The notes under the pieces are model-generated. The model searched no databases. It worked only from the letters and a program-made list of their open reading frames with translations, and was not told the origin of the DNA. This document shows positions 1 through 64,000 of a DNA stretch of 64,000 nucleotides, piece by piece. Source of the DNA: Coprococcus phoceensis (GTDB lineage Bacteria; Bacillota; Clostridia; Lachnospirales; Lachnospiraceae). The translations under genes were made by a program, and so were the position numbers. Each line of letters starts with the position of its first letter. Position 1 is the stretch's first letter. The stretch is taken from the NCBI RefSeq assembly GCF_900104635.1, contig NZ_FNWC01000007.1, forward strand, positions 496,001 through 560,000. Reading direction: 5' to 3'.

Positions 1-1
1 A

Positions 2-55
2 AAAGTTGGCAAAACAGATGGGAAACTAATTCCTAAATCGAACAAGTTATCATAA
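2..55 (+). CDS. C-terminal tail of an unidentified gene (partial)
   Basis: An open frame enters from the left edge and ends at TAA 53-55. The visible 17 residues (KVGKTDGKLIPKSNKLS) are lysine-rich and belong to no family I recognise. A strong rho-independent terminator follows 20 nt later, which supports this as a real gene end. The neighbouring excisionase and repeats make an element gene such as an integrase possible, but the sequence does not show it. Confidence 0.25.
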   Translation, partial: KVGKTDGKLIPKSNKLS

Positions 56-75
56 CTTAATAAAGCTTATTAAAA

Positions 76-106
76 CCCCAGAAAACCTAGTGTTTCTGGG
101 GCTTTT
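76..106 (+). terminator. Rho-independent terminator
   Basis: A perfect 9-bp stem (CCCCAGAAA / TTTCTGGGG) with an 8-nt loop is followed by CTTTT. It ends the transcription unit entering from the left. Confidence 0.85.
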
Positions 107-161
107 CACGTCAAAGGCACTTCTTGTAAGCTGTTGCAAATTGGCGCATGTTATTGTACCG

Positions 162-336
162 ATTTTCGTAAAATCTTCGTCATGATTTTCGTCAAAGTTC
201 TGTACGAACATCTTAACGCAAATTCTGCATGCTTTTTAATAAAAAGTAAGCGACTTATCATACAAATATATACGCAACTTATAAACCTAGTTTATTTTCG
301 TAATCTTCGTCAAATTTTTAATCTAAATCTTCGTCA
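162..336. repeat. TTCGT direct-repeat cluster at an element end
   Basis: Three exact copies of ATCTTCGTCA lie at 173-182, 303-312 and 327-336. Related ATTTTCGT copies lie at about 162, 184 and 293. The cluster sits in an otherwise gene-free stretch beside an excisionase. Short direct repeats of this kind serve as integrase arm-type or excisionase binding sites in Tn916-like elements. That role is inference. Confidence 0.5.
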
Positions 337-383
337 AAAGAATGTTGTAATAATGTATTTTTATTCATGCTACATAATAAATG

Positions 384-405
384 CCGGACTGAGTAATCAG
401 TCCGG
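384..405 (-). terminator. Hairpin downstream of the excisionase gene
   Basis: A perfect 9-bp stem (CCGGACTGA / TCAGTCCGG) with a 4-nt loop lies just past the stop codon of the minus-strand excisionase. The T-tract after it is weak on both strands, so termination is probable rather than certain. Confidence 0.5.
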
Positions 406-410
406 TTGTC

Positions 411-599
411 TTATAGTAAAGTGGTATGGAATTTTATATAAGAGGAAACAGATGCTCTTGGGATTTTCCAAATACGTCCGATGCGGAAAGCAGAAATTTC
501 TTTTGTGTTTAGTAATCGGTAGGCAGTGTTTTTTCCGATTGATAGGATTTCGCAAAGCTCTTCGATTGTTATTAAGTCTTCATAGGTCTCTGTATTCAT
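411..599 (-). CDS. Excisionase / helix-turn-helix DNA-binding protein
   Basis: A 62-residue protein with a MerR/Xis-like winged HTH: the first helices hold ITIEELCEIL and the recognition region holds GKNTAYRLL, followed by the usual FRIGRIWKIPRASVSSYI strand. Such proteins direct excision of Tn916-like elements by bending DNA next to the integrase sites. The start at 599 was chosen because an AAAGGGG ribosome site precedes it; an upstream ATG at 635 has none. The gene lies between the TTCGT repeats and two small unknown genes, as expected for the end of an integrative element. The cognate integrase is not in the window unless it lies left of position 1. Confidence 0.75.
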   Translation of the reverse strand: MNTETYEDLITIEELCEILSIGKNTAYRLLNTKEISAFRIGRIWKIPRASVSSYIKFHTTLL

Positions 600-763
600 T
601 AAAGTAATCCCCTTTCTTTTATCAACATTAATCATATGTTTATCTGCTTATATGAATTAAATAATAAGAAGACGTGTATAAGGGGAGTAGATAAAAATTA
701 AAAAGAAAAGATAACTAACAAAGAAGTAATGAGAGCTTGGATAAGCTTTTAAAATCAATCATT

Positions 764-791
764 CAATATGGCATAGACTTTTGCCATATTG
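764..791. promoter_or_regulatory. Inverted repeat upstream of the small-gene operon
   Basis: A perfect 10-bp inverted repeat (CAATATGGCA / TGCCATATTG) with an 8-nt loop lies 31 nt before the next start codon. It has no T-tract. It could be an operator or an RNA hairpin in the leader. Confidence 0.4.
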
Positions 792-822
792 GGTGAAAAC
801 TGTTTAAAAAGGAGCAATCATT

Positions 823-1131
823 ATGAAAAATGAAAAAAAGAAAGCACTATATGTAGAATTATCACCAGAGGATTATAAGCTTTTAGAAATGCAACTGAAG
901 CGGAGGAATTTAGATAAAACGAATTATATAAGATATTTGATTAGAAAAGACCAAGATGATATATATAGTCCAAAAGCAGCAGAAGCATTAAATGGAGTGT
1001 CTTCTTCAACAGTAACAATCATGAATATGGTGTCTGAAGACTCTGATATTTATTCTGAATCTGATATATTTACTTTCGGAGCATTTTGTTATCACGAAAG
1101 AAATGGAAGATTTAGAACTGGTTGGAATTGA
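823..1131 (+). CDS. Hypothetical small protein (mobile-element type)
   Basis: A 102-residue protein with an excellent ribosome site (AAAGGAG, 9 nt upstream). The N-terminal half is charged and helical, with VELSPEDYKLLEMQLKRR then TNYIRYLIR. This layout resembles short MobC-like or ribbon-helix-helix accessory proteins of mobile elements, but I cannot assign a family. The C-terminal half is low in recognisable structure and overlaps the next gene by 29 nt in another frame, so the end could be frameshifted. It appears to form an operon with the two genes that follow. Confidence 0.55.
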   Translation: MKNEKKKALYVELSPEDYKLLEMQLKRRNLDKTNYIRYLIRKDQDDIYSPKAAEALNGVSSSTVTIMNMVSEDSDIYSESDIFTFGAFCYHERNGRFRTGWN

Positions 1132-1318
1132 TTTTCCGGAGATTAAAATAGAAGAAACAGAGGCGGAAAATTTTTATAAGCAAAAGATAAAAATTTCGGG
1201 TGAATACAATATGAATGATGAAGATAAGAAACTTCTTCATCGTGATGTGATCAATGAAGTCGCTTGGAATTTTTTAGAAATGATGCAGGCGAATGTAAAC
1301 TCTATAGTACAAAAATAG
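1103..1318 (+). CDS. Hypothetical acidic protein, 71 residues
   Basis: A small acidic protein (MEDLELVGIDFPEIKIEETE) with a C-terminal helix (NEVAWNFLEMMQANVNSIVQK region). No family is recognised. Its start overlaps the end of the upstream gene by 29 nt, with only a weak GAAAG ribosome site, which suggests translational coupling. It sits 18 nt before the AAA-ATPase fragment. Co-orientation and tight spacing suggest all three worked together before the region decayed. Confidence 0.5.
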   Translation: MEDLELVGIDFPEIKIEETEAENFYKQKIKISGEYNMNDEDKKLLHRDVINEVAWNFLEMMQANVNSIVQK

Positions 1319-1336
1319 AAAAAGCAGGAGGAAAAT

Positions 1337-1984
1337 ATGTTGAGAGAAAAATTAAAAGCATATATTGATGCGAATGTTCCGATTATTTATGTGAACAGCT
1401 ACGATGATAATGCAGTAGAAGAAAGTATTTTAAAAGCAAGTGGTAGAAGAAAAGTATGGGAATGGAATCAGATGTATGGACTTCTAAATCGGAAGGAAAT
1501 AGAAAAAAGAGAAATTCATTCAATACAGGAGATTTTAGATGATAATTGTACTTTAGAAGAATTTCTCAAAAATGGTGTAAAGGAGCAGGAATTTCAGGAA
1601 AAAGTTATCATTATCAAAAACATTGATTACTATTTGGAAGATGCAAGAATTGTGGGATTGTTCAAAAATGCCTGTTTAAAGATTGCAGAAGGAGAATTGG
1701 ATACTGTGTTTATTTTCATTTCTTCTATCTTAAAAGTTCCGAAGGAATTGGAAAAGTACATAACGGTTTTAGAAGAGGAATATTTATCAGAAGAAGAAAT
1801 TCGAGCTGAAATATTGGAATTTATAGAAGAAAACAGTGTGGGTGGTGTCTATGAAGGAACAATAGAAAGATTAAAGAGATTGCTGAATCAGCAAGTATTA
1901 GCATTGAAGAGTGCAGACGCTGTTTTAAGGATATCATTAAGGAAACGCCAATGCATTATCTGTCTTCGTATCGTGTTATGGTAG
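1337..1984 (+). pseudogene. N-terminal fragment of an AAA-family ATPase, fused to other DNA
   Basis: The first ~170 residues resemble the N-terminal non-catalytic domain of Ycf46/FtsH-like AAA ATPases: IDANVPIIYVNSYDD, then a segment with KVIIIKNIDYYL and VFIFISSILKVPKELEKYI that mimics a P-loop fold without Walker motifs. Homologues continue into a catalytic AAA domain, which is missing here. From about 1855 the DNA is read in another frame as an AraC-family regulator. The last ~40 residues of this frame are therefore out-of-frame readthrough. The ribosome site (GGAGG) is intact, so a truncated protein may still be made. Confidence 0.6.
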
Positions 1985-2127
1985 GCATGGAATTGTTGCG
2001 GACTACAGATTTGGATATTACAGATATAGCATTTCGTGTAGGATTTAACGATTCCAGCTATTTTATACAGGCATTTAAAAAGAAAAATGGAATGACACCT
2101 AAGCAATACAGAAATCATATTTTTTAG
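1855..2127 (+). pseudogene. C-terminal remnant of an AraC-family regulator
   Basis: In a frame different from the ATPase fragment the DNA encodes a nearly complete AraC double-HTH domain: KEIAESASISIEECRRCFK, then DITDIAFRVGFNDSSYF, then MTPKQYRNHIF and a stop. The upstream frame is closed by TGA at 1852, so no start or effector domain remains. A terminator follows. The glycyl-radical operon starts 250 nt downstream in the same direction, so this may have been its regulator; that is inference from position. The junction marks where the mobile-element end invaded or deleted the gene. Confidence 0.85.
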
Positions 2128-2150
2128 TGTTGTGAAGAGATAACGTTCAG

Positions 2151-2190
2151 AGAATGATACACAATGTAAGTGTATCATTCTATTTTTTTT
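2151..2190 (+). terminator. Rho-independent terminator
   Basis: A perfect 12-bp stem (AGAATGATACAC / GTGTATCATTCT) with a 7-nt loop is followed by ATTTTTTTT. It separates the AraC remnant from the next operon. Confidence 0.92.
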
Positions 2191-2203
2191 GTGCAATAAT
2201 GTG

Positions 2204-2250
2204 TTGTGGAATTGGATTTTATCACATTTTTTGTGGAATTTTTTGTGGAA
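2204..2250 (+). promoter_or_regulatory. Triplicated TTGTGGAA motif upstream of the glycyl-radical operon
   Basis: TTGTGGAA occurs at 2204-2211, 2231-2238 and 2243-2250, the first two followed by TT. Repeats spaced 27 and 12 nt apart upstream of a promoter region fit activator binding such as by AraC proteins. Function is inferred. Confidence 0.45.
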
Positions 2251-2294
2251 AAATTAATATTTTTCTTTGTTAAAGTAATGGAATTGTTAAAAAT

Positions 2295-2307
2295 ATAACG
2301 TTATAAT
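2295..2307 (+). promoter_or_regulatory. Palindrome overlapping a possible -10 box
   Basis: The 10-bp palindrome ATAACGTTAT (2295-2304) overlaps TATAAT (2302-2307). No good -35 box is found 16-18 nt upstream, which is consistent with a promoter needing an activator. The transcript start is a guess. Confidence 0.4.
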
Positions 2308-2375
2308 CTTGTCAGAAAGTAAAGAGAATATGTTCGAAAGTTACTAGATAAATATGGTGAAGGAGGAGTCATATC

Positions 2376-4760
2376 ATGAATGAGAAACAAAGAGCAAGAA
2401 TAAATTTCATGAAAGAACGTGTTGTTAATACAATCCCAGAAATGGATCTAGAAAATGCAAGAATTCTGACGGAGAGTTTCAGGGAGACGGGTGGAGAGCC
2501 ATTGGCTATTCAGAAAGCAAAGTCTTTTCGCAGACAGTGCCAGGAGAAAACAATCAAGATATGGGATCAGGAGCTGATCGTAGGGTGTGCCGGAAGTAAG
2601 ATGCGAGGCGGTATTCTCAGTGCAGATACTTGCTGGTCTATCTTGGACAAAGAACTGGATACCATCAATGAAAGAAAATATGATCCTTTTATTTTAAAGC
2701 CGGAAGACAGACAGATGTTCTTGGATGTAGTAAAACCATTTTGGGAAGGGCGTTCCACTTATGAAGCATGGCTCAAACAGATTCCAGATGATGTACGCGC
2801 ATTAAGAGACAGTGGACAGATCTACATTGATAAGAAAGCTGTACGAGGCTGGGGCGAGACGACTGCCGGATACAAGCAGATTATTGATGAAGGTATTGAA
2901 AGTATCATGAATACAATCAAGGCAGAGCGAGAAGCGCTTGACCTGACAGACCCGGGAGCATTTGATAAAGATAATTATCTTCAGGCACTCCTGATTTCGG
3001 CAGAAGGCATCTGCATTATGGCTGAAAGATATGCGAAAGAAGCAGAACGTCTGGCAGAGCTGGAGAAAGACGAAGAAAGAAAAGCTGAATTATTAACGAT
3101 TGCTGAGACTTGCCATCATGTACCGAGATATCCGGCAAGGACATTTCAGGAGGCAATTCAGTCATTCTACTTCTATCATATTTCGATTTTTATGGAGCAG
3201 AATGCAGCAGCATATAATCCGGGAAGAATGGATCAGTATTTTTATCCATATTACAAAGTCGATATTGAAAGTGGAAGAATCACAGAGGATGAAGGACAGG
3301 AGCTTCTGGAGTGTCTGTGGGTGAAGTTCTCTGAACCATGTGTATTCCAGGATGCAACAACAGCAAGATATTCAGCAGGATATCCAATGTTCCAGACACT
3401 GTGCTGTGGTGGCATCGATGCAGAGGGCAGAGATGCAGTTAATGATATTTCTTATATGATGTTACAGGCTACACAGGATGTGCAGCTCTATCAGCCAAAC
3501 ATGTGTGTAAGATACAGTATGGCTAAGAATCCGACTAAGTTTTTGAAGAAGGTTGCAGAAGTTATCAGCCTGGGTACCGGATTCCCGGCATTCTATAATG
3601 ATGATGTGGGAATACGTATGTTGATGAATAAAGGTATTCCACTTAAGGAAGCATATGACTGGAATCCGGCAGGCTGTGTAGAGACAAATCTAGACGGAAG
3701 ACTGCGTCACTATTCCGCATTTGCAGATATTAATCTGGGCGGTATCATTGAGTTCGCATTGACGAATGGAGTGAACCGTAAGACAGGAAGAAAGGTAGCA
3801 ACAGAGACCGGAGATCCGACTACATTTGAGACATATGAGGATTTTGAAAATGCAGTAAAAGAGCAATTAAAGTATTCTGTACGTATCTGTGTAAAGGAAA
3901 GCCATATTATCGATGATATCTGCATGGATCGAATCGTTCCGGCACTTTCCTTATCCTTCCGCGAATGTGTGAAGAATGCCAAAGATTATGCGTGGGGCGG
4001 AGCGAAATACAACACCGGTAATGGTATCATTCTGATTGGTGTAGCGGATTTGATAAACAGTATGGAAGCAATCCGTGATCTGGTATATGACCGTAAGCTG
4101 GTCAGCATGGAAGATATGGTGAAAGCTCTTGATGCTGATTTTGAAGGATATGAAGAGATTCAGAAACTTTGTAAAGAAAGTCATAAATATGGCAATGATG
4201 ACGATGATGTAAATGATATTACTAGCCACATGCTTACATTTATTGCAGATGAAATTGAAAAATATCACAGTAAATTTGGACAGATGACACCTGGTATCTT
4301 ACCAGTATCCGGTAATACACCATTTGGACAGGACGTTGGAGCACTGCCATCAGGAAGAAAAGCATGGATGCCACTTGCAGATGGTATCAGTCCGAATGGA
4401 GGAACAGACGTAGAAGGACCGGCAGCGGTAATTAAGTCAGTTGCAAGTATTCCACATTCAAGATATACACAGGGAACATTGCTTAATATGAAACTGGAAC
4501 CGGATATGGTAAAGACTGAAAACGGTATTCGGCAGCTGATGGCACTGTTGAGAAGTTTGTGTACGTTGGATGTATATCATGTACAGTTCAACGTTATCGA
4601 TAAAGAGACACTTCTTGCAGCACAGAAAAAGCCGGAAAATTACAAAGGTCTGCTGGTGCGTGTAGCTGGATATACAGCATATTTTACGGAGCTTGGAAGA
4701 GAAGTGCAGGATGAGATTATTGCTAGAACCGCACAGAGCAACTTCTGTAGCACCTGTTAA
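2376..4760 (+). CDS. HypD-like glycyl radical enzyme, substrate unassigned
   Basis: A 794-residue glycyl radical enzyme of the dehydratase/lyase branch. The N-terminal PFL-like barrel ends with the thiyl-radical motif GCVE (Cys434, Glu436), and the C-terminal glycyl loop RVAGYTAYF places the radical glycine at 765, followed by QDEIIAR. These numbers match what I recall for C. difficile trans-4-hydroxyproline dehydratase (HypD), as does the operon (activase plus P5C-reductase-like gene). However, Asp278 of HypD falls in an Ala-Ala-Ala stretch (277-279, QNAAAYNPGR), the His160 region reads RGWGETTAGY, and Tyr450 is Ala. Ser333 and Phe339 may match HypD Ser334 and Phe340. It therefore looks like a relative with altered specificity, perhaps for a modified (for example N-methylated) hydroxyproline. 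The ribosome site AGGAGG is excellent. The family assignment is firm; the substrate is not. Confidence 0.93.
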   Translation: MNEKQRARINFMKERVVNTIPEMDLENARILTESFRETGGEPLAIQKAKSFRRQCQEKTIKIWDQELIVGCAGSKMRGGILSADTCWSILDKELDTINERKYDPFILKPEDRQMFLDVVKPFWEGRSTYEAWLKQIPDDVRALRDSGQIYIDKKAVRGWGETTAGYKQIIDEGIESIMNTIKAEREALDLTDPGAFDKDNYLQALLISAEGICIMAERYAKEAERLAELEKDEERKAELLTIAETCHHVPRYPARTFQEAIQSFYFYHISIFMEQNAAAYNPGRMDQYFYPYYKVDIESGRITEDEGQELLECLWVKFSEPCVFQDATTARYSAGYPMFQTLCCGGIDAEGRDAVNDISYMMLQATQDVQLYQPNMCVRYSMAKNPTKFLKKVAEVISLGTGFPAFYNDDVGIRMLMNKGIPLKEAYDWNPAGCVETNLDGRLRHYSAFADINLGGIIEFALTNGVNRKTGRKVATETGDPTTFETYEDFENAVKEQLKYSVRICVKESHIIDDICMDRIVPALSLSFRECVKNAKDYAWGGAKYNTGNGIILIGVADLINSMEAIRDLVYDRKLVSMEDMVKALDADFEGYEEIQKLCKESHKYGNDDDDVNDITSHMLTFIADEIEKYHSKFGQMTPGILPVSGNTPFGQDVGALPSGRKAWMPLADGISPNGGTDVEGPAAVIKSVASIPHSRYTQGTLLNMKLEPDMVKTENGIRQLMALLRSLCTLDVYHVQFNVIDKETLLAAQKKPENYKGLLVRVAGYTAYFTELGREVQDEIIARTAQSNFCSTC

Positions 4761-4772
4761 CAGGAGGTAATA

Positions 4773-5555
4773 ATGGAAAGACGGACAGGAAAGGTACTTC
4801 GGATAGAAAAAGCATCCATCCATGACGGAGATGGTCTTAGAACTGTCGTGTTCATGAAAGGTTGCCCACTCCGGTGTCAGTGGTGTTCGACACCGGAGTC
4901 GCAGTCCATAGAATGTATGATGGATTATGGATATGATGCAACACCGGAAAGTATTATGAAGATTATACGCAAGGATGAAGTTTTTTACTTTCATTCAGGT
5001 GGTGGTGTGACAATCAGTGGCGGAGAAGTGCTTCTGCAGTCGGATTTTGTCCGAGATATTCTGAAAGAATGCAGGGATGAAGGAATCAATACAGCGATTG
5101 AATCCAGTCTGTATGGACCATATGAGGCACTGGAGAAGATGCTTCCTTATCTAAACACGGTTTTTGTGGATTTCAAACTGGCCGATGAGCAACAGCATCT
5201 AAAATATACAGGTGCATCCAATAAAATCATCAAGGACAATATCCGTCGTATGGATGCGGAGTTTACAGGAGATATTCATGTGAGAATTCCGACAATTCCT
5301 ACAATTAATATGACAGAAGAAAACATGAGGCTTACGGCTGAATTTGTCAGACCATTGAAACAAGTCAGGGACATTGAATTGTTGCCATATCATAAGCTGG
5401 GAGTGGATACCTATAGAAAAATGGGGAAAAAGTATGAGCTTGAAGATATCCAGTCACCAAATCAGGAGCAGATGAGCAGCATAGCATCAAAGCTACAGGA
5501 ATATCAGCCAGGATGTGCAATTAAAATCAATGGAATCTATTATAGAAAAGTATGA
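4773..5555 (+). CDS. Glycyl radical enzyme activase (radical SAM)
   Basis: A 260-residue radical SAM protein that would install the glycyl radical on the enzyme encoded 12 nt upstream. The cluster motif is Cys31-X3-Cys35-X2-Cys38 (GCPLRCQWCSTPESQ). SAM-binding GGGVTISGGE follows at about residues 75-84. Unlike most dehydratase and lyase activases there is no ferredoxin-like insert with extra cysteine clusters after the CX3CX2C motif; the chain passes directly to DYGYDATPESIMKII, giving the compact size typical of PflA. The ribosome site (AGGAGG) and spacing show tight co-expression with the enzyme. An annotation as PflA would be wrong on context. Confidence 0.92.
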   Translation: MERRTGKVLRIEKASIHDGDGLRTVVFMKGCPLRCQWCSTPESQSIECMMDYGYDATPESIMKIIRKDEVFYFHSGGGVTISGGEVLLQSDFVRDILKECRDEGINTAIESSLYGPYEALEKMLPYLNTVFVDFKLADEQQHLKYTGASNKIIKDNIRRMDAEFTGDIHVRIPTIPTINMTEENMRLTAEFVRPLKQVRDIELLPYHKLGVDTYRKMGKKYELEDIQSPNQEQMSSIASKLQEYQPGCAIKINGIYYRKV

Positions 5556-5571
5556 GTGAGGAGATAGCTAG

Positions 5572-6477
5572 ATGATATTAAAAATAATTCAGATTATTCT
5601 GATCGTGTATGCGATCGTGGTAGGTGCCATTATTGTAAGAGATTATAAGAAGAATAAAGAAGAAGGAGTATCTAAAAAAGAGACGATACTGCATTACATC
5701 ATAGGAGCAGTTGTGAACTTCTTCGATGCACTTGGAATTGGATCATTTGCAACAACAACGGCGGCCTACGGCTTGTTCCGTCTAGTAGATGACAAGAAAA
5801 TTCCGGGGACATTGAATGCTGGAGTTGCAATCCCGGTCATCTTTGAAGCATTACTTTTTACTAGTTCTGTGAAAGTGGAATTCGGCACATTGATTCCGAT
5901 TGTAATATGCGGAGTGTTGGGAGCTGCTATTGGCAACAAACTGGTTGCAAGGATTTCAGAAAGAACAGTTACGATTGTTATGGCATTTGGACTTCTGCTG
6001 TCAGCACTTCTGATGCTAGGAAGCAAGTTTGGAATCCTGCCGGCAGGCGGAGACGCAATTGGAATGGAAGGAATTAAACTGGTAATCGCATGTGTTGGTA
6101 ACTTTATCTTTGGTGTGGCATTAAACTTCAGTATTGGTAATTTTACACCGTGTATGTGTATGATTTATATGCTGGGCATGAGCCCTCTGGTGTCATTCCC
6201 TATCATGATGTGTACCGGAGCAGTATCTACTCCGACAACAGGTCTGATGAGTCTGAAAAAAGGTCTGGTTGACCGTCATGCAGTGATGGGATTGACTGTA
6301 GGCGGTGTGTTTGGTGTAGCGGTTGCAGTATATATTGTAAAGTCAATGTCGATTTCCACATTACAGTGGATGGTAATAGTAGTAGTGTTTTATACCAGTG
6401 TCAATATGTTCCGAAGAGCTTTGAAAAAAGTGGACAAAAAAGAAGCGGTATACGGTAACAATTTGGAAACAAATTGA
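5572..6477 (+). CDS. TauE/SafE family membrane transporter
   Basis: A 301-residue polytopic membrane protein with about eight hydrophobic segments. The N-terminal repeat motif NFFDALGIGSFATTTA is typical of the TauE/SafE family, and a second repeat has NFIFGVALNFSIGNFTPC. Members move organic anions such as sulfite or sulfonates across the cytoplasmic membrane. Here the gene lies 16 nt after the activase and before a P5C-reductase-like gene, so it probably takes up the operon's substrate or exports its product. Direction and substrate cannot be read from the sequence. Ribosome site: GTGAGGAGATAG before ATG 5572. Confidence 0.85.
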   Translation: MILKIIQIILIVYAIVVGAIIVRDYKKNKEEGVSKKETILHYIIGAVVNFFDALGIGSFATTTAAYGLFRLVDDKKIPGTLNAGVAIPVIFEALLFTSSVKVEFGTLIPIVICGVLGAAIGNKLVARISERTVTIVMAFGLLLSALLMLGSKFGILPAGGDAIGMEGIKLVIACVGNFIFGVALNFSIGNFTPCMCMIYMLGMSPLVSFPIMMCTGAVSTPTTGLMSLKKGLVDRHAVMGLTVGGVFGVAVAVYIVKSMSISTLQWMVIVVVFYTSVNMFRRALKKVDKKEAVYGNNLETN

Positions 6478-6513
6478 TTATCAATGAAAAAGGATTTGAA
6501 GGAGGAAACAATA

Positions 6514-7299
6514 ATGAAATTAGGTGGAATTGGATATGGATTGATCTCAGGAGCGATTCTTGGAGGTATTGTAAATAATGATCTTGTAAAACCTGAAAAT
6601 ATTACCATATCGGATAAATTTGAAGGAAGCAGAAAAAGAGCGGTAGAAGCAGGATTTACAGCTGTCGATGATAATATGATTGCAGCAAAGAATGATGTAC
6701 TTCTTGTAGCAGTACAACCATGGCTGGTACCGGCTATTATGGATGAAATCAAAGATACCGTTAAGGAGAATGGAACAATCGTATGGTGTGTTGCAGCAGG
6801 TGTTACAATTGCAGAACTGGAAGAACATTTGGGGAGTGATGCGAAGATCGTACGTTGCATGCCAAATACATGTGCTCAGGTAGGCGCAGCTGTTACAGCC
6901 GTTGTACCGAATAAGAATGTAAGCAAGGAAGAGACAGAGATCATGTTAAAGCTGATCTCTGGATTTGGAATCGCAGAAATTTTGGATGAAAGCAAGCTGA
7001 ATGGTATTATCCCAGTAACAGGAAGTTCTCCGGCAATGGTATTTATGCTGATTGATGCTATGGCCAATGGAGCAGCAAGAGAAGGATTTACCTGGGAGCA
7101 GGCAATCAAATTCAGTGCACAGGCTGTAAAGGGAAGTGCTGAGATGGTACTTCGTTCAGGGAAACATCCGGCAGAACTTCAGAATCAGGTATGTACACCT
7201 GGCGGAATTACGATTGAAATGGTCAAGAGATTGGAATCATTCGGATTTAGAAATGCTGTGATGGAAGCTATGCAGGCTTGTACAGAAGATCTGGATTAA
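6514..7299 (+). CDS. Pyrroline-5-carboxylate-reductase-like protein
   Basis: A 261-residue NAD(P)-dependent reductase of the ProC family. It has an N-terminal Rossmann motif (GGIGYGLISGAIL), VRCMPNTCAQVGAAVTAV in the middle, and the C-terminal dimerisation signature with VTGSSPAMVFMLIDAMANGA and CTPGGITIEMV. The start at 6514 follows an AAGGAGG ribosome site; an in-frame ATG at 6484 has none. In HypD pathways ProC reduces the P5C formed by dehydration of hydroxyproline to proline. Being the last gene of this operon, it most likely reduces the cyclic imine made by the radical enzyme. proBA lie elsewhere (50278-52349) with no proC beside them, so this gene could also serve proline synthesis. 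Confidence 0.88.
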   Translation: MKLGGIGYGLISGAILGGIVNNDLVKPENITISDKFEGSRKRAVEAGFTAVDDNMIAAKNDVLLVAVQPWLVPAIMDEIKDTVKENGTIVWCVAAGVTIAELEEHLGSDAKIVRCMPNTCAQVGAAVTAVVPNKNVSKEETEIMLKLISGFGIAEILDESKLNGIIPVTGSSPAMVFMLIDAMANGAAREGFTWEQAIKFSAQAVKGSAEMVLRSGKHPAELQNQVCTPGGITIEMVKRLESFGFRNAVMEAMQACTEDLD

Positions 7300-7359
7300 T
7301 CGGAAAAGCTCAGGATTGAAAATACATCTTTATATCTTTATAATTATCTCATAAAACAA

Positions 7360-7392
7360 GGGCGTTTTTCTTAGCGGAAGAACGCCCTCTTT
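7360..7392 (+). terminator. Rho-independent terminator of the glycyl-radical operon
   Basis: An 11-bp stem (GGGCGTTTTTC / GAAGAACGCCC, one weak pair) is followed by TCTTTC. It ends the four-gene operon. Confidence 0.85.
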
Positions 7393-7410
7393 CATAATAT
7401 CACTTTATAA

Positions 7411-7750
7411 ATTCACACGATCAAGAGTACAAATCAATATAGGAGTATAGGCGGTTTGGAATTGGTGGAAAACAGTTCTGGAAAGCATAAGGGAGACAGG
7501 CCAACACCGGAAGAAGTTATTAACTATGCGGTGAAGCGATTAAAAGGAAATTAGAATCTATGAAAAAGAAAATAGATGTGGTAGGCAACTTTGCTATGAA
7601 TCGGGATGAATTACAGAAAAAAACGCAAGATTAGGGGAATTAAATACATTACTTGGTATGGATAAGAAAGAACATCCGATTTTGAATGTGGAGCCGGATG
7701 AAAGTGTGGAAGTACAGACAACAAGAAATAAGGTTGTGATGGAGCGATAG
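7411..7750 (+). pseudogene. Remnants of conjugative-element proteins
   Basis: Two decayed C-terminal ends are readable. The first, closed by TAG at 7552-7554, ends GDRPTPEEVINYAVKRLKGN. The second, starting near 7561, reads MKKKIDVVGNFAMNRDELQKK and then shifts frame within a run of seven A (7617-7623) to continue as ARLGELNTLLGMDKKEHPILNVEP and stop at 7750. Both resemble tails of the large DUF/SNF2-type proteins of Lachnospiraceae integrative conjugative elements. Neither has a start or ribosome site. The remainder up to 7927 holds only a short hairpin (GGTATTGG / CCAATACC). Confidence 0.55.
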
Positions 7751-7927
7751 TTATAACGGTATTGGTGAGCCAATACCGCATACATAGCATGGAATATGTA
7801 AACTCTGTAAAATACAAATTCGCACATTGAGACGAGTGCAGATGTATTTGCTTGGGAGGAGGCATATATAGGAGTTGTTAAATTTGTGATAGTAGAGAAA
7901 AAGTTTTCTTTTAATAAATAAAAAAAG

Positions 7928-7970
7928 TTTACTTTCACACATTAATAAATTATAATCAATGTGTGAAAGT
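7928..7970 (+). promoter_or_regulatory. Promoter and perfect 13-bp operator dyad of the AbiE operon
   Basis: A perfect inverted repeat (ACTTTCACACATT at 7931-7943, AATGTGTGAAAGT at 7958-7970) has its 14-nt spacer occupied by TATAAT (7951-7956). A -35-like TTTACT at 7928-7933 is 17 nt upstream and overlaps the left arm. AbiEi antitoxins are known to repress their own operon by binding inverted repeats upstream, which fits this layout exactly. Confidence 0.8.
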
Positions 7971-7982
7971 AAGGTGATGAAA

Positions 7983-8576
7983 ATGAATAAAAAAGAAAAG
8001 TTAGACAACATGCTATGTGAAAAGAATGGAGTTCTTCAAACTGCCGATGTGATTGAGGCAGGAATTTCAAAAACTTATTTTATGGAATATGCAAAGAAAA
8101 TGGAATTAGAATGTGTGGCAAAAGGAATTTACTTGTCGCCGGATGCATGGGAAGATCCTTTTTATTTATTACAAACGAGATATCCACAGATTATTTTTTC
8201 TCATGAAACTTCGCTTTATTTGTTAGGAATGGCAGAGCGAGAGCCGTTACAATTTACGGTTACTGTAAAAGCAGGATACCATGCAAAAAGTATGAAAGAG
8301 CAGAAGATAAAAGTATATCGTGTAAAAAGAGAACTTTTAGAGTTGGGAGTAGTAAATTTAGAATCACCAGAGGGACATCTTGTGAAAGCGTACAATGCGG
8401 AACGTACCGTGTGTGATTTATTACGCAGCCGCAGTAATGTAGAGATTCAGGATTTACAGTCAGCAATAAAGGAATACCTGCGAAGTAAAGAAAAAAATCT
8501 GCCGCAACTTATGCGATATGCAAAAGAGTTTCGTGTAGAAAAAATTTTGAGACCATATTTGGAGGTATTGTTATAA
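7983..8576 (+). CDS. abiEi: AbiEi-family antitoxin / transcriptional regulator
   Basis: A 197-residue type IV antitoxin. The N-terminal winged HTH begins KLDNMLCEKNGVLQTADVIEAGISKTYFMEY and continues to the family's GIYLSPDAWEDPFYLLQ strand. The C-terminal domain includes HLVKAYNAERTVCDLLR. The protein represses its own promoter and counteracts the AbiEii nucleotidyltransferase, usually without direct binding. The start at 7983 follows AAGGTGA; in-frame ATGs at 7959 and 7977 lie in the operator arm or too close to the ribosome site. Its TAA shares one base with the toxin ATG, showing translational coupling. Confidence 0.88.
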   Translation: MNKKEKLDNMLCEKNGVLQTADVIEAGISKTYFMEYAKKMELECVAKGIYLSPDAWEDPFYLLQTRYPQIIFSHETSLYLLGMAEREPLQFTVTVKAGYHAKSMKEQKIKVYRVKRELLELGVVNLESPEGHLVKAYNAERTVCDLLRSRSNVEIQDLQSAIKEYLRSKEKNLPQLMRYAKEFRVEKILRPYLEVLL

Positions 8577-9454
8577 TGATTAAAACTTCAAGACAGTTGA
8601 AAGCGTTAGTAAGAAATTTAACAAAAGGGGATAGCTTACAGGCACAGATTATTATGCGTAACTATGTGATGGAGCGTTTCTTAGAACGGATTTCTCTTTC
8701 AAAATATAGAAACAATTTTATTTTGAAAGGGGGAATGCTAGTATCTGCTATGGTAGGATTGGATACTCGTTCTACAATGGATATTGATACAACCATAAAG
8801 AATATGCCACTGTCCGTAGAAAATGCAAGGGAAATGATAGAAGAAATTATTGCGGTTCCCATTGATGATGGTATGACATTTTCTATAAAAAGTGTCGGTG
8901 AAATTATGGATGAGGCAGAATATACCGGAGTACGAGTGAATCTAGAGGCTACATTGGAAACAATGCGGACGCCATTAAAAGTAGATATTTCCACTGGAGA
9001 CATTATCACACCGAGAGAAGTATTGTATACGTTTAAGTTGATGTTTGAAGAACGTACTATATCTATTTTAGCCTATAATTTGGAAACAGTACTTGCAGAG
9101 AAAATGGAAACAGTAATAGCAAGAGGTGTAGCGAATACAAGATTGAGAGATTACTACGATCTGTATATTTTACAGAATGAATATACCCATGCGATTAGCA
9201 TGGAACAATTTAAGGCAGCGTTTTTAGCAACATGCAAAAAGCGTAATTCCATACAACTGATAGCTGAGGGTAATAAAATTTTAAAAGAACTCCTTTTGTA
9301 TAAACGTCTTGAAAAAGGCAGTTTTGTATGGCCAAGAAATGAATCTGAAGTACAGGAACTTACAGGACAACAATTCCGTTGGCTGATGGAAGGACTGACC
9401 ATTTCTCCCAAAAGAAAGGTCCAGGAGATTTCCATCCCGAAATATACCACATAA
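8576..9454 (+). CDS. abiEii: AbiEii nucleotidyltransferase toxin with IS66-derived C-terminus
   Basis: The first ~235 residues are an AbiEii/AbiGii nucleotidyltransferase: KGGMLVSAMVG then STMDIDTT (nucleotide-binding GG and metal-binding DxD), and LAEKMETVIARG with RLRDYYDLYIL in the helical part. AbiEii toxins stop growth by nucleotidyl transfer, by analogy to acceptor tRNA. From about residue 235 the sequence becomes LLYKRLEKGSF, WPRNESEV and QQFRWLMEGLTI, which is the C-terminus of an IS66 TnpB protein. The toxin has thus lost its own last ~50 residues and ends in transposase sequence. It may be inactive. Antitoxin and operator are intact. Confidence 0.8.
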   Translation: MIKTSRQLKALVRNLTKGDSLQAQIIMRNYVMERFLERISLSKYRNNFILKGGMLVSAMVGLDTRSTMDIDTTIKNMPLSVENAREMIEEIIAVPIDDGMTFSIKSVGEIMDEAEYTGVRVNLEATLETMRTPLKVDISTGDIITPREVLYTFKLMFEERTISILAYNLETVLAEKMETVIARGVANTRLRDYYDLYILQNEYTHAISMEQFKAAFLATCKKRNSIQLIAEGNKILKELLLYKRLEKGSFVWPRNESEVQELTGQQFRWLMEGLTISPKRKVQEISIPKYTT

Positions 9455-11392
9455 TCCTTGTGCAAAAGGTAGAAATTTTACAGGATAAATCAAGTGCTTC
9501 ATTCCCTTTATTTTGAATAATCAGTAAGTGATTTATTAGGCATTATCGGTGTGTTACAGCACTTTGGCAAGCTTATATTTTATAGGAATCACTTTAAAAG
9601 CCTTTGATTTTAATGGGGTAGAATCTTATTGTGGTTGCTTACAACCATAGGCAAAATGACGAATTCAGATGGGGATGAAATTCGCAATTTTCTGCCATAT
9701 CCGCTATAATAATACTTAGAAAAGGGGTGTCATTATGGCGATGGAATATACAGAAGAACAATTAAATCATTTTGACAAGTCTACACTTGTTCAACTGTTT
9801 TTGGTTCAACAATCACAACTGAAGGATATTGATCAGAAGTTGCAGTTATTGTTGGAGCAAGTCGCTGTATTGAACAACAAACGTTTCGGCAAATCTTCTG
9901 AGAAACTAGGTGTAGATAACCAGATTTGTTTCATGGAGGTTGATGGGAATATCGTCTTTTTCAATGAGGCAGAGGCTGTTGCAGCACTGGATGAATCCGA
10001 AGAAGAACCTGTTAAAAAACGTGGAAAGAAGACAAAAGGGAAACGTATTGCTGATATCCGGAATCTTCCAGTCATCCCTGTAGAACACAAGATGACAGAG
10101 GATGAATTGATTGCTGAATTCGGAGAAGACGGCTGGTATCAATTAGAAGATGAAGTATATAATCGTTACCGTTTTACACCAATGAAAGTTGAAATCGAGG
10201 AACATCATGTGGGAGTCTATAAGTCAAAGAAGGATAACCATTTCAAAAGGGCAGATCATCCAGCTTACTTATTAAGGAACAGCCTTGTATCAGCATCATT
10301 GCTCGCTGGAATTTGGAATGCAAAGTATATAAATGCAGTTCCGCTTTATCGTCAAGAACAAGAATTCCAACGAATGGGAGTGAACATTGATCGAGCAGAT
10401 ATGGCTCGCTGGACGATTCTTTGTGCAGAAAGATACTTGTCGATTTTCTATGATTACCTACACGAAAAGTTATATGAATATCATGTGCTTCAAGCCGATG
10501 AAATTCCGGTTCTTGTTTCAAAGGAATACCGAACAACCGGAACAAAGCACTACATGTGGGTTTACCGAACAGGAATGATGTATCTTGATAAGCAGATTGT
10601 CCTATATGAGTATCAACCTACTCGTAATGCAAACCATCCAAGATCCTTCCTAAAGGAATTTCGTGGAGTCTGTATAACGGATGGCTACCAGATTTACCAC
10701 ACGATTGCAGAAGAACGTGAAGACCTGAAGATTGCCGGATGTTGGGCACATGTGAGACGTCGCTTTGATGAAGCGGTAAAGGCTTTGCCGAAGGCGAGTC
10801 AGAAAATGTCACTTGCATATCTTGCATTAAAACAAATCCAAGCGATTTATCGTGAGGATAATAAACTCAAGGAGTTAGGTTCTGAGGAACGTTTGAAACA
10901 TCGACAGCTGACTGTGAAGCCTCTGGTAGATGCTTATTTTGCGTGGGCAAAACAAAACTTGTTGTCTGTGATGCCAAAGAGTAAAACAGCAAATGGATTC
11001 ACGTATTCATTGAATCAGGAAAAATATTTGCGTGTGTTTCTTGAAGATGGTGATGTCCCACTAGACAATAATGCCGCAGAACAGGCAATCCGCCCATTCT
11101 GTGTTGGCAAGAAAAACTGGGTCATGATTGATACCATTGCAGGAGCTGAAGCAAGTGCAATCATCTATAGTATTGCTGAAACAGCAAAAGCAAACAATCT
11201 GAAACCATACGATTATTTTGAATATTTACTCACAGAGATTCCAAAACATATGGAAGATCATGATACAAGTTTCTGTGAGGATCTGCTTCCTTGGTCAGAT
11301 AAGTTGCCAGAGAAATGTAGAAAGTAACTTATAAAATATGCCACTCTGATGAGTGGCTAATCAATTGATAGTACGCACTATGGTGCGTTTAC
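9275..11392 (+). mobile_element. Left-truncated IS66-family insertion sequence
   Basis: The IS retains only the 3' end of tnpB (about 9275-9454, in frame with abiEii) and a full tnpC. tnpA and the left inverted repeat are missing. The right end is probably near 11392, where the sequence reads inward as GTAAACGCACCA, similar to IS66 ends. The 280 nt between the tnpB tail and tnpC hold no gene. Without a left end the element cannot transpose by itself. Confidence 0.7.
9735..11327 (+). CDS. tnpC: IS66-family transposase TnpC (full length)
   Basis: A 530-residue DDE transposase. An N-terminal coiled-coil (LVQLFLVQQSQLKDIDQKL) is followed by the RFGKSSEKL motif. The region that usually carries zinc-binding cysteines has none, as in one IS66 subgroup. 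Catalytic residues are Asp in LQADEIPV, Asp in CITDGYQIY and Glu in DNNAAEQAIRP. The C-terminal IS66 tail ends with PYDYFEYLLTEIP. Start ATG follows AAAAGGGG. No frameshift is visible, so the protein could act in trans on complete IS66 copies elsewhere. Confidence 0.93.
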   Translation: MAMEYTEEQLNHFDKSTLVQLFLVQQSQLKDIDQKLQLLLEQVAVLNNKRFGKSSEKLGVDNQICFMEVDGNIVFFNEAEAVAALDESEEEPVKKRGKKTKGKRIADIRNLPVIPVEHKMTEDELIAEFGEDGWYQLEDEVYNRYRFTPMKVEIEEHHVGVYKSKKDNHFKRADHPAYLLRNSLVSASLLAGIWNAKYINAVPLYRQEQEFQRMGVNIDRADMARWTILCAERYLSIFYDYLHEKLYEYHVLQADEIPVLVSKEYRTTGTKHYMWVYRTGMMYLDKQIVLYEYQPTRNANHPRSFLKEFRGVCITDGYQIYHTIAEEREDLKIAGCWAHVRRRFDEAVKALPKASQKMSLAYLALKQIQAIYREDNKLKELGSEERLKHRQLTVKPLVDAYFAWAKQNLLSVMPKSKTANGFTYSLNQEKYLRVFLEDGDVPLDNNAAEQAIRPFCVGKKNWVMIDTIAGAEASAIIYSIAETAKANNLKPYDYFEYLLTEIPKHMEDHDTSFCEDLLPWSDKLPEKCRK

Positions 11393-11413
11393 GAGAATGA
11401 GGTTTTCCCCATT

Positions 11414-11735
11414 TTAATCTGCCATCTGCAATTCGCCCTGTTGAAGCCTACGATACAGCTCTTCATAATCATTTGGTGACATATAATCACAGCGACTATG
11501 AATTCGTTTCGTATTGTAGAATGCTTCTAAATATTCGAAAACCAAACGATATGCATGATCATAATCTCTGATCTTAAAACGATTCAGCCATTCTCTCTTA
11601 ATTAGGGAATGGAACGATTCAATACATGCATTATCCCATGGATATGCCTTTTTAGAATAGCTACACTGCATAGTTGCGGTTACACGTTTGTATTCTTTTG
11701 ACACGTACTGACTTCCGCGGCCTGAATTATACCGA
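11414..11735 (-). pseudogene. IS3-family OrfB transposase fragment (C-terminal, minus strand)
   Basis: This is the last ~105 residues of an IS150-like rve integrase domain: YPWDNACIESFHSLIKREW carries the final catalytic Glu, followed by FNTKR-like FYNTKRIHSRCDYMSP. Reading backwards the fragment begins inside the 44-bp palindrome with a damaged HSDRGSQY motif (here NSGRGSQYVS). The upstream part of the gene, including two catalytic Asp residues, is absent. The next sequence belongs to a different IS3 transposase on the opposite strand. Confidence 0.85.
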
Positions 11736-11758
11736 ATTCGGTATAATTCAGACCGCGG
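11715..11758. repeat. 44-bp near-perfect palindrome joining two IS3 halves
   Basis: Positions 11715-11758 read the same on both strands apart from one mismatched pair (11721 with 11752). The ends are CCGCGG and the centre is ACCGAATTCGGT. Outward in both directions the arms run into the HSDRG-motif codons of two different IS3 transposases. There is no loop, so it can form a cruciform and is likely unstable. Confidence 0.9.
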
Positions 11759-12038
11759 ATTCCAATATACCAGTCAGGCATTTTATAGTCGGCTGAAGAA
11801 ACATCATATGAAACAAAGCATGTCCAGAGCTGCACCCTGTATTGACAATGGACCAATGGAAAGATTTTGGGGAATCTTAAAATGGGAGATGTATTATGGG
11901 AAATGCTTTACATCAAAAGAAGAATTAATCCAAAGCATCCAAGACTATATTGAATACTATAACAACCGACGACTACAGAGTAAGTTACATATAATGACAC
12001 CGATGGCCTTTCATGAACTTACATTGAAAGTAGCATAA
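11740..12038 (+). pseudogene. IS3-family OrfB transposase fragment (C-terminal, plus strand)
   Basis: In the opposite direction to its neighbour, this is the last ~97 residues of another IS3 OrfB: NSDRGFQYTSQAFYSRLKKHH, CIDNGPMERFWGILKWEMYY with the catalytic Glu, and YNNRRLQSKLHIMTPMAFHE. The N-terminal two-thirds are missing. It differs clearly in sequence from the minus-strand copy, so the two do not derive from one element. A hairpin follows the stop (12044-12069), and the right terminal repeat probably lies near 12093-12113 (TGTCCGCTTGACGGGTAGCA). Confidence 0.85.
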
Positions 12039-12043
12039 AAATA

Positions 12044-12069
12044 CCGCCAGCCGATTAATAGGCTGACGG
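12044..12069 (+). terminator. Hairpin after the IS3 fragment
   Basis: A 9-bp stem with one mismatch (CCGCCAGCC / GGCTGACGG) and an 8-nt loop lies directly after the transposase stop. No immediate T-run follows. Confidence 0.4.
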
Positions 12070-12156
12070 AGAAAAATTTATTATTTTTCATTGTCCGCTT
12101 GACGGGTAGCACACCATTAGACGGGTGGGCTGATTTATTAGAAAAGTGATAGTGAG

Positions 12157-12792
12157 TTAAAATTCCTTTTTTTGATAAATACAATAAGAAATCCAAAAAG
12201 AAATAGTAAAGAAAATGAGTGAAAGTATGCAAGATATACTTCCCATCATTATACTTTTAAAATCCATGACAAAAAGCAATTTGTTTACTCCAAACCATAT
12301 AAAAAACATTATTCCTACTGATAATATAGCAGAAATAACAGTAAACAATTCAGCTTTAAGTGCTCCCAATTTTAGTAAAAGCGGATATAGGAAAGCTCCC
12401 ATAAATAAAGAGAGAGCAATACCAAATAAAATGGGATATAGAAGTATACTCACTTCCACTTTCCGGCCGGTAATAAATATAATGCAAACAACTGCTAAGC
12501 TACAAATAAAACCTAGAATTACAGTGCCTAGATAGTATATATACTTTGATAAAATAATTTGGAATCGGCTAACAGGTGTAGTAATTTCATATTTGTTCCA
12601 TTTTGAGTTTTCATCTGCTTGAAGTGATGAAACGTTGTTTGTAGGAAAGATAAATATAATAAGTCCCATAGCAGCTGCAGCAACATTATCAGTCACGAAT
12701 AGTGTAAGGACTACTAATAGTGCAGATATTAGTAGTGATATTTTTAGTCCATCTTGTGCAGAATAGTAGTTATTTAGAAACAGTCCTTTCAT
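12157..12792 (-). CDS. ABC-2 type transporter permease
   Basis: A 211-residue integral membrane protein with about six hydrophobic helices (SLLISALLVVLTLF, AAAMGLIIFIF, ILGFICSLAVVCIIFI and others) and the ABC-2 permease layout, with conserved polar WNKYEITTPVSRFQIILSKY between helices 2 and 3. It is immediately downstream of its ATPase (ATG one base after that stop) and forms a GntR-ATPase-permease operon. Such systems respond to cell-envelope stress or antimicrobial peptides; the actual substrate cannot be read. Typical family members have ~200-220 residues, so it is complete. Confidence 0.85.
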   Translation of the reverse strand: MKGLFLNNYYSAQDGLKISLLISALLVVLTLFVTDNVAAAAMGLIIFIFPTNNVSSLQADENSKWNKYEITTPVSRFQIILSKYIYYLGTVILGFICSLAVVCIIFITGRKVEVSILLYPILFGIALSLFMGAFLYPLLLKLGALKAELFTVISAILSVGIMFFIWFGVNKLLFVMDFKSIMMGSISCILSLIFFTISFWISYCIYQKKEF

Positions 12793-13656
12793 TTAGCGCA
12801 CCCCCTTAACTAAAAGTAACATAATTTCGTCAAGTGTTACATTATCTATTAACATATTTGGATATTTATTTTTGGCTAATTCTTTATCTTGGACAAGAAT
12901 ATCAATTTGATAGTCTCTTCTATAATATGATAAAATATCATTTGTATTGACTTTGTCGAAGTCTGAAACTTTACACCTTATGATTCCATAATTATAAAGA
13001 AGGTCGTCTTTTTTTGCAGTAAGAATAGTAGCACCATCATGTATAAAAGTGATGTAATCTGCAATTTTTTCTAAATCACTAGTGATATGTGAAGATAGCA
13101 AAATTGAATGAGTTTCATCCCCGACAAAATCTAAAAAAATATCTAAGATTTCATCTCGTACAATGGGATCTAAACCAGAAGTTGCCTCATCTAAAATAAG
13201 TAATTTAGGATGATGAGATAACGCTACAGATAAAGCAAGTTTCATTGCCATACCTTTCGAAAATGTTTTGATTTTCTTTTTAGTTGGTAAATTGAAAGTA
13301 TGAAGAAGTTTTAAGTATTGATGATTATCCCATTGTTTGTATAAATGTTTCATAACATTGTTTAGCTGAATTGCAGTGAGTGATTCTGAAAAATTAACTG
13401 CATCAAATACCACGCCAATATTTTCACGAATATCAAATGAAGTATCAGTCATCTCTTTACCAAATATTTCAACAGATCCACCGTCTTTAAATAGCGTATT
13501 TAGTATAGCACTAATAGTTGTAGTTTTACCGGCACCATTTTCACCAACCAAACCCATAATACTTCCACTAGGAATTGAGAAAGATACATCTGATAAGGTA
13601 AATTCAGAATCTGAATATTTTTTTTGTAAATTTTTAACTACTAATATATTGTTCAA
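12793..13656 (-). CDS. ABC transporter ATP-binding protein
   Basis: A 287-residue ATPase of the BcrA/YtrB type. Walker A is GENGAGKTT, the signature region has TFSKGMAMKLALSVALSHHPK, Walker B is LLILDEATSGLDP, and the switch His lies in SILLSSHITSDLEK. The ~70-residue C-terminal extension beyond the ATPase fold is usual for this type. It pairs with the permease encoded directly downstream. The gap to the upstream regulator is 2 nt, showing co-transcription. Confidence 0.93.
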   Translation of the reverse strand: MNNILVVKNLQKKYSDSEFTLSDVSFSIPSGSIMGLVGENGAGKTTTISAILNTLFKDGGSVEIFGKEMTDTSFDIRENIGVVFDAVNFSESLTAIQLNNVMKHLYKQWDNHQYLKLLHTFNLPTKKKIKTFSKGMAMKLALSVALSHHPKLLILDEATSGLDPIVRDEILDIFLDFVGDETHSILLSSHITSDLEKIADYITFIHDGATILTAKKDDLLYNYGIIRCKVSDFDKVNTNDILSYYRRDYQIDILVQDKELAKNKYPNMLIDNVTLDEIMLLLVKGVR

Positions 13657-13658
13657 GT

Positions 13659-14036
13659 TTATTCCTCCTCTAAATAAAATATATTGATTAATTCAATAAG
13701 TTTTCCAGGTTTTATGTTATTTGTTTTTGCGATTTCGACAGCTTTAAGGATGTAATCTTCTATTATTTTTTGCTGCTCTTCTTGATAGAATGTTCGATCT
13801 TGATCTGTAATAAAACTCCCTCTACCTATAGTAGATTCAATAAAACCATCTTTTTGTAAATCATCATAAGCCCTTTGAACTGTAATCACACTAATGTGTA
13901 GTGATTTTGCTAACGACCTCATTGAGGGAAGTGGGGTGCCTGCTTTTAATTCTCCATTCATGACCATTTTTTTAATTTGATTTGTAATTTGTTCGTAAAT
14001 GGGTTGTGCTGTATTATTGCTGATAATTATATCCAT
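13659..14036 (-). CDS. GntR-family regulator, YtrA type
   Basis: A 125-residue protein with a GntR winged HTH (QPIYEQITNQIKK, PSMRSLAKSLHISVITVQRAYDDL, GFIESTIGRGSFI) and only a short helical tail, as in the YtrA subfamily that controls linked ABC transporters. The start at 14036 follows AAGGTGG; an upstream in-frame ATG at 14099 lies inside the promoter. It is the first gene of the operon and likely represses it through the GTAC-containing dyads in the promoter. Confidence 0.9.
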   Translation of the reverse strand: MDIIISNNTAQPIYEQITNQIKKMVMNGELKAGTPLPSMRSLAKSLHISVITVQRAYDDLQKDGFIESTIGRGSFITDQDRTFYQEEQQKIIEDYILKAVEIAKTNNIKPGKLIELINIFYLEEE

Positions 14037-14057
14037 ATATATCACCACCTTCAACAA

Positions 14058-14106
14058 TGTACTTATTACACATATACAATATAGTACAAATGAGTACATC
14101 TGTCAA
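14058..14106 (-). promoter_or_regulatory. Promoter and operator of the GntR-ABC operon
   Basis: On the minus strand TTGACA (14101-14106) and TATATT (14078-14083) are 17 nt apart. The spacer contains two GTAC cores (14084-14087, 14094-14097), and a third TGTACT lies at 14058-14063, so TGTACT and AGTACA bracket the -10 box. This fits autorepression by the YtrA-type regulator. Confidence 0.75.
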
Positions 14107-14303
14107 TACTGAAAATTAAAATATAATAGTAATTAAATTGACAGAGAATATACTTATATAATGCAATTTTACATGTTTTTCCAAAAATATATTTTTCCCG
14201 CTTTTTTTACAAGTAAATCCGTATTTTTGACTAGATCAATAGAACATACAAAAAATGTAGTATAGTTTATCCAGAGTTAAGAAAACAAAGAAGGAGAGAA
14301 ATT

Positions 14304-15434
14304 ATGTCGGGAAACTTTTTGTATTTTAATTACATAAAACCAGGTACGCGCTACTATGAATTGCCGGACAAAGTGGATGATCATACAGATTACATATTAG
14401 ATTTGCCTTCAGAAGATTGGGAAATAGTTGAATTCACTAACTGGAGATTTTATTCGAATTCTGCAATTAGAATGCAGGATCAGGGATGGAAAATACATAT
14501 TAGTGCAACAACTGAAACAGCAGAAGAAGTATTAAAGCGAGTAGGAGAAATACTCTTTAAAAAAAATATCGCATTTAAGCATATTGCGAATGAGGAATTT
14601 CTAAAACTCATGAATTCAAAACATGGAAATAGAGCTAGCGCGGGAAAATTCATGGCAATTTACCCAGATGATAATATATTTCCAATATTATTGGATGAGT
14701 TACATGAATGTCTAAAGGGGGTAGAAAAAGGGCCATATATTCTAAGTGATAGAGAGTGGAAGGACGGAAATGTATACTATCGATATGGCGGATTTAAGAG
14801 GATGGTTACAGAATCTGGTGAATTAGCAATAAAAGATAATACAGGAAAATTAGTTCCCGATAATAGGACACCATATTATAGAGTGCCAGATTTTGTTACG
14901 GAGCCAGAAATATTAAAAGTAGAATGTGAAGTAGAACGAACTGGAGAAAAAAAGCCATCCAAATTAAGTCAATATAAAATATCACGAGCATTGCGATTTA
15001 ATAATGGCGGAGGAATATATTTAGCAGAAAATAAAGACTCTAGGGAAACAGTTGTTATTAAAGAAGCAAGACCGAAAGTAGGGTATGATGGTAATGGGCA
15101 TGACGCAGAGCATAGACTTAATATTGAGCATACAATACTAGATAGACTTAAAGGTATAAATGGTATTGTAAAAGTAAAAGATTATTTTAAGGTGTGGGAA
15201 AACACTTTCCTAGTAGAAGAATTCGTAGAAGGAATAGATTTAACTCACTGGGTATCATCATCATATCCGTTTCATCAGGAACAAGACATTTGTAACTATT
15301 TGGAAAAAGTGAAGATAATAATAGATGAATTGATAAGGGTAGTACGTGATATGCATAATATGGGTGTGGGAATGGGAGACCTTCAACCTTCTAATATAAT
15401 TGTAAATACGAATTTGAATAACACAATTTTATAG
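14304..15434 (+). pseudogene. Truncated class III lanthipeptide synthetase (LanKC)
   Basis: The 376 residues match the N-terminal lyase-like region (FLYFNYIKPGTRYYELPD, SAGKFMAIYPDD, GPYILSDREW) and the protein-kinase domain (RALRFNNGGGIYLAE glycine loop, VVIKEARP lysine, GMGDLQPSNII catalytic loop) of LanKC enzymes. These phosphorylate, eliminate and cyclise Ser/Thr in precursor peptides. The protein stops just after the catalytic loop, before the kinase activation segment, and the C-terminal cyclase is absent; full-length homologues are ~850 residues. The left end of the mobilizable element lies ~40 nt further on. No precursor peptide gene is seen nearby. Ribosome site: GAAGGAGAG. Confidence 0.85.
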
Positions 15435-15477
15435 CCTCTTAGCAGAGGTTATAGTCTATCAATAAAATCCTCCAAAA

Positions 15478-15498
15478 GCCTTGAAAATAAAGGATTTA
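15478..15498. repeat. Outer direct repeat, left (candidate attL)
   Basis: This 21-bp site beginning GCCTTGAAAA matches 21963-21983 at 18 positions. The pair encloses the TnpV-to-integrase element and is the outermost repeat found. Confidence 0.5.
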
Positions 15499-15563
15499 TC
15501 GCAATGTGTTCGCCTTATCCCTTTATATGATTTCACACAAGTTTACTCTCTCCCTGACTGCTT

Positions 15564-15585
15564 ATAAGGGCAAAATCAAGGGAAA
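15564..15585. repeat. Inner direct repeat, left
   Basis: These 22 bp (core ATAAGGGCAAAA) match 21908-21929 with one mismatch. Either this pair or the outer pair is the attachment core; the other may be an integrase arm site. Confidence 0.6.
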
Positions 15586-15614
15586 GAAAATCCCATAACA
15601 AGATATAACAGAGT

Positions 15615-15641
15615 GTGGCAATCGGAGAACTGTGACATATG
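15615..15641. repeat. Inverted partner of the pre-integrase sequence
   Basis: GTGGCAATCGG (15615-15625) and CTGTGACATATG (15630-15641) recur inverted at 20539-20563. Both copies lie shortly upstream of a start codon (tnpV and integrase). Confidence 0.6.
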
Positions 15642-15671
15642 TGCGAATATATTATAGTGGAGGATTTTTTA

Positions 15672-16052
15672 ATGAACAAGTATATTTATGATGAAAGCAA
15701 TGGTCTTTGGTATGAACTGCAAAGAGATTATTATATCCCTTGCCTGACCTTACCAGCCGAAAAAGAAAACAAACCTATCGGTTTATGGGGGCAGCGACAC
15801 AAACGATATTTACAGGAACATAAGAGGGCGTTTTACGCCACGCTACTCACAAGTGGCAAGTTGAATGCTTATCTTGCGGATGTCGATAAACAGGCGGAGG
15901 AACGCTTTGAAAGGATTGTAGAACAGATGAAGCAGGCACAGGGTATCACGGAACGCCTAAAGGCGAAAAATGCCTTAGAATGGGTTGGACAGATGAATAA
16001 CATTCGGGCTTGTGCTATGGAGATTGTGGAGAGGGAAATTATATTCGCATAA
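15672..16052 (+). CDS. tnpV: TnpV-family transposon-encoded protein
   Basis: A 126-residue protein of the TnpV family, found in many Firmicute integrative elements and of unknown biochemical role. Typical features are the opening YIYDESNGLWYELQRDYYIPCL, the GLWGQRHKRYLQEHK segment, and a C-terminal helix rich in charged residues. The start at 15672 follows GTGGAGGA; an upstream ATG at 15639 has no ribosome site. It is the first gene inside the mobilizable element. Confidence 0.8.
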   Translation: MNKYIYDESNGLWYELQRDYYIPCLTLPAEKENKPIGLWGQRHKRYLQEHKRAFYATLLTSGKLNAYLADVDKQAEERFERIVEQMKQAQGITERLKAKNALEWVGQMNNIRACAMEIVEREIIFA

Positions 16053-16191
16053 GTAGACAAGGCGGCAGGGAGTAAATTCTCTGTCGCTTATTTTTACTGT
16101 ATTTTCGTTACGAAACTTGACAAAAATCTCTCCCTTTATTATAATTTATGTTATATAACAATAATTATAAAATGGCGGAGAGGTGAAAAAT

Positions 16192-16755
16192 ATGCCACCA
16201 AAGGTGAAAATTACAAAAGAGATGATTATAGATGCAGCATTTGAGATAGCACGAAGTGAGGGAGCAGAAAATATCAATGCACGAACTGTATCAAAAAAAT
16301 TAGGCTGTTCCACTCAACCTGTTATGTATCATTTTAAAACAATAGAGGAATTGAAAAAAACTGTATATGTTAAGGCAGATGAGTATCATTCCGAATATAT
16401 AACTAATATTCAGAGTGAAAATCCGATGAAAGATATTGGACTGAATTATATACGCTTTGCTGAAACAGAAAAAAATTTGTTTCGGTTTCTATTTCAAACA
16501 AATGAGTTTATAGGAAAAAATATTTCTGAGTTGATAAATTCTGAAGAATTACAGCCTATTATAGCTATACTGAGTAAAGAAGTAGAGGTCAATACAGAAC
16601 AGGCGAAAACCATTTTCCGTTCATTATTCCTGATTGCACACGGATATGCAAGTATGTTTGCAAATAACGAAATGACCTATGACGAACAGACGATTATATC
16701 TGATTTAGACTTGGTATTTGACGGAACAGTTTATTCATTGAAAGGAGGATTATAA
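16192..16755 (+). CDS. TetR/AcrR-family regulator
   Basis: A 187-residue regulator. The N-terminal HTH is TKEMIIDAAFEIARSEGAENINARTVSKKLG with CSTQPVMYHFKTIEEL as the recognition part. The C-terminal ligand domain is helical, as in the TetR_C family. The ATG at 16192 follows GGAGAGGTGA; the GTG at 16183 lies within that ribosome site. Its TAA shares one base with the ATG of the CPBP protease gene, so the two form one operon and the regulator probably controls it. Cargo of the mobilizable element. Confidence 0.88.
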   Translation: MPPKVKITKEMIIDAAFEIARSEGAENINARTVSKKLGCSTQPVMYHFKTIEELKKTVYVKADEYHSEYITNIQSENPMKDIGLNYIRFAETEKNLFRFLFQTNEFIGKNISELINSEELQPIIAILSKEVEVNTEQAKTIFRSLFLIAHGYASMFANNEMTYDEQTIISDLDLVFDGTVYSLKGGL

Positions 16756-17498
16756 TGTATCGTTTATATAAGAAAAATGAATTAAATTTCTCATTGGTTT
16801 GGATTATTTCCTATGTTGTTTTGTTTAGTGTTGCTGACAGCTTTTCTGCTTCGCTTGGCACTGAAAAAATAATTGCTGCACCCGTTGCTATAGTTTTTAC
16901 ATTGCTTCTTTTAGTTTTTGTGAGTAAACACAACTTAAAAGAAAAATACGGTCTGTGTTCTTTTAATGGAAGCCTTAGAAATTTCTTATATTTTACTCCG
17001 CTACTTCTAATTATGAGTATTAACCTATGGAATGGCGTTACGATGAAGCTGTCTGTTTTAGAAACTGTGTTATATATTTTAAGTATGCTCTGCGTTGGAT
17101 TCATTGAAGAAATTATTTTTCGTGGATTTCTGTTCAAAGCATTATACAATGACAATGTAAAGTTGGCGATTGTTATCTCAAGTGTTACTTTTGGAATTGG
17201 ACATATTGTAAACTTACTGAACGGAAAAGATTTAATACCTACACTCTTACAAGTTTGTTATGCAATCGCAATAGGTTTTCTTTTTACAATTATTTTTTAC
17301 AAAGGAAAGAGCCTTTTACCGTGTATTATTGCACATAGTTTTGTAAATTCTTCGAGCGTTTTTGCTGTTGAAAATTCTTCAATGAAGTTTCATATTATTT
17401 CAAGTGCAGTATTATGTATTATTAGCTTAAGTTACGCACTGTGGATATTGAAAAAAACAAAACAATTTGATGAATATGAAAATAATGATAGGCGGTGA
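16755..17498 (+). CDS. CPBP-family intramembrane glutamic protease
   Basis: A 247-residue membrane protein with about seven hydrophobic helices. The Abi/CAAX-protease motifs are present: EEIIFRGFLF (catalytic Glu pair and Arg), FGIGHIVNLL (His), and IIAHSFVNSS (His and Asn). Family members process prenylated proteins or bacteriocin-related peptides and may confer self-immunity. Being paired with a TetR regulator inside a mobilizable element suggests a protective cargo function, which is inference. Complete in length. Confidence 0.88.
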   Translation: MYRLYKKNELNFSLVWIISYVVLFSVADSFSASLGTEKIIAAPVAIVFTLLLLVFVSKHNLKEKYGLCSFNGSLRNFLYFTPLLLIMSINLWNGVTMKLSVLETVLYILSMLCVGFIEEIIFRGFLFKALYNDNVKLAIVISSVTFGIGHIVNLLNGKDLIPTLLQVCYAIAIGFLFTIIFYKGKSLLPCIIAHSFVNSSSVFAVENSSMKFHIISSAVLCIISLSYALWILKKTKQFDEYENNDRR

Positions 17499-17507
17499 TG
17501 ATATTAT

Positions 17508-17681
17508 ATGCCAACTATTATTTCAGAATGGATATATTGCCCTGTATGCGGCAATAAAACCCGTACTATGATACGGGAAGATACGGAATTAAAAAACTTT
17601 CCTCTCTACTGTCCGAAATGTAAGCAGGAAACAATCATCAATGTTCAGGATATGAAAATTACACTTGCAGACAGTAAATAA
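17508..17681 (+). CDS. Cysteine-rich KTR domain protein, 57 residues
   Basis: A small zinc-ribbon protein with two CPxC pairs (YCPVCGNKTRTM and YCPKCKQE), which fits the cysteine-rich KTR family often found in conjugative and mobilizable elements. The start is ATG 17508, with GGCGGTGATG upstream as ribosome site. It follows the CPBP gene by 9 nt and precedes a terminator. The function is unknown; one zinc atom bound by four cysteines is likely. Confidence 0.8.
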   Translation: MPTIISEWIYCPVCGNKTRTMIREDTELKNFPLYCPKCKQETIINVQDMKITLADSK

Positions 17682-17690
17682 TTATGTATA

Positions 17691-17726
17691 CCGCCGCTAT
17701 GGATAACACCATACACGGCGGTTTTT
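17691..17726 (+). terminator. Rho-independent terminator between convergent genes
   Basis: CCGCCG and CGGCGG form a stem with an inner TATGG/CCATA pairing, followed by TTTTT. It ends the TetR-CPBP-KTR unit and lies at the convergent end of the relaxase gene. Confidence 0.8.
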
Positions 17727-17732
17727 GAATGC

Positions 17733-19169
17733 CTATCGGCTATCTCTGTCAAAGGATTTCTTACGCTGTCTTTGGGGCGGTTTCTGTTTATTGCGTTCCT
17801 GTATCTCACGCAGATGTTTTAACACGCTTTGCTTTTCGGGCGGTCTGTACTGTGCCTTAGCGGTGGCTGTCGGTTTCCTGCTGACTTGACGTTCCCATTC
17901 GGCAAGGTCACGGTTATATTGTTCTACAACACTTTCCATTTCTCGGAAAGTACGCATAAACGCCTGCACATCGGGATAACCGTCCTCTTTCAGAATATCG
18001 GGCAGCTTATCCAGCTTAACGGAGATTTTCTTTTCCGTCTGCTGTATCTGCTCGGTAATCGTTTTACGCTCTTTGCCCTTGAAAATCCCTTTTGTATCGG
18101 CAAGCTGCGCTCTCAGTTTTGGAAGAATATCGTCTTGTAAATGACGGATTTCCTTTGCCCCCTCATGCGCTTTTATCATCAGGCTTCGCATATGGCGGAA
18201 CTCTGCCATATCAATATCAAGTGTAGGCTTGGGCGGCATATCCTTTTCCCTGATAAGGCTTTGCAGAAAATCTTTTGCCTTTGCCACAATCCCACGGAAC
18301 AGATTAGGTAACCAGCCTTTGCTCATGATTGACTGACTTGCTTTTTCGTGTATCTCGGTCTGCTTGACTTCTAAAATCTTTGCTTCGGAAATACCCGATA
18401 ACAACGCCATATCCGCTGTCCTGTTCCATTCCTGCCTTGCGGTGTTATCCGCTTCAATCTCGGCGGCTTTGGGATTGTTCTTACCGATTTTCTTGGTGGG
18501 AAGATAAACGCTGTTCTTATCAAACACCTTTAACTGCTGTTCGGGATCGGAGATATGCCGATTGATAAGGTCGGTGTAAATCTCTTTTACCTCCCGAAGA
18601 AAAGGCTCACTTTTGAATTTATCATCTTTCACGGTAAAGAGGTGGCTTTCGTAAACCTCGCCCTTTTTTATGACGGTACAGCCTTTTCGTATCTGTCCGT
18701 CCTCCCCTGTGATTTCTTTCTTGGTGCGTACCCTTTTGCCTGTTTCATCATAGAACACGCTGCGTGTGGCTCTCTTGATGTCAGGTTCAGGAAGCAGTTT
18801 TCTTTCGCTGAAGATAAGGTGGATATGATAGTTTGTCTTGCGTTTGTTGTGGTGGAGGGCTGACACGCACTCCACACCATACCGCCTGTGGAACTCCTCC
18901 GTAAAATCTTCAAGGACTTCCTGCGGCTCGTATCTTGCATATACTTCAGGCAGGGCGATAATTAATTCCCTTGCTTCAATACATTTGCCCTCTGTACCGC
19001 TTCGCTTAAATTCCTGCTGGCTTTCCCTTGCAAGGTTACTCCAAAATTCATTGTCAGCGGTGCGGTAGGTGGCATAGAGATTTTCCTGTCTTGCGTGGCT
19101 TGTGATATAGGATATTCTTCCCTTGACATTGGGTAGCTTCGACATCTGTATAAATGAATGTCTTGCCAT
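17733..19169 (-). CDS. mobL: MobA/MobL-family relaxase
   Basis: A 478-residue relaxase that nicks the element at oriT and pilots the strand during mobilization. It starts MARHSFIQMSKLPNVKGRISYITSHARQ. The metal-binding three-His motif is ALHHNKRKTNYHIHLIFSER, and the tyrosine motif region lies near the N-terminus. The C-terminal half is basic and helical (KERKTITEQIQQTEKK), ending in a low-complexity basic tail. The start at 19169 follows GAAAGGAG. The element has no transfer-pore genes, so it would rely on a helper conjugative element. oriT lies immediately upstream. Confidence 0.92.
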   Translation of the reverse strand: MARHSFIQMSKLPNVKGRISYITSHARQENLYATYRTADNEFWSNLARESQQEFKRSGTEGKCIEARELIIALPEVYARYEPQEVLEDFTEEFHRRYGVECVSALHHNKRKTNYHIHLIFSERKLLPEPDIKRATRSVFYDETGKRVRTKKEITGEDGQIRKGCTVIKKGEVYESHLFTVKDDKFKSEPFLREVKEIYTDLINRHISDPEQQLKVFDKNSVYLPTKKIGKNNPKAAEIEADNTARQEWNRTADMALLSGISEAKILEVKQTEIHEKASQSIMSKGWLPNLFRGIVAKAKDFLQSLIREKDMPPKPTLDIDMAEFRHMRSLMIKAHEGAKEIRHLQDDILPKLRAQLADTKGIFKGKERKTITEQIQQTEKKISVKLDKLPDILKEDGYPDVQAFMRTFREMESVVEQYNRDLAEWERQVSRKPTATAKAQYRPPEKQSVLKHLREIQERNKQKPPQRQRKKSFDRDSR

Positions 19170-19206
19170 ATACTCCTTTCTCCCGTGACGGGCATACTCT
19201 TTTTGC

Positions 19207-19400
19207 AACCGAGAAATCGGTTGCCGCTGTTTCGGCGGCGTAAGCAGACGGACAGCGAAGAAAACAGTGTGCTGTTTTCTTCTGTATCATAGCGGCGGTG
19301 CATTGTCCGAAGCTGTGATACAGTGCCCCCTGCAAGGGCGAAATACCCAGAGTACAAATCGAAGATTTGTGCGAGGGGTGTATTTCGCTCTCAAACGCTG
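19207..19400. other. Probable origin of transfer (oriT) region
   Basis: This gene-free stretch between relaxase and excisionase is packed with inverted repeats. AACCGA/TCGGTT lies near 19207-19222, a perfect 11-bp stem GAAGAAAACAG/CTGTTTTCTTC at 19257-19282, ACAAATC/GATTTGT at 19354-19370, and GCGAAATAC (19338-19346) with GTATTTCGC (19380-19388). The CCCCCTGCAAGGGCGAAAT block resembles oriT of MobL-type mobilizable elements as I remember them. The exact nick site is not determined. Confidence 0.7.
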
Positions 19401-19416
19401 GGGGCTTGGAGAACAG

Positions 19417-19632
19417 TTATTCTACTTTGCGGACATCGTTTTCATTGAGCAGGTTTCTTCCCTGATTGACACTCATAAATCGCTCTAAAGTATCCCTGCG
19501 GATAATCGCTTTTCTGCCGACCTTGAGGACGGGAAGTTTGCCCCAGTCTACCAACTTACGCATTGTATTTCTTCCGATACCCGTACATTCTGCTGCTTCT
19601 TCTATGGTTAAACCCATTTTGATGTTGCTCAT
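19417..19632 (-). CDS. xis: Excisionase family DNA-binding protein
   Basis: A 71-residue Xis/MerR-like winged HTH: LTIEEAAECTGIGRNTMRKLVDWGKLPVLKVGRKAIIRRDTLERFM. It would assist the element's tyrosine integrase in excision. It has a perfect ribosome site (AAAGGAGG) and a consensus promoter on the minus strand, and reads towards oriT and mobL. It is unlike the excisionase at 411-599 beyond the common fold. Confidence 0.88.
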   Translation of the reverse strand: MSNIKMGLTIEEAAECTGIGRNTMRKLVDWGKLPVLKVGRKAIIRRDTLERFMSVNQGRNLLNENDVRKVE

Positions 19633-19659
19633 TTTATCAACCTCCTTTCAAAATACGTA

Positions 19660-19768
19660 TTTTGCAACTGTGTATCTGTAATTATACTTATTTTGCTATC
19701 TCTTGTCAACTTGTTTTGCAACTTATTAAGAAATATTTTTGCCTATTATTAAATTTATGGTTGCAAAA
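19660..19768. promoter_or_regulatory. Three TTTTGCAAC operator-like sites
   Basis: TTTTGCAAC occurs at 19660-19668 and 19714-19722, and in inverted form (GTTGCAAAA) at 19760-19768. They flank both divergent promoters, and the inverted copy overlaps the -35 box of the XRE gene. They are likely binding sites of that regulator. Confidence 0.6.
19681..19709 (-). promoter_or_regulatory. Consensus promoter for xis-mobL
   Basis: On the minus strand TTGACA (19704-19709) and TATAAT (19681-19686) are exactly 17 nt apart. It is the only perfect -35/17/-10 consensus I found in the element, so tight repression is expected. Confidence 0.85.
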
Positions 19769-19789
19769 TAAGTTTTTCTATGCTATACT
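19761..19789 (+). promoter_or_regulatory. Promoter for the XRE regulator gene
   Basis: TTGCAA (19761-19766) and TATACT (19784-19789) are 17 nt apart, 23 nt before the probable TTG start. The -35 box overlaps a GTTGCAAAA operator-like site. Confidence 0.75.
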
Positions 19790-19812
19790 ATCAGCAATAG
19801 GAGGTGAAAACC

Positions 19813-20499
19813 TTGAAAAAAGAAATTACATTCACCGCAAAACAGGTCGGTGAACGAGTGAAAGAACGCCGAACAGAATTAAACTTAACAATGCCCGAAC
19901 TTGGTAAGCGTGTCGGGGTAAACAAATCTACTATTCAGAGATATGAAGCGGACGGAGTAGACCCGAAGCGTACAATGATTATCAATGGACTGGCAGAGGC
20001 ACTCCTGACCACTCCCGAATGGCTGACAGGACTTTCCGAAGATAAGGAATATGATAGCCGCACTTTATGTGCAAGGGATATGGAGGAACATATCAAAAAA
20101 TATCTTGATACGGTTTCTTCTGTGGTAAAGGGAGAACCGCACCAACAGCTGCTCACGACATTCCTCGGAAAGATGATTGACCTCTATACGGTTATGGCTT
20201 ATCACTTTGCAGACGCAACGGCTGAAGTTGACCGTGTAGCGGAGGACGAAGGCTTAAAGCAGTCCTTACGCCGCTATGCGATTGAGTCAAGGGCAATTAT
20301 GGAAAGAGTTTACCGTAAAGAAATGGAACTTCCTATCGAGGATATGAAGCAGTTTTTAGATGGGATTTTACATATCTACGATGAGGGACGCACCGCTGTA
20401 AAGATGGGCGACCTGTTCGGGATAGTGACAGCAGCTGAAGAAAGGGTTGCTGAAAAAGAAAAATTCCGTGGCTCTTTGACAAGTGAAAACGATGACTGA
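19813..20499 (+). CDS. XRE-family helix-turn-helix regulator
   Basis: A 228-residue protein with an N-terminal Cro/C1 HTH (VGERVKERRTELNLTMPELGKRVGVNKSTIQRYE) and a helical C-terminal region without a peptidase motif. A TTG start at 19813 fits the AGGAGGTG ribosome site best; the GTG at 19804 lies inside it. The gene diverges from xis, and TTTTGCAAC repeats lie between them, so it is probably the repressor controlling excision and mobilization. Confidence 0.85.
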   Translation: MKKEITFTAKQVGERVKERRTELNLTMPELGKRVGVNKSTIQRYEADGVDPKRTMIINGLAEALLTTPEWLTGLSEDKEYDSRTLCARDMEEHIKKYLDTVSSVVKGEPHQQLLTTFLGKMIDLYTVMAYHFADATAEVDRVAEDEGLKQSLRRYAIESRAIMERVYRKEMELPIEDMKQFLDGILHIYDEGRTAVKMGDLFGIVTAAEERVAEKEKFRGSLTSENDD

Positions 20500-20538
20500 C
20501 ACTCATCGGCATAAGTAACCTTATTACTTTACGCACAC

Positions 20539-20563
20539 CATATGTCACAGTCCCGATTGCCAC
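20539..20563. repeat. Inverted partner of the pre-tnpV sequence
   Basis: CATATGTCACAG (20539-20550) and CCGATTGCCAC (20553-20563) are the reverse complement of sequence at 15615-15641. It lies 24 nt before the integrase start codon, just ahead of its ribosome site. Confidence 0.6.
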
Positions 20564-20586
20564 GGATAGAAAGGGGAAATTTATCT

Positions 20587-21885
20587 ATGGCAAAAGGTTC
20601 TGTAAGAAAAAAAGGTAAAAAGTGGTACGCACGCTTCTACATCGAAGATGAAAGCGGCAGAAAAGTACAGAAAGAGTTTGTGGGAACAGAAAGCAAGTCT
20701 GAAACAGAAGCCCTGCTCAGAAAAGCAATCGCTGACTATGAGGAAAAGAAATTCGTTGCGAAGTCTGAAAACATCACGGTTGGTATGCTGCTCGATCTGT
20801 GGGTGGAGGAAGAACTGAAACCCGGTAATCTCAGCAATGGTACGGTAATGTCCTATCAAGGAACGGTCAACCGTATCAAACAGCACCCGATAGGAAACCG
20901 AAAGCTGAAAACCGTAACCGCCGACCATTTACAGGCGTATATAGACTTTCTCAGCTTTGGAGGCACAAATCCTGACGGTACAACTGCAAAGGCACTCAGC
21001 AAAGGGTATCTCCGATTGTTTTCGGCTGTTTTACAAGGGGCGTTCCGTTTTGCAGTATTCCCGAAAAGGCTGATAACCTTTAACCCGATGCAGTATGTGG
21101 TATGGCGAGGAAAGAAAGAAGAATACGAGCTGTTCTCTTACGAGGATGGGGAAACAACTTCCACACCAACGCTCAGCTATGACCAGTATCAGAGGTTAGA
21201 GGACTTCCTGAAAAAGAAAAACAATCCTGCACTTCTTCCTATACAGATAGCCTATTATACAGGCTTGCGTATTGGAGAGGTCTGTGGTCTGACTTGGCAG
21301 GACATCAACCTTGAAGAACAATATCTGACAGTACGCCGCAGTATGCGTTACAACGGGGCAAGGCACAAAACAGAAATAGGGGCAACAAAGCGTAAAAAAA
21401 TCCGCACCGTTGACTTTTGCGATACGCTTGCCGCAATCCTGAAAACTGCGAAAGCAGAACAGCATAAAAACCGTTTCCGATACGGGGAACTGTACAGTCT
21501 TAATTACTATTTGGAGGTCAAAGAAAAAGACCGCACCTATTATGAGGTTTACAGTCTGCCGAGGGCGGAGGAAGTCCCAGAGGGGTACAAGGAATTATCC
21601 TTTGTCTGCCTTAGACCTGACGGGGCATTTGAAGCACCGAGTACGGTGGGGATTATGTGCAGGACAGCGAGAAAAAAGTTGGAGGGATTGGAGGATTTCC
21701 ACTTCCATATGCTCAGACACACCTATACAAGCAATCTGCTTTCAAACGGTGCAGCACCTAAAGATGTGCAGGAACTACTCGGACACACTGATGTTAGTAC
21801 CACAATGAACATTTACGCTCACGCTACAAGGGAAGCGAAGCGTACTTCCGCAAGACTACTGGATAAGGTAATCGGCGGAGCATAA
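20587..21885 (+). CDS. int: Tyrosine recombinase / integrase
   Basis: A 432-residue integrase of the Tn916-like group. It has an N-terminal AP2-like arm-binding domain (SVRKKGKKWYARFYIEDESGRKVQKEF), a SAM-like core-binding domain, and a catalytic domain with Arg in YYTGLRIGEVCGL, then HMLRHTYTSNLL (His, Arg), GHTDVSTTMNIYAH (His, Tyr nucleophile). The start at 20587 follows AAAGGGG. All catalytic residues are present. It is the last gene of the element; a hairpin and the right-hand direct repeats follow. Confidence 0.95.
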   Translation: MAKGSVRKKGKKWYARFYIEDESGRKVQKEFVGTESKSETEALLRKAIADYEEKKFVAKSENITVGMLLDLWVEEELKPGNLSNGTVMSYQGTVNRIKQHPIGNRKLKTVTADHLQAYIDFLSFGGTNPDGTTAKALSKGYLRLFSAVLQGAFRFAVFPKRLITFNPMQYVVWRGKKEEYELFSYEDGETTSTPTLSYDQYQRLEDFLKKKNNPALLPIQIAYYTGLRIGEVCGLTWQDINLEEQYLTVRRSMRYNGARHKTEIGATKRKKIRTVDFCDTLAAILKTAKAEQHKNRFRYGELYSLNYYLEVKEKDRTYYEVYSLPRAEEVPEGYKELSFVCLRPDGAFEAPSTVGIMCRTARKKLEGLEDFHFHMLRHTYTSNLLSNGAAPKDVQELLGHTDVSTTMNIYAHATREAKRTSARLLDKVIGGA

Positions 21886-21889
21886 AAAA

Positions 21890-21929
21890 TTTCCCTTGTT
21901 TCGGCTCATAAGGGCAAAAACAAGGGAAA
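21890..21929 (+). terminator. Hairpin after the integrase containing the inner right repeat
   Basis: TTTCCCTTGTTT and AAACAAGGGAAA pair across a ~15-nt loop right after the integrase stop. The right arm is part of the inner direct repeat (21908-21929), so the hairpin may act in termination and in recombination. Confidence 0.55.
21908..21929. repeat. Inner direct repeat, right
   Basis: These 22 bp match 15564-15585 with one mismatch (A for T at the thirteenth position). They lie 23 nt after the integrase stop. Confidence 0.6.
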
Positions 21930-21962
21930 ATACATAAGGTTTGAATATTTAATAGGCGATAT

Positions 21963-21983
21963 GCCTTGAAAACACAGGGTTTA
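21963..21983. repeat. Outer direct repeat, right (candidate attR)
   Basis: GCCTTGAAAA followed by CACAGGGTTTA matches the left site at 15478-15498 in 18 of 21 positions. If both are attachment cores the element spans about 6.5 kb. Confidence 0.5.
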
Positions 21984-22012
21984 CAGAGGATTGAATAGAT
22001 AAATTAGAATTT

Positions 22013-22672
22013 TTGGAGGTGTTGAAAATTAAATCATTTCTTGAAAATGTTAGGGCGCCAAGAAAAGATATTCCACTAAACAGGCAGATAACCGAAACAG
22101 CAGGAATAATCCTGTTTGGGTTTGCACTTGGTGTCTTGCAGAAATGGCTGGATGGTACAACTGCAAATGCTTTTCCAGTGATAATACAGCAACTGGATAT
22201 CCGCAACTATTTTGGACGCTTGGCAATATGGATTTTATTGGCAACTATAATTTCTGTGTATGCGAAATCTCCATTGAGAGCTGCTATTAACACATTCTTT
22301 TTCTTTATAAGCATGTTGGCAGGATACTATCTCTATTGCAATTACATTTTGGGGTTCTTGCCGAAAACCTATATGATGATATGGATAGCGATTTCTTTTG
22401 TTACATTCTTTATGGCATATATATGTTGGTATGCAAAGGGGGAAGGTATTATTGCAATATTCATATCAAGCATAATTATGGGTGTTTTACTTGCACAGGC
22501 ATTTAATCTCAATATTATCCAGGGCTTTTATATATACCATTTTTTGGAGGTACTTACATGGATAATTGGTGTAATACTCTTGAGAAGAAAACTGAAAGAG
22601 TATGCTATCGAAATTGGATTATCCATTGTGATTGCATTTGTTTATCAGCTGGTTATGCCACATTGGGGATAA
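22013..22672 (+). CDS. Hypothetical integral membrane protein
   Basis: About 215-219 residues with a charged N-terminus (IKSFLENVRAPRKDIPLNRQ) and about six hydrophobic helices (GIILFGFALGVLQKWL, LAIWILLATIISVYAK, TFFFFISMLAGYYLYC, MMIWIAISFVTFFMAYICW, IIAIFISSIIMGVLLAQ, VLTWIIGVILL). No family is recognised. The start is unclear: GGAGGTG (22015-22021) is followed closely by TTG 22022, and TTG 22013 lies before it; no ATG fits. It is just outside the right end of the mobilizable element. Confidence 0.6.
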   Translation: MEVLKIKSFLENVRAPRKDIPLNRQITETAGIILFGFALGVLQKWLDGTTANAFPVIIQQLDIRNYFGRLAIWILLATIISVYAKSPLRAAINTFFFFISMLAGYYLYCNYILGFLPKTYMMIWIAISFVTFFMAYICWYAKGEGIIAIFISSIIMGVLLAQAFNLNIIQGFYIYHFLEVLTWIIGVILLRRKLKEYAIEIGLSIVIAFVYQLVMPHWG

Positions 22673-22704
22673 AGACAAATTGGATTTGAAAGGATGTTAA
22701 AAAT

Positions 22705-23073
22705 ATGGTAGATGAAGTGGTCTTAGGGAATGTTATGGTTGATTGTGATGATGAAAGAAAATTGCAAAGATTCTATGGAGAATTATTAGGTTGGGAAATG
22801 TGTGAACTATTTGCAAGACCGGCTGTCCGTAGTTCTTCGGGGATTGTTTTTTTGTTTATTGAGGAAAAAGATTATGTTCCTCCTGTATGGCCAGAAAATG
22901 CAGGAAAACAACAAAAACAGATGCATTTTGATTTTCAGGTTGATAATGTTGCAGAAATGGTTAAGAAAGCGGAATCATTGGGAGCAAAGAAAGCGGAAAG
23001 TCAATTTGGAGGAGATGATTTTGTAACCATGTTTGATCCGGCAGGACATCCGTTTTGCTTATGCCGGAAGTGA
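22705..23073 (+). CDS. VOC-family (glyoxalase/bleomycin-resistance fold) protein
   Basis: A 122-residue protein with two beta-alpha-beta-beta-beta modules: VLGNVMVDCDDERKLQRFYGELLGWE in the first and QMHFDFQVDNVAEMVKKAESLGAKK then FVTMFDPAGHPFCLC in the second. The His of QMHFDFQV and the C-terminal GHPFCL are typical of this superfamily of metal-dependent lyases, dioxygenases and drug-binding proteins. The substrate cannot be inferred. Ribosome site: AAAGGATG. No partner gene is evident. Confidence 0.8.
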   Translation: MVDEVVLGNVMVDCDDERKLQRFYGELLGWEMCELFARPAVRSSSGIVFLFIEEKDYVPPVWPENAGKQQKQMHFDFQVDNVAEMVKKAESLGAKKAESQFGGDDFVTMFDPAGHPFCLCRK

Positions 23074-23521
23074 CAATTCCAATTTATTAACCTGGGAAAT
23101 CAGAATTTGCTCACTGTATAATGTATACTGAGTTTCAGATTGATAATGATATATTGCATTTAATTTTTTAAATAGTTTTTAAGTACATTGATTGTCATAA
23201 ATTCAATCCTACGAAACTTGTGATTTGATAGAAAGCTTAGCGGGCACTCGGTGTATGAACAGGTGGGACGAAGGAAGTTGGTACAGGATACCATTAGACA
23301 CGGAAGGTTCATCCTCATAGTTGTTCAGAGGGGAAATAGCCTTTATAAAGTGAACAAACAGGGACGCTTTATAAATAGCACCCATTTATCAGCTATTCGG
23401 TACAAGATACTACGATATCCATCACTTCCGGCTCTGTTTTTGAGGTAAATAAAAATCGTCAAAGCCTGTAAAATCAATAGATTTAGACTTGACAGAATAG
23501 GAAGGTTGAGGAAAAGAAAAA
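23074..23521. other. Gene-poor stretch with an att-like site
   Basis: No convincing gene is present. A 65-codon frame at 23251-23448 has no ribosome site and no recognisable product. Near 23460-23483 the sequence AAAGCCTGTAAAATCAATAG resembles the candidate attachment site at 15476-15498, so it may be the scar of another integration event. The stretch may be decayed accessory DNA. Confidence 0.4.
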
Positions 23522-23770
23522 ATGGAAGATAAAAAAATATTACTTGATAATATTGATAAAATTCATACAACCGAAATGGGAATTGATAGAATTAAAAGAA
23601 ATCTAAAAATAGATACAGCAGATGTTGTTGAGTATTGCAAAAATAAGATGTTAGATAAAAATTGTAATATATACAAACAGGGTAAAAATTGGTATTGCGA
23701 AGTTGAAAATATCAAAATGACCATCAATTCATATAGTTATACAATTATCACAGCACATATCGTTAAGTAA
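23522..23770 (+). CDS. DUF3781 domain protein
   Basis: An 82-residue protein of the DUF3781 family: LLDNIDKIHTTEMGIDRIKRNL, then DVVEYCKNKMLDKNCNI, then KNWYCEVENIKMTINSYSYTIITAH. The function is unknown. The last motif, in which a beta-strand is followed by SYTIITAH, is the most conserved part. Length is normal for the family. A short GAGGAAAAG ribosome site precedes ATG 23522. It lies 22 nt before a broken acetyltransferase gene. Confidence 0.75.
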   Translation: MEDKKILLDNIDKIHTTEMGIDRIKRNLKIDTADVVEYCKNKMLDKNCNIYKQGKNWYCEVENIKMTINSYSYTIITAHIVK

Positions 23771-23792
23771 AATTGGAACTTGGAGTGAAATT

Positions 23793-24262
23793 ATGGACTA
23801 TATAATACGAGAAATGAAAAGTGAAGAATACTGTTTATTAAGTGATTTTTTGTATGAAGCGGTTTATATTCCAGACGGAATTGAACCGCCACCTAAATCA
23901 GTAATAGAAAGTCCAGAATTACAAGAATATATCATCGAGTTTGGAAATCGAAAACACGATAAAGCCTTAGTTGCAGAAATTCAGGGAAAAGTAGTAGGAG
24001 TTATTTGGGTAAGAATTATGAATGATTATGGAAACATTGATGATGATACTCCATCACTTGCCATGTCTGTCAAGAATATAGAGGATTGGGTATTGGAACT
24101 TTATTATTGAAGCAACTATTACAAGCAGAAAGATTGGCTGGATATTCAAAAATATCCCTATCTGTTCAGAAAAGTAATTATGCAGTGAAGATGTACGAGA
24201 AAGTGGGATTTACTGTTGTTGATGAAAATAGTGAAGAATATATTATGATTGTAAATCTATAA
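23793..24262 (+). pseudogene. GNAT-family acetyltransferase, frameshifted
   Basis: The first frame encodes DYIIREMKSEEYCLLSDFLYEA to VVGVIWVRIMNDYGNIDD and PSLAMSVK, then terminates early at 24109. Changing frame at about 24074 restores EYRGLGIGTLLLKQLL (acetyl-CoA pyrophosphate loop), SLSVQKSNYAVKMYEKVGF and a stop at 24262. One A appears to have been lost where V-K-E-Y should be read. The break falls in the cofactor-binding loop, so the product is inactive unless this is a sequencing error. Confidence 0.85.
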
Positions 24263-24281
24263 CAGAAAACCACAGTTTGTA

Positions 24282-24322
24282 GCAGACAGTTTTTTGATAG
24301 GACTGTCTGCTTTTTCTTTTTT
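24282..24322 (+). terminator. Rho-independent terminator
   Basis: A 9-bp stem (GCAGACAGT / ACTGTCTGC) with an 11-nt loop is followed by TTTTTCTTTTTT. Confidence 0.92.
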
Positions 24323-24381
24323 AATCATAATTGATAGTAGTGGTATAGAATGGTTCATATCCGTTGTGAAAAGACCATTTA

Positions 24382-24519
24382 GAGTGGAAAGGAAAAGAGA
24401 TTGCAGTACATACAGATCTTTCTTATGAGGGGCAGACCATTTATTTCCCGGAAATCGATACAACCGCAAAAGATACAGAGACGAATAGTCATGTATCGAA
24501 AGCAGATGAGGAAGTATAA
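24382..24519 (+). pseudogene. Remnant of a VaFE-repeat surface protein
   Basis: A 45-residue frame reads GKEIAVHTDLSYEGQTIYFPEI followed by DTTAKDTETNSHVSKADEEV and a stop. This is the junction between two VaFE/T-Q ester-bond repeats of a collagen-binding-like surface adhesin of the type carried by ICEs. Both ends are missing. At 24516 the DNA changes abruptly into a copied piece of abiEii. Confidence 0.65.
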
Positions 24520-24568
24520 AGAATATGCCACTGTCCGTAGAAAATGCAAGGGAAATGATAGAAGAAAT
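24516..24568 (+). repeat. 53-bp exact copy of internal abiEii sequence
   Basis: Positions 24516-24568 are identical to 8795-8847, which encode the region after the DxD motif of the AbiEii toxin. Neither flank matches. The copy is out of any gene context here, between a surface-protein scrap and a DUF3991 scrap. Confidence 0.95.
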
Positions 24569-24842
24569 GAGAATGGATTTACTGACATACCTGAAGAACT
24601 ATGAACCGTAGGAGCTTGTGCCTTTCTCAGGGAATACCTACACAACGAGAAGTCATGACGGTTTGAAGATTTCCAACGGGAAATGGATGTGGTGGAGTCA
24701 GAGTATCCGTGGCAGATCAGTGCTGGATTATCTGATTAAGGTCAGCGGTTATTCTTTTATCGAGGCGATAGAAATCATTGCAGGACAGGTGGCAATTCAG
24801 CCGCCTGTTTCCTCCTTCACTCGGCTATCTAACACCAGTTGA
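24567..24842 (+). pseudogene. N-terminal fragment of a DUF3991/primase-like element protein
   Basis: ATG 24567 begins MRMDLLTYLKNYEP, then an in-frame TAG, then ELVPFSGNTYTTRSHDGLKI, NGKWMWWSQSIRGRSVLDYL and GYSFIEAIEIIAG. This is the CHC2-like/DUF3991 N-terminal domain of the toprim proteins found in conjugative elements. The TAG probably replaced CAG. The frame ends at 24842 after unrelated residues, so the toprim domain is missing. No ribosome site precedes it. Confidence 0.75.
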
Positions 24843-24948
24843 ATATCGGATGAATAACCTTAAAAAAGTTGTTTAGTTTACTGTTGAAAATCCAGGATTC
24901 GTTATTAAAAATGGAATTAGTGTAAATTAATCTAGTAGGAGGAAGTTT

Positions 24949-25217
24949 ATGGTAGAGGAATTAAAAAGTATGGTCGGATTGGAAGAAACAATCTTATACG
25001 AAGGGAAGCCAGATAAAAAATGTTTTATTTTTGAAAGTATATTTAATCCATTGATGCCATTTGCGATCGTTTGGGCAATATTTGATATGAGTTTTCTCCG
25101 TATGAGCATGGGAGGGATGTCTTTTGTCATCATACCATTTTTGTTGCTGCATATGATGCCGGTATGATTTACCTTGCAAGACAAAATACCGTGGATAGGA
25201 ATAGAGAGTTATTTTAG
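24949..25217 (+). pseudogene. Frameshifted small membrane protein
   Basis: ATG 24949 has a strong ribosome site (AGGAGGAAG) and encodes ELKSMVGLEETILYEGKPDKK followed by a hydrophobic segment (NPLMPFAIVWAIFDM) and VIIPFLLLHMMPV. It then stops at 25165. In another frame IYLARQNTVDRNRELF follows from 25167 to 25217, so one base appears to be lost. The start YEGKPDKKCF resembles bacterial PH-like membrane proteins, whose C-terminal PH domain would be missing. Confidence 0.6.
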
Positions 25218-25230
25218 TTGAGTTTTCAAC

Positions 25231-25259
25231 TTGACTTCCAAAAAAACTTAGAGTAAACT
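25231..25259 (+). promoter_or_regulatory. Promoter of the thiamine-precursor operon
   Basis: TTGACT (25231-25236) and TAAACT (25254-25259) are 17 nt apart and lie directly upstream of the riboswitch. Confidence 0.65.
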
Positions 25260-25267
25260 AGAAAAGA

Positions 25268-25362
25268 AATCAGGGGTGCCGGGAGAACCTGGCTGAGAGT
25301 AAACTACGAGAATGTTTAGACCCTTAACCTGATCTGGGTAATGCCAGCGTAGGGAGAATATT
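25268..25362 (+). ncRNA. TPP riboswitch (THI box)
   Basis: The classic conserved blocks are present in order: AATCAGGGGTGCC, then GGCTGAGA, then CCCTTAACCTGATCTGGGTA and ATGCCAGCGTAGGGA. It binds thiamine pyrophosphate. A terminator hairpin 54 nt downstream (25416-25446) implies transcriptional control of the following transporter operon. Confidence 0.97.
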
Positions 25363-25415
25363 GAAACACAAAGTAGAGTCTATAATGAGATAGATGAGTT
25401 TGTATACAATATAAG

Positions 25416-25446
25416 GCTTCCTTTCAGAAAGAAAGGAAGCTTTTTC
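25416..25446 (+). terminator. Riboswitch-controlled terminator
   Basis: A perfect 10-bp stem (GCTTCCTTTC / GAAAGGAAGC) with a 5-nt loop is followed by TTTTTC. It lies between the TPP aptamer and the first gene. Confidence 0.9.
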
Positions 25447-25510
25447 TTCTGGAAAAGCAGTTCTTTTAAGAACCCAGATATCAAATATGAAAAGAAAGAA
25501 GGAGACAAAG

Positions 25511-25807
25511 ATGAACGCAAGTGTAGCAATTCAAACTTTACCGGAGGCAAAAAACGATGAGGAATTAATCCGTATTGTGGATGAGGTGATCGCCTATATT
25601 AAGAGCACCGGACTAAATTATTATGTAGGACCGTTTGAGACAGCAATCGAGGGAGATTATGATGAACTGATGGATATTGTGAAAGAATGTCAGCACATCG
25701 CAATCCGCGCGGGAGCACCGTCTGTGGCTGCTTACATCAAAGTGATATACAAACCTGAAGGAGATGTGCTTACCATTGAAAAGAAAGTTACAAAACATCA
25801 CGAGTAA
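25511..25807 (+). CDS. Thiamine-binding YkoF/MTH1187-like protein
   Basis: A 98-residue DUF77/thiamine-binding domain protein: ASVAIQTLP at the first strand, EVIAYIKSTGLNYYVGPFETAIEG, and DELMDIVKECQHIAIRAGAPSVAAYIKVIY. YkoF-like proteins bind thiamine or its pyrimidine moiety in the cytoplasm and occur in TPP-riboswitch operons with transporters, as here. The start at 25511 follows AGAAGGAG. Its 3' end overlaps the start of the permease gene, showing coupling. Confidence 0.88.
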   Translation: MNASVAIQTLPEAKNDEELIRIVDEVIAYIKSTGLNYYVGPFETAIEGDYDELMDIVKECQHIAIRAGAPSVAAYIKVIYKPEGDVLTIEKKVTKHHE

Positions 25808-26534
25808 GGCATACTCTGTGGCAGCGATTGTAGTTTTGCTGTTCGTATGGCAAATACTGTCAAGTGCCGGAATTGTGCCGTCCTTTTTGCTGCCGTCGCC
25901 ACTGGAGGTCGTACAGGCATTTGTGAAAGACTTTCCACTTTTGATGGAACACGCGAAAGTAACCTTAACGGAAGGTTTTTTAGGTCTGACTTTGGGAGTG
26001 GTAATCGGGTTTGTTGCTGCAGTTTTAATGGATCATTTTCAAGGATTTTACAAAGCGTTTTATCCGATTATGGTGATCACACAAACGATACCGACGATTG
26101 CGATCGCTCCGCTTCTTGTACTGTGGATGGGATACGAGATGGCGCCGAAAGTAACTTTGATTGTGATTGTGACTTTTTTCCCGATCGCAATCGGATTGTT
26201 GGAAGGATTTCAGTCGGCTGACAAAGACACGGTTAATTTATTGAAAGCGATGGGAGCGAATCGGCTTCAGATTTTTTTACATGTAAAATTTCCAAGTTCT
26301 CTCGGAAGATTTTTTGCAAGTCTTCGGATTTCGGTGTCCTACTGTGTGGTAGGGGCTGTAATCTCAGAGTGGCTTGGAGGATATAATGGTCTCGGTGTGT
26401 ACATGACACGGGTGCGAAAATCTTATGCATTTGACAAGATGTTTGCGGTTATTTTTCTGATTTCTGCAATCAGTCTGCTTTTGATGTGGCTTGTGTCAAT
26501 ACTTCAGAAGAAATGTATGCCTTGGGAGAAATGA
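25776..26534 (+). CDS. thiX: ABC transporter permease for thiamine precursor (ThiX-like)
   Basis: A 252-residue permease of the SsuC/TauC/ThiX type with six hydrophobic segments and the EAA-like loop LLEGFQSADKDTVNLLKAMGANRLQIFLHVKFPSS, which contacts the ATPase. The riboswitch and partner proteins indicate uptake of a thiamine pyrimidine precursor. The start is uncertain: an ATG at 25764 directly abuts its AAGGAG, so TTG 25776 (MKRKLQNITSK) is preferred. It overlaps the upstream gene by 32 nt. Confidence 0.88.
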   Translation: MKRKLQNITSKAYSVAAIVVLLFVWQILSSAGIVPSFLLPSPLEVVQAFVKDFPLLMEHAKVTLTEGFLGLTLGVVIGFVAAVLMDHFQGFYKAFYPIMVITQTIPTIAIAPLLVLWMGYEMAPKVTLIVIVTFFPIAIGLLEGFQSADKDTVNLLKAMGANRLQIFLHVKFPSSLGRFFASLRISVSYCVVGAVISEWLGGYNGLGVYMTRVRKSYAFDKMFAVIFLISAISLLLMWLVSILQKKCMPWEK

Positions 26535-26548
26535 AAAGGAGAATAAAA

Positions 26549-27550
26549 ATGAAAAAGAAAATAGTAGCGTTGGCGCTTGCTGTGGCAACAGTATGTTCCG
26601 TGACAGCTTGCGGCGAAAAGAAGGAAAAACAAGAAGGAAAAGAGCTTGAGAAAATTACATTTGTGCTGGACTGGACGCCAAATACGAATCATACTGGATT
26701 ATATGTGGCAGAAGAAAAAGGATATTTTGAGGATGCAGGGGTGGATGTAGAGATTGTACAGCCACCGGAAGACGGTGCAAGTGCTTTGGTTGCATCCGGA
26801 AAAGCACAGTTTGGAATTGATTTTCAGGATTCTATTGCACCTGCTTTTGCAAGTGATGATCCGTTGCCTGTGACAGCAGTTGCCACTTTGATTCAGCACA
26901 ATACATCAGGTATCATTTCCAGAAAAGGGGAGGGCATGGACCGGCCTAAGGGAATGGAAGGCAAAACATATGCGACTTGGGACATGGAAGTGGAGAAAGC
27001 AATGATTAAAAACGTGGTGGAATCTGATGGCGGGGACTACGGCAAAATTAACATGATTCCGAGTAATGTGACGGACGAGGTGACTGCATTGAAATCCAAA
27101 CAGGTAGATGCAATCTGGGTGTATTATGCATGGGGAGGAATTGCGACAGAAGTAAAAAATCTTCCGACAGACTATTTCGCTTTCAAAGATATCAATCCGG
27201 TATTTGACTATTATACACCGGTAATTGTTGCAAATAATGACTTTTTGGAAGAGAAACCGGACACTGCAAAAGCATTTTTGAGTGCAGTGAAGAAGGGGTA
27301 TGAAGATGCAATCGCAGACCCGAAAGAGGCGGCGGATATTTTATGCGAGGCAGCTCCGGAACTTGATAAAGAGTTAGTGCTCGCGAGTCAGGAATGGCTG
27401 GCAGATCAGTATAAAGCTGAAGTAGAGCAGTGGGGTTATATCGATCCGGCGAGATGGGATGCATTTTATAAATGGCTCGGAGATAATGAGTTGATTGAGC
27501 AGGAGATTCCGGCGGGATTTGGATTCTCTAACGATTATTTGGAAAAGTAG
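26549..27550 (+). CDS. thiY: Thiamine-precursor-binding lipoprotein (ThiY/NMT1-like)
   Basis: A 333-residue extracellular solute-binding lipoprotein. The signal peptide ends in the lipobox SVTAC (Cys at about residue 22). The mature domain has the NMT1/THI5 hallmark FVLDWTPNTNHTGLYVAEEKGYF and PPEDGASALVASGKAQFGI. These proteins deliver formylaminopyrimidine or HMP to the permease. The start at 26549 follows AAAAGGAG. The gene lies between permease and ATPase in one operon. Confidence 0.92.
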   Translation: MKKKIVALALAVATVCSVTACGEKKEKQEGKELEKITFVLDWTPNTNHTGLYVAEEKGYFEDAGVDVEIVQPPEDGASALVASGKAQFGIDFQDSIAPAFASDDPLPVTAVATLIQHNTSGIISRKGEGMDRPKGMEGKTYATWDMEVEKAMIKNVVESDGGDYGKINMIPSNVTDEVTALKSKQVDAIWVYYAWGGIATEVKNLPTDYFAFKDINPVFDYYTPVIVANNDFLEEKPDTAKAFLSAVKKGYEDAIADPKEAADILCEAAPELDKELVLASQEWLADQYKAEVEQWGYIDPARWDAFYKWLGDNELIEQEIPAGFGFSNDYLEK

Positions 27551-27551
27551 G

Positions 27552-28304
27552 ATGAGCAGCATGATTCGATTGGAAACCAAACAAGTGTCAAAATCGTTTG
27601 ATGGAAAGAAAGTGATTGAGGATATTTCCATCTCCTTACAGAAAAATGAGATCGTGAGTCTTCTCGGCGTCAGCGGTGCTGGAAAGACGACGCTTTTTAA
27701 TGTGATTTCAGGGTTGATGGAGCCGGATTCCGGGGAAGTTCTTTTAAATGGGAAAGAGATTACCGGCCAGGCGGGACATATCAGCTATATGCTGCAGAAA
27801 GATTTGCTTCTTCCATATAAAACGATTGAGGAAAATGTGGCGCTTCCGCTCATGATAAAGGGAGAGAAGAAAAAAGATGCCCTTGCAAAGGTGCGTCCGC
27901 AATTTGGACCATTTGGACTTGCGGGAACAGAAAAGAAATATCCAAGTCAGCTGTCCGGCGGAATGCGCCAACGCGCCGCACTGCTTCGGACTTATCTGTT
28001 TTCAGAAGGGGTGGCATTGTTAGATGAGCCGTTCAGTGCGCTGGATACGATTACGAAAAGTGCGATGCACAAATGGTATTTGGATATTATGAATCAGATT
28101 GAATTGTCTACTATTTTTATTACGCACGATATTGACGAGGCGATTTTGCTGTCTGACCGTATTTTTTTGATGACAGGAAAACCGGGAAGGATTACAAAAG
28201 AGATTGTAATTCGGGAGAAAAAACCACGCGGCGGAGAGTTTAATCTGACGGAGGCATTTTTAAATTATAAAAGGGAGATCATTACCCAGTTAGGTGTGGA
28301 ATAG
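27552..28304 (+). CDS. thiZ: ABC transporter ATP-binding protein (ThiZ-like)
   Basis: A 250-residue ATPase of the nitrate/taurine/ThiZ class. Walker A is GVSGAGKTTL, signature LSGGMRQRAALLRTYL, Walker B VALLDEPFSALD, and the switch His lies in IFITHDIDEA. The C-terminal TGKPGRI segment is usual for this class. It energises the ThiX permease. The start is ATG 27552 or, with the better-spaced GGATGAG, ATG 27561. It is the last gene of the TPP-regulated operon. Confidence 0.92.
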   Translation: MSSMIRLETKQVSKSFDGKKVIEDISISLQKNEIVSLLGVSGAGKTTLFNVISGLMEPDSGEVLLNGKEITGQAGHISYMLQKDLLLPYKTIEENVALPLMIKGEKKKDALAKVRPQFGPFGLAGTEKKYPSQLSGGMRQRAALLRTYLFSEGVALLDEPFSALDTITKSAMHKWYLDIMNQIELSTIFITHDIDEAILLSDRIFLMTGKPGRITKEIVIREKKPRGGEFNLTEAFLNYKREIITQLGVE

Positions 28305-28366
28305 GCAGATGTGATATGCTAGAATGAAAATAGAAACAATGCTATAACACATAGGAGGCACGCGTT

Positions 28367-28978
28367 ATGAGTATGAAAGAGAAGATGCATACAGGAGAGC
28401 TTTATCTGCCAAATGGTGAAGAGATTATGAATGAGCAGTTACAAAGACTGGAGAGGTTATATGATTTTAATGCGACACGTCCTTTAGAGCAGGAGAAGAG
28501 AACGGCGTTGCTAAAAGAGATGTTTGCGGAAATCGGTGAGGGCTGTTATATTGAACCGCCATTTCACTCTAACTTTGGTGGCGGACATGTACATTTTGGG
28601 AAAAATATTTATGCCAATTTCAATTTGACATTGGTCGATGACACTCATATTTATGTGGGTGATTATACAATGTTTGGTCCGAATGTCACAGTGGCTACGG
28701 CAGGGCATCCGATTCTGCCAGAGCTGCGCAGTCAGGGGTACCAATATAATGCGCCTGTTCATATAGGAAAGAATTGCTGGATTGGAGCAGGGGCGATTAT
28801 CGTGCCGGGAATTACGATTGGAGATAATGTTGTGATTGGTGCAGGAAGCGTGGTGACAAAAGACATTCCGTCCAATGTAGTGGCAGTCGGGGTGCCATGT
28901 GAGATACTTCGCAAAGTGAATGAACATGACAGAGAATATTATTTTAAAGACCGAAAGATTGTATGGTCAGAGGATTAA
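28367..28978 (+). CDS. Maltose/galactoside O-acetyltransferase-like protein
   Basis: A 203-residue LacA/Maa-type acetyltransferase. The N-terminal NodL/Maa domain (MHTGELYLPNGEEIMNEQLQRLERLYDFN) is followed by a left-handed beta-helix of hexapeptide repeats (HVHFGKNIYANFNLTLVDD, ICKNCWIGAGAIIVPGITIG-like turns, GDNVVIGAGSVVTKDIP). The catalytic His is in ATAGHP. It transfers acetyl groups to sugars in the cytoplasm. Ribosome site: ATAGGAGG. The gene stands alone, upstream of an aldo/keto reductase. Confidence 0.9.
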   Translation: MSMKEKMHTGELYLPNGEEIMNEQLQRLERLYDFNATRPLEQEKRTALLKEMFAEIGEGCYIEPPFHSNFGGGHVHFGKNIYANFNLTLVDDTHIYVGDYTMFGPNVTVATAGHPILPELRSQGYQYNAPVHIGKNCWIGAGAIIVPGITIGDNVVIGAGSVVTKDIPSNVVAVGVPCEILRKVNEHDREYYFKDRKIVWSED

Positions 28979-29007
28979 ATGAATGGCAAAACAGGAGGAT
29001 GTTTCAT

Positions 29008-29817
29008 ATGGAATTAGTAAATCATATAGAAATCCCTGAGATTGGGCTTGGTGTTTATAAGATGGAAGCGGGAGCTGAGATGAACGAAGCAATTGGAAAT
29101 GCATATCAATATGGCTACAGATTGTTTGACACAGCTCAGATGTATAAGAATGAGGAGGCATTGGGAGATGCGTTGAAAGAAAATCATATCCAAAGAGAGA
29201 CTGTTTTTCTGAACAGTAAAGTGGATAATTGTAATCAGGGATATGAAAAGACCATCTCAAGTTTTCATGATTCTTTAAAAAGATTGCAAACAGATTACCT
29301 GGATTCTTTTTTGATACATTGGCCGGGATTGAATAAAGAGAGGACTTTGAGTACATGGAAGGCTTTGGAGGAACTATATAAGGCTGGGCTGATCCGGGCA
29401 ATCGGTGTCTCAAATTTTGAGATCAGTCAGCTGGAGATTTTGTTAGAGAACTGTGAAATTCCTCCGATGATAAATCAAATCGAGCACACTCCTTTTTTGC
29501 ATGATGAACAGTTGAATTCTTTTTGTAAAAAGAATAAAATTCAAATTATGGCATGGGGACCATTGCTTCGTGGAAAAATGGAGGATGATGGAATTAAAGA
29601 AATAGCTAGCCGCTATGCAAAAAGTCCGGCTCAATTATTGCTTCGATGGAATATTCAACAGGGAATTATTCCAATTCCAAAAACGAAAAACAGTTCAAGG
29701 CTGATAGAAAATATTTCAGTATTTGATTTTCAAATTGAGCCGGAAGATATGGCAAAATTAAATGCAATGAATGAAAATATCAGAACAAGCTATAATCCGT
29801 TGGAATATGATTTTTAA
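29008..29817 (+). CDS. Aldo/keto reductase
   Basis: A 269-residue NADPH-dependent TIM-barrel reductase. Catalytic residues are visible: Asp and Tyr in RLFDTAQMYKNEEALG, Lys in FLNSKVDNCN, His in FLIHWPG. The cofactor site has GVSNFEISQLE near the middle and IPIPKTKNSSRLIEN near the end. The start at 29008 follows AGGAGG. The substrate, probably an aldehyde or ketose, cannot be told. Its stop overlaps the convergent MATE gene by 4 nt. Confidence 0.93.
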   Translation: MELVNHIEIPEIGLGVYKMEAGAEMNEAIGNAYQYGYRLFDTAQMYKNEEALGDALKENHIQRETVFLNSKVDNCNQGYEKTISSFHDSLKRLQTDYLDSFLIHWPGLNKERTLSTWKALEELYKAGLIRAIGVSNFEISQLEILLENCEIPPMINQIEHTPFLHDEQLNSFCKKNKIQIMAWGPLLRGKMEDDGIKEIASRYAKSPAQLLLRWNIQQGIIPIPKTKNSSRLIENISVFDFQIEPEDMAKLNAMNENIRTSYNPLEYDF

Positions 29818-31196
29818 TTGTGGATATGTTCATTTTCAAGTTGCATTCGTTTCAGTTCAGGCAGTATGAGATAGAGCATTACGATAAAACACAAGCTTCC
29901 GCCGATAATGTTTGAGACTGGTTCGGCGAGGAAAACTCCATCAGAGCCTATATGAAGCGCATATGGAAGCAGGTAAGTCAGTGGTATCACGATCAACACT
30001 TTTCGAAGAAGTGAGAAGAAAATTGCCTGCTTCTTTTTGTTGAGTGATTTGAAAACGGTCTGTCCGATATACTGTAGGTCCATAAAGATGAATGCAGCGA
30101 AATATGTTTTTAGGGCAGGAATGGTATGGCTTGCCAATGATCGATCAGAGCTGAAGATGCTGATGAGAAATCTTGGAGCGAACAGGATAACACTCCAGGC
30201 AATCCCGGTATACAAAAGAACCAAAAATGCCATTTCAATGCCACATTTTTTAACTTTTTCCGGTCGTTTGGCTCCGTAATTATAACTTAAAATAGGGGAG
30301 GAACCTTCCGTAATTGCATAGATGGGGGTCTCCACTATTTGGCGAATGCTGGATATAATTGTCATGACGGATATATATACATCACCTCCGAGGTGCGCCA
30401 AAACGCTGTTGCAGCAGATTGTCACAAGGCTATTTGTGAGCTGCATAATAAATCCCGCGCTTCCAAGGCTCATAATGTCCTTGATATCAGCAATGCAGGA
30501 GTGCATTTTGCGGAGCGAAAAAAGCCGGACTTTGATCTCGGCGCGGTGTTTTAGAAAATAAAGCACAAATGCGGCAGATGCAACCTGAGAGATGACGGTT
30601 GCAATTGCGGCTCCCGGAACACCGAAGTGAAATACAAAGATAAAAATTGGGTCTAAAATAATGTTTGCAACAGCTCCGATTGTAACGGAATACATACCGG
30701 CAGCAGCATATCCCTGAGCGTTGATAAATGGATTCATCCCTGTAGTGATCATGGATGGAAGTGTTCCAATCAGATAGATCATCAGATATGGATAGGCATA
30801 TTTTAGCGCATCTTTGGAGGCACCGAATAATACGAGAAGAGGATTTGCAAGGAGCATGCCGACAAGCATCAGGATCAAAGAACAGCCGCAGAGCAGCGTG
30901 AAAGAAATTCCCATGATTTGTCTGGCGTGTTCGACATCTTTTTTTCCTCGGCAGATTGAGAAAATCGGTGCGCCACCGGTGCCAAGCAGATTGGCAAAGG
31001 CGGTGATTATTACAATAATCGGAAAGCATAGACCGACAGCCCCAAGGGCGGTAGTCCCAATATCTGGAATACGAGCGATATAGATGCGGTCGACAATGTT
31101 GTATAACAGTGCTAATAATTGAGCAATCAGCATCGGGAAAGCCGCATTTAAAAGATTACTTGTTGTGTTTCCATTTTCAAAATCAATTCGTTTCAT
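29814..31196 (-). CDS. MATE-family multidrug efflux transporter
   Basis: A 460-residue membrane protein with about 12 hydrophobic helices in two homologous halves. Family features include MLIAQLLALLYNIVDRIYIARI near the start and the second-half NSLVTICCNSVLAHLGGD. Members export cationic drugs using Na+ or H+ gradients. Length is normal. No regulator is adjacent. It reads convergently with the aldo/keto reductase. Confidence 0.93.
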   Translation of the reverse strand: MKRIDFENGNTTSNLLNAAFPMLIAQLLALLYNIVDRIYIARIPDIGTTALGAVGLCFPIIVIITAFANLLGTGGAPIFSICRGKKDVEHARQIMGISFTLLCGCSLILMLVGMLLANPLLVLFGASKDALKYAYPYLMIYLIGTLPSMITTGMNPFINAQGYAAAGMYSVTIGAVANIILDPIFIFVFHFGVPGAAIATVISQVASAAFVLYFLKHRAEIKVRLFSLRKMHSCIADIKDIMSLGSAGFIMQLTNSLVTICCNSVLAHLGGDVYISVMTIISSIRQIVETPIYAITEGSSPILSYNYGAKRPEKVKKCGIEMAFLVLLYTGIAWSVILFAPRFLISIFSSDRSLASHTIPALKTYFAAFIFMDLQYIGQTVFKSLNKKKQAIFFSLLRKVLIVIPLTYLLPYALHIGSDGVFLAEPVSNIIGGSLCFIVMLYLILPELKRMQLENEHIHN

Positions 31197-31311
31197 CTGT
31201 ACGTTTCCCCCTTGTGTTTTTCAGTGATATATAATATATAAATTTATTATAATATACCCTAAAATATATGGTATAATTTTCTAAACCGAAAGTCAATCAT
31301 TCAGAAAAGGG

Positions 31312-31521
31312 AAACGACACTTTCTCGTAACCTGTGATGAGAAGAAGACCGTGGATTTAAAGACGTTGGGAAGACAGTTGGGCGCAGGAAATTTAAGCTT
31401 TGCTTCGGAAGACCGTTTAGAAAAATATCTAGGGTTAAAACAGGGAAGTATATCACCGTTTGGATTGATGAATGACACAGAACATGCAGTGGAATTTGGA
31501 TGTGGATGCTATGAAGATTAA
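31312..31521 (+). pseudogene. C-terminal remnant of a YbaK/ProX prolyl-tRNA editing protein
   Basis: The frame from about 31312 to the TAA at 31519 reads HFLVTCDEKKTVDLKTLGRQ, then LSFASEDRLEKYLGL, then SISPFGLMNDTEHAVEF. These are hallmarks of the YbaK/ProXp editing domain that clears mischarged tRNA. The N-terminal half is missing (in-frame stop at 31282) and no ribosome site is seen. Confidence 0.85.
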
Positions 31522-31561
31522 GTTATAGAACAGTGTGAATATAGCAAGTGAGGAGAATGGT

Positions 31562-31954
31562 ATGAAGAAAAACATAAATATGAGAAAGATGAAATGGTTT
31601 GTGATAGGGGTTGTTATGCTATGTCTGCTTTCGGGAGTTTTATGGGTGTCTCTGTTACAAAGGACATTGCAAGAATATCAGGTTGAAGGGGCAGGAGTGA
31701 TGGATGTTCTGGCAGTGAATGCACATATGAAAGATGCAGTCGTACTGGAAAGCGAGGAGGATTTTCAATCGGTTTTAGGGCGCTCTGAATGGAATCCAAA
31801 AGAGGCTTTGGAAGAGAGAGGATATAAATATTGCTCTAATGATGGAAATGGTTATTTGTTTGAAAATCAAAATGGAGAGACTGTGATGGTGATTGCAACA
31901 GATGTATGGTGTAAATTTTTTCGAGTTTACACTATAGATGAAAAGGTGTTTTAG
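31562..31954 (+). CDS. Hypothetical membrane-anchored protein
   Basis: A 130-residue protein: a basic N-terminus, one hydrophobic helix (WFVIGVVMLCLLSGVLWVSLL), then a polar exterior domain of about 95 residues with aromatic and acidic residues (EEDFQSVLGRSEWNPKEALE, NGNGYLFENQNGETVMVI). No family is recognised. The start at 31562 follows GTGAGGAG. It is transcribed alone and ends at a strong shared terminator. Confidence 0.65.
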   Translation: MKKNINMRKMKWFVIGVVMLCLLSGVLWVSLLQRTLQEYQVEGAGVMDVLAVNAHMKDAVVLESEEDFQSVLGRSEWNPKEALEERGYKYCSNDGNGYLFENQNGETVMVIATDVWCKFFRVYTIDEKVF

Positions 31955-31961
31955 AAAAAAG

Positions 31962-31990
31962 GCCGGAAGCTTAGGTGCTTCCGGCTTTAG
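31962..31990. terminator. Bidirectional terminator
   Basis: A perfect 9-bp stem (GCCGGAAGC / GCTTCCGGC) with T-rich sequence on the right and A-rich sequence on the left. It serves both the small membrane protein gene and the convergent apbE gene. Confidence 0.9.
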
Positions 31991-33027
31991 TTTACATCTA
32001 TGACAGTCAGTTCGTCATTAAAATGGTCACTGTAATGCAGTTGATAATCGTCCGTAATAAAGACAGCCTGTACATCCGGCAGGCTGTTGATCAGTTCCAT
32101 GCCTTTTTCTAATCCAAGTGCAAAGCAAGTTGTGCTCAGACCGTCACCGTCTACGGATTTGTCTGAAATAATCGTGACAGAGATTAAAGAATTATCGTAA
32201 GGATATCCGGTCTTTGGATTTAAAATATGATGATAAAAATTTCCATCTTTTTCAAAATAGCGTTCGTAGATACCAGAAGAAACGACAGATTTGTCGTTTA
32301 TCTCTAAAGCTGCAATTGTCTCGCTGCGTTCGGCAAATGGTTTTTGAATGCCAATGTGAAATGGTGATCCATCTGGTTTTTTGCCGATGCAGAGTGTGTT
32401 ACCGCCAAGGTCAATAATGGCGCTTTTAACCCCTTTGGAGATCAAAAACTCTTTTATCTGATCTGTGATATATCCTTTGGCAATTGCTCCGAAATCAAGT
32501 CCCATGCCATCTTTTGCAAATCGGATTTGGTCTCCTTCCAGTGTAACATTTTCATAATTTACCAAAGGAAGCGCATTTTTCAAAGCGGCATCATCCGGAA
32601 CGATTTTCTCATCTGAAACAAAATCCCACATAGAAGAGATCGGTTCGATGGTAATATCGAATCCGCCACCCGAAAGACGGGAATAATAAAGTCCTTTTGA
32701 GACTAAATCTGCAAAATCTGAGGATACTGTAAATGCCCCGTCGTTTTGTGGTAAAGTCTTGTGATTCAGCTTGTAAAGCTCGCTGCTTTCTTTCGTACGG
32801 CTGAAGATATTCTCATATTTATCGCAGATTGCAAGTGCATCGTCCAACAGTGTCTCATCTTTTGAATCATAGATTTTTAAGGTGACGACAGTGTTGAGTT
32901 TAAATGCAGTTTTAGAAATTGGCTCCGTGCTGTCGGCTTGATCTGGATGGATAAGCACGAAGATAAGAATCAGGAAAAAAATGCAGGCAACACAAAAGGT
33001 CAGAATTCTTTTTTTAGTCTGTTCCAT
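31987..33027 (-). CDS. apbE: FAD:protein FMN transferase (ApbE)
   Basis: A 346-residue flavinyltransferase that attaches FMN to threonine in proteins such as RNF/NQR subunits. An N-terminal membrane anchor (ILTFCVACIFFLILIFVLI) is followed by the ApbE fold: SRLSGGGFDITIEPISSMWDF, GLDFGAIAKGYITDQI, AIIDLGGNTLCIGKKPDG, HHILNPKTGYP and VDGDGLSTTCFALG. It acts outside the membrane. The start at 33027 has an AAGGAGG 13-15 nt upstream. No flavoprotein partner is next to it. Confidence 0.93.
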   Translation of the reverse strand: MEQTKKRILTFCVACIFFLILIFVLIHPDQADSTEPISKTAFKLNTVVTLKIYDSKDETLLDDALAICDKYENIFSRTKESSELYKLNHKTLPQNDGAFTVSSDFADLVSKGLYYSRLSGGGFDITIEPISSMWDFVSDEKIVPDDAALKNALPLVNYENVTLEGDQIRFAKDGMGLDFGAIAKGYITDQIKEFLISKGVKSAIIDLGGNTLCIGKKPDGSPFHIGIQKPFAERSETIAALEINDKSVVSSGIYERYFEKDGNFYHHILNPKTGYPYDNSLISVTIISDKSVDGDGLSTTCFALGLEKGMELINSLPDVQAVFITDDYQLHYSDHFNDELTVIDVN

Positions 33028-33164
33028 AAATATAATAGTCCTCCTTGTCAGTGAGTTTATTATAAGCGTTTCAAAAAGAACTTGCAATGAAAAGTTCTTT
33101 TGAAATTTATATTGAAAAAGAGTATATGCTTGGATATACTGAAAAGAAAAAGGGGGCAGTGATT

Positions 33165-33518
33165 ATGAGAGCAATGCATCCGGTAAAGGTGTTTTCAACA
33201 GACAATGCGATTAGTGCTGAGATGGCAGCAGGTCTGTTGCAGAAAGAGGAAATCCCGTGCTATATAAAGGATTTGGAGACGGGAGATTATCTGAGTATCT
33301 ATATGGGATATTCTGTATTTGGAAAAGAGATTTATGTAGATGAAGAGGACTATGAACGGGCAAAAAGACTGCTGGATTCGGTCACCCCTGACAAATCCAA
33401 TGTTGAGGAGGATTTAAAGGTAAAGAAAGCCAGGACGCCGAGAATCGCAGCGTGGTTTGCTTTGGTTATCATAGTGGTGCCGATTATTATTGCCTTGATT
33501 AATAGTGTGTGGAATTAA
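33165..33518 (+). CDS. DUF2007-like protein with C-terminal membrane anchor
   Basis: A 117-residue protein. The N-terminal domain (VKVFSTDNAISAEMAAGLLQKEEIPCYIKD, EIYVDEEDYERAKRLL) resembles the DUF2007 putative signal-transducing fold, and one hydrophobic helix (AAWFALVIIVVPIIIALINS) closes the protein. The start at 33165 follows AAGGGGG; an ATG at 33087 has no ribosome site. It ends at a strong terminator. Confidence 0.75.
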   Translation: MRAMHPVKVFSTDNAISAEMAAGLLQKEEIPCYIKDLETGDYLSIYMGYSVFGKEIYVDEEDYERAKRLLDSVTPDKSNVEEDLKVKKARTPRIAAWFALVIIVVPIIIALINSVWN

Positions 33519-33522
33519 GTGG

Positions 33523-33552
33523 ATGCAGGAGCGAAAGCTCCTGCATTTTTAT
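33523..33552 (+). terminator. Rho-independent terminator
   Basis: A perfect 10-bp stem (ATGCAGGAGC / GCTCCTGCAT) with a GAAA tetraloop is followed by TTTTTATG. Confidence 0.93.
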
Positions 33553-33594
33553 GTGGTTTCGCAGCCATTTTTTGTAGATATTTGTGAATATGGG

Positions 33595-33653
33595 TTGACA
33601 GATGCGCACTCTGTGCATATACTGTGTATATAAATATAAACAGTATATGCACA
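33595..33653 (+). promoter_or_regulatory. Promoter with perfect 14-bp operator dyad
   Basis: TTGACA (33595-33600) and TATACT (33618-33623) are 17 nt apart. A perfect inverted repeat (TGTGCATATACTGT at 33612-33625, ACAGTATATGCACA at 33640-33653) covers the -10 box and the likely start. It is the probable target of the YtrA-type regulator encoded within the operon (35321-35698). Confidence 0.85.
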
Positions 33654-33676
33654 GGAATAAACAAGGAGGAGTGGAG

Positions 33677-34537
33677 ATGGAAGCATTACTACATGTGAAT
33701 CATTTGGAAAAGAATCTGGATGAATTTGTGTTAAAAGATGTGAATCTGACGTTGCAGCCGGGATATATTATGGGATTGATTGGTGTGAATGGCACAGGAA
33801 AGACAACACTGATACAGACAATTTTAAATTTGTATAAGAAAGACGCGGGAGATGTTTATGTTAACGGCTATTCAATGGAGGAACAAGAGCGGGAAGCGAA
33901 GGATCAGATTGGATTTGTGCTTGATAAAAATGTGTTTGAGGAATCATTGAGTGTGTGGAAGAATGCAAAGCTTTTTGGAAAGTTATATTCTAGATTTGAT
34001 GAAGAAGTTTTTCGAGAATGCTGCGAACGATTTCAGGTGCCGCTGAATCAGAAGGTTGGAAAACTGTCGACAGGATATCAGGTGCGGTTTCAGCTTGCAT
34101 TTGCACTTTCTCATGATGCGAAACTTTTTATTCTGGATGAGCCTGCATCAGGATTGGACCCATTATTTCGAAAAGAATTGATGAGATATCTGCAGGAAAT
34201 TGTGGAAGATGGAACGAGAAGCGTACTTATGTCCACGCATATCACAGAAGATTTGGATCGCATCGGAGATTATATATTGCTGATGAAAGATGGACGGATT
34301 GTATGGGACTTACAAATAGAAGAAGTGCGGGAGCGTTATCTGATCGTCTATGGCACAAAAGAAGAGGTAGAACAGTTTCGGCAAGGAAAAGTGATCTACA
34401 GGTCTTTTGGAGAATACAAAAATTATGCATTTATCAAAAAAGATACGAATATCGATTATGGAAGATATAGAACAAAGCAGCCGTCACTGGAAGAAGTGAT
34501 GTACTGCTTGGAGAAGGGAGGATACGAAGATGTATAG
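33677..34537 (+). CDS. ABC transporter ATP-binding protein (first of two)
   Basis: A 286-residue BcrA/YtrB-type ATPase. Walker A is GVNGTGKTT, signature region KLSTGYQVRFQLAFALS (degenerate LSxGxxxR), Walker B LFILDEPASGLDP, switch His in VLMSTHITEDLDRIGD. The C-terminal extension of ~70 residues is normal. The start at 33677 follows CAAGGAGGAG. It overlaps the following permease gene by 8 nt and opens a five-gene operon. Confidence 0.92.
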   Translation: MEALLHVNHLEKNLDEFVLKDVNLTLQPGYIMGLIGVNGTGKTTLIQTILNLYKKDAGDVYVNGYSMEEQEREAKDQIGFVLDKNVFEESLSVWKNAKLFGKLYSRFDEEVFRECCERFQVPLNQKVGKLSTGYQVRFQLAFALSHDAKLFILDEPASGLDPLFRKELMRYLQEIVEDGTRSVLMSTHITEDLDRIGDYILLMKDGRIVWDLQIEEVRERYLIVYGTKEEVEQFRQGKVIYRSFGEYKNYAFIKKDTNIDYGRYRTKQPSLEEVMYCLEKGGYEDV

Positions 34538-35300
34538 AGTGATGATGATGGTGATGCTGAAAGATATGTGGAGATATGTGAAGAAAGAGAAATTTTCTCT
34601 GCTTTGGTATATGCTAATAGTAGCCATTGCTTTTCAAAACATGGCTGTGCTTTTGGGAATAGAGACAGTACAAGTCATTAGCATAAATCTACAAATGGCA
34701 GATTTGAAAAAAATGATTTTAGTCTGTGCAGCTTTTTTTCTTATATGTATTGTTCAACTGATGCGTGGCATTCCACTTCGTATTTGTAAAGCAATGTATC
34801 TATGCCCGGCAGGAGAAAAAGAGAAGGAACGATATTTATTCGGAATGCTTGTTGTGAAAGTTGTCGTCGGAATGATTTTTATTGGAGTATCTTTAAAATG
34901 TTTGGTAGGAGTCGCATTTTGGGGCGGAGATATCATGTTTATGGTTATAATGTATGGACTTTGTTTTTTTACGCTGTTAAATGTGAGTCTGACTTTTCGA
35001 ATGGGTGATACCGGGGAGCGAAGAGTCGATGAAAATGGATATGTGATTCAGACAAAGACAGAGATTGTCGTAAAGGTATACTGGACGTGTACACTTCTGG
35101 TACAGTGGGTCATTCTCTTTGCGGACACGGTTATCTCAATGACTCCTCTGGTGAGAGGAATCATTTGGGGAGTTTGTTTTTTGATAAATTTGTTTTTTGT
35201 CGTGGTGTATGTGGGAGCCTTTTTGAAGGAGATCCTTTTATATGAAAATGTCTATTGTCAGAGATCAAAAAGAGATGATGTGCAGTATGATATTTGTTAA
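34530..35300 (+). CDS. ABC-2-like permease of the GntR-linked system
   Basis: A 256-residue membrane protein with about six hydrophobic helices (LLWYMLIVAIAFQNMAVLLG, ILVCAAFFLICIVQLM, YLFGMLVVKVVVGMIFIGVS, FMVIMYGLCFFTLLNV and others). No sequence family is certain, but its position directly after, and overlapping, an ATPase gene indicates the membrane partner. The motif YLCPAGEKEKERYLFGMLVVK between helices resembles the coupling region of ABC-2 exporters (LPISRxxxxxxK). Ribosome site: GGGAGGAT. Confidence 0.75.
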   Translation: MYRVMMMVMLKDMWRYVKKEKFSLLWYMLIVAIAFQNMAVLLGIETVQVISINLQMADLKKMILVCAAFFLICIVQLMRGIPLRICKAMYLCPAGEKEKERYLFGMLVVKVVVGMIFIGVSLKCLVGVAFWGGDIMFMVIMYGLCFFTLLNVSLTFRMGDTGERRVDENGYVIQTKTEIVVKVYWTCTLLVQWVILFADTVISMTPLVRGIIWGVCFLINLFFVVVYVGAFLKEILLYENVYCQRSKRDDVQYDIC

Positions 35301-35320
35301 TAACGAGAGGAGGAACAGAC

Positions 35321-35698
35321 TTGGAAATTATCATACGGGAAAATGACAGTTTGCCAATCTATGAACAGATTGTGAGGGAAGTAAAAAAGGCGATTATTAA
35401 AAAAGAGATTATGCCGGGGGATATGATGCCGTCCATCCGAGCGCTTGCCAGAGAGCTGGAGATTAGTGTTATCACAACAAAACGTGCATATGAGGAGCTT
35501 GAAAAAGAGCAATTAATCTATTCGGTGGCGGGAAAAGGATTTTATGTAAAAGCGAGAAACAGAGAATTGCTGAAAGAAGATCAGATCCGCCAGATAGAAG
35601 AAAAGATGATGGATGTGGTGGAACAGGCAAAGGAGATGGGAGTGTCTCTTCGGGAGCTGAAAAAAATGTTGGAAATGTTTTATGTGGGAGGGCGATAG
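35321..35698 (+). CDS. GntR-family regulator, YtrA type
   Basis: A 125-residue regulator with winged HTH (LPIYEQIVREVKKAIIKKEIMPGDMMPSIRALAR, LEISVITTKRAYEELEKEQLI, GKGFYVK) and a short helical tail. A TTG start at 35321 is chosen because AGAGGAGG lies 8 nt upstream; no ATG fits. It sits between two ATPase-permease pairs, an arrangement expected to coordinate both. The 14-bp dyad in the operon promoter is its likely operator. It closely resembles the regulator at 13659-14036 in design. Confidence 0.9.
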   Translation: MEIIIRENDSLPIYEQIVREVKKAIIKKEIMPGDMMPSIRALARELEISVITTKRAYEELEKEQLIYSVAGKGFYVKARNRELLKEDQIRQIEEKMMDVVEQAKEMGVSLRELKKMLEMFYVGGR

Positions 35699-35699
35699 T

Positions 35700-36428
35700 A
35701 TGTCTGGAGTATTACAATGTGAGCATGTGGCGCGGTTGTATCAGGGATTTGCATTAAAACCAATGTCATTTGAGATTGAAAAAGGATATCTGACAGGACT
35801 TGTGGGTGTAAATGGAGCGGGGAAATCTACGCTTTTGAATATTCTGGCAGGTATTGATGACAGGTATCAGGGAGAGGTCATCATTGCCGGAAAAAATCTG
35901 CGGACCGAATATGAGGAAGCAAAGCAGAAGGTGGCGCTGGTATCCGAGAAGCTTTCATATTTTATGGATAAGACACCTTTGGAAAATGGAGAATTGCTTG
36001 GAGTTTATTTTGAACGGTGGAGTATGGAGGAGCTGTATCTTTGGCTGGACCGGCTGGAAGTACCGAAAGGACAGCCGATTTATCAGCTTTCTAAAGGAAT
36101 GTATATGAAATATCAACTCGCCTTTGCAATGTCTTATCAGCCGGAGTTTTTGCTGCTGGATGAGCCGACGGCAGGATTCGACCCGGTATTTCGAAAGGAT
36201 TTCATCGGAATCATACAGGATATCAGAGATCGGGAAATCGGTGTGCTGATGTCCACTCATATTATCAGTGATATTGATCAGATTGCAGACTATGTAATGC
36301 TTATTGATGATGGAGAGTTAAAGTTCTCCAAGACAAGAGAGGAGCTTGGAAATCATTCTATACAGGAACTGATAGGACAATATGGACATAAGAAAGCGAC
36401 AGTCAGAGATCTTTTGAGGAGGGAATGA
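35700..36428 (+). CDS. ABC transporter ATP-binding protein (second)
   Basis: A 242-residue ATPase. Walker A is GVNGAGKSTLL, signature region QLSKGMYMKYQLAFAMS, Walker B FLLLDEPTAGFDP, switch His in VLMSTHIISDIDQIAD. It lacks part of the C-terminal extension of the first ATPase. The start at 35700 follows GGGAGGG and lies 1 nt after the regulator's stop, so expression is coupled. It pairs with the next gene. Confidence 0.92.
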   Translation: MSGVLQCEHVARLYQGFALKPMSFEIEKGYLTGLVGVNGAGKSTLLNILAGIDDRYQGEVIIAGKNLRTEYEEAKQKVALVSEKLSYFMDKTPLENGELLGVYFERWSMEELYLWLDRLEVPKGQPIYQLSKGMYMKYQLAFAMSYQPEFLLLDEPTAGFDPVFRKDFIGIIQDIRDREIGVLMSTHIISDIDQIADYVMLIDDGELKFSKTREELGNHSIQELIGQYGHKKATVRDLLRRE

Positions 36429-36429
36429 G

Positions 36430-36945
36430 ATGAAAGAAATGTATCGAAGAGAGAAGCGGAGAATACGATTTGAAAGATGGAGTTGGATTACCATCACGTG
36501 GATTCTGTATCTTATAAAATTACAAGGACAAGTACCTTCATTTTATTCGCAACATTATGAGGAAAGAACAAATATGATATTGGATTTTGATGCAAGCATA
36601 TTGATTTTTTTAGGATTCTTTCTTCTGTTATCTGTAAACGATACTCTCTTTTTTATACGAGAGCAGGGAAAGAAAGTTTATTTGTTAGAAAAATATGCAA
36701 TTGTACCGATGCGTAAGAAGAAATTATATGAAGTGCGGGTGAGATTGTTTTTAGAGACTATTCTTTATTTTATAATCGGTGCAAGTTGCATTTACGCAAT
36801 CATGACAATTGCTAATGACTGTATATTTTCTCCTGCGGTTCTTTGTTTCGGTGCGATTAAGGTTCTTTGCGGCTGGATGATTATGATGATTTTGTTTATT
36901 GTGTTTTTGGATTTGTATCAGGAACACCAGTTTCGAAAAAAATAG
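36430..36945 (+). CDS. Small membrane protein, likely permease partner of the second ATPase
   Basis: A 171-residue protein with a basic N-terminus and about four hydrophobic helices (WITITWILYLIKL, ASILIFLGFFLLLSVNDTLFF, FLETILYFIIGASCIYAIM, VLCGWMIMMILFIVFLDLY). The helix-loop VPMRKKKLYEVRVRLFLE resembles the coupling loop of ABC exporters. No family is recognised. It starts one base after the ATPase stop, with GGAGGG upstream. Its short length suggests a half-size permease. Confidence 0.7.
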   Translation: MKEMYRREKRRIRFERWSWITITWILYLIKLQGQVPSFYSQHYEERTNMILDFDASILIFLGFFLLLSVNDTLFFIREQGKKVYLLEKYAIVPMRKKKLYEVRVRLFLETILYFIIGASCIYAIMTIANDCIFSPAVLCFGAIKVLCGWMIMMILFIVFLDLYQEHQFRKK

Positions 36946-37050
36946 AGGGACGGAATCTTTCGGAATTCTTAAGATTTTCATGGCGGGAAACTTAAACTTT
37001 CTAAGCTACAATACAATTAAATCAAATGAAGTAACGAAAGGATGAGTATT

Positions 37051-37584
37051 ATGATTATGCAAAAGAAAGGATTATTATTATTTTTATGTTCCCTGATTCC
37101 AGGAGCGGGAGAGTTATATATGGGATTTAAGAAACGCGGTGTCAGTATGATGGCAATCTTTTGGGGAATTGTCGCACTGGCATGTGTATCGGGATTAGAA
37201 TGGTTTGCACTGGCGCTTCCGGTTGTCTGGGCATATAGTTTTTTCCAGATACACAATTTGAAATCTTTGCCGGAAGAAGTGTTCTACTTGCAAAAAGATG
37301 AATATGCATTTCACTTTGGCTATGTCTTGGAACACAAACGAGAAATGCTGAAAAAGTATCGGGTAGTGATTGCAGCAGTATGTATTTTACTTGGAGGTTC
37401 GGTGTTGTTCCATACTTTTGGAGATATTTTATATTATTTACTTCCGATGCATTTGGCGGATTCATTTGCTATGGTAAGTGGAATGATAAAAAATGCAGTT
37501 GTGGCGGTTGTCTTTTTAGGCGGTGGTATTTACCTTGCCGTAAACAAAGAGAAATGGCAGGATTTTTTTGAAAAAGAAAATTAA
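37051..37584 (+). CDS. Hypothetical membrane protein (TM2-like start)
   Basis: A 177-residue protein. It begins MIMQKKGLLLFLCSLIPGAGELYMGFKKRG, which resembles the TM2 domain (two helices around a PGAGxxYxG turn), and continues with more hydrophobic helices. About five helices in total. The start at 37051 follows AAAGGATG; ATG 37042 lies within that site. The function is unknown. It is separated from the ABC operon by ~100 nt and probably has its own promoter. Confidence 0.7.
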   Translation: MIMQKKGLLLFLCSLIPGAGELYMGFKKRGVSMMAIFWGIVALACVSGLEWFALALPVVWAYSFFQIHNLKSLPEEVFYLQKDEYAFHFGYVLEHKREMLKKYRVVIAAVCILLGGSVLFHTFGDILYYLLPMHLADSFAMVSGMIKNAVVAVVFLGGGIYLAVNKEKWQDFFEKEN

Positions 37585-37704
37585 GAAAAATTGCGGGCGA
37601 TAGGAAACTTTCGTCCGTATTTTTATGCACTTCAAAGGTGGAAAAAGGTGAGATTTTGGGATATACTGTAACAAAATGCAAGTGGAAGGGAAAGTAGAGC
37701 AGAT

Positions 37705-38413
37705 ATGAGTAAAAAAATTACAGTTGCAGGAATTGGTGGAGTTGGAGGATATCTTGCAGGAATATTGGTGGATACCTATGATGAAGTTTCATTTATTGCG
37801 AGAGGTGAACGAAAGAAAAGTCTCGAAGAGAATGGGCTTGTTATATTGGAAAAGGAATTGTTGTGGATTCTTTGATTTATATCTTATCCTATACGAAAGA
37901 GGATTTTTCAGTAGTGCAGAAAGAGAATTTTGCCGATATTAAGATTGGAATTTCCAATGCGAATGAGAGGGAGAAAAAGGCAGTAGAAGACGTATACCAG
38001 TTGCTGAGAGGGGCGAAGGTGGACTGCGTTGCTGCGGAAGATATTGAGGCAGAGATTTGGAGAAAATACATATTTAACTGTGCGTACAATGTGCTAACCG
38101 CTCATTATCGGCAAAATGTCGGAGAACTTCGTGCAGATGCAAAGAAGCGGGAAGAGTTTCGCCGATTATTGCAGGAGGCTTATGAAGTCGGGAAGGCAAA
38201 AGGAGTGCATCTGGAGGAAGAAGATATAGTAAGGCACCAGAATCGATTTGAAAATAAACTTGCAGATGATGCGACAAGTTCACTGCAAAGAGATGTGGAG
38301 GATGGGAAGCACAATACAGAGCTTGAGACATTTTGCGATACATTGTCCGTGTGGGGAGAGAGCTTGGGGTAGATGTTTCGCTCACAGAGAAATTTTACAG
38401 GATGGATTCGTGA
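37705..38413 (+). pseudogene. panE: Broken 2-dehydropantoate 2-reductase gene
   Basis: ATG 37705 begins KKITVAGIGGVGGYLAGIL (Rossmann motif) and reads to about EENGLVIL. The frame then shifts near 37855 and a middle part is missing. A second frame gives IKIGISNANEREKKAVEDVY, DIEAEIWRKYIFNCAYNVLTAHY (catalytic Lys and Asn region) and DATSSLQRDVEDGK. A third shift near 38335 restores YIVRVGRELGVDVSLTEKFY to a stop at 38413. At least two frameshifts and one deletion make it non-functional; a complete gene may exist elsewhere. Confidence 0.88.
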
Positions 38414-38488
38414 GTGCGTATTTTTGAAAGGACTGAGTAAAAAGAAAGGGAAAGCTGCTCCAGTGGCGCAAGCTTCCCCAAATGTAAC

Positions 38489-40045
38489 TTAGATAATTTT
38501 TGTTGTCCATTTTGTGCAGTCCCAAACTTCATTTACGACGTCGCAGTAAAATTCCGGTTCGTGACAGATGAGAAGGACACTGCCTTTGTATTCCAGTAAG
38601 GCGCGTTTTAATTCGTCTTTGGCATCTACGTCGAGATGGTTGGTTGGCTCATCTAAAAGCAGGATATTTGTCTCGCGGTTGATCAATTTGCAGAGACGCA
38701 CTTTTGCCTGTTCACCACCGCTTAACACACGCACCTGACTTTCGATATGTTTTGTCGTCAGACCACACTTGGCAAGGGCGGAACGTACTTCATACTGAGT
38801 ATAGGAAGGGAATTCCTGCCAAATCTCTTCGATACAGGTTGTTTTGTTGTCTGGTGCAGATTCTTGTTCGAAATATCCAATCTGCAGATTTTCACCCAGT
38901 TCGACGGAACCGCTCAGTGGTTTGATCAGGCCTAAGATACTTTTTAATAAGGTTGTTTTTCCGATTCCGTTTGCGCCGACCAATGCAATTTTATGTCCGC
39001 GTTCCATAGATAAAGTCAGAGGTTTGGAAAGTGGTTCGTTGTATCCAATAACTAAATCTTTTGTCTCGAAGATATATTTTCCAGGAGTCCGTCCCTGTTT
39101 GAAATGAAATTCCGGCTTTGGACGTTCTGCCGCAAGTTCAATGACATCCATTTTATTCAGTTTTTTCTGGCGGGACATCGCCATATTTCTTGTGGAAACA
39201 CGAGCTTTATTTCTGGCAACAAAGTCTTTCAGCTCACTGATTTCCTGCTGTTGGCGTTTGTAGGCCGCTTCAAGCTGGGCTTTCTTTACGGCATACACTT
39301 CCTGAAAATGATCATAATCTCCAACATAGCGGTTCAATTCCTGATTCTCCATGTGGTAGATGATGTTGATAACTTCGTTCAGGAATGGGATGTCATGAGA
39401 AATCAGGATAAATGCATTCTCGTAGTCAATCAGATAACGTTTCAACCATGCGATGTGTTCTTCATCCAGATAGTTTGTCGGTTCATCTAAAAGCAGGATG
39501 TCCGGTTTTTCCAAAAGTAGTTTGGCAAGCAGTACTTTTGTGCGCTGACCGCCACTTAAATCGGTTACGTCTTTCTCAAGACCGATATCCAAAAGACCGA
39601 GTGCGCGGGCAACTTCCTCCACCTTTGCATCAATGACATAAAAATCATGCAGCGTGAGTGTGTCCTGAATTGTTCCCAGTTCTTCCATGAGCGTCATCAT
39701 CTCTTCTTCGTCTGCATCTCCCAGAGAGTCACAGATGGTATTCATTTTTTCTTCCAGTTCAAATAAATATGCAAATGCAGATTTTAGAACGTCCTGAATG
39801 GTCATCCCTTTTTCCAATACAGTGTGCTGATCGAGATATCCGACGCGGACATTTTTTGCCCATTCGATCTTGCCCTCGTCAGGCTGTAGTTTTCCGGTTA
39901 CAATATTTAAAAATGTGGACTTTCCTTCACCGTTTGCTCCGACCAGACCGATATGCTCGCCCTTTAAAAGACGAAACGAGACGTCGCCGAAGATGGCACG
40001 GTCACCAAATCCATGTGATAAATGTTCGACATTTAAAATACTCAT
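38489..40045 (-). CDS. ABC-F family ATPase
   Basis: A 518-residue soluble protein with two ABC domains joined by a charged linker. The first has LVGANGEGKSTFL, DLSGGQRTKVLLAKLL and DILLLDEPTNYLDEEH; the second has LVGANGIGKTTLL, VLSGGEQAKVRL and NILLLDEPTNHLD. The linker is near KAQLEAAYKRQQQEISELKDFV. There are no membrane segments. ABC-F proteins act on the ribosome in translation control or antibiotic protection; this one is not assigned to either role. Ribosome site: AAGGAG. A TTGACA box at 40087-40092 on the minus strand probably belongs to its promoter. Confidence 0.93.
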   Translation of the reverse strand: MSILNVEHLSHGFGDRAIFGDVSFRLLKGEHIGLVGANGEGKSTFLNIVTGKLQPDEGKIEWAKNVRVGYLDQHTVLEKGMTIQDVLKSAFAYLFELEEKMNTICDSLGDADEEEMMTLMEELGTIQDTLTLHDFYVIDAKVEEVARALGLLDIGLEKDVTDLSGGQRTKVLLAKLLLEKPDILLLDEPTNYLDEEHIAWLKRYLIDYENAFILISHDIPFLNEVINIIYHMENQELNRYVGDYDHFQEVYAVKKAQLEAAYKRQQQEISELKDFVARNKARVSTRNMAMSRQKKLNKMDVIELAAERPKPEFHFKQGRTPGKYIFETKDLVIGYNEPLSKPLTLSMERGHKIALVGANGIGKTTLLKSILGLIKPLSGSVELGENLQIGYFEQESAPDNKTTCIEEIWQEFPSYTQYEVRSALAKCGLTTKHIESQVRVLSGGEQAKVRLCKLINRETNILLLDEPTNHLDVDAKDELKRALLEYKGSVLLICHEPEFYCDVVNEVWDCTKWTTKII

Positions 40046-40138
40046 TTCGAAACTCCTTATTGTTGATAATTTAATTGATGTATATTGTCAATTAAAATTA
40101 TTTTACACGATAAATAGAGTTTTGTCATCAAACTTCTG

Positions 40139-41098
40139 CTAAAGAACATCTTTTACAATGCGGAGAATGTTTTTTGACCAGATTTTTTCCAGTTGCCGTT
40201 CGGTGAATCCTCTCTTTTGCAATTCTGCGTATAGACGGTCAATCTGACCGATATCTGTCAGTTCTAATTTGCCGTCATCAAATCCATCGAAATCAGTTCC
40301 GATTGCCACCGAATCTTCTCCGCCGATATAAAACAGATGGAGAGCGTGTTCTGCCAGAGCTGAAACGGATGCGTGTCCGGCTGGGTTTACAAAATATGGA
40401 TAAAAATTCAATCCGATTACGCCTCCTTTTTCTGCCAGTGCACGAATCATGTCGTCAGTCAGATTTCTCGGGTGCTCACAGAGTGCTCTTGCATTGGAGT
40501 GGGAGGCGACAATAGGTTTGGAGCTGGTGCTTAGCACATCCCAAAAGCCACCGTCTGATAAATGTGACACATCGATTAACATTCCGAGGGAATTCATTTG
40601 CTCAACTACCTCAAAGCCAAATGGTTTCAATCCTTTCTGCATGATTTTGCGGTCTTTACTGTTTGGAGAGCCAATGCAGTTTTCTTCGTTCCAAAGGAGC
40701 GTAACCAAACGGACTCCTTCCTGATAGAGCGTGTGTAAGCGATTCATTTGGCTATCCAAAATACCGCCTTCCTCGATCGTCAGAAAAGCGGAAAGTTTTC
40801 CCTGCGCCTGATTTTTGTCAAATTCCAGAAAATTTCGTGCGATTGCGATTGCGTCTTTGTTTTGAACAACTTCTTGCTTTATGCGTGTAAGCATTTGCAT
40901 AGCATAGTCATAGCCCTTCGTATAACGACCATTTCCCTCAAATTGCTTTAGATAAATGAAACAGGCAAAAAACTGGGCAGTACTCTTGGCTCGTTTCAAT
41001 TTTTGTAAATCTACACAAAACGGATTATCTTTTAATGTAGTCCCGTTTGTCTCCATCAATTTCCAAATGGTGTCACAGTGCATATCAATCAAATTCAT
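40139..41098 (-). CDS. M19-family membrane-type dipeptidase
   Basis: A 319-residue zinc dipeptidase of the renal-dipeptidase family. Metal ligands are visible: HCD in IDMHCDTIW, Glu in TIEEGGIL, His in DVSHLSDGG and SHSNARALC, and GTDFDGFDD near the C-terminus. It cleaves dipeptides, possibly with D-residues. No signal peptide, so it is cytoplasmic. It diverges from a C26 hydrolase, and the two may share peptide or amide catabolism. Confidence 0.93.
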   Translation of the reverse strand: MNLIDMHCDTIWKLMETNGTTLKDNPFCVDLQKLKRAKSTAQFFACFIYLKQFEGNGRYTKGYDYAMQMLTRIKQEVVQNKDAIAIARNFLEFDKNQAQGKLSAFLTIEEGGILDSQMNRLHTLYQEGVRLVTLLWNEENCIGSPNSKDRKIMQKGLKPFGFEVVEQMNSLGMLIDVSHLSDGGFWDVLSTSSKPIVASHSNARALCEHPRNLTDDMIRALAEKGGVIGLNFYPYFVNPAGHASVSALAEHALHLFYIGGEDSVAIGTDFDGFDDGKLELTDIGQIDRLYAELQKRGFTERQLEKIWSKNILRIVKDVL

Positions 41099-41162
41099 AT
41101 TTTTTTACTCCTTGCATAATCTGTATTGTTATAGTCTACTCTATTATAAAAAGGATGTATAT

Positions 41163-41864
41163 ATGAAATCAAAAATTGGAATTGTTATTTGTGGGTTGAT
41201 GGGGGAAAAGCAGTTTGTGAGTGACGCCTATATAAAGGCGGTGAAGTCGGCAGGAGGTCTCCCGATTATTCTGCCGCTTGTCAAATCGAATGAAGTGATT
41301 GCGGACTATGTGAAACTGTGCAGCGGTTTTCTGTTTTGTGGGGGCGGTGACATTACGCCACTGCTTTTTGGAGAAGAGCCGGCACGTGGAATCGGGGAGA
41401 CGGACATTGCGTTGGATCTGTTTCAGATTCGACTTATGAAATCGATTCTTAAGAGCAAAAAGCCGGTGCTTGCCATCTGTCGTGGCATGCAGATTTTAAA
41501 TGTAGCTTGTCATGGCACAATCTGTCAGGATATAGAACTTCGAAAAGAACCTTCAATCAACCATATGCAGACAAGCATCTCGCGAAAGGACATCAGTCAT
41601 AAAGTGAATACTGTTGCTGGCAGCAGGCTGCACCGGATTATCGGAGAGTTTGCCTACACAAACAGTTTTCATCATCAGGTAATTGAGGAGGTGGGGGAAG
41701 CGCTGCAAGTTACCGGAAGAACGGCAGACGGCGTGATTGAGGCAATAGAAATGCCATCGCACCCCTTTGTGCTCGGGGTACAATGGCATCCGGAAAGCAT
41801 GTATGAAATTTCATCAGACATGCGCTATCTTTTTCGCGCATTTATGCATTTTGCAGAAAAATAA
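41163..41864 (+). CDS. C26 gamma-glutamyl hydrolase / class I glutamine amidotransferase-like protein
   Basis: A 233-residue PuuD-like hydrolase. The Cys nucleophile is in LAICRGMQILNVA, and the His and Glu in GVQWHPESMY complete the triad. GGGDITPLLFGEEP and NSFHHQVIEEVG are typical of gamma-glutamyl-GABA hydrolases. It would split gamma-glutamyl amides in the cytoplasm. The start is ATG 41163, with AAAGGATG upstream. It is divergent from the M19 dipeptidase. Confidence 0.92.
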   Translation: MKSKIGIVICGLMGEKQFVSDAYIKAVKSAGGLPIILPLVKSNEVIADYVKLCSGFLFCGGGDITPLLFGEEPARGIGETDIALDLFQIRLMKSILKSKKPVLAICRGMQILNVACHGTICQDIELRKEPSINHMQTSISRKDISHKVNTVAGSRLHRIIGEFAYTNSFHHQVIEEVGEALQVTGRTADGVIEAIEMPSHPFVLGVQWHPESMYEISSDMRYLFRAFMHFAEK

Positions 41865-41874
41865 ATTCGCAATC

Positions 41875-42828
41875 TTAGTACATCATACTATTTAATACAG
41901 ATGGATCAAATAGTAAGGAGAAAATGATGATGAAAAAGCCGACGACCAGAAATGCTACGGATATCAAGAGCAGTACGACCAGTTTCATCCGTTCTTCTTT
42001 CGCAAACAGGCTGTTTTTTGCTTGTTTTGTCCCTTTGTGAATCAGATAATTTCCGATTGTGAGTAAAAGTGGAATAGCAGCTCCGTACATCACATACATT
42101 CCAATCGAGATCAAAGGGATTCCACTGTCTGTCATAGTCGACATTTGGCTTTGGAACATCTCATTTGAGTACATGGATTTCATTACGAAAATACTAAGCA
42201 GCGGCATGGCGTTGTTGATTGCATGAAACAGTGCTCCGTAAATCATATTGTCGGTCTCATATACAATGTAGCCGAGCATAATGCCAAGCAGTGCCGTCGG
42301 AACAAATCTCCAAATATTTCCGTGAAATGCACCGAAAATCAAGCCTGTGACAACAATGGCAATCCATTTGTTTTTTCCATTGTCAAAGCTGTGCATTACA
42401 ACACCGCGAAATACGGCTTCTTCACAGATTGCAGGTGAGATGGACACAATCACAAAAGAAATTATAAATGTCAAACTTGCGAATTCCATTCCAAGACCCT
42501 GACTGACACCGATCACTTCTTCAGGGAAAAAGTATGCGATGATCATGGTGATGATCATAATTGCAAGAAATGATCCAATCCATAGTAAAATCGTCCCAAA
42601 AACAGCCGAAAGTTTTGGCTTGTGAATTGGAAAGACTTGTTTGAAATCACCTCTGACAGCAGCAGTAAGAGCAACTGCAAGCATAAGCAGAAGTATTTCG
42701 TTTAGCAAAGTACCGTAAAGTCCAAGCTTTGCTCCTAAAATTGGACTTACAAAAAATACACAGACAGCTGACAAGACCAGCATGATGATTCCGTGATATA
42801 CTTTCAGTGTTTTTCTGTTTTCTTCCAT
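41875..42828 (-). CDS. CPBP-family intramembrane protease
   Basis: A 317-residue membrane protein with about eight helices. The protease motifs are EEAVFRGVVM, FGAFHGNIW and GALFHAINNAMP. It is longer than the element-borne CPBP protein at 16755 because of a C-terminal pair of extra helices. The substrate is unknown. It stands alone and ends 10 nt from the convergent C26 gene. Confidence 0.9.
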   Translation of the reverse strand: MEENRKTLKVYHGIIMLVLSAVCVFFVSPILGAKLGLYGTLLNEILLLMLAVALTAAVRGDFKQVFPIHKPKLSAVFGTILLWIGSFLAIMIITMIIAYFFPEEVIGVSQGLGMEFASLTFIISFVIVSISPAICEEAVFRGVVMHSFDNGKNKWIAIVVTGLIFGAFHGNIWRFVPTALLGIMLGYIVYETDNMIYGALFHAINNAMPLLSIFVMKSMYSNEMFQSQMSTMTDSGIPLISIGMYVMYGAAIPLLLTIGNYLIHKGTKQAKNSLFAKEERMKLVVLLLISVAFLVVGFFIIIFSLLFDPSVLNSMMY

Positions 42829-42944
42829 ATAAAAAATATCCTTCCTAAATTATTTTGTTCTCATTATAGCATATTATCTTTCAATACAGACATAATAAAC
42901 TTGGAAACTTATTATAAATTTTTCATTATGAGGAGGAACCCATT

Positions 42945-43127
42945 ATGTCTGATATTTCTATTTTAGATTTACAGAATCTCCGTCATCTAATCGGCGGGTA
43001 TGAAACGACACACTGCAAAATGACTGATTATGCAAATCAGGCGCAGGATGCTGAGATTAAAAAACTTTTTCAAGATGCAGCGGATTCTGCAATGAAAAAT
43101 AAACAAGATCTGATGAAATTTTTGTAA
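42945..43127 (+). CDS. Small CotF-like protein, 60 residues
   Basis: A 60-residue helical protein: DLQNLRHLIGGYETTHCKMTDYANQAQDAEIKKLFQD then AMKNKQDLMKFL. The ferritin-like helix pairs resemble short spore-coat CotF proteins. It lies 15 nt before a clear coat-like protein in one operon. Ribosome site: TGAGGAGG. Confidence 0.75.
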   Translation: MSDISILDLQNLRHLIGGYETTHCKMTDYANQAQDAEIKKLFQDAADSAMKNKQDLMKFL

Positions 43128-43142
43128 GAGGGAGGAAGTAGA

Positions 43143-43400
43143 ATGAACGAGAAAACAATGGTATCGGATGCGCTTGTCGGTGTAAACGGAGAGTTGAAAA
43201 TGTTTGGAGAGATGATTCCGCAGACAGAGAACAAAGAGTTAAAACAATGCCTGAAACAGATTCGAAGCGAATGTGAAATGTCACAGGAAAAATTATATCA
43301 GGTGGCGCGTGAAAAGAGTTATTATGTTCCTGCCGCGAAGGCGACACGTGAAGAAATCGATCATGTAAAAAACATTTTGACACAACCATCTATGAAATAA
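43143..43400 (+). CDS. Spore coat protein, CotF-like
   Basis: An 85-residue protein: SDALVGVNGELKMFGEMIPQTENKELKQCLKQI, EMSQEKLYQVAREKSYYVPAAKA and DHVKNILTQP. The AxxKxYYVPAAxA motif is characteristic of the clostridial CotF-type coat proteins. It implies a spore-forming ancestry. Ribosome site: GAGGGAGG. It is the second gene of a two-gene unit. Confidence 0.85.
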   Translation: MNEKTMVSDALVGVNGELKMFGEMIPQTENKELKQCLKQIRSECEMSQEKLYQVAREKSYYVPAAKATREEIDHVKNILTQPSMK

Positions 43401-43411
43401 CATTGGTATGA

Positions 43412-43452
43412 ATTTCAGGCATCGTAAAGCAACATGCCACGGTGCCTGAAAT
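43412..43452. repeat. Long inverted repeat after the coat genes
   Basis: ATTTCAGGC (43412-43420) and GCCTGAAAT (43444-43452) pair, and the stem extends inward through CGT/ACG with mismatches. No T-run follows on the plus strand, so it is not a standard terminator. Confidence 0.5.
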
Positions 43453-43487
43453 AAAAAATAATCCCGTTCTTTTGGAGGTTTGGAAGG

Positions 43488-43964
43488 ATGAAGCATAGCT
43501 TAAAGAAATCAGAAATATTTGGTGCGATATTTGTGATGGTGTTTGGGACGTTGATGCACTTTTTTTATGATTGGTCCGGAAAGAATCCTATAGTTGCTCT
43601 GTTTGCCCCGTACAACGAATCCACCTGGGAACACTTGAAACTATTGTTTTTCCCTGTTTTGATTTATTCGGTTTTCCAATATGCATATATCGGGAAACAA
43701 TATTCGGGCTATGTTACCGGAAGACTTGCAGGAATCGTGAGTGGTGCATTGACGATTGTCATCGTTTTCTACACGTATATGGCGGTTTTCAAACATCCAA
43801 TTCTTTGGATTGATGTTACACTTTTTTATCTTAGTGTGATCGTTTGCTATCGAGTTGCTTACTCGATTACGCGGCAAGAAAAAATACCAAGGACAGCAGA
43901 AATATTGTCCGGGATTTGCCTGATTGGTATTATGCTGTCATTTTTTTATCTTTCTGTTTTGTAA
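43488..43964 (+). CDS. DUF6512-like membrane protein
   Basis: A 158-residue protein with about five hydrophobic helices. The motif FFYDWSGKNPIVALFAPYNESTWEHLKLLFFPV is characteristic of a membrane family I recall as DUF6512. The function is unknown. Ribosome site: TTGGAGGTTTGG. It stands alone. Confidence 0.7.
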   Translation: MKHSLKKSEIFGAIFVMVFGTLMHFFYDWSGKNPIVALFAPYNESTWEHLKLLFFPVLIYSVFQYAYIGKQYSGYVTGRLAGIVSGALTIVIVFYTYMAVFKHPILWIDVTLFYLSVIVCYRVAYSITRQEKIPRTAEILSGICLIGIMLSFFYLSVL

Positions 43965-44076
43965 ATGGATTTTTGAAAACTAGAAATTTGCCCGATATTT
44001 TTATTGCTACAATGCGTTAAAGTGTGATAGTATGTAGAAGATACAAATGTATCAAATACATATTTGAGAGGTTATT

Positions 44077-45390
44077 ATGGATAAAAGAGAGAAATTTACA
44101 AGCAAGCTTGGCTTTGTTATGGCTTGCATCGGTTCAGCAATTGGACTTGGTAACATATGGATGTTTCCATATCGATTAGGTGCCTACGGAGGGGCAGCGT
44201 TTTTGATTCCGTATTTTATCTTTGTATTCATTCTGGGAACAACCGGATTGATTACAGAGTTCGCATTTGGACGGCATTTTAGTGGCGGATCGATGACAGG
44301 TATTATGACCGTGTTCAAAGAAAAGAAATTAAAAGGCGGGAAAATTGTCGGGATGCTTCCGGCGATCGGTCTGCTTGGAATCTTTATGTTTTACAATATT
44401 GTTGTGGGATGGATTCTAAAATATTTTGTTTTAAGCGGAACTGGGAAATTAAAGACAATCGATAAGGATACATATTTCAATCAGTTTGCAGGTTCTTCGG
44501 CATCTATTCCGTGGGATGCGATTGCGATTGTACTTACGGTAGTAGTAATTTGTGCGGGAGTAATTAAGGGAATCGAGAGAGTCAGCAAGATTATCATGCC
44601 GGCGCTGTTTGTGATCTTTATCTTACTTGCGATTCGATCTTTATCGCTTCCGGGATCTATGGAAGGGGTAAAATTTTTACTGCAGCCGAAATGGCATCAT
44701 TTGCTGGAGCCAGATACATGGGTTATGGCGCTTGGACAGGCATTCTTTACGGTATCGCTTAATGGATGTGGAATGGTCGTATATGGAAGTTACCTGAAAA
44801 AAGATTACAATATTCCAAAACTTGCAATCAGTACAGCAGTGCTTGACACATTGGCAGCAGTGCTTGCGTCATTTGTGATCATGCCCGCAGTATTTGCATT
44901 TGGTCTGGATGTCAATGCGGGACCGCCACTTCTGTTTATGACGATGCCGATCATCTTTGATAAGATGCCGGGAGGAACGATTATTGCGATTGTATTCTTC
45001 TTAAGTTTGTTCTTTGCAGCAATTTCTTCTTCCATCAATATGCTGGAAGGTGTTGTGGAGGCAATTATATCAAACACAAAATTAACGCGTGTAAAAGCGG
45101 TCATTCTTGTTGGTGTAGTGACATTTGTACTGTCGATTCCATTAAACTTAAGCATGACAACATTTGACAATTTTACAAACTTGATTACAGTAGTTGTCTC
45201 ACCGGTCATGGCGTTGCTGGTATTGATTGTATTCTACTATCTCTATGATGCGAAGAAAGCGCTTGCGGGAATCAACGAAGGTGCAGAAAAGCCGCTTGGC
45301 AATACATTTTTATACTTTGCAAAATATGTGTTTACGATTGTGACGATTTTGGTTGTTGTTCTTGGAATTGCATATGGAGGAATTGGGTAA
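44077..45390 (+). CDS. Neurotransmitter:sodium symporter-family transporter
   Basis: A 437-residue NSS/SNF transporter with about eleven helices. The first helix has FVMACIGSAIGLGNIWMFPYRLGAYGGAAFL, containing the Na+ and substrate binding unwound turn; YNIVVGWIL and AISSSINMLEGVVEAI are other marks. These carriers import amino acids with Na+. Upstream, CAAATGTAT and ATACATATTTG flank the start region (44044-44066), possibly an operator. Confidence 0.93.
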   Translation: MDKREKFTSKLGFVMACIGSAIGLGNIWMFPYRLGAYGGAAFLIPYFIFVFILGTTGLITEFAFGRHFSGGSMTGIMTVFKEKKLKGGKIVGMLPAIGLLGIFMFYNIVVGWILKYFVLSGTGKLKTIDKDTYFNQFAGSSASIPWDAIAIVLTVVVICAGVIKGIERVSKIIMPALFVIFILLAIRSLSLPGSMEGVKFLLQPKWHHLLEPDTWVMALGQAFFTVSLNGCGMVVYGSYLKKDYNIPKLAISTAVLDTLAAVLASFVIMPAVFAFGLDVNAGPPLLFMTMPIIFDKMPGGTIIAIVFFLSLFFAAISSSINMLEGVVEAIISNTKLTRVKAVILVGVVTFVLSIPLNLSMTTFDNFTNLITVVVSPVMALLVLIVFYYLYDAKKALAGINEGAEKPLGNTFLYFAKYVFTIVTILVVVLGIAYGGIG

Positions 45391-45422
45391 ACATTCGATT
45401 TTTCCAGAAAAAAGAAAATGCG

Positions 45423-45457
45423 GGTTGTAATAAAAAATTACAATCTGTATTTTTTTG
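45423..45457 (+). terminator. Rho-independent terminator
   Basis: GGTTGTAAT and ATTACAATC pair (one wobble) across a 5-nt loop and are followed by TGTATTTTTTTG. Confidence 0.85.
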
Positions 45458-45476
45458 TAGTATTTATGGAAAAAGC

Positions 45477-45507
45477 TTGACTGTGCCCTAAGGGAACATG
45501 ATATAAA
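45477..45507 (+). promoter_or_regulatory. MerR-type promoter with 19-nt spacer
   Basis: TTGACT (45477-45482) and TATAAA (45502-45507) are separated by 19 nt that contain the dyad GTGCCCTAAGGGAAC. An over-long spacer with a central dyad is the signature of promoters activated by MerR regulators, and a MerR gene follows immediately. Confidence 0.88.
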
Positions 45508-45540
45508 AAAGATAGAAATAGCATAAAGGAGGTGGGGAAG

Positions 45541-46395
45541 ATGCGAATAAAAGAAGTCGAAGATTTGACGGGACTTACAAGAAAAGCGATTCGCTATTAT
45601 GAAGAGAATGGACTGATTCAGACTGTCAAGGGGGCAAATGGATATAAAGAGTATGATGAGGAGACTGTAAAATGTCTTTTGGAGATTAAAAAATTACGTC
45701 TTTTGGATTTTTCCGTAAGCGACATTGCAGCTTATCAAAATGATCGGAATTGGGAACAGATTGTGAAAGAAAAAATAGAAGAAACAGAGGATGCAATTAA
45801 AACCGCCGGAAGGCGAAAAAAACTGTTAGAGCAGGTTCAAAAAGGAAAGACGCTTTCGGAACTTGATGTAGAGCAAGAATTGTGGAAAAAGAAGATGGGA
45901 ATACAGGAAATTTTGACGAAAAATAGTGTGTTTGGAATCTGTAATCTCATATTGTTTGGCATTGTTCACATTTGGTTAATCGGTGAATGGAATCAGATGA
46001 AAGAGATAGAACTTTCGAATACAATTCTGTTCGGGCAGTGTATGCTGACGGCATTTTTCTGTATATGGAACGCACATTTAGAGAAAGAAAGCAGAAAGCG
46101 TGGCATATTTCTTCGGCAACAAAAGTGGTATGAAAAAGCACTTATGTTGATTTTGTTTACACTCACCTATATAGTTGCCGGTCAGATGGAACTTTGCTGG
46201 ATAGGAGTGCTTGGAGTGCGAATCACACAGATCCAGCAAGAAAAAGGACAGTTCTTTATGGCAATGGGAGAATTTTTATGGGAAGTTCCGAGGATGCTGT
46301 TTATTATAGGTATGTTTGGAATTGAAATACTACTTTTAATATTGGGATTTTTTGCCTGTGGAAAAAAAGCGGGAGAATTTCTAATTGACAGGTAA
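45541..46395 (+). CDS. MerR-family regulator with C-terminal membrane domain
   Basis: A 284-residue protein. The N-terminal MerR HTH is RIKEVEDLTGLTRKAIRYYEENGLIQ, followed by the wing and a coiled-coil (QIVKEKIEETEDAIKTAGRRKKLLEQ). From about residue 120 there are four to five hydrophobic helices (GICNLILFGIVHIWLIG, ILFGQCMLTAFFCIWNAHL, ALMLILFTLTYIVAG, MLFIIGMFGIEILLLILGFFAC). A membrane-tethered MerR is unusual and would sense the envelope. The start at 45541 follows AAAGGAGGTG. It is autoregulated in all likelihood through the 19-nt-spacer promoter. Confidence 0.88.
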   Translation: MRIKEVEDLTGLTRKAIRYYEENGLIQTVKGANGYKEYDEETVKCLLEIKKLRLLDFSVSDIAAYQNDRNWEQIVKEKIEETEDAIKTAGRRKKLLEQVQKGKTLSELDVEQELWKKKMGIQEILTKNSVFGICNLILFGIVHIWLIGEWNQMKEIELSNTILFGQCMLTAFFCIWNAHLEKESRKRGIFLRQQKWYEKALMLILFTLTYIVAGQMELCWIGVLGVRITQIQQEKGQFFMAMGEFLWEVPRMLFIIGMFGIEILLLILGFFACGKKAGEFLIDR

Positions 46396-46469
46396 ATTTT
46401 ATTATGTTAAGCTTTTGTAAGAATCGTGTAAAAATTTAGAAAAATGATAAGATTTACGGAGGCAATTCT

Positions 46470-46823
46470 ATGGATAGGAAAAATATGGCATTGATATTAA
46501 GCATATTTCTATTTGTGGGATTGCTTTTTTCAGTGGATCCCTTAGAGCGAGAGCGGGATTATAATTATGGTGAGACACATCAGATTTATTCTGCCGGTGC
46601 AGGTTTGACAAGCGGAGTCAGCGCAATCAAGACAGTCAGGCGTATCCAAACAACACTCATTTATTGTCTGTTTCTGACTTGGAAAATTTTATATGGAAAA
46701 ACTGAAAAATGGATTAAGTTATATTTAAAGAGAATGAAGATGCTCTATTTTCTGAAACAGGTTCGAGTCTCGCAGCGGATGGATGGGAAAAAACGAAAAG
46801 AGCAGCTATATGCAACTCAGTGA
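46470..46823 (+). CDS. Hypothetical protein, possibly degraded
   Basis: A 117-residue frame with a good ribosome site (ACGGAGGC). It begins with one hydrophobic helix (ALILSIFLFVGLLF) and a polar stretch, then becomes very basic with no recognisable fold (YLKRMKMLYFLKQVRVSQRMDGKKRKEQ). The composition change near residue 55 suggests a frameshift or deletion in a longer membrane-anchored gene. No family is recognised. It precedes the Na/Pi transporter by 42 nt. Confidence 0.5.
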   Translation: MDRKNMALILSIFLFVGLLFSVDPLERERDYNYGETHQIYSAGAGLTSGVSAIKTVRRIQTTLIYCLFLTWKILYGKTEKWIKLYLKRMKMLYFLKQVRVSQRMDGKKRKEQLYATQ

Positions 46824-46865
46824 TCAAAATTATTGCAAAAGAGGAGAATAGGAGATAAATAAACA

Positions 46866-48497
46866 ATGGAATTAAATGATATACTATTGTTGCTTGGAGG
46901 ACTTGCATTGTTCTTGTACGGTATGCAGATGATGGGAAATGGTCTTGAGACAGCAGCAGGAAACAAGATGAAAAGCATCTTGGAAAAATTGACATCAAAC
47001 AGAATCAAAGGGGTTCTTGTCGGGGCTGCGATCACAGCAGTAATCCAGTCGTCTTCGGCGACAACCGTCATGGTCGTAGGGTTTGTAAACTCTGGATTGA
47101 TGACATTGAATCAGGCTGTATGGGTAATTATGGGTGCCAATATCGGTACGACGATTACCGGACAGCTGATCGCACTTGATATTGATGTGATTGCACCGCT
47201 ATTTGCGTTTGCTGGTGTTGCGGTCATTATGTTTGCAAAAAATGAAAAAATCAAACATATCAGTGAGATTTTTGCCGGACTTGGTGTATTATTTATTGGT
47301 ATGGGTATGATGGGAGATGCGATGGCGCCGCTTCAGCAGTCAGAGACGTTCATCGGCTTTATGGCGAACTTTAACAACCCGCTTGTTGGCATTTTGATCG
47401 GTGCGGTATTTACTGCGATTATACAGTCGTCTTCTGCATCAGTTGGTATTTTGCAGGCACTTGCAAGCACAGGTGCGATTCCGCTTTCGAGTGCAGTGTT
47501 TATCTTGTTTGGACAGAATATCGGAACCTGTATTACAGCAGTGCTGGCATCTATCGGAACAAAGGTAAATGCAAAGAGAACGACGGTAATCCACTTGATG
47601 TTCAACATTATTGGTACGGTTTTATTCTCGGTAATCTGTCTGATCACTCCATTTACAGACTGGATTGCAGCGCTGACACCGGATAATCCGGTAGCACAGA
47701 TTGCCAATGTACATACAACATTCAATATTGTCACTACTTTAGTACTTCTTCCATTTGGAACACTTATGGCGAAAGCTGCCAAGGTGCTTCTGCCGGATAA
47801 AGAAGGACAGGAAGAGGATATCAAGCGATTGAAATATATCCGTCCATTTGAAAACAACCATACAGTCGGACATGCTGCAATGGTGATTAGCCAGATTGAA
47901 AATGAGGTAGAACGTATGCTTCAGATGGTAAAAAAGAACACAGAAGGTTGTTTTCGTGCTGTAATCAAAAATGATCAAAATATGGTTGCAGATTTGGAGG
48001 ACAGAGAACAGTATATCGATTATCTGAATAAAGAGATTTCAAAATATATTGTACATCTGATGACAACAGAGATGACGATTCAGGATTCTCAGAAGTTAAA
48101 CGCCTACTATCGAATCATCGGAGATTTGGAGAGAATTGGAGATCATGCAATCAACTTTGTGGACTATCTGCACAATATGAGTGAGTGGGATATCAAATTT
48201 TCACAGTCAGCAATTGAGTCGTTAGAGCAGATGAAAGATCTTTGTACAGAGACATTAGAAGGAATCAGCAAAGAAAATATGAATGGCAGAAAGCATGTGT
48301 TAGAGATTGCAGCAAAGAACGAACAGCGTATTGATGATATGCAGGAAAGTCTTTTGAAAGGGCAGATTGAGAGAATGCAGTCTGGAAAATGCAGTGCAGA
48401 AGCAGGGGTTATCCTGTCTGAGATGCTCACTGATTTTGAACGAATCGGGGATCATGCACTGAATATTGCAGAAAAATATGAAGAGATGCAAATGTAA
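46866..48497 (+). CDS. Na/Pi cotransporter family protein with PhoU domain
   Basis: A 543-residue protein. Two NptA repeats with the duplicated GAAITAVIQSSSATTVMVVG and GAVFTAIIQSSSASVGIL motifs form the Na+/phosphate transport core (residues 1-310, about eight helices). The C-terminal ~220 residues are PhoU-like helical bundles (MEIAD-type repeats DLERIGDHAINF and DFERIGDHALNI). It imports phosphate with Na+. Length matches the family. It ends at a long terminator. Confidence 0.93.
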   Translation: MELNDILLLLGGLALFLYGMQMMGNGLETAAGNKMKSILEKLTSNRIKGVLVGAAITAVIQSSSATTVMVVGFVNSGLMTLNQAVWVIMGANIGTTITGQLIALDIDVIAPLFAFAGVAVIMFAKNEKIKHISEIFAGLGVLFIGMGMMGDAMAPLQQSETFIGFMANFNNPLVGILIGAVFTAIIQSSSASVGILQALASTGAIPLSSAVFILFGQNIGTCITAVLASIGTKVNAKRTTVIHLMFNIIGTVLFSVICLITPFTDWIAALTPDNPVAQIANVHTTFNIVTTLVLLPFGTLMAKAAKVLLPDKEGQEEDIKRLKYIRPFENNHTVGHAAMVISQIENEVERMLQMVKKNTEGCFRAVIKNDQNMVADLEDREQYIDYLNKEISKYIVHLMTTEMTIQDSQKLNAYYRIIGDLERIGDHAINFVDYLHNMSEWDIKFSQSAIESLEQMKDLCTETLEGISKENMNGRKHVLEIAAKNEQRIDDMQESLLKGQIERMQSGKCSAEAGVILSEMLTDFERIGDHALNIAEKYEEMQM

Positions 48498-48502
48498 TAG
48501 AG

Positions 48503-48542
48503 ATAGATAAAGAGGACCGAAAATCGGTCCTCTTTGTCTATC
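48503..48542. terminator. Bidirectional terminator
   Basis: ATAGATAAAGAGGACCGA and its complement (TCGGTCCTCTTTGTCTAT) form an 18-bp stem with one mismatch and a 3-nt loop. It ends both the Na/Pi transporter gene and the convergent argG. Confidence 0.92.
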
Positions 48543-48545
48543 TGA

Positions 48546-49775
48546 TTATTTGTTGTTTTCCTTTTCGACTTCAGCCATTTTCATTGCGCGAACTTTGAGC
48601 GGAAGACCGAACAGTGTGATGAATCCGTCGGCATCGTGATGGTCGTATAAGTCGCCTGTTGTAAAGCTTGCCAAAGATTCACTGTACAGTGAGTATGGAG
48701 AAGTTGTTCCGGCTTTGATGATATTTCCTTTGTAGAGTTTGAATTTTACTTCTCCGGTTACATATTCCTGTGTGGATTCGATGAAAGCTTGAACTGCTTC
48801 GCGAAGTGGTGTGAACCATTTTCCTTCGTATACAATCTGAGCAAGTTTGTTACCCATATCTTTTTTCACTTCATATGTAGCACGGTCTAATACCAGTTCC
48901 TCTAATTGTTGGTGAGCTTCCATAAGGATTGTTCCACCTGGTGTCTCGTATACACCACGAGATTTCATACCTACCACACGGTTTTCTACGATGTCAACGA
49001 TACCGATACCATGTTTTCCACCGAGTTCGTTCAATGTTGTAATGATCTCGGAAACTTTCATCTGTGTGCCGTTTACACTGGTAGGAACACCTTTTTCAAA
49101 TGTCATTGTCACATATTCCCCTTCATCTGGCGCTTTTTCTGGAGTGACACCAAGCACGAGCAAATTGTCATAATCTGGTTCCTGAGCAGGATCTTCTAAT
49201 TCCAATCCCTCGTGGCTGATATGCCATAAGTTACGGTCACGGCTGTAGCTGTGGCTTGCGTCAAATGGAAGGTCGATACCATGTGCTTTGCAGTATTCGA
49301 TCTCTTCCTCACGAGACTGCATTGTCCAAATATCTGTCATTCTCCAAGGAGCAATAATCTTTAAATCAGGAGCAAGTGCTTTGATGCCGAGTTCAAAACG
49401 AATTTGGTCATTTCCTTTTCCGGTAGCACCGTGGCAGATGGCTGTAGCGCCTTCTTTTCTTGCGATTTCAACCAATTTTTTTGCGATTCCCGGACGAGCC
49501 ATAGAAGTTCCAAGTAAATATTTGTTTTCGTAGATGGCATTTGCCTGAACGCAAGGAACGATATAGTCATCACAGAATTCGTCAATGATGTTTTCAATAT
49601 ATAATTTAGATGCTCCGGATAATTTTGCACGTTCTTCCAATCCGTCTAATTCTTCGCCCTGCCCACAGTCAATGCAGCAGCAGATGACATCGTAATCAAA
49701 ATTTTCTTTTAACCAAGGGATGATGGCAGTTGTATCAAGTCCGCCAGAATATGCTAAAACTACTTTTTCTTTCAT
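48546..49775 (-). CDS. argG: Argininosuccinate synthase
   Basis: A 409-residue ATP-dependent ligase joining citrulline and aspartate in arginine synthesis. It has the ATP-pyrophosphatase P-loop [15 protein letters not shown] at the N-terminus, [15 protein letters not shown] in the middle and [20 protein letters not shown] for substrate binding. Full length. Ribosome site: TAGGAGGC. No argH is adjacent. Transcribed opposite to proBA and the argCJBD operon. Confidence 0.97.
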
Positions 49776-49818
49776 AATGTAATGCCTCCTAAACTTTTTT
49801 TACTGTTCAACTAAGGTT

Positions 49819-49902
49819 ACTATACTCCTATTTTTTGCATAAATCAAGTGTAAATTGCAAAAAAATAATAAAATATGCAAAAAACATGAATAAATATTCC
49901 AT
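49819..49902 (-). promoter_or_regulatory. argG promoter with ArgR-box-like sites
   Basis: On the minus strand TTGATT (49842-49847) and TATAGT (49819-49824) are 17 nt apart. TTGCAT/ATTGCAA arms (about 49835-49860) bracket the -35 box. A further site at 49885-49902, CATGAATAAATATTCCAT, closely fits the ArgR box pattern. Repression by ArgR plus arginine is inferred. Confidence 0.7.
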
Positions 49903-49940
49903 TAAAGAGATGCGCTTTCCTGATTTAGCGTAGAAAACTA

Positions 49941-49968
49941 TTGACAAAAGCCAAAAGAGGTGTAGAAT
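49941..49968 (+). promoter_or_regulatory. Promoter of the proBA leader
   Basis: TTGACA (49941-49946) and TAGAAT (49963-49968) are 16 nt apart, 310 nt before proB. Confidence 0.65.
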
Positions 49969-50011
49969 AAAAAAATAAAAATATCACACAGAAAAGGTTG
50001 GAGAATGAGTT

Positions 50012-50134
50012 ATGGAAGAAAGACAGTATCATGTAACTTATAATTTCATAAAAAGATCTAATCGAAAGCTGCCTATTACACGCAGTGTTGTTTTTGTGCC
50101 GTGCAATCCCCTCGGGGTGTTCAGCGAAGCATAA
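50012..50134 (+). CDS. Small leader ORF, 40 residues
   Basis: ATG 50012 has a GGAGAATGAG ribosome site and encodes a 40-residue basic peptide (MEERQYHVTYNFIKRSNRKL ... CNPLGVFSEA) that matches nothing I recognise. It lies between a promoter and a terminator, all upstream of proB. It holds only two prolines, so a classical proline attenuator peptide is doubtful. It could be a small protein or the remnant of a longer gene. Confidence 0.4.
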   Translation: MEERQYHVTYNFIKRSNRKLPITRSVVFVPCNPLGVFSEA

Positions 50135-50187
50135 ATTCAATATTGTAGTTGTAGAGAAGTAGATGCTGTGTCTGCCAAGGAATATTC

Positions 50188-50227
50188 AGGGTAGAAGTAT
50201 TTGTTGTATACTTCTATCCTGTTTTTG
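50188..50227 (+). terminator. Terminator between leader ORF and proB
   Basis: AGGGTAGAAGTAT and ATACTTCTATCCT form a 13-bp stem with one wobble and a 7-nt loop, followed by GTTTTTGCG. With no other clear promoter before proB, it may act as an attenuator. Confidence 0.8.
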
Positions 50228-50277
50228 CGTTTAAACGGCATAGGGCATAGAAAGAAGCAGAACAAGAGGTGTGTGAA

Positions 50278-51108
50278 ATGGAACAGAGAGAGACAATAAA
50301 AAGCAAAAAACGAATCGTGATCAAAGTGGGAACAACGACGATCACACATAAGGAAACGGGAAACATTGATTTGGAAAAGCTTGAGAAATTTGTGAGAATT
50401 TTAATCAATTTGAGAAATAAGGGAAAAGAAGTGATTGTTGTATCGTCTGGAGCAGTTGGAATCGGCAGACAGGTGCTTGGAATCTGGGAACGACTAGAAG
50501 AAAGTGCAATAAAGCAGGCGTGCGCAGCAGTCGGACAGGGACGAATGATGATGATGTATGAAAAACTGTTTGCAGAGTATGATCAGTTGACGGCACAGGT
50601 GTTGCTGACAAAAGAATCCATTATGAGTAAAGAGTGCAGGCAGGATGCGAGAAATACATTTGAGGAGCTGCTGCGTATGAACGTCGTTCCGATTGTAAAT
50701 GAAAATGATGCGATTTCTGTGGAGGAAGAGGCGTATGGAAATTTTGGAGACAATGATACAATGGCGGCTCATGTTGCCAGACTTGTGGAGGCAGATCTTT
50801 TAATCCTGATGTCGGATATCGAGGGACTTTATACAGATGACCCTCGGAAGAATCCAAATGCCAGATTTGTCCATACGGTGCGGTATATTGATGAGAAACT
50901 GGAGAGGATGGGAAAAGGAGCTGGAAGCGCTATGGGAACAGGAGGAATGGCGACGAAGATCGAAGCTGCGAAGGTTGCGACGAAGTCCGGGGCAGATATG
51001 GTTATTGCCAATGGAGCCAATATTTGTGCAATCAACGATATCATGGCAGGAAAGAAGATTGGAACATTGTTTATGGCAGAGAGGGAAAACGGGAGGAAAA
51101 TCATATGA
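50278..51108 (+). CDS. proB: Glutamate 5-kinase
   Basis: A 276-residue amino-acid kinase that phosphorylates glutamate, the first step of proline synthesis. Motifs: [41 protein letters not shown] and [18 protein letters not shown]. The C-terminal PUA domain found in many ProB proteins (~365 residues) is absent, a known short form. The start at 50278 follows AGAGGTG. Its TGA overlaps the ATG of proA. Confidence 0.95.
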
Positions 51109-52349
51109 AATACATGGAACAAATCGGAATGAGAAGCAAGGCGGCGAGCAGGAGTATCGGCTTACTGGGACAGAACAGAAGAAACGAGGCGCTGAAACAG
51201 GCAGCAAAAGAATTGAAGAAACAAGCAGCATTTTTACTGGAAGAGAATCAAAAAGACATTGCGAATGCGAGAGAAAAAGGAATGAAGGAATCTCTTATAG
51301 ACCGATTGATGCTGACTAGGGAACGCATTGCAGGAATTGCAGATGGGCTGTTACAGATTGCGGATCTGGAAGACCCAATCGGAATAGTGACGGATATGAA
51401 AGTGAGACCGAACGGACTTCGCATCGGAAAGAAAAGAGTGCCTCTGGGAGTTGTTGGAATCATCTATGAATCCAGACCAAATGTGACAGCAGATGCATTT
51501 GGTTTGTGCCTGAAATCAGGAAATGCTGTGATTTTAAGAGGTGGCAGTGATTGTATTTTTTCCAACAAGGCGATTGTGAGTGTGCTTCGAAAAGCACTTA
51601 ACGCCACACAGATTGAGGAAGATGCGGTAATCCTGATTGAAAATACGGATCGTGCAGTGGCACAGGAGATAATGCGGATGAACACGTATATTGATGTGCT
51701 CATTCCGAGAGGTGGAGCAGGATTGATCCAAACAGTTGTAAAGAACAGTACAGTTCCGGTTATTGAGACAGGCACGGGCAACTGTCATATATATGTAGAT
51801 GCGTTTGCAGATCTTCAGATGGCAGTGGAAATCATTGATAACGCCAAGACACAGCGCCTTGGTGTATGCAATGCATGTGAGTCGTTGGTGATTCATGAAG
51901 ATGTGGCGTGTCAGGTCGTTCCGATGATCTGTGACAGGCTGACGCAAAAGGGAGTTGCAATTCGAGGAGATCAAACTTCGATGGCGATAGACGAAAGAAT
52001 TACAACAGCATCGGACGATGACTGGGGGACGGAATATTTAGATAAGATGATTTCTCTGAAAGTCGTCTCTTCCATAGATGAAGCAATCGCCCATATCAAT
52101 ACGTATAATACTGGGCATTCGGAATCTATTATTACAGAGAATTATCGAAATGCACTGAAATTTCAGGATGAGATAGATGCAGCGGCAGTGTATGTGAATG
52201 CTTCGACGAGATTTACCGATGGATTTGAATTCGGTTTTGGGGCCGAGATTGGAATCAGTACACAGAAACTTCATGCGAGAGGTCCGATGGGATTGGACGC
52301 CCTTACGACAACCAAATATATTATTTTCGGAGATGGTCAGATTCGATAA
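51105..52349 (+). CDS. proA: Glutamate-5-semialdehyde dehydrogenase (gamma-glutamyl phosphate reductase)
   Basis: A 414-residue enzyme reducing gamma-glutamyl phosphate to the semialdehyde that cyclises to P5C. Motifs: [43 protein letters not shown] (preceding the catalytic Cys in [11 protein letters not shown]) and [22 protein letters not shown]. It overlaps proB by 4 nt, with GGGAGG upstream. No proC follows; the P5C-reductase-like gene at 6514 could close the pathway. Confidence 0.96.
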
Positions 52350-52354
52350 AATGA

Positions 52355-52475
52355 AAAGAAATACTTGCATAATATGCAAAAACGATGTATACTTATGCAA
52401 GTATTTCTTTTATGTATCGTAAAACGTTACTTTGGTAACGTGCGAAAGGTTTGTGTTGCATTTTGCGATGCAAGT
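52355..52475 (+). promoter_or_regulatory. argC promoter region with TTGCAT/ATGCAA dyads
   Basis: TTGCAT (52365-52370) and TATACT (52388-52393) are 17 nt apart. The palindrome TTGCATAATATGCAA covers the -35 box, and a second dyad TTGCAT-N6-ATGCAA lies at 52458-52475. Positions 52355-52410 also form a long stem ending in TTTCTTTTATG that can terminate proBA. Arginine-dependent repression is inferred from the shared motif at argG. Confidence 0.65.
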
Positions 52476-52513
52476 GTTAAAATTAGAAAAAAGGAAGAAA
52501 GGATGTTGGTTGT

Positions 52514-53554
52514 ATGATCAAAGTGGGAATTATTGGTGCCACCGGCTATGCGGGGGGAGAACTTGTCCGTATTTTAATGGGACATAAACATGCAGAAATC
52601 AAGTGGTATGGCTCCAGGAGTTATATTGATAAAAAGTATTGTGAAGTGTATCAGAACATGTTTCAGATTGTTGATGCAGTCTGTATGGATGATAACATGA
52701 AAGCGCTGGCAGATGAGGTGGATGTCATATTTACGGCGACACCGCAGGGGCTTTGCGCATCACTGATCGATGAGGAAATCTTGTCCAAAGTAAAAGTCAT
52801 AGATCTGAGCGCAGATTTCCGTATTAAGGACGTGGAGACGTATGAAAAATGGTATGGGATCGAGCATAAAAGTCCTCAGTTTATCGAGGAGGCAGTGTAT
52901 GGACTTTGTGAGATCAACCGTGAGGATGTAAAACATGCAAGACTTGTGGCAAATCCGGGATGTTATCCGACATGCTCAACACTGTCAGTTTATCCGCTCG
53001 CAAAAGAAGGACTGATTGACATGAGCACGGTTATTATTGATGCAAAATCAGGAACTTCTGGAGCCGGAAGAGGGGCGAAAGTGGATAATCTTTACTGTGA
53101 AGTGAATGAGAATATCAAAGCGTATGGGGTGGCTGTTCACCGACATACACCAGAGATTGAAGAACAGCTTGGCTATGCCGCAGGCGAGAACGTACTTTTG
53201 AATTTTACGCCACATCTTGTTCCGATGAATCGGGGAATTTTGGTGACGGCATATGCAGCCTTAAAGAAAACAGTGACCTATGAGGAAGTAAAGGCGATTT
53301 ATGATAAGTATTATCAGAAAGAAAAATTTGTGCGTGTATTGGAAAAAGATGTCTGCCCGCAGACAAAATGGGTGGAGGGCAGCAACTATGTAGATGTGAA
53401 TTTTAAAATCGATGAGCGGACGAACAGAATCATTATGATGGGAGCGATGGACAATCTTGTAAAAGGTGCGGCAGGTCAGGCGGTACAGAACATGAATCTG
53501 ATGTTTGGACTGCCGGAGACGACAGGACTTGAGCTTGTTCCGATGTTTCCATAA
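52514..53554 (+). CDS. argC: N-acetyl-gamma-glutamyl-phosphate reductase
   Basis: A 346-residue NADPH-dependent enzyme, third step of the acetylated arginine pathway. N-terminal Rossmann motif VGIIGATGYAGGELVRIL, catalytic Cys in NPGCYPTCS, then SGTSGAGRGAKVDNLYCEVN and AVHRHTPEIEEQLG with the catalytic His. Full length. Ribosome site: GAAAGGATG. First gene of argC-GNAT-J-B-D. Confidence 0.96.
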   Translation: MIKVGIIGATGYAGGELVRILMGHKHAEIKWYGSRSYIDKKYCEVYQNMFQIVDAVCMDDNMKALADEVDVIFTATPQGLCASLIDEEILSKVKVIDLSADFRIKDVETYEKWYGIEHKSPQFIEEAVYGLCEINREDVKHARLVANPGCYPTCSTLSVYPLAKEGLIDMSTVIIDAKSGTSGAGRGAKVDNLYCEVNENIKAYGVAVHRHTPEIEEQLGYAAGENVLLNFTPHLVPMNRGILVTAYAALKKTVTYEEVKAIYDKYYQKEKFVRVLEKDVCPQTKWVEGSNYVDVNFKIDERTNRIIMMGAMDNLVKGAAGQAVQNMNLMFGLPETTGLELVPMFP

Positions 53555-53575
53555 AACAGTCAGGAGAAGGGTAAC

Positions 53576-54019
53576 ATGATTAGACAAATGACGATAGAAG
53601 ATTATGAAGGTGTCTATGCACTGTGGATGAAGATTCACGGGTTTGGAATCCGGAGTATTGACGATTCGAAAGAAGGGGTCGAACGTTTTTTGAAACGGAA
53701 TCCAACAACAAGTATTGTCGCAGTGGAGGATGAAAAGATTGTCGGAAGCATCCTGTGTGGACACGATGGAAGAAGGGGATGCCTCTATCATGTATGTGTG
53801 GACGAAGCGTATCGGATGCACGGAATCGGACGGAGTATGGTAGTGAAAGCGATGGAGGCATTAAAAGAAGAGAAGATTAATAAAGTATCATTGATTGCGT
53901 TTATGGAAAACGATATTGGAAATGCATTTTGGAATGAAATCGGATGGACGAAGCGGGAAGATTTAAATTATTACGAATTTACGTTGAATGAAGCAAATAT
54001 TACTGCGTTTAATAAATAA
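53576..54019 (+). CDS. GNAT-family acetyltransferase inside the arginine operon
   Basis: A 147-residue acetyltransferase: MIRQMTIEDYEGVYALWMKI, then VAVEDEKIVGSILCGHDGRRGCLYHVCVDEAYRMHGIGRSMV with the acetyl-CoA loop, and GNAFWNEIGW at the end. It lies 21 nt after argC and 13 nt before argJ, in frame with the operon. Arginine operons with bifunctional ArgJ do not need ArgA, so an N-acetylglutamate synthase role is possible but unproven; the fold could equally modify a protein or small molecule. Confidence 0.85.
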   Translation: MIRQMTIEDYEGVYALWMKIHGFGIRSIDDSKEGVERFLKRNPTTSIVAVEDEKIVGSILCGHDGRRGCLYHVCVDEAYRMHGIGRSMVVKAMEALKEEKINKVSLIAFMENDIGNAFWNEIGWTKREDLNYYEFTLNEANITAFNK

Positions 54020-54032
54020 AAAGGAGATGTGC

Positions 54033-55259
54033 ATGATGAAGATTGTAAAAGGTGGAGTGACGAAAGCAAAAGGATTTGAGGCGGCAGGTGTCGAGGCAAA
54101 TATCAAGTATCAGGGACGTACAGATATGGCGATCATTTTCAGCAAAGAGCCGTGTGTGGCGGCAGGAACATTTACGACGAATGTGGCAAAAGCGGCGCCG
54201 GTTACATGGGATCAGAAAATTGTAAAGGAAGGCAAAGCGGCACAGGCGATCATTGTGAATTCGGGGATTGCTAATGCCTGCACAGGGGCTGAAGGATACG
54301 GATACTGCAAAGATACTGCGGATGCGGCAGCGAAAGAGTTGGGGATTTCGGCAGACAGTGTTCTTCTTGGATCGACAGGAGTCATCGGAAAACAGCTTCC
54401 AATTGACCGCATCCAGGCAGGAGTAAAAATGCTTGCAGAGGCGAAAAGTGATACTGTTCAGGCCGGGACAGAGGCTGCAAAAGCAATTATGACGACAGAT
54501 ACCTGTGAGAAAGAGATTGCAGTGGAGATTGAGATTGGCGGCAAGACAGTCACGATTGGCGGAATGGCGAAGGGTTCCGGCATGATTCACCCGAATATGT
54601 GTACGATGCTGAGCTTTATCACGACAGATGCTGCGATTTCCAAAACAGCGCTTCAAAAAGCATTGAGTGAGGATGTCGACGATACTTATAACATGATTTC
54701 TGTGGATGGAGACACATCTACAAACGATACGGTGCTTGTCATAGCAAATGGAATGGCAGAAAACGAAAAGATTGTGGAAGGAACGAAGGAATACGAGGTG
54801 TTTGCAGAGGCGCTTCATGAGATTAATGAATATCTGGCAAAGAAGATTGCAGGAGATGGAGAAGGGGCGACTGCATTATTCGAAGTAAATGTTGTCGGAG
54901 CCCAGACAAAGGAGCAGGCTGTCTTATTAAGCAAAGCAATTGCATGCTCGAATCTGACAAAGACAGCGATTGCGGGACACGATGCGAACTGGGGTCGTAT
55001 TATCTGTGCGATGGGATACTCAGGAGCACAATTTGATCCAGAGAAAGTGGATTTGTTTTTTGAGAGTGCGGCAGGAAAGATTCAGATTGCAGAAAATGGA
55101 ACTGCTGTAGATTACAGTGAGGAGAAGGCAACTGAAATTTTATCACAGCCGATTGTGACAGCAACAGCTGACGTTAAGATGGGTGATGCAAAAGCGACGG
55201 CATGGGGATGTGATCTGACACACGGATACATTGAAATTAACGCAGATTACAGAAGCTAA
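54033..55259 (+). CDS. argJ: Ornithine acetyltransferase / N-acetylglutamate synthase
   Basis: A 408-residue autoprocessing enzyme that moves the acetyl group from N-acetylornithine to glutamate. The cleavage motif region reads [20 protein letters not shown]; the Thr after Cys is the nucleophile exposed by self-cleavage (Ala replaces Cys in many homologues). [16 protein letters not shown] and [19 protein letters not shown] are conserved in the family. The start at 54033 (or 54036) follows AAAGGAGATG. Confidence 0.96.
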
Positions 55260-55278
55260 TAAAGGGAGGAAAACGAAG

Positions 55279-56178
55279 ATGAGTCCAAATATGCAAAAAT
55301 TCTTAAGTAAAGCGGAGGTGCTGATCGAGGCGCTTCCATATATACAGAGATTTAACCGGAAAATTATTGTCGTAAAATATGGCGGAAGCGCCATGGTGGA
55401 TGAAGACCTGAAAAGACGTGTCATAGAGGATGTAACCTTATTAAAACTTGTTGGGTTTAAGCCGATTATTGTGCACGGTGGTGGAAAAGAGATCAGCAAG
55501 TGGGTGGAAAAAGCAGGGATGAAGCCACAGTTTATCAACGGTCTGCGTGTGACTGATGCCGATACGATGGAAGTTGCTGAGATGGTTCTTGGAAAAGTGA
55601 ATAAAAGTCTGGTACAACTTGTGGAGTCTCTTGGGGTTCGAGCAATCGGAATCAGCGGAAAAGACGGTGGATTGTTGAAAGTGGAAAAGAAACTGTCAGA
55701 CGGCGCAGACATCGGATATGTGGGGGAAGTAACGCAGGTAAACGCTGAGATTTTGTACGATCTTTTGGAAAAAGACTTTTTGCCGATTGTATGTCCGGTT
55801 GGTCTGGATGATAATTTTGAGACTTATAACATCAATGCAGATGATGCGGCATGTGCGATCGCGCGTGCGATGGAGGCGGAGAAGCTTGCATTTTTGACAG
55901 ATATCGAGGGAGTTTACAAAGATCCGAAAGATCCTAAGACGTTGATTTCGGAGCTGACGGTAGAACAGGCAGAAACGCTTATGAAAGAGGGCTACATCGG
56001 CGGAGGCATGCTTCCAAAGCTGCAAAACTGTATTGATGCGATTGAGAACGGTGTATCCAGAGTGCATATTTTGGACGGCAGAATCCCGCATTGTCTGTTG
56101 TTGGAAATCTTTACAAACAAAGGGATTGGAACTGCGATTTTAAAGGATGAAGAAAGTAGGTTTTACCATGAAAAATAA
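55279..56178 (+). CDS. argB: Acetylglutamate kinase
   Basis: A 299-residue amino-acid kinase that phosphorylates N-acetylglutamate. Motifs: [63 protein letters not shown], and [18 protein letters not shown]. Its N-terminal helix (about 20 residues before the kinase core) is the feature that binds arginine in feedback-inhibited ArgB. The start at 55279 follows AAAGGGAGG. Overlaps argD by 11 nt. Confidence 0.96.
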
Positions 56179-57352
56179 TTATATTGAGACAGCAGAACAA
56201 TCACTTCTTCATACATATAACCGTTATCAGATTGTTCTGGAAAAAGGAGAAGGCGTCTATCTGTATGACACAGAAGGAAAGAAATATTTAGATTTTGCAG
56301 CCGGAATTGCGGTATGTTCCCTTGGATATGGCCATCCTAAATATACAGAAGGTCTGAAACAACAAATGGAGAAGTTGTTACATACGTCCAATCTGTTCTA
56401 CAGCGTGCCGTCAGCAAAAGCAGCAGAACATCTAAGACAAGTGTCTTGCATGGATCGTGTATTTTTTACAAACAGCGGAACAGAGGCGATTGAAGGGGCG
56501 CTGAAAGCTGCCCGAAAGTATGCTTATACGAAACAGAGTGGCCGGTATGAGTTTATTGCGATGAACCATTCCTTTCATGGAAGAAGTATGGGGGCGCTTT
56601 CCGTGACAGGTACAGAACAATATAGAAAACCATTTGAACCGTTGGTGGAAGGTGTAAAATTTGCCGATTATAATGATTTGGAAAGTGTGAAAGCACTTCT
56701 GTCTGACAAGACCTGTGCGATTATTTTGGAGACAGTGCAGGGGGAAGGCGGGATCTACCCGGCGGAAACCTCTTTTTTGGAAGGGCTTCGAGCGCTTTGC
56801 GACGAGCAGGATATTTTGCTTATCTTTGATGAGATTCAGTGCGGTATGGGAAGAACCGGATCTATGTTTGCATGGCAGGGATACGGAGTCAAACCAGATA
56901 TTATGACGATGGCAAAGGCGATTGGAAACGGTGTGCCGGTAGGGGCATTTGCGATGACGGAGAAGGTCGCAAAGGCTTCGCTGCTCCCGGGAGATCACGG
57001 AACGACATACGGAGGAAATCCGCTTGTGTGTGCGGCGGTTGACACGGTGCTTCAGATTTTTGAAGAGGAACATCTGCTGGAGCATGTAAAGGAAGTGAGC
57101 GTCTATCTGGAAGAACAGTTAGATCAGCTTGTGAAAGAAAGCAGTGCTGTGAAAGAAAGACGCGGAAAAGGACTTATGCAGGGGCTTGTTTTGGAAAAAC
57201 CGGTCACAGAAGTGATTCGAAAAGGAATGGAGCATGGGCTTATCACAATCTCTGCAGGAGGTAATGTGCTGCGCCTTGTACCACCGCTAGTGATCACAAA
57301 AGAACATGTGGATGAGATGATCGAGAAATTGTCAAAAGCGTTGGAAGAATAA
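56168..57352 (+). CDS. argD: Acetylornithine aminotransferase
   Basis: A 394-residue class III PLP aminotransferase. Motifs: [74 protein letters not shown], then the PLP lysine in [16 protein letters not shown] and [14 protein letters not shown]. It makes N-acetylornithine. Start ATG 56168 lies within the end of argB. It is the last gene of the operon. Confidence 0.95.
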
Positions 57353-57424
57353 AATTCAGAAGAATAAATAAAAACCCGATTCATTGGACAGACTAAAAGT
57401 GAAAAATTTTTAGGAGGGATCTCA

Positions 57425-57859
57425 ATGATTGGGTTTTTTATTGCGTTAGTATCAGGTGCGCTGATGAGTGTACAGGGGGTGTTTAACACACAGGTGACGA
57501 AGACGACAGGAATGTGGGTGTCAAATGGATGGGTGCAGCTCAGTGCATTTGCGGTATGTCTTGTGGCATGGTTCATCGCCGGAAGAGACGATGTCATGAC
57601 GATTGCAAAAGTAGAGCCGAAATATATGTTGCTTGGAGGTGTGATCGGAGCTGGGATTACATGGACGGTTATCAAGAGTATGGAGCAGTTAGGACCTGCA
57701 AAGGCGGCTCTTTTGATCGTGATTTCGCAGCTTATCATCGCATATGTCATTGAATTGCTGGGTCTGTTCGGTGTCGATAAACAGCCGGTTGACTGGAGAA
57801 AAATCGGTGGTATGGCGCTTGCTTTGATCGGTGTGGCTATCTTTCAATGGGAGCGTTAA
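57425..57859 (+). CDS. DMT-family transporter (YdcZ/DUF606-like)
   Basis: A 144-residue membrane protein with five hydrophobic helices, opening GFFIALVSGALMSVQGVFNTQVTK, typical of YdcZ/DUF606 half-size transporters that likely form dimers. MLLGGVIGAGITWTVIKSMEQLGPAKAALLIV is the best-conserved part. The substrate is unknown. Ribosome site: TTAGGAGGG. Confidence 0.8.
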   Translation: MIGFFIALVSGALMSVQGVFNTQVTKTTGMWVSNGWVQLSAFAVCLVAWFIAGRDDVMTIAKVEPKYMLLGGVIGAGITWTVIKSMEQLGPAKAALLIVISQLIIAYVIELLGLFGVDKQPVDWRKIGGMALALIGVAIFQWER

Positions 57860-57897
57860 AAGATTTCATGGAAATGTAACAAGACTGTAAAAATTTG

Positions 57898-57926
57898 TTG
57901 TAATTTAAAAAGAAATTCGTTACAAT
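57898..57926 (+). promoter_or_regulatory. Promoter of the comEA operon
   Basis: TTGTAA (57898-57903) and TACAAT (57921-57926) are 17 nt apart, 55 nt before comEA. Confidence 0.6.
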
Positions 57927-57980
57927 AAGAATGTCTAAGCATAGAGGGGTGTCTGTAGTAGTTTATACTATGGAGGGTTT

Positions 57981-58556
57981 ATGCAAAAGATTATAAAAAC
58001 AAGTATTATATGGATCATTTTTATGTTGGGCTGCTGTGGGTGTCAGAAGAAGGAACAGCCGATACAAGAATTGGAAGAGATTGGATCTGAGAAGTCAGAG
58101 ACATCCAAAAAAGAAGAGACAAAAGAGAAAAAGAGCATATATGTCTATGTCTGCGGAGCTGTTATGCAGGCAGGTGTATATGAGTTACAACAAGACAGCA
58201 GAGTGTATGAGGCGATACAAAAAGCAGGAGGATTTGCAGAGAATGCGGATATATCTGAGATTAATCAAGCCGCGCTTTTGCAGGATGAAGAACAGATTTA
58301 TGTGCCGGCAGCGGGCGAAGTGGATCATTCATTAAAAGAAGAGGGCGAAGCAGGTGATGCGGGTGGGAAAGTCAATCTGAATACCGCCACAAAAGAAGAA
58401 TTGATGACACTTGCCGGGATTGGCGAATCCAAAGCGGACAGTATTATAAAATATCGGGAAGAACATGGGAAATTCCAATCCATAGAGGATATTAAGCAGA
58501 TTGAAGGAATTAAAGACGGTGTCTTTCAGAAAATAAAAGATCTTATTACAGTTTAA
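57981..58556 (+). CDS. comEA: ComEA-family DNA-binding lipoprotein
   Basis: A 191-residue protein. A lipobox-like signal (FMLGCCGC) is followed by a charged linker, an SLBB-like domain (IYVYVCGAVMQAGVYEL, AGGFAENADISEINQAALLQDEEQIYVP) and a C-terminal helix-hairpin-helix (KVNLNTATKEELMTLAGIGESKADSIIKYREEHG). It binds DNA outside the membrane for uptake by ComEC. Its partner comEC lies 3 kb downstream, separated by a two-component system and a GerMN gene. Ribosome site: TGGAGGG. Confidence 0.92.
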   Translation: MQKIIKTSIIWIIFMLGCCGCQKKEQPIQELEEIGSEKSETSKKEETKEKKSIYVYVCGAVMQAGVYELQQDSRVYEAIQKAGGFAENADISEINQAALLQDEEQIYVPAAGEVDHSLKEEGEAGDAGGKVNLNTATKEELMTLAGIGESKADSIIKYREEHGKFQSIEDIKQIEGIKDGVFQKIKDLITV

Positions 58557-58575
58557 ATATAGAGGGAGATAAACA

Positions 58576-59265
58576 ATGGGAAAAAGGGTATTAGTTGTAG
58601 ATGATGAAAAATTAATTGTAAAAGGGATTCGTTTCAGCCTGATGCAGGACGGTATGGAAGTGGACTGTGCCTATGATGGGGAGGAGGCATTGGAACTTGC
58701 GAAGAATAACGAATATGATCTGCTCCTTTTAGATGTCATGCTGCCAAAGATGGATGGATTTGCAGTATGCCAGCAGATTCGTGATTTTTCTGATGTGCCG
58801 ATTGTCATGCTGACTGCAAAAGGAGATGACATGGATAAGATTTTGGGGCTGGAATATGGTGCGGATGATTATATTACAAAACCATTTAACATTTTGGAAG
58901 TGAAAGCAAGAATCAAAGCCATTATGAGAAGAACCGGAAGAAAAGAAGAAAAAACGGTAGAAAGTAATGTTTTGGTCAAACATGATATGAAGATCGACTG
59001 TGAGAGCAGAAGAGTGTTTATTCAGGAGCGAGAGATCAATCTGACAGCGAAAGAATTTGATCTTTTGGAACTGCTCGCAAAGAATCCGGATAAAGTATAC
59101 AGCAGAGAAAAGCTGTTGAATCTGGTATGGGGATATGAGTACCCGGGAGACGCAAGAACGGTAGATGTACATATCAGACGTTTGAGAGAAAAAATAGAGA
59201 AACATCCAAGTGATCCGAAATATGTATATACGAAGTGGGGAGTTGGTTACTATTTTAGGGGTTAA
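58576..59265 (+). CDS. OmpR/PhoB-type response regulator
   Basis: A 229-residue regulator. Receiver domain: VLVVDDEKLIVKGI (acidic pair), LLLDVMLPKMDGF with the phosphorylated Asp at about residue 52, MLTAKGD and ITKPFNILEV. DNA-binding domain: INLTAKEFDLLELLAKNPDKVYSREKLL and DARTVDVHIRRLREKIE. Ends FRG. The histidine kinase gene overlaps its 3' end. Ribosome site: AGGGAG. Confidence 0.95.
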   Translation: MGKRVLVVDDEKLIVKGIRFSLMQDGMEVDCAYDGEEALELAKNNEYDLLLLDVMLPKMDGFAVCQQIRDFSDVPIVMLTAKGDDMDKILGLEYGADDYITKPFNILEVKARIKAIMRRTGRKEEKTVESNVLVKHDMKIDCESRRVFIQEREINLTAKEFDLLELLAKNPDKVYSREKLLNLVWGYEYPGDARTVDVHIRRLREKIEKHPSDPKYVYTKWGVGYYFRG

Positions 59266-60688
59266 ATGGCAGATTAAAAGTAAACTTATTAAAAGTCTGC
59301 GTTCCAGACTTGTTCTGCTCATTATGATTACCAGTATACTTCCGTGTATCGTATTGAAAGAGACGCTTTTGAAGCAGTATGAGGAGAATGCGGTTTCACT
59401 AAAAAGTGCTGAAGTACAGAATCAGGGAACGATTCTGTGTAATCAGTTGAGCAGTTCTAATTACTTGGAAGGAACTGCTTCAGAGGCAATCAACTCAGAG
59501 ATTTTGCAGTTGTCGAATATTTATAATGGGCGAGTGATGGTGATTGACTCAGAATATCGCATTGTGAAGGACACTTTCGGAACAGAAGAAGGAAAGACGA
59601 TCATCTCCTCTGATGTTGTTCAGTGTTTTGACGGGAAATCGACGAACCATTATGATGCGAAGGAGCGTTATATTGAGGTGACGTCCCCTATTATGGCGGG
59701 AAGCGGTAAAGAGATTATCGGAGTTGTTCTCATTAGCATCTCTGCGGATAGTATTTTGGATACATTGGAGATGCTGGAATCAAATGCCAATATTATTTTA
59801 GGGATGACAGTATTACTTTTGGTTGTCATAGTATCGTTTCTTTCTAATAAGATGGTCAAACCGTTTGCGAGAATCACTCAGGCGATTGAGGATGTGACAG
59901 AAGGGTATGACAATGACTATCTGAAAGAGAATGCCTATACGGAAACGAAACAGATTTCTGATGCGTTTAACAAGATGTTGGGACGTTTGAAGGTATTGGA
60001 TGACTCTAGACAGGAGTTTGTATCCAATGTGTCGCATGAATTGAAGACGCCGCTTACGTCTATGAAAGTACTTGCAGATTCACTTCTTGCACAGGAGGAT
60101 GTGCCGGTGGAACTATATCAGGAATTTATGGGAGATATTACAGAGGAGATTGAGCGTGAGAACAAGATTATCAACGATTTACTCTCTCTTGTAAAGATGG
60201 ATAAGACAGCCTCTGATCTGAATGTAAAACCGGAGAATATTAACGAGTTGGTAGAACGGATATTGAAGCGGGTGCGCCCGATTGCGGCAGTGCGCAATAT
60301 AGAAGTTGTGTTTGAAAGTTTTCGACCGGTAACAGCAGAAGTCGATGAAGTAAAGCTTTCTCTTGCTATATCGAATTTAGTGGAGAATGCAATCAAGTAC
60401 AATAAAGAAGATGGGTGGGTACATGTGTCACTCAACGCGGATCACAAATATTTTTATGTGAAGGTTGCAGATTCTGGAATTGGAATACCGGAGGAGTCGA
60501 TTGAACATATTTTTGAGAGATTTTATCGTGTGGATAAATCGCACTCTAGAGAGATTGGCGGAACAGGGCTTGGATTGGCGATTGCGAGAAATGCGATCGT
60601 CATGCACCGTGGAGCTGTGAAGGTATACAGTGAAGAGGGGACAGGAACAACCTTTACCGTGCGTGTTCCACTGAACTATATTGTGTAA
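59210..60688 (+). CDS. Sensor histidine kinase
   Basis: A kinase of about 480-492 residues. N-terminal membrane helix (LVLLIMITSILPCIVL), an extracellular sensor domain to about residue 185, a second helix (NIILGMTVLLLVVIVSFL), HAMP, then FVSNVSHELKTPLTSM (phosphorylated His), NLVENAIKYN, DSGIGIPEE and GGTGLGLAIAR. The start is unclear: there is no ATG with a ribosome site. GTG 59210, ATG 59222 or TTG 59243 are possible, all overlapping the regulator gene. Confidence 0.93.
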   Translation: MIRNMYIRSGELVTILGVKWQIKSKLIKSLRSRLVLLIMITSILPCIVLKETLLKQYEENAVSLKSAEVQNQGTILCNQLSSSNYLEGTASEAINSEILQLSNIYNGRVMVIDSEYRIVKDTFGTEEGKTIISSDVVQCFDGKSTNHYDAKERYIEVTSPIMAGSGKEIIGVVLISISADSILDTLEMLESNANIILGMTVLLLVVIVSFLSNKMVKPFARITQAIEDVTEGYDNDYLKENAYTETKQISDAFNKMLGRLKVLDDSRQEFVSNVSHELKTPLTSMKVLADSLLAQEDVPVELYQEFMGDITEEIERENKIINDLLSLVKMDKTASDLNVKPENINELVERILKRVRPIAAVRNIEVVFESFRPVTAEVDEVKLSLAISNLVENAIKYNKEDGWVHVSLNADHKYFYVKVADSGIGIPEESIEHIFERFYRVDKSHSREIGGTGLGLAIARNAIVMHRGAVKVYSEEGTGTTFTVRVPLNYIV

Positions 60689-60714
60689 ATGCAGGCGGAG
60701 AAAAGGGGAATGAC

Positions 60715-61644
60715 ATGAAAAAAAGAATATATGCAGCGGTGTTGTTTCTGTGCATGATACTTGCAAGTGGCTGTACGTCAGGGAAACATATGGAAGATGC
60801 GGGAATGTATATTTACTATCTGAATACCGATGATGATGCGTTGGAAAAGCAAGAGTATGAAAACAACTCGGAGAAAGCGGAGACTGTCGTGAAAGATATG
60901 CTTAAGGAGCTTAAAAAAGCGCCGGAGTCGATTGAGATGAAGTCGGTATTCCCAAAAGAAGTCAAGGTGGAATCATTCGAGATCAAAGACAATTGTCTGG
61001 AATTGCATTTTAATAAAGCATATGAAAAAATGAAAAAGTCAAGGGAAGTACTTTGCAGGGCGGCAGTTGTGCAGACGCTTGTTCAGGTTGATGGCATTGA
61101 TTTTGTATCTTTTTATGTTGGTGATGACGTGCTGAAAGATCGAGAAGGTATACCGATTGGATTGATGAGTGCGGATGATTTTGTACAAAATACAGGATCT
61201 TCTTTGAACAGTTATCAAGTGACGTCGCTGAATCTTTATTTTTCAAACGAGGATGGAACAAAACTTGTGAGTGAAAAGATTAATGACGTGCATTACAGCA
61301 GCAATACCTCTATCGAAAAATTGATTGTGGAACAATTGATGCGGGGGCCGGCATCCAGCAAGGCGCAGGCGACGATCCCGAAGGACACAAAGCTGCTGGG
61401 AGTATCTGTAAAAGATGGCATTTGCTATGTGAATCTGGATTCCACATTTTTGACGGAAGGTTATAATCAGAAGCCGGAGGTGGCAATTTACTCGACTGTA
61501 AATTCCATTATCGAAAGTGGGAATGCGAGCCGTGTACAGATATTGGTCAACGGTGCAAGTGATGTGACGTATAAGGGAAGTATCCAATTGGATCGTCCCT
61601 TGGAATGGAATTCAGAATTAATCGAGGAGAAAAAAGAAGAATGA
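60715..61644 (+). CDS. GerMN-domain lipoprotein
   Basis: A 309-residue lipoprotein with lipobox ILASGC (Cys at about residue 20). It contains two GerMN domains, one about residues 30-150 (MYIYYLNTDD, LELHFNKAYEKMKKSREVLCRAAVVQTLVQVDGIDFVSFYVGD) and a second about residues 170-300 (LNLYFSNEDGTKLV, IEKLIVEQLMRGP, CYVNLDSTFL). GerM is needed in sporulation and germination. Its TGA overlaps the comEC ATG. Confidence 0.9.
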   Translation: MKKRIYAAVLFLCMILASGCTSGKHMEDAGMYIYYLNTDDDALEKQEYENNSEKAETVVKDMLKELKKAPESIEMKSVFPKEVKVESFEIKDNCLELHFNKAYEKMKKSREVLCRAAVVQTLVQVDGIDFVSFYVGDDVLKDREGIPIGLMSADDFVQNTGSSLNSYQVTSLNLYFSNEDGTKLVSEKINDVHYSSNTSIEKLIVEQLMRGPASSKAQATIPKDTKLLGVSVKDGICYVNLDSTFLTEGYNQKPEVAIYSTVNSIIESGNASRVQILVNGASDVTYKGSIQLDRPLEWNSELIEEKKEE

Positions 61645-63839
61645 AAAAAAGACCATTATGTTATGTGTGTCTGGTCTTTTTACTGATAAAAAGCGTGCTC
61701 CTGCTTCTGACAGGCGGGCAGTCGGGAGGACTGTCTGCCGATTCTATTTTTCAGGAAGAGAAAGAAAAAGAAGTCATCTTGCAGGGGCAGGTATATCAAA
61801 AGACGAGCACATCAAAGATGCAGATCTTGTATCTAAAAAACAATTCTATAAACAGTCAAAATGAATCATTTTATGAATCCAAGATAATAGTATATGATAA
61901 GACATTTCAAAATATTGCGATTGGGAAAACGGTCAAATTGCGTGGGAAAGCCAATGTGTTTGAAACGGCACACAATCCGGGGAATTTTGACCAAAGGCAA
62001 TATTATGCAAAACAAAATATTTATGGCATGGTCTGGGGTGAACAGATTATGGAAGTGAGTGGAAAGACTAATCGACTTATGAATTCTCTTTACGGTCTGA
62101 AGCAGGCATGGAAGGAGAAGCTGACAGAGACGATGGGTGAAAAAAATGGCGCTGTTTTAAGTGCGATTTTATTGAGTGAGAAGAAGGAGATGGATGCAGA
62201 GATCAAGGAGCTGTATCAGAAAAATGGGATAGGACATGTTTTGGCAATTTCAGGACTTCATATATCTTTTATTGGACTGAGTGTGTATCAGATTTTTCGA
62301 AAAGTCGGAAGTCCTTATTTTGTTGCCGGGATCGGATCTGGTATACTGCTTTTTCTGTATGTCTTAATGATCGGTTTATCTGTGTCAGTGATACGTGCTG
62401 CGATTATGCTTTTACTTCGCATTGGTGCAGATATGACAGGAAGAGTCTATGATATGGCTACTGGATTATTCTTCGCAGGGGCAGTGACTGTTCTTTGGCA
62501 GCCATTATACCTTGCAGACGCCGGATTTTTACTCTCATACGGAGCGATACTTGGGATCTTAACCATTCTTCCTGCAATAGAAAAACTGTTCCCGTGCAAA
62601 TATCAGATTGTGAAAGGGATGTATGCGAGCATAGGCATTAATCTAATGCTGTTTCCGGTGCTTTTGTACTTTTATTTTGAATTTCCACTATATTCACTTT
62701 TATTGAATATAGCAGTGATACCGATGATGTCGTGGGTTCTGGGACTTGGACTTATCGGCAGCTTGTTTTTGCCAATCTGTCAGCCGATAGGTATGGTTTT
62801 GGTAAAAGTGTGTGGAATATTTTTGGAACTGTTTGAGTGGATGAGTCGATCCGCAGGACGATTGCCGGGGGCGAGAATGGTGTTTGGACAGCCGGCGTGG
62901 TGGCAGATCAGTGCTTACTATCTTTTCGTATTTGGGAGTGTTATTCTTGTGTTGAAATGTAACAAAAAAGAATTGTTTCGGTTTCTTAGAAGGAGTGTGT
63001 GGTGTGTGTTTCCAATGATTCTGTTTTGGTTTTCCATCGGTCATGGGACAGGAGGAAAGCTTTTCGTGACGGTAATTGATGTGGGACAGGGAGACGGTAT
63101 TCTGCTTCGAGGACCGAAAAATGGAACTTACCTGATTGACGGGGGAAGCAGTGATGTCAAAGAAGTAGGGAAATATCGGATAGAACCTTTTTTGAAATCA
63201 CAGGGGATTGGAACTTTAGACTATGTCCTGATCTCGCATGGAGACAGTGATCATTACAGTGGCGTTGAGGAGATGATCACAAGACAGGATGTCGGGGTAA
63301 GAATCAAAAACCTTGTGCTTCCGGCAACTTATCAACAAGATGAGGCGTTAACAAAACTCTCAGCACTTGCAAAAAAAGCTGGAATAAGGGTGTTGGTAAT
63401 TCGTCCCGGCATGAGACTCCAGGAAGGGGATCTTCAGGTGACCTGCATTCAACCAGAGGAGGAGTTCCCAGGGGAAATCGGAAATGCTTCCTCTATGGTA
63501 CTTGATATCTGTTATCAGAAGTTTGGTATGCTTTGTACAGGTGATGTTGAGGAAAAAGGGGAGGAAATTTTGCTGGAGCAGGTGGAAAAAAAGGTGTATT
63601 CGGTGCTGAAAGTGGCACATCACGGGTCAAAAAATTCGACCAAGGAAGAGCTTTTAAAGATAATCCAGCCAAATATTTCGCTAATCTCGGCTGGGAAAGG
63701 AAACCGATACGGGCATCCGCATAAAGAGACACTGGAGAGACTGAACGCTATAGACAGTGCAGTTTATAGTACAATTGAAAATGGGGCGATCACATTGAAA
63801 AGTGATGGAAATACGCTTTCGATTGTCGGATTTCATTGA
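61641..63839 (+). CDS. comEC: ComEC/Rec2 DNA-uptake channel protein
   Basis: A 732-residue membrane protein: DUF4131 N-terminal domain after two hydrophobic segments, a competence domain with about eight helices (GHVLAISGLHISFIGLSVY is the hallmark), and a C-terminal metallo-beta-lactamase domain (VIDVGQGDGILLR, LISHGDSDHYSG, CTGDVEEKGEEILL, VLKVAHHGSKNST). It forms the inner channel for single-stranded DNA, with ComEA as receptor. The start at 61641 follows GAGGAG and overlaps the GerMN stop. Confidence 0.95.
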   Translation: MKKRPLCYVCLVFLLIKSVLLLLTGGQSGGLSADSIFQEEKEKEVILQGQVYQKTSTSKMQILYLKNNSINSQNESFYESKIIVYDKTFQNIAIGKTVKLRGKANVFETAHNPGNFDQRQYYAKQNIYGMVWGEQIMEVSGKTNRLMNSLYGLKQAWKEKLTETMGEKNGAVLSAILLSEKKEMDAEIKELYQKNGIGHVLAISGLHISFIGLSVYQIFRKVGSPYFVAGIGSGILLFLYVLMIGLSVSVIRAAIMLLLRIGADMTGRVYDMATGLFFAGAVTVLWQPLYLADAGFLLSYGAILGILTILPAIEKLFPCKYQIVKGMYASIGINLMLFPVLLYFYFEFPLYSLLLNIAVIPMMSWVLGLGLIGSLFLPICQPIGMVLVKVCGIFLELFEWMSRSAGRLPGARMVFGQPAWWQISAYYLFVFGSVILVLKCNKKELFRFLRRSVWCVFPMILFWFSIGHGTGGKLFVTVIDVGQGDGILLRGPKNGTYLIDGGSSDVKEVGKYRIEPFLKSQGIGTLDYVLISHGDSDHYSGVEEMITRQDVGVRIKNLVLPATYQQDEALTKLSALAKKAGIRVLVIRPGMRLQEGDLQVTCIQPEEEFPGEIGNASSMVLDICYQKFGMLCTGDVEEKGEEILLEQVEKKVYSVLKVAHHGSKNSTKEELLKIIQPNISLISAGKGNRYGHPHKETLERLNAIDSAVYSTIENGAITLKSDGNTLSIVGFH

Positions 63840-63897
63840 CATTTCAGAAGCTTGCATTTAGACTAAGAGAAGATAAAGTAGATGGAGTGTAGTGAAT

Positions 63898-64000
63898 ATG
63901 AAAAGTCTGAATGAAGATTTGAAAACCGGACAATTGAAACAGATATATCTTTTGTATGGCGAAGAGGCATATTTAAAAAAACAGTATAAAGACAAGCTGC
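63898..64000 (+). CDS. holA: DNA polymerase III delta subunit (partial, 5' end)
   Basis: ATG 63898 follows TGGAGTG and encodes KSLNEDLKTGQLKQIYLLYGEEAYLKKQYKDKL before the window ends. The pattern IYLLYGEEAYLKK is the start of HolA, the clamp-loader delta subunit. The comEC-holA order is usual in Firmicutes. Confidence 0.88.
   Translation, partial: MKSLNEDLKTGQLKQIYLLYGEEAYLKKQYKDKL

Follow-up and report, generated by a model that had tools for sequence, protein, structure and literature searches.

Gene cluster and genomic surroundings

The stretch of Coprococcus phoceensis DNA analysed here (64,000 nt in length, hereafter the window) carries, near its start, four genes in the order enzyme, activase, TauE/SafE-family transporter and ProC-like reductase (Table 1). 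The enzyme matches the Pfam families PF02901 (PFL-like, 657 bits) and PF01228 (Gly_radical, 109 bits), and the presence of the Cys loop, the glycyl radical motif and an adjoining activase places it in the glycyl radical enzyme superfamily. A promoter scan, which returned 14 sites against 18.3 expected from shuffled sequences, was given no weight.

Table 1. Features identified at the locus, in window coordinates
Feature	Position	Strand	Evidence
Shine-Dalgarno sequence AAGGAGGAG, 7 nt before the ATG of the 794-aa enzyme	2360..2368	+	Read directly
Glycyl radical enzyme, 794 aa, ATG start	2376..4760	+	ORF reading, Pfam, NCBIfam, PDB matches, tree
Radical SAM activating enzyme, 260 aa, motif CPLRCQWC	4773..5555	+	NCBIfam, motif count
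TauE/SafE (TSUP) membrane transporter, 301 aa	5572..6477	+	Pfam PF01925, 70.1 bits; 81% identity in L104
Pyrroline-5-carboxylate reductase paralogue (ProC-like), 271 aa	6484..7299	+	TIGR00112, Pfam P5CR_dimer, alignment
AbiEi-like (21.3 bits, below the cut-off of 26) and AbiEii toxin-antitoxin-type pair, after the cluster	7959..9454		
Protein with a RamC_N domain and a kinase domain	14304..15434		

The activase passes the NCBIfam model TIGR02494 (252.5 bits, cut-off 174.35) and stays below the cut-off of the HypD activase model (254.5 against 425). By motif count, it contains six cysteines and lacks the ferredoxin-like [4Fe-4S] insert; the two-cluster insert of this kind is missing from 11 of the 24 activases counted, including that of the window, its presence is mixed within branches, and two of the 24 are HypD activases. 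The TauE/SafE protein is presumed to perform an uptake or export step, and the ProC-like protein is presumed to reduce the dehydration product. The latter passes the pyrroline-5-carboxylate (P5C) reductase model TIGR00112 (215.6 bits, cut-off 196.75) and is 45–46% identical to two HypD-linked ProCs and 30–33% identical to four ProCs linked to MttB-type methyltransferase genes. Where the HypD-linked ProCs read PGGTT and GSSPAY, it reads PGGIT and GSSPAM, and both changes are common to the locus of a close relative (L104).

The cluster lies among mobile-element genes, with a rolling-circle replication gene and an integrase of phage type on its upstream side and an AbiE-type pair and an IS66 transposase downstream. 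The C-terminal part of the AbiEii protein also matches IS66 Orf2. Further along, the combination of a RamC_N domain with a kinase domain is one found in lanthipeptide synthetases.

Comparison with HypD and with the nearest solved structures

The earlier note had described the enzyme as HypD-like, with an altered substrate pocket. The enzyme is 36.1% identical to HypD of C. difficile (6VXC/6VXE) and has its fold in common, and Cys434, Glu436 and Gly765 bear the same numbers as in 6VXC, as the note had stated. In the alignment, however, HypD Trp277 falls into a gap, whereas His160, Asp278, Asp339, Tyr450 and Thr645 correspond to Glu161 (within WGETTAGY), Ala278 (within NAAAYNPGR), Met338, Asp451 and Val644. 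Ser334, Phe340 and Arg156 are kept as Ser333, Phe339 and Arg157; among the seven HypD residues Asp278, His160, Asp339, Ser334, Phe340, Tyr450 and Thr645, only Ser334 and Phe340 are retained. The alignment bears out what the note had said of Asp278, of the His160 region and of Ser333 and Phe339, the Asp and the His being replaced and not merely shifted. It was also right that Tyr450 is changed, but not that Ala takes its place: the loop is shifted by one residue, and the aligned residue is Asp451 rather than a displaced Tyr. The changes at Asp339 and Thr645 were absent from that note. Chance is no explanation for these replacements, because they recur throughout the 24-sequence clade described below, one branch of which (branch C) has Ser for Ala278, Glu for Asp451 and Thr for Phe339.

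The common fold, the equivalents of Ser334 and Phe340 and the nearby ProC gene, as at two HypD loci, would suit a divergent HypD still using trans-4-hydroxy-L-proline, a reading that we regard as scarcely credible. According to passages of PMC7077986, the HypD mutants D278N, H160Q, E436Q, D339N, F340A and S334A are without activity, and Asp278, His160 and Asp339 are all missing here. The enzyme also scores only 665.8 against the cut-off of 1100 of the NCBIfam HypD model NF043068, which gives 1554.9 for a HypD of the same genus used as a control (L118), and in the tree HypD stands apart (100/100). Model score, residues and tree thus rule out HypD membership: the enzyme lies outside the HypD clade by both tree and identity and belongs to a separate, known family instead of being a HypD variant.

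The best PDB sequence matches are 8ID1 (1216 bits), 8IOF (900 bits) and the CutC structure 9F3W (636 bits), with HypD (534 bits) further down. The entries 8ID1 and 8IOF, both released on 2024-03-27, are titled N-methyl-cis-4-hydroxy-L-proline dehydratase, from Intestinibacter bartlettii, and N-methyl-cis-4-hydroxy-D-proline dehydratase, from Clostridium sp. FS41, while their molecule names in the PDB are uninformative ('Formate C-acetyltransferase' and 'Benzylsuccinate synthase alpha subunit', respectively). The window enzyme is 65.0% identical to 8ID1 and 49.4% identical to 8IOF. Sixteen HypD-numbered positions were compared with 8ID1 and all are alike except 153 (Lys in the window, Arg in 8ID1), with identity at Glu161, Ala278, Ser333, Met338, Phe339, Asp451 and Val644; outside these positions, 8ID1 has Asp-Ala in place of Ile552-Leu553 and Tyr in place of both Phe449 and Ile452. 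The second structure, 8IOF, has Glu161, Met338, Val644 and Ser333 in common with the window enzyme but carries Ser at 278, Thr at the Phe339 position, Glu at 451 and Asn at 552.

Because these nearest solved relatives are titled in this way and likewise lack the five HypD residues His160, Asp278, Asp339, Tyr450 and Thr645, an N-methylated hydroxyproline is well supported, on sequence grounds, as the probable substrate. The earlier note had suggested that the substrate is not trans-4-hydroxy-L-proline but, for instance, an N-methylated or other hydroxyproline isomer or a betaine; an N-methylated substrate agrees with the closest structures, and a betaine is not specifically supported. The reports of radical enzymes acting on N-methyl-hydroxyprolines to which it referred do exist, as the title of Jiang et al. 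(ACS Catal 2024, 14:4407) indicates, and 8ID1 and 8IOF probably come from that work, to judge by its subject and their release date. Passages of PMC12899673 and PMC11574389 hold nothing on N-methyl substrates. The N-methyl-4-hydroxyproline dehydratase family is therefore already known, and the window enzyme is an added member of it, in a sister branch (branch A).

Family models do not name this group. Twelve NCBIfam models match the window enzyme, and the only one passed is that of the broad subfamily TIGR01774 (699.6, cut-off 678.2); no matching equivalog model reaches its cut-off for the window enzyme or for the other three members scanned (L104, L107 and L112). Membership of CutC (TIGR04394, the top-scoring equivalog model, 674.9 against 1050) and of the (2S)-3-sulfopropanediol dehydratase HpsG (NF048011, 632.8 against 1000, with 1565.9 for the HpsG control L032) was accordingly rejected. 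HplG (7VUA), a C-N cleaving enzyme, is by its title also a glycyl radical enzyme acting on hydroxyproline, but it matches the window enzyme with 354 bits against 1216 for 8ID1. Fold similarity was discarded as a discriminator, since 5i2a and 5fau tie with 8ID1 and 8IOF. A further group of glycyl radical enzymes, about 39% identical to the window enzyme, was encountered at L115:8027-10408, L116:8127-10496 and L117:8714-11083, and has CVV instead of CxE at the Cys loop; the nearest PDB match of the L117 protein is CutC (731 bits), and the L115 and L117 proteins miss the cut-off of every matching NCBIfam equivalog model.

Branches of the family, their pockets and their gene contexts

A maximum-likelihood tree of 30 rows was built with 200 bootstrap trees; L132 (at a contig end) and L111 (broken gene) were left out, and one further locus set is represented by L030 and L031, nine of its other loci having been placed in an earlier tree. 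Three branches form a single clade (100/99): branch A, with the window and 12 others (92/96, and one clade in 93% of the 200 bootstrap trees); branch B, with 8ID1 and five others (100/99); and branch C, with 8IOF and four others (100/100). Their branching order has a support of 80/59 and is provisional, since, according to a warning of the tree program, branch C and the outgroups have long branches that meet.

Branches A and B (19 sequences) have Asp451 without exception, and all five sequences of branch C have Glu there. Five columns are fixed in the 13 rows of branch A and fixed otherwise in the six of branch B, namely 71 (Cys in A, Asn in B), 507 (Lys, Ala), 552 (Ile, Asp), 553 (Leu, Ala) and 780 (Glu, Asp). 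Column 552, at which HypD has Gln, aligns with Glu637 of 4-hydroxyphenylacetate decarboxylase (HPAD, 2Y8N), a residue thought to deprotonate the substrate phenol according to part of a paper on a related decarboxylase (PMC9248008). Position 552 is thus likely to be a pocket position in the window enzyme, by alignment to HPAD rather than by coordinates. Column 449 is Phe or Leu in A and Tyr in B, and column 452 is Ile in A and Tyr or Phe in B; from these residues, the pocket of branch A seems less polar than that of 8ID1. There is a non-negligible probability that, among five fixed differences, one lies in a pocket by chance alone, and variation also exists inside branch A, where residue 333 is Ser in the window and L104 and Ala in the other 11 of 13. 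A 13-sequence sister branch with Ile at 552, and with no MttB neighbour found, may be new.

At L104, the locus of a relative (85% identical enzyme), the four-gene arrangement of the window recurs with its order unchanged, at identities of 85, 72, 81 and 73%. A ProC-like gene lies closely 3' of the enzyme in three of the 13 branch-A loci, those of the window, L104 and L030; the last is a distant ProC (240.2, cut-off 254) that BLAST had missed. In most other branch-A loci, only the enzyme and activase genes were found, with ProC and MttB neighbours sought by BLAST with few queries, so that distant ones may be missed. Such bare pairs, together with the first place of CutC among the equivalog models, would be in keeping with another eliminase reaction on an unrelated substrate, such as a small quaternary amine or hydroxyproline betaine. 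This is very unlikely in our view: 8ID1 is far closer than CutC, whose cut-off is missed, and a ProC-like reductase follows the enzyme in the window and L104.

The gene contexts of branches B and C were read at loci other than those of 8ID1 and 8IOF. An MttB-type methyltransferase gene lies within 3 kb of the enzyme gene in four of the five branch-B loci (L107, L109, L110 and L140) and in one of the four branch-C loci (L112). None was found at L108 of branch B, at L113, L142 and L143 of branch C, or within 3 kb at any of the 13 loci of branch A, with several of these last on short contigs. Relatives of MttB remove methyl groups from quaternary and tertiary amines. Abstracts on this family name trimethylamine, carnitine and gamma-butyrobetaine as substrates. 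The MttB genes beside branch-B enzymes would thus fit a route from hydroxyproline betaine to N-methyl-hydroxyproline.

Loci L108 (branch B) and L111 (branch A, with a broken enzyme gene) share one TRAP-transporter operon (DctP 83%, ProC-like 88%, DctM 91%), which speaks for the same pathway in both branches, and we do not claim different substrates for them. At L111, the enzyme gene (L111:8327-10709) is broken into two reading frames, the first piece ending at residue 552, and the activase reading frame, as called, starts inside its radical SAM motif; the TRAP operon adjoins.

The host genome has two PFL-like genes, of which only that of the window matches the window protein at E <=1e-50, and no HypD was found among them. 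Six of ten genomes of the genus, including the host, have a match at E 1e-50, and none besides the host's exceeds 38% identity. Two of these genomes (L118 and L119) carry HypD with ProC within 6 kb. The host keeps a separate 264-aa ProC elsewhere and a third, shortened ProC of 206 aa (L146:9367-9987) that by eye resembles the HypD-linked ProC of its genus relatives and is possibly a trace of a lost HypD locus. Beyond the genus, scoring was limited to no more than two top candidates from each genome, which makes the counts lower bounds: at least 19 of 397 genomes had a match at E <=1e-170 in the family search, where at least 11 matches, the window's own included, reach 49% identity; the threshold of E 1e-220 is passed by at least 4 of the 392 genomes searched in the order and at least 10 of the 391 searched in the class. 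This patchy distribution and the mobile-element genes around the cluster would fit acquisition by transfer.

The host also has a D-proline reductase-like (prd-like) cluster with a 616-aa PrdA-like ORF, a portion of which reaches 666.6 bits against the PrdA model, whose cut-off of 700 is set for the whole protein; a gene nearby was named by eye as proline-racemase-like. A pathway without methylated intermediates could make use of it: an unmethylated hydroxyproline isomer, such as cis-4-hydroxy-L-proline, would be dehydrated to P5C, and ProC would make proline from it, feeding D-proline reductase. The missing HypD, the zero PF06253 (MttB) matches in the host genome and the closeness of the window's ProC to the HypD-linked ones all argue for this possibility. 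It nevertheless appears improbable to us, since the HypD residues in contact with the ring NH or in catalysis (Asp278, His160 and Asp339) are replaced exactly as in 8ID1, an enzyme titled for an N-methylated substrate and close in overall identity.

Proposed reaction and significance

Taken together, we consider it likely that the window cluster dehydrates N-methyl-4-hydroxyproline and reduces the product. In the proposed sequence of events, the TauE/SafE transporter would move the substrate, and the radical SAM protein, judging from its family and motifs, would generate the glycyl radical at Gly765. The radical would pass to Cys434 as a thiyl, which would take a hydrogen from C5 beside the ring nitrogen, a step carried over from HypD as described in passages of PMC7077986. 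The 4-hydroxyl would leave as water, aided by Glu436 and probably Glu161, and the return of the hydrogen to C4 would give N-methyl-pyrrolinium-5-carboxylate, from which the ProC-like reductase would then yield N-methylproline. The gap and Ala in place of Trp277 and Asp278, near the ring nitrogen, would remove substrate contacts and free space for the methyl group, and the role of the base may fall to Asp451 or Glu161. Asp451, at the position of Tyr450, places an acid at the carboxylate-binding site of HypD, and the substrate may therefore adopt another orientation in the pocket.

Several observations weigh against this reading: no MttB gene was found in the host genome or beside the enzyme in the 12 other branch-A loci; the window's ProC is nearer to the HypD-linked ProCs and passes the P5C reductase cut-off; and five columns separate branches A and B, one of them likely in the pocket (Ile552 against Asp). 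The AlphaFold model, too, is weak in the active-site loops (pLDDT <50 at 152-161, 333-335 and 445-448). The stereoisomer used may or may not be the N-methyl-cis-4-hydroxy-L-proline named in the title of 8ID1, since branch A differs from 8ID1 at a likely pocket position.

We offer as a tentative idea, which we would not yet favour, that branch A forms a third stereo-specific class beside the two solved N-methyl-4-hydroxyproline dehydratases, one in which Ile552 would have taken the place of a polar pocket residue (Asp or Asn). Unlinked from betaine demethylation, it might use a free derivative such as N-methyl-trans-4-hydroxy-L-proline. In the host, its product could enter the pathway of D-proline reductase, and the enzyme would then stand in for the HypD still present in at least two genus relatives. 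Part of PMC7312019 reports N-methyl-(2S,4R)-trans-4-hydroxy-L-proline from the plant Sideroxylon obtusifolium. For branch A, no functional test was found in the open-access literature or by PDB sequence search.

Names in the public record mislead for the N-methyl-4-hydroxyproline dehydratase family, both in the molecule names of its two structures and in equivalog models that members match below cut-off. Reading the window gene as a probable N-methyl-hydroxyproline enzyme would connect it with the way anaerobes degrade derivatives of hydroxyproline, and the difference between branches at position 552 poses a simple, testable question as to which isomer each branch uses.
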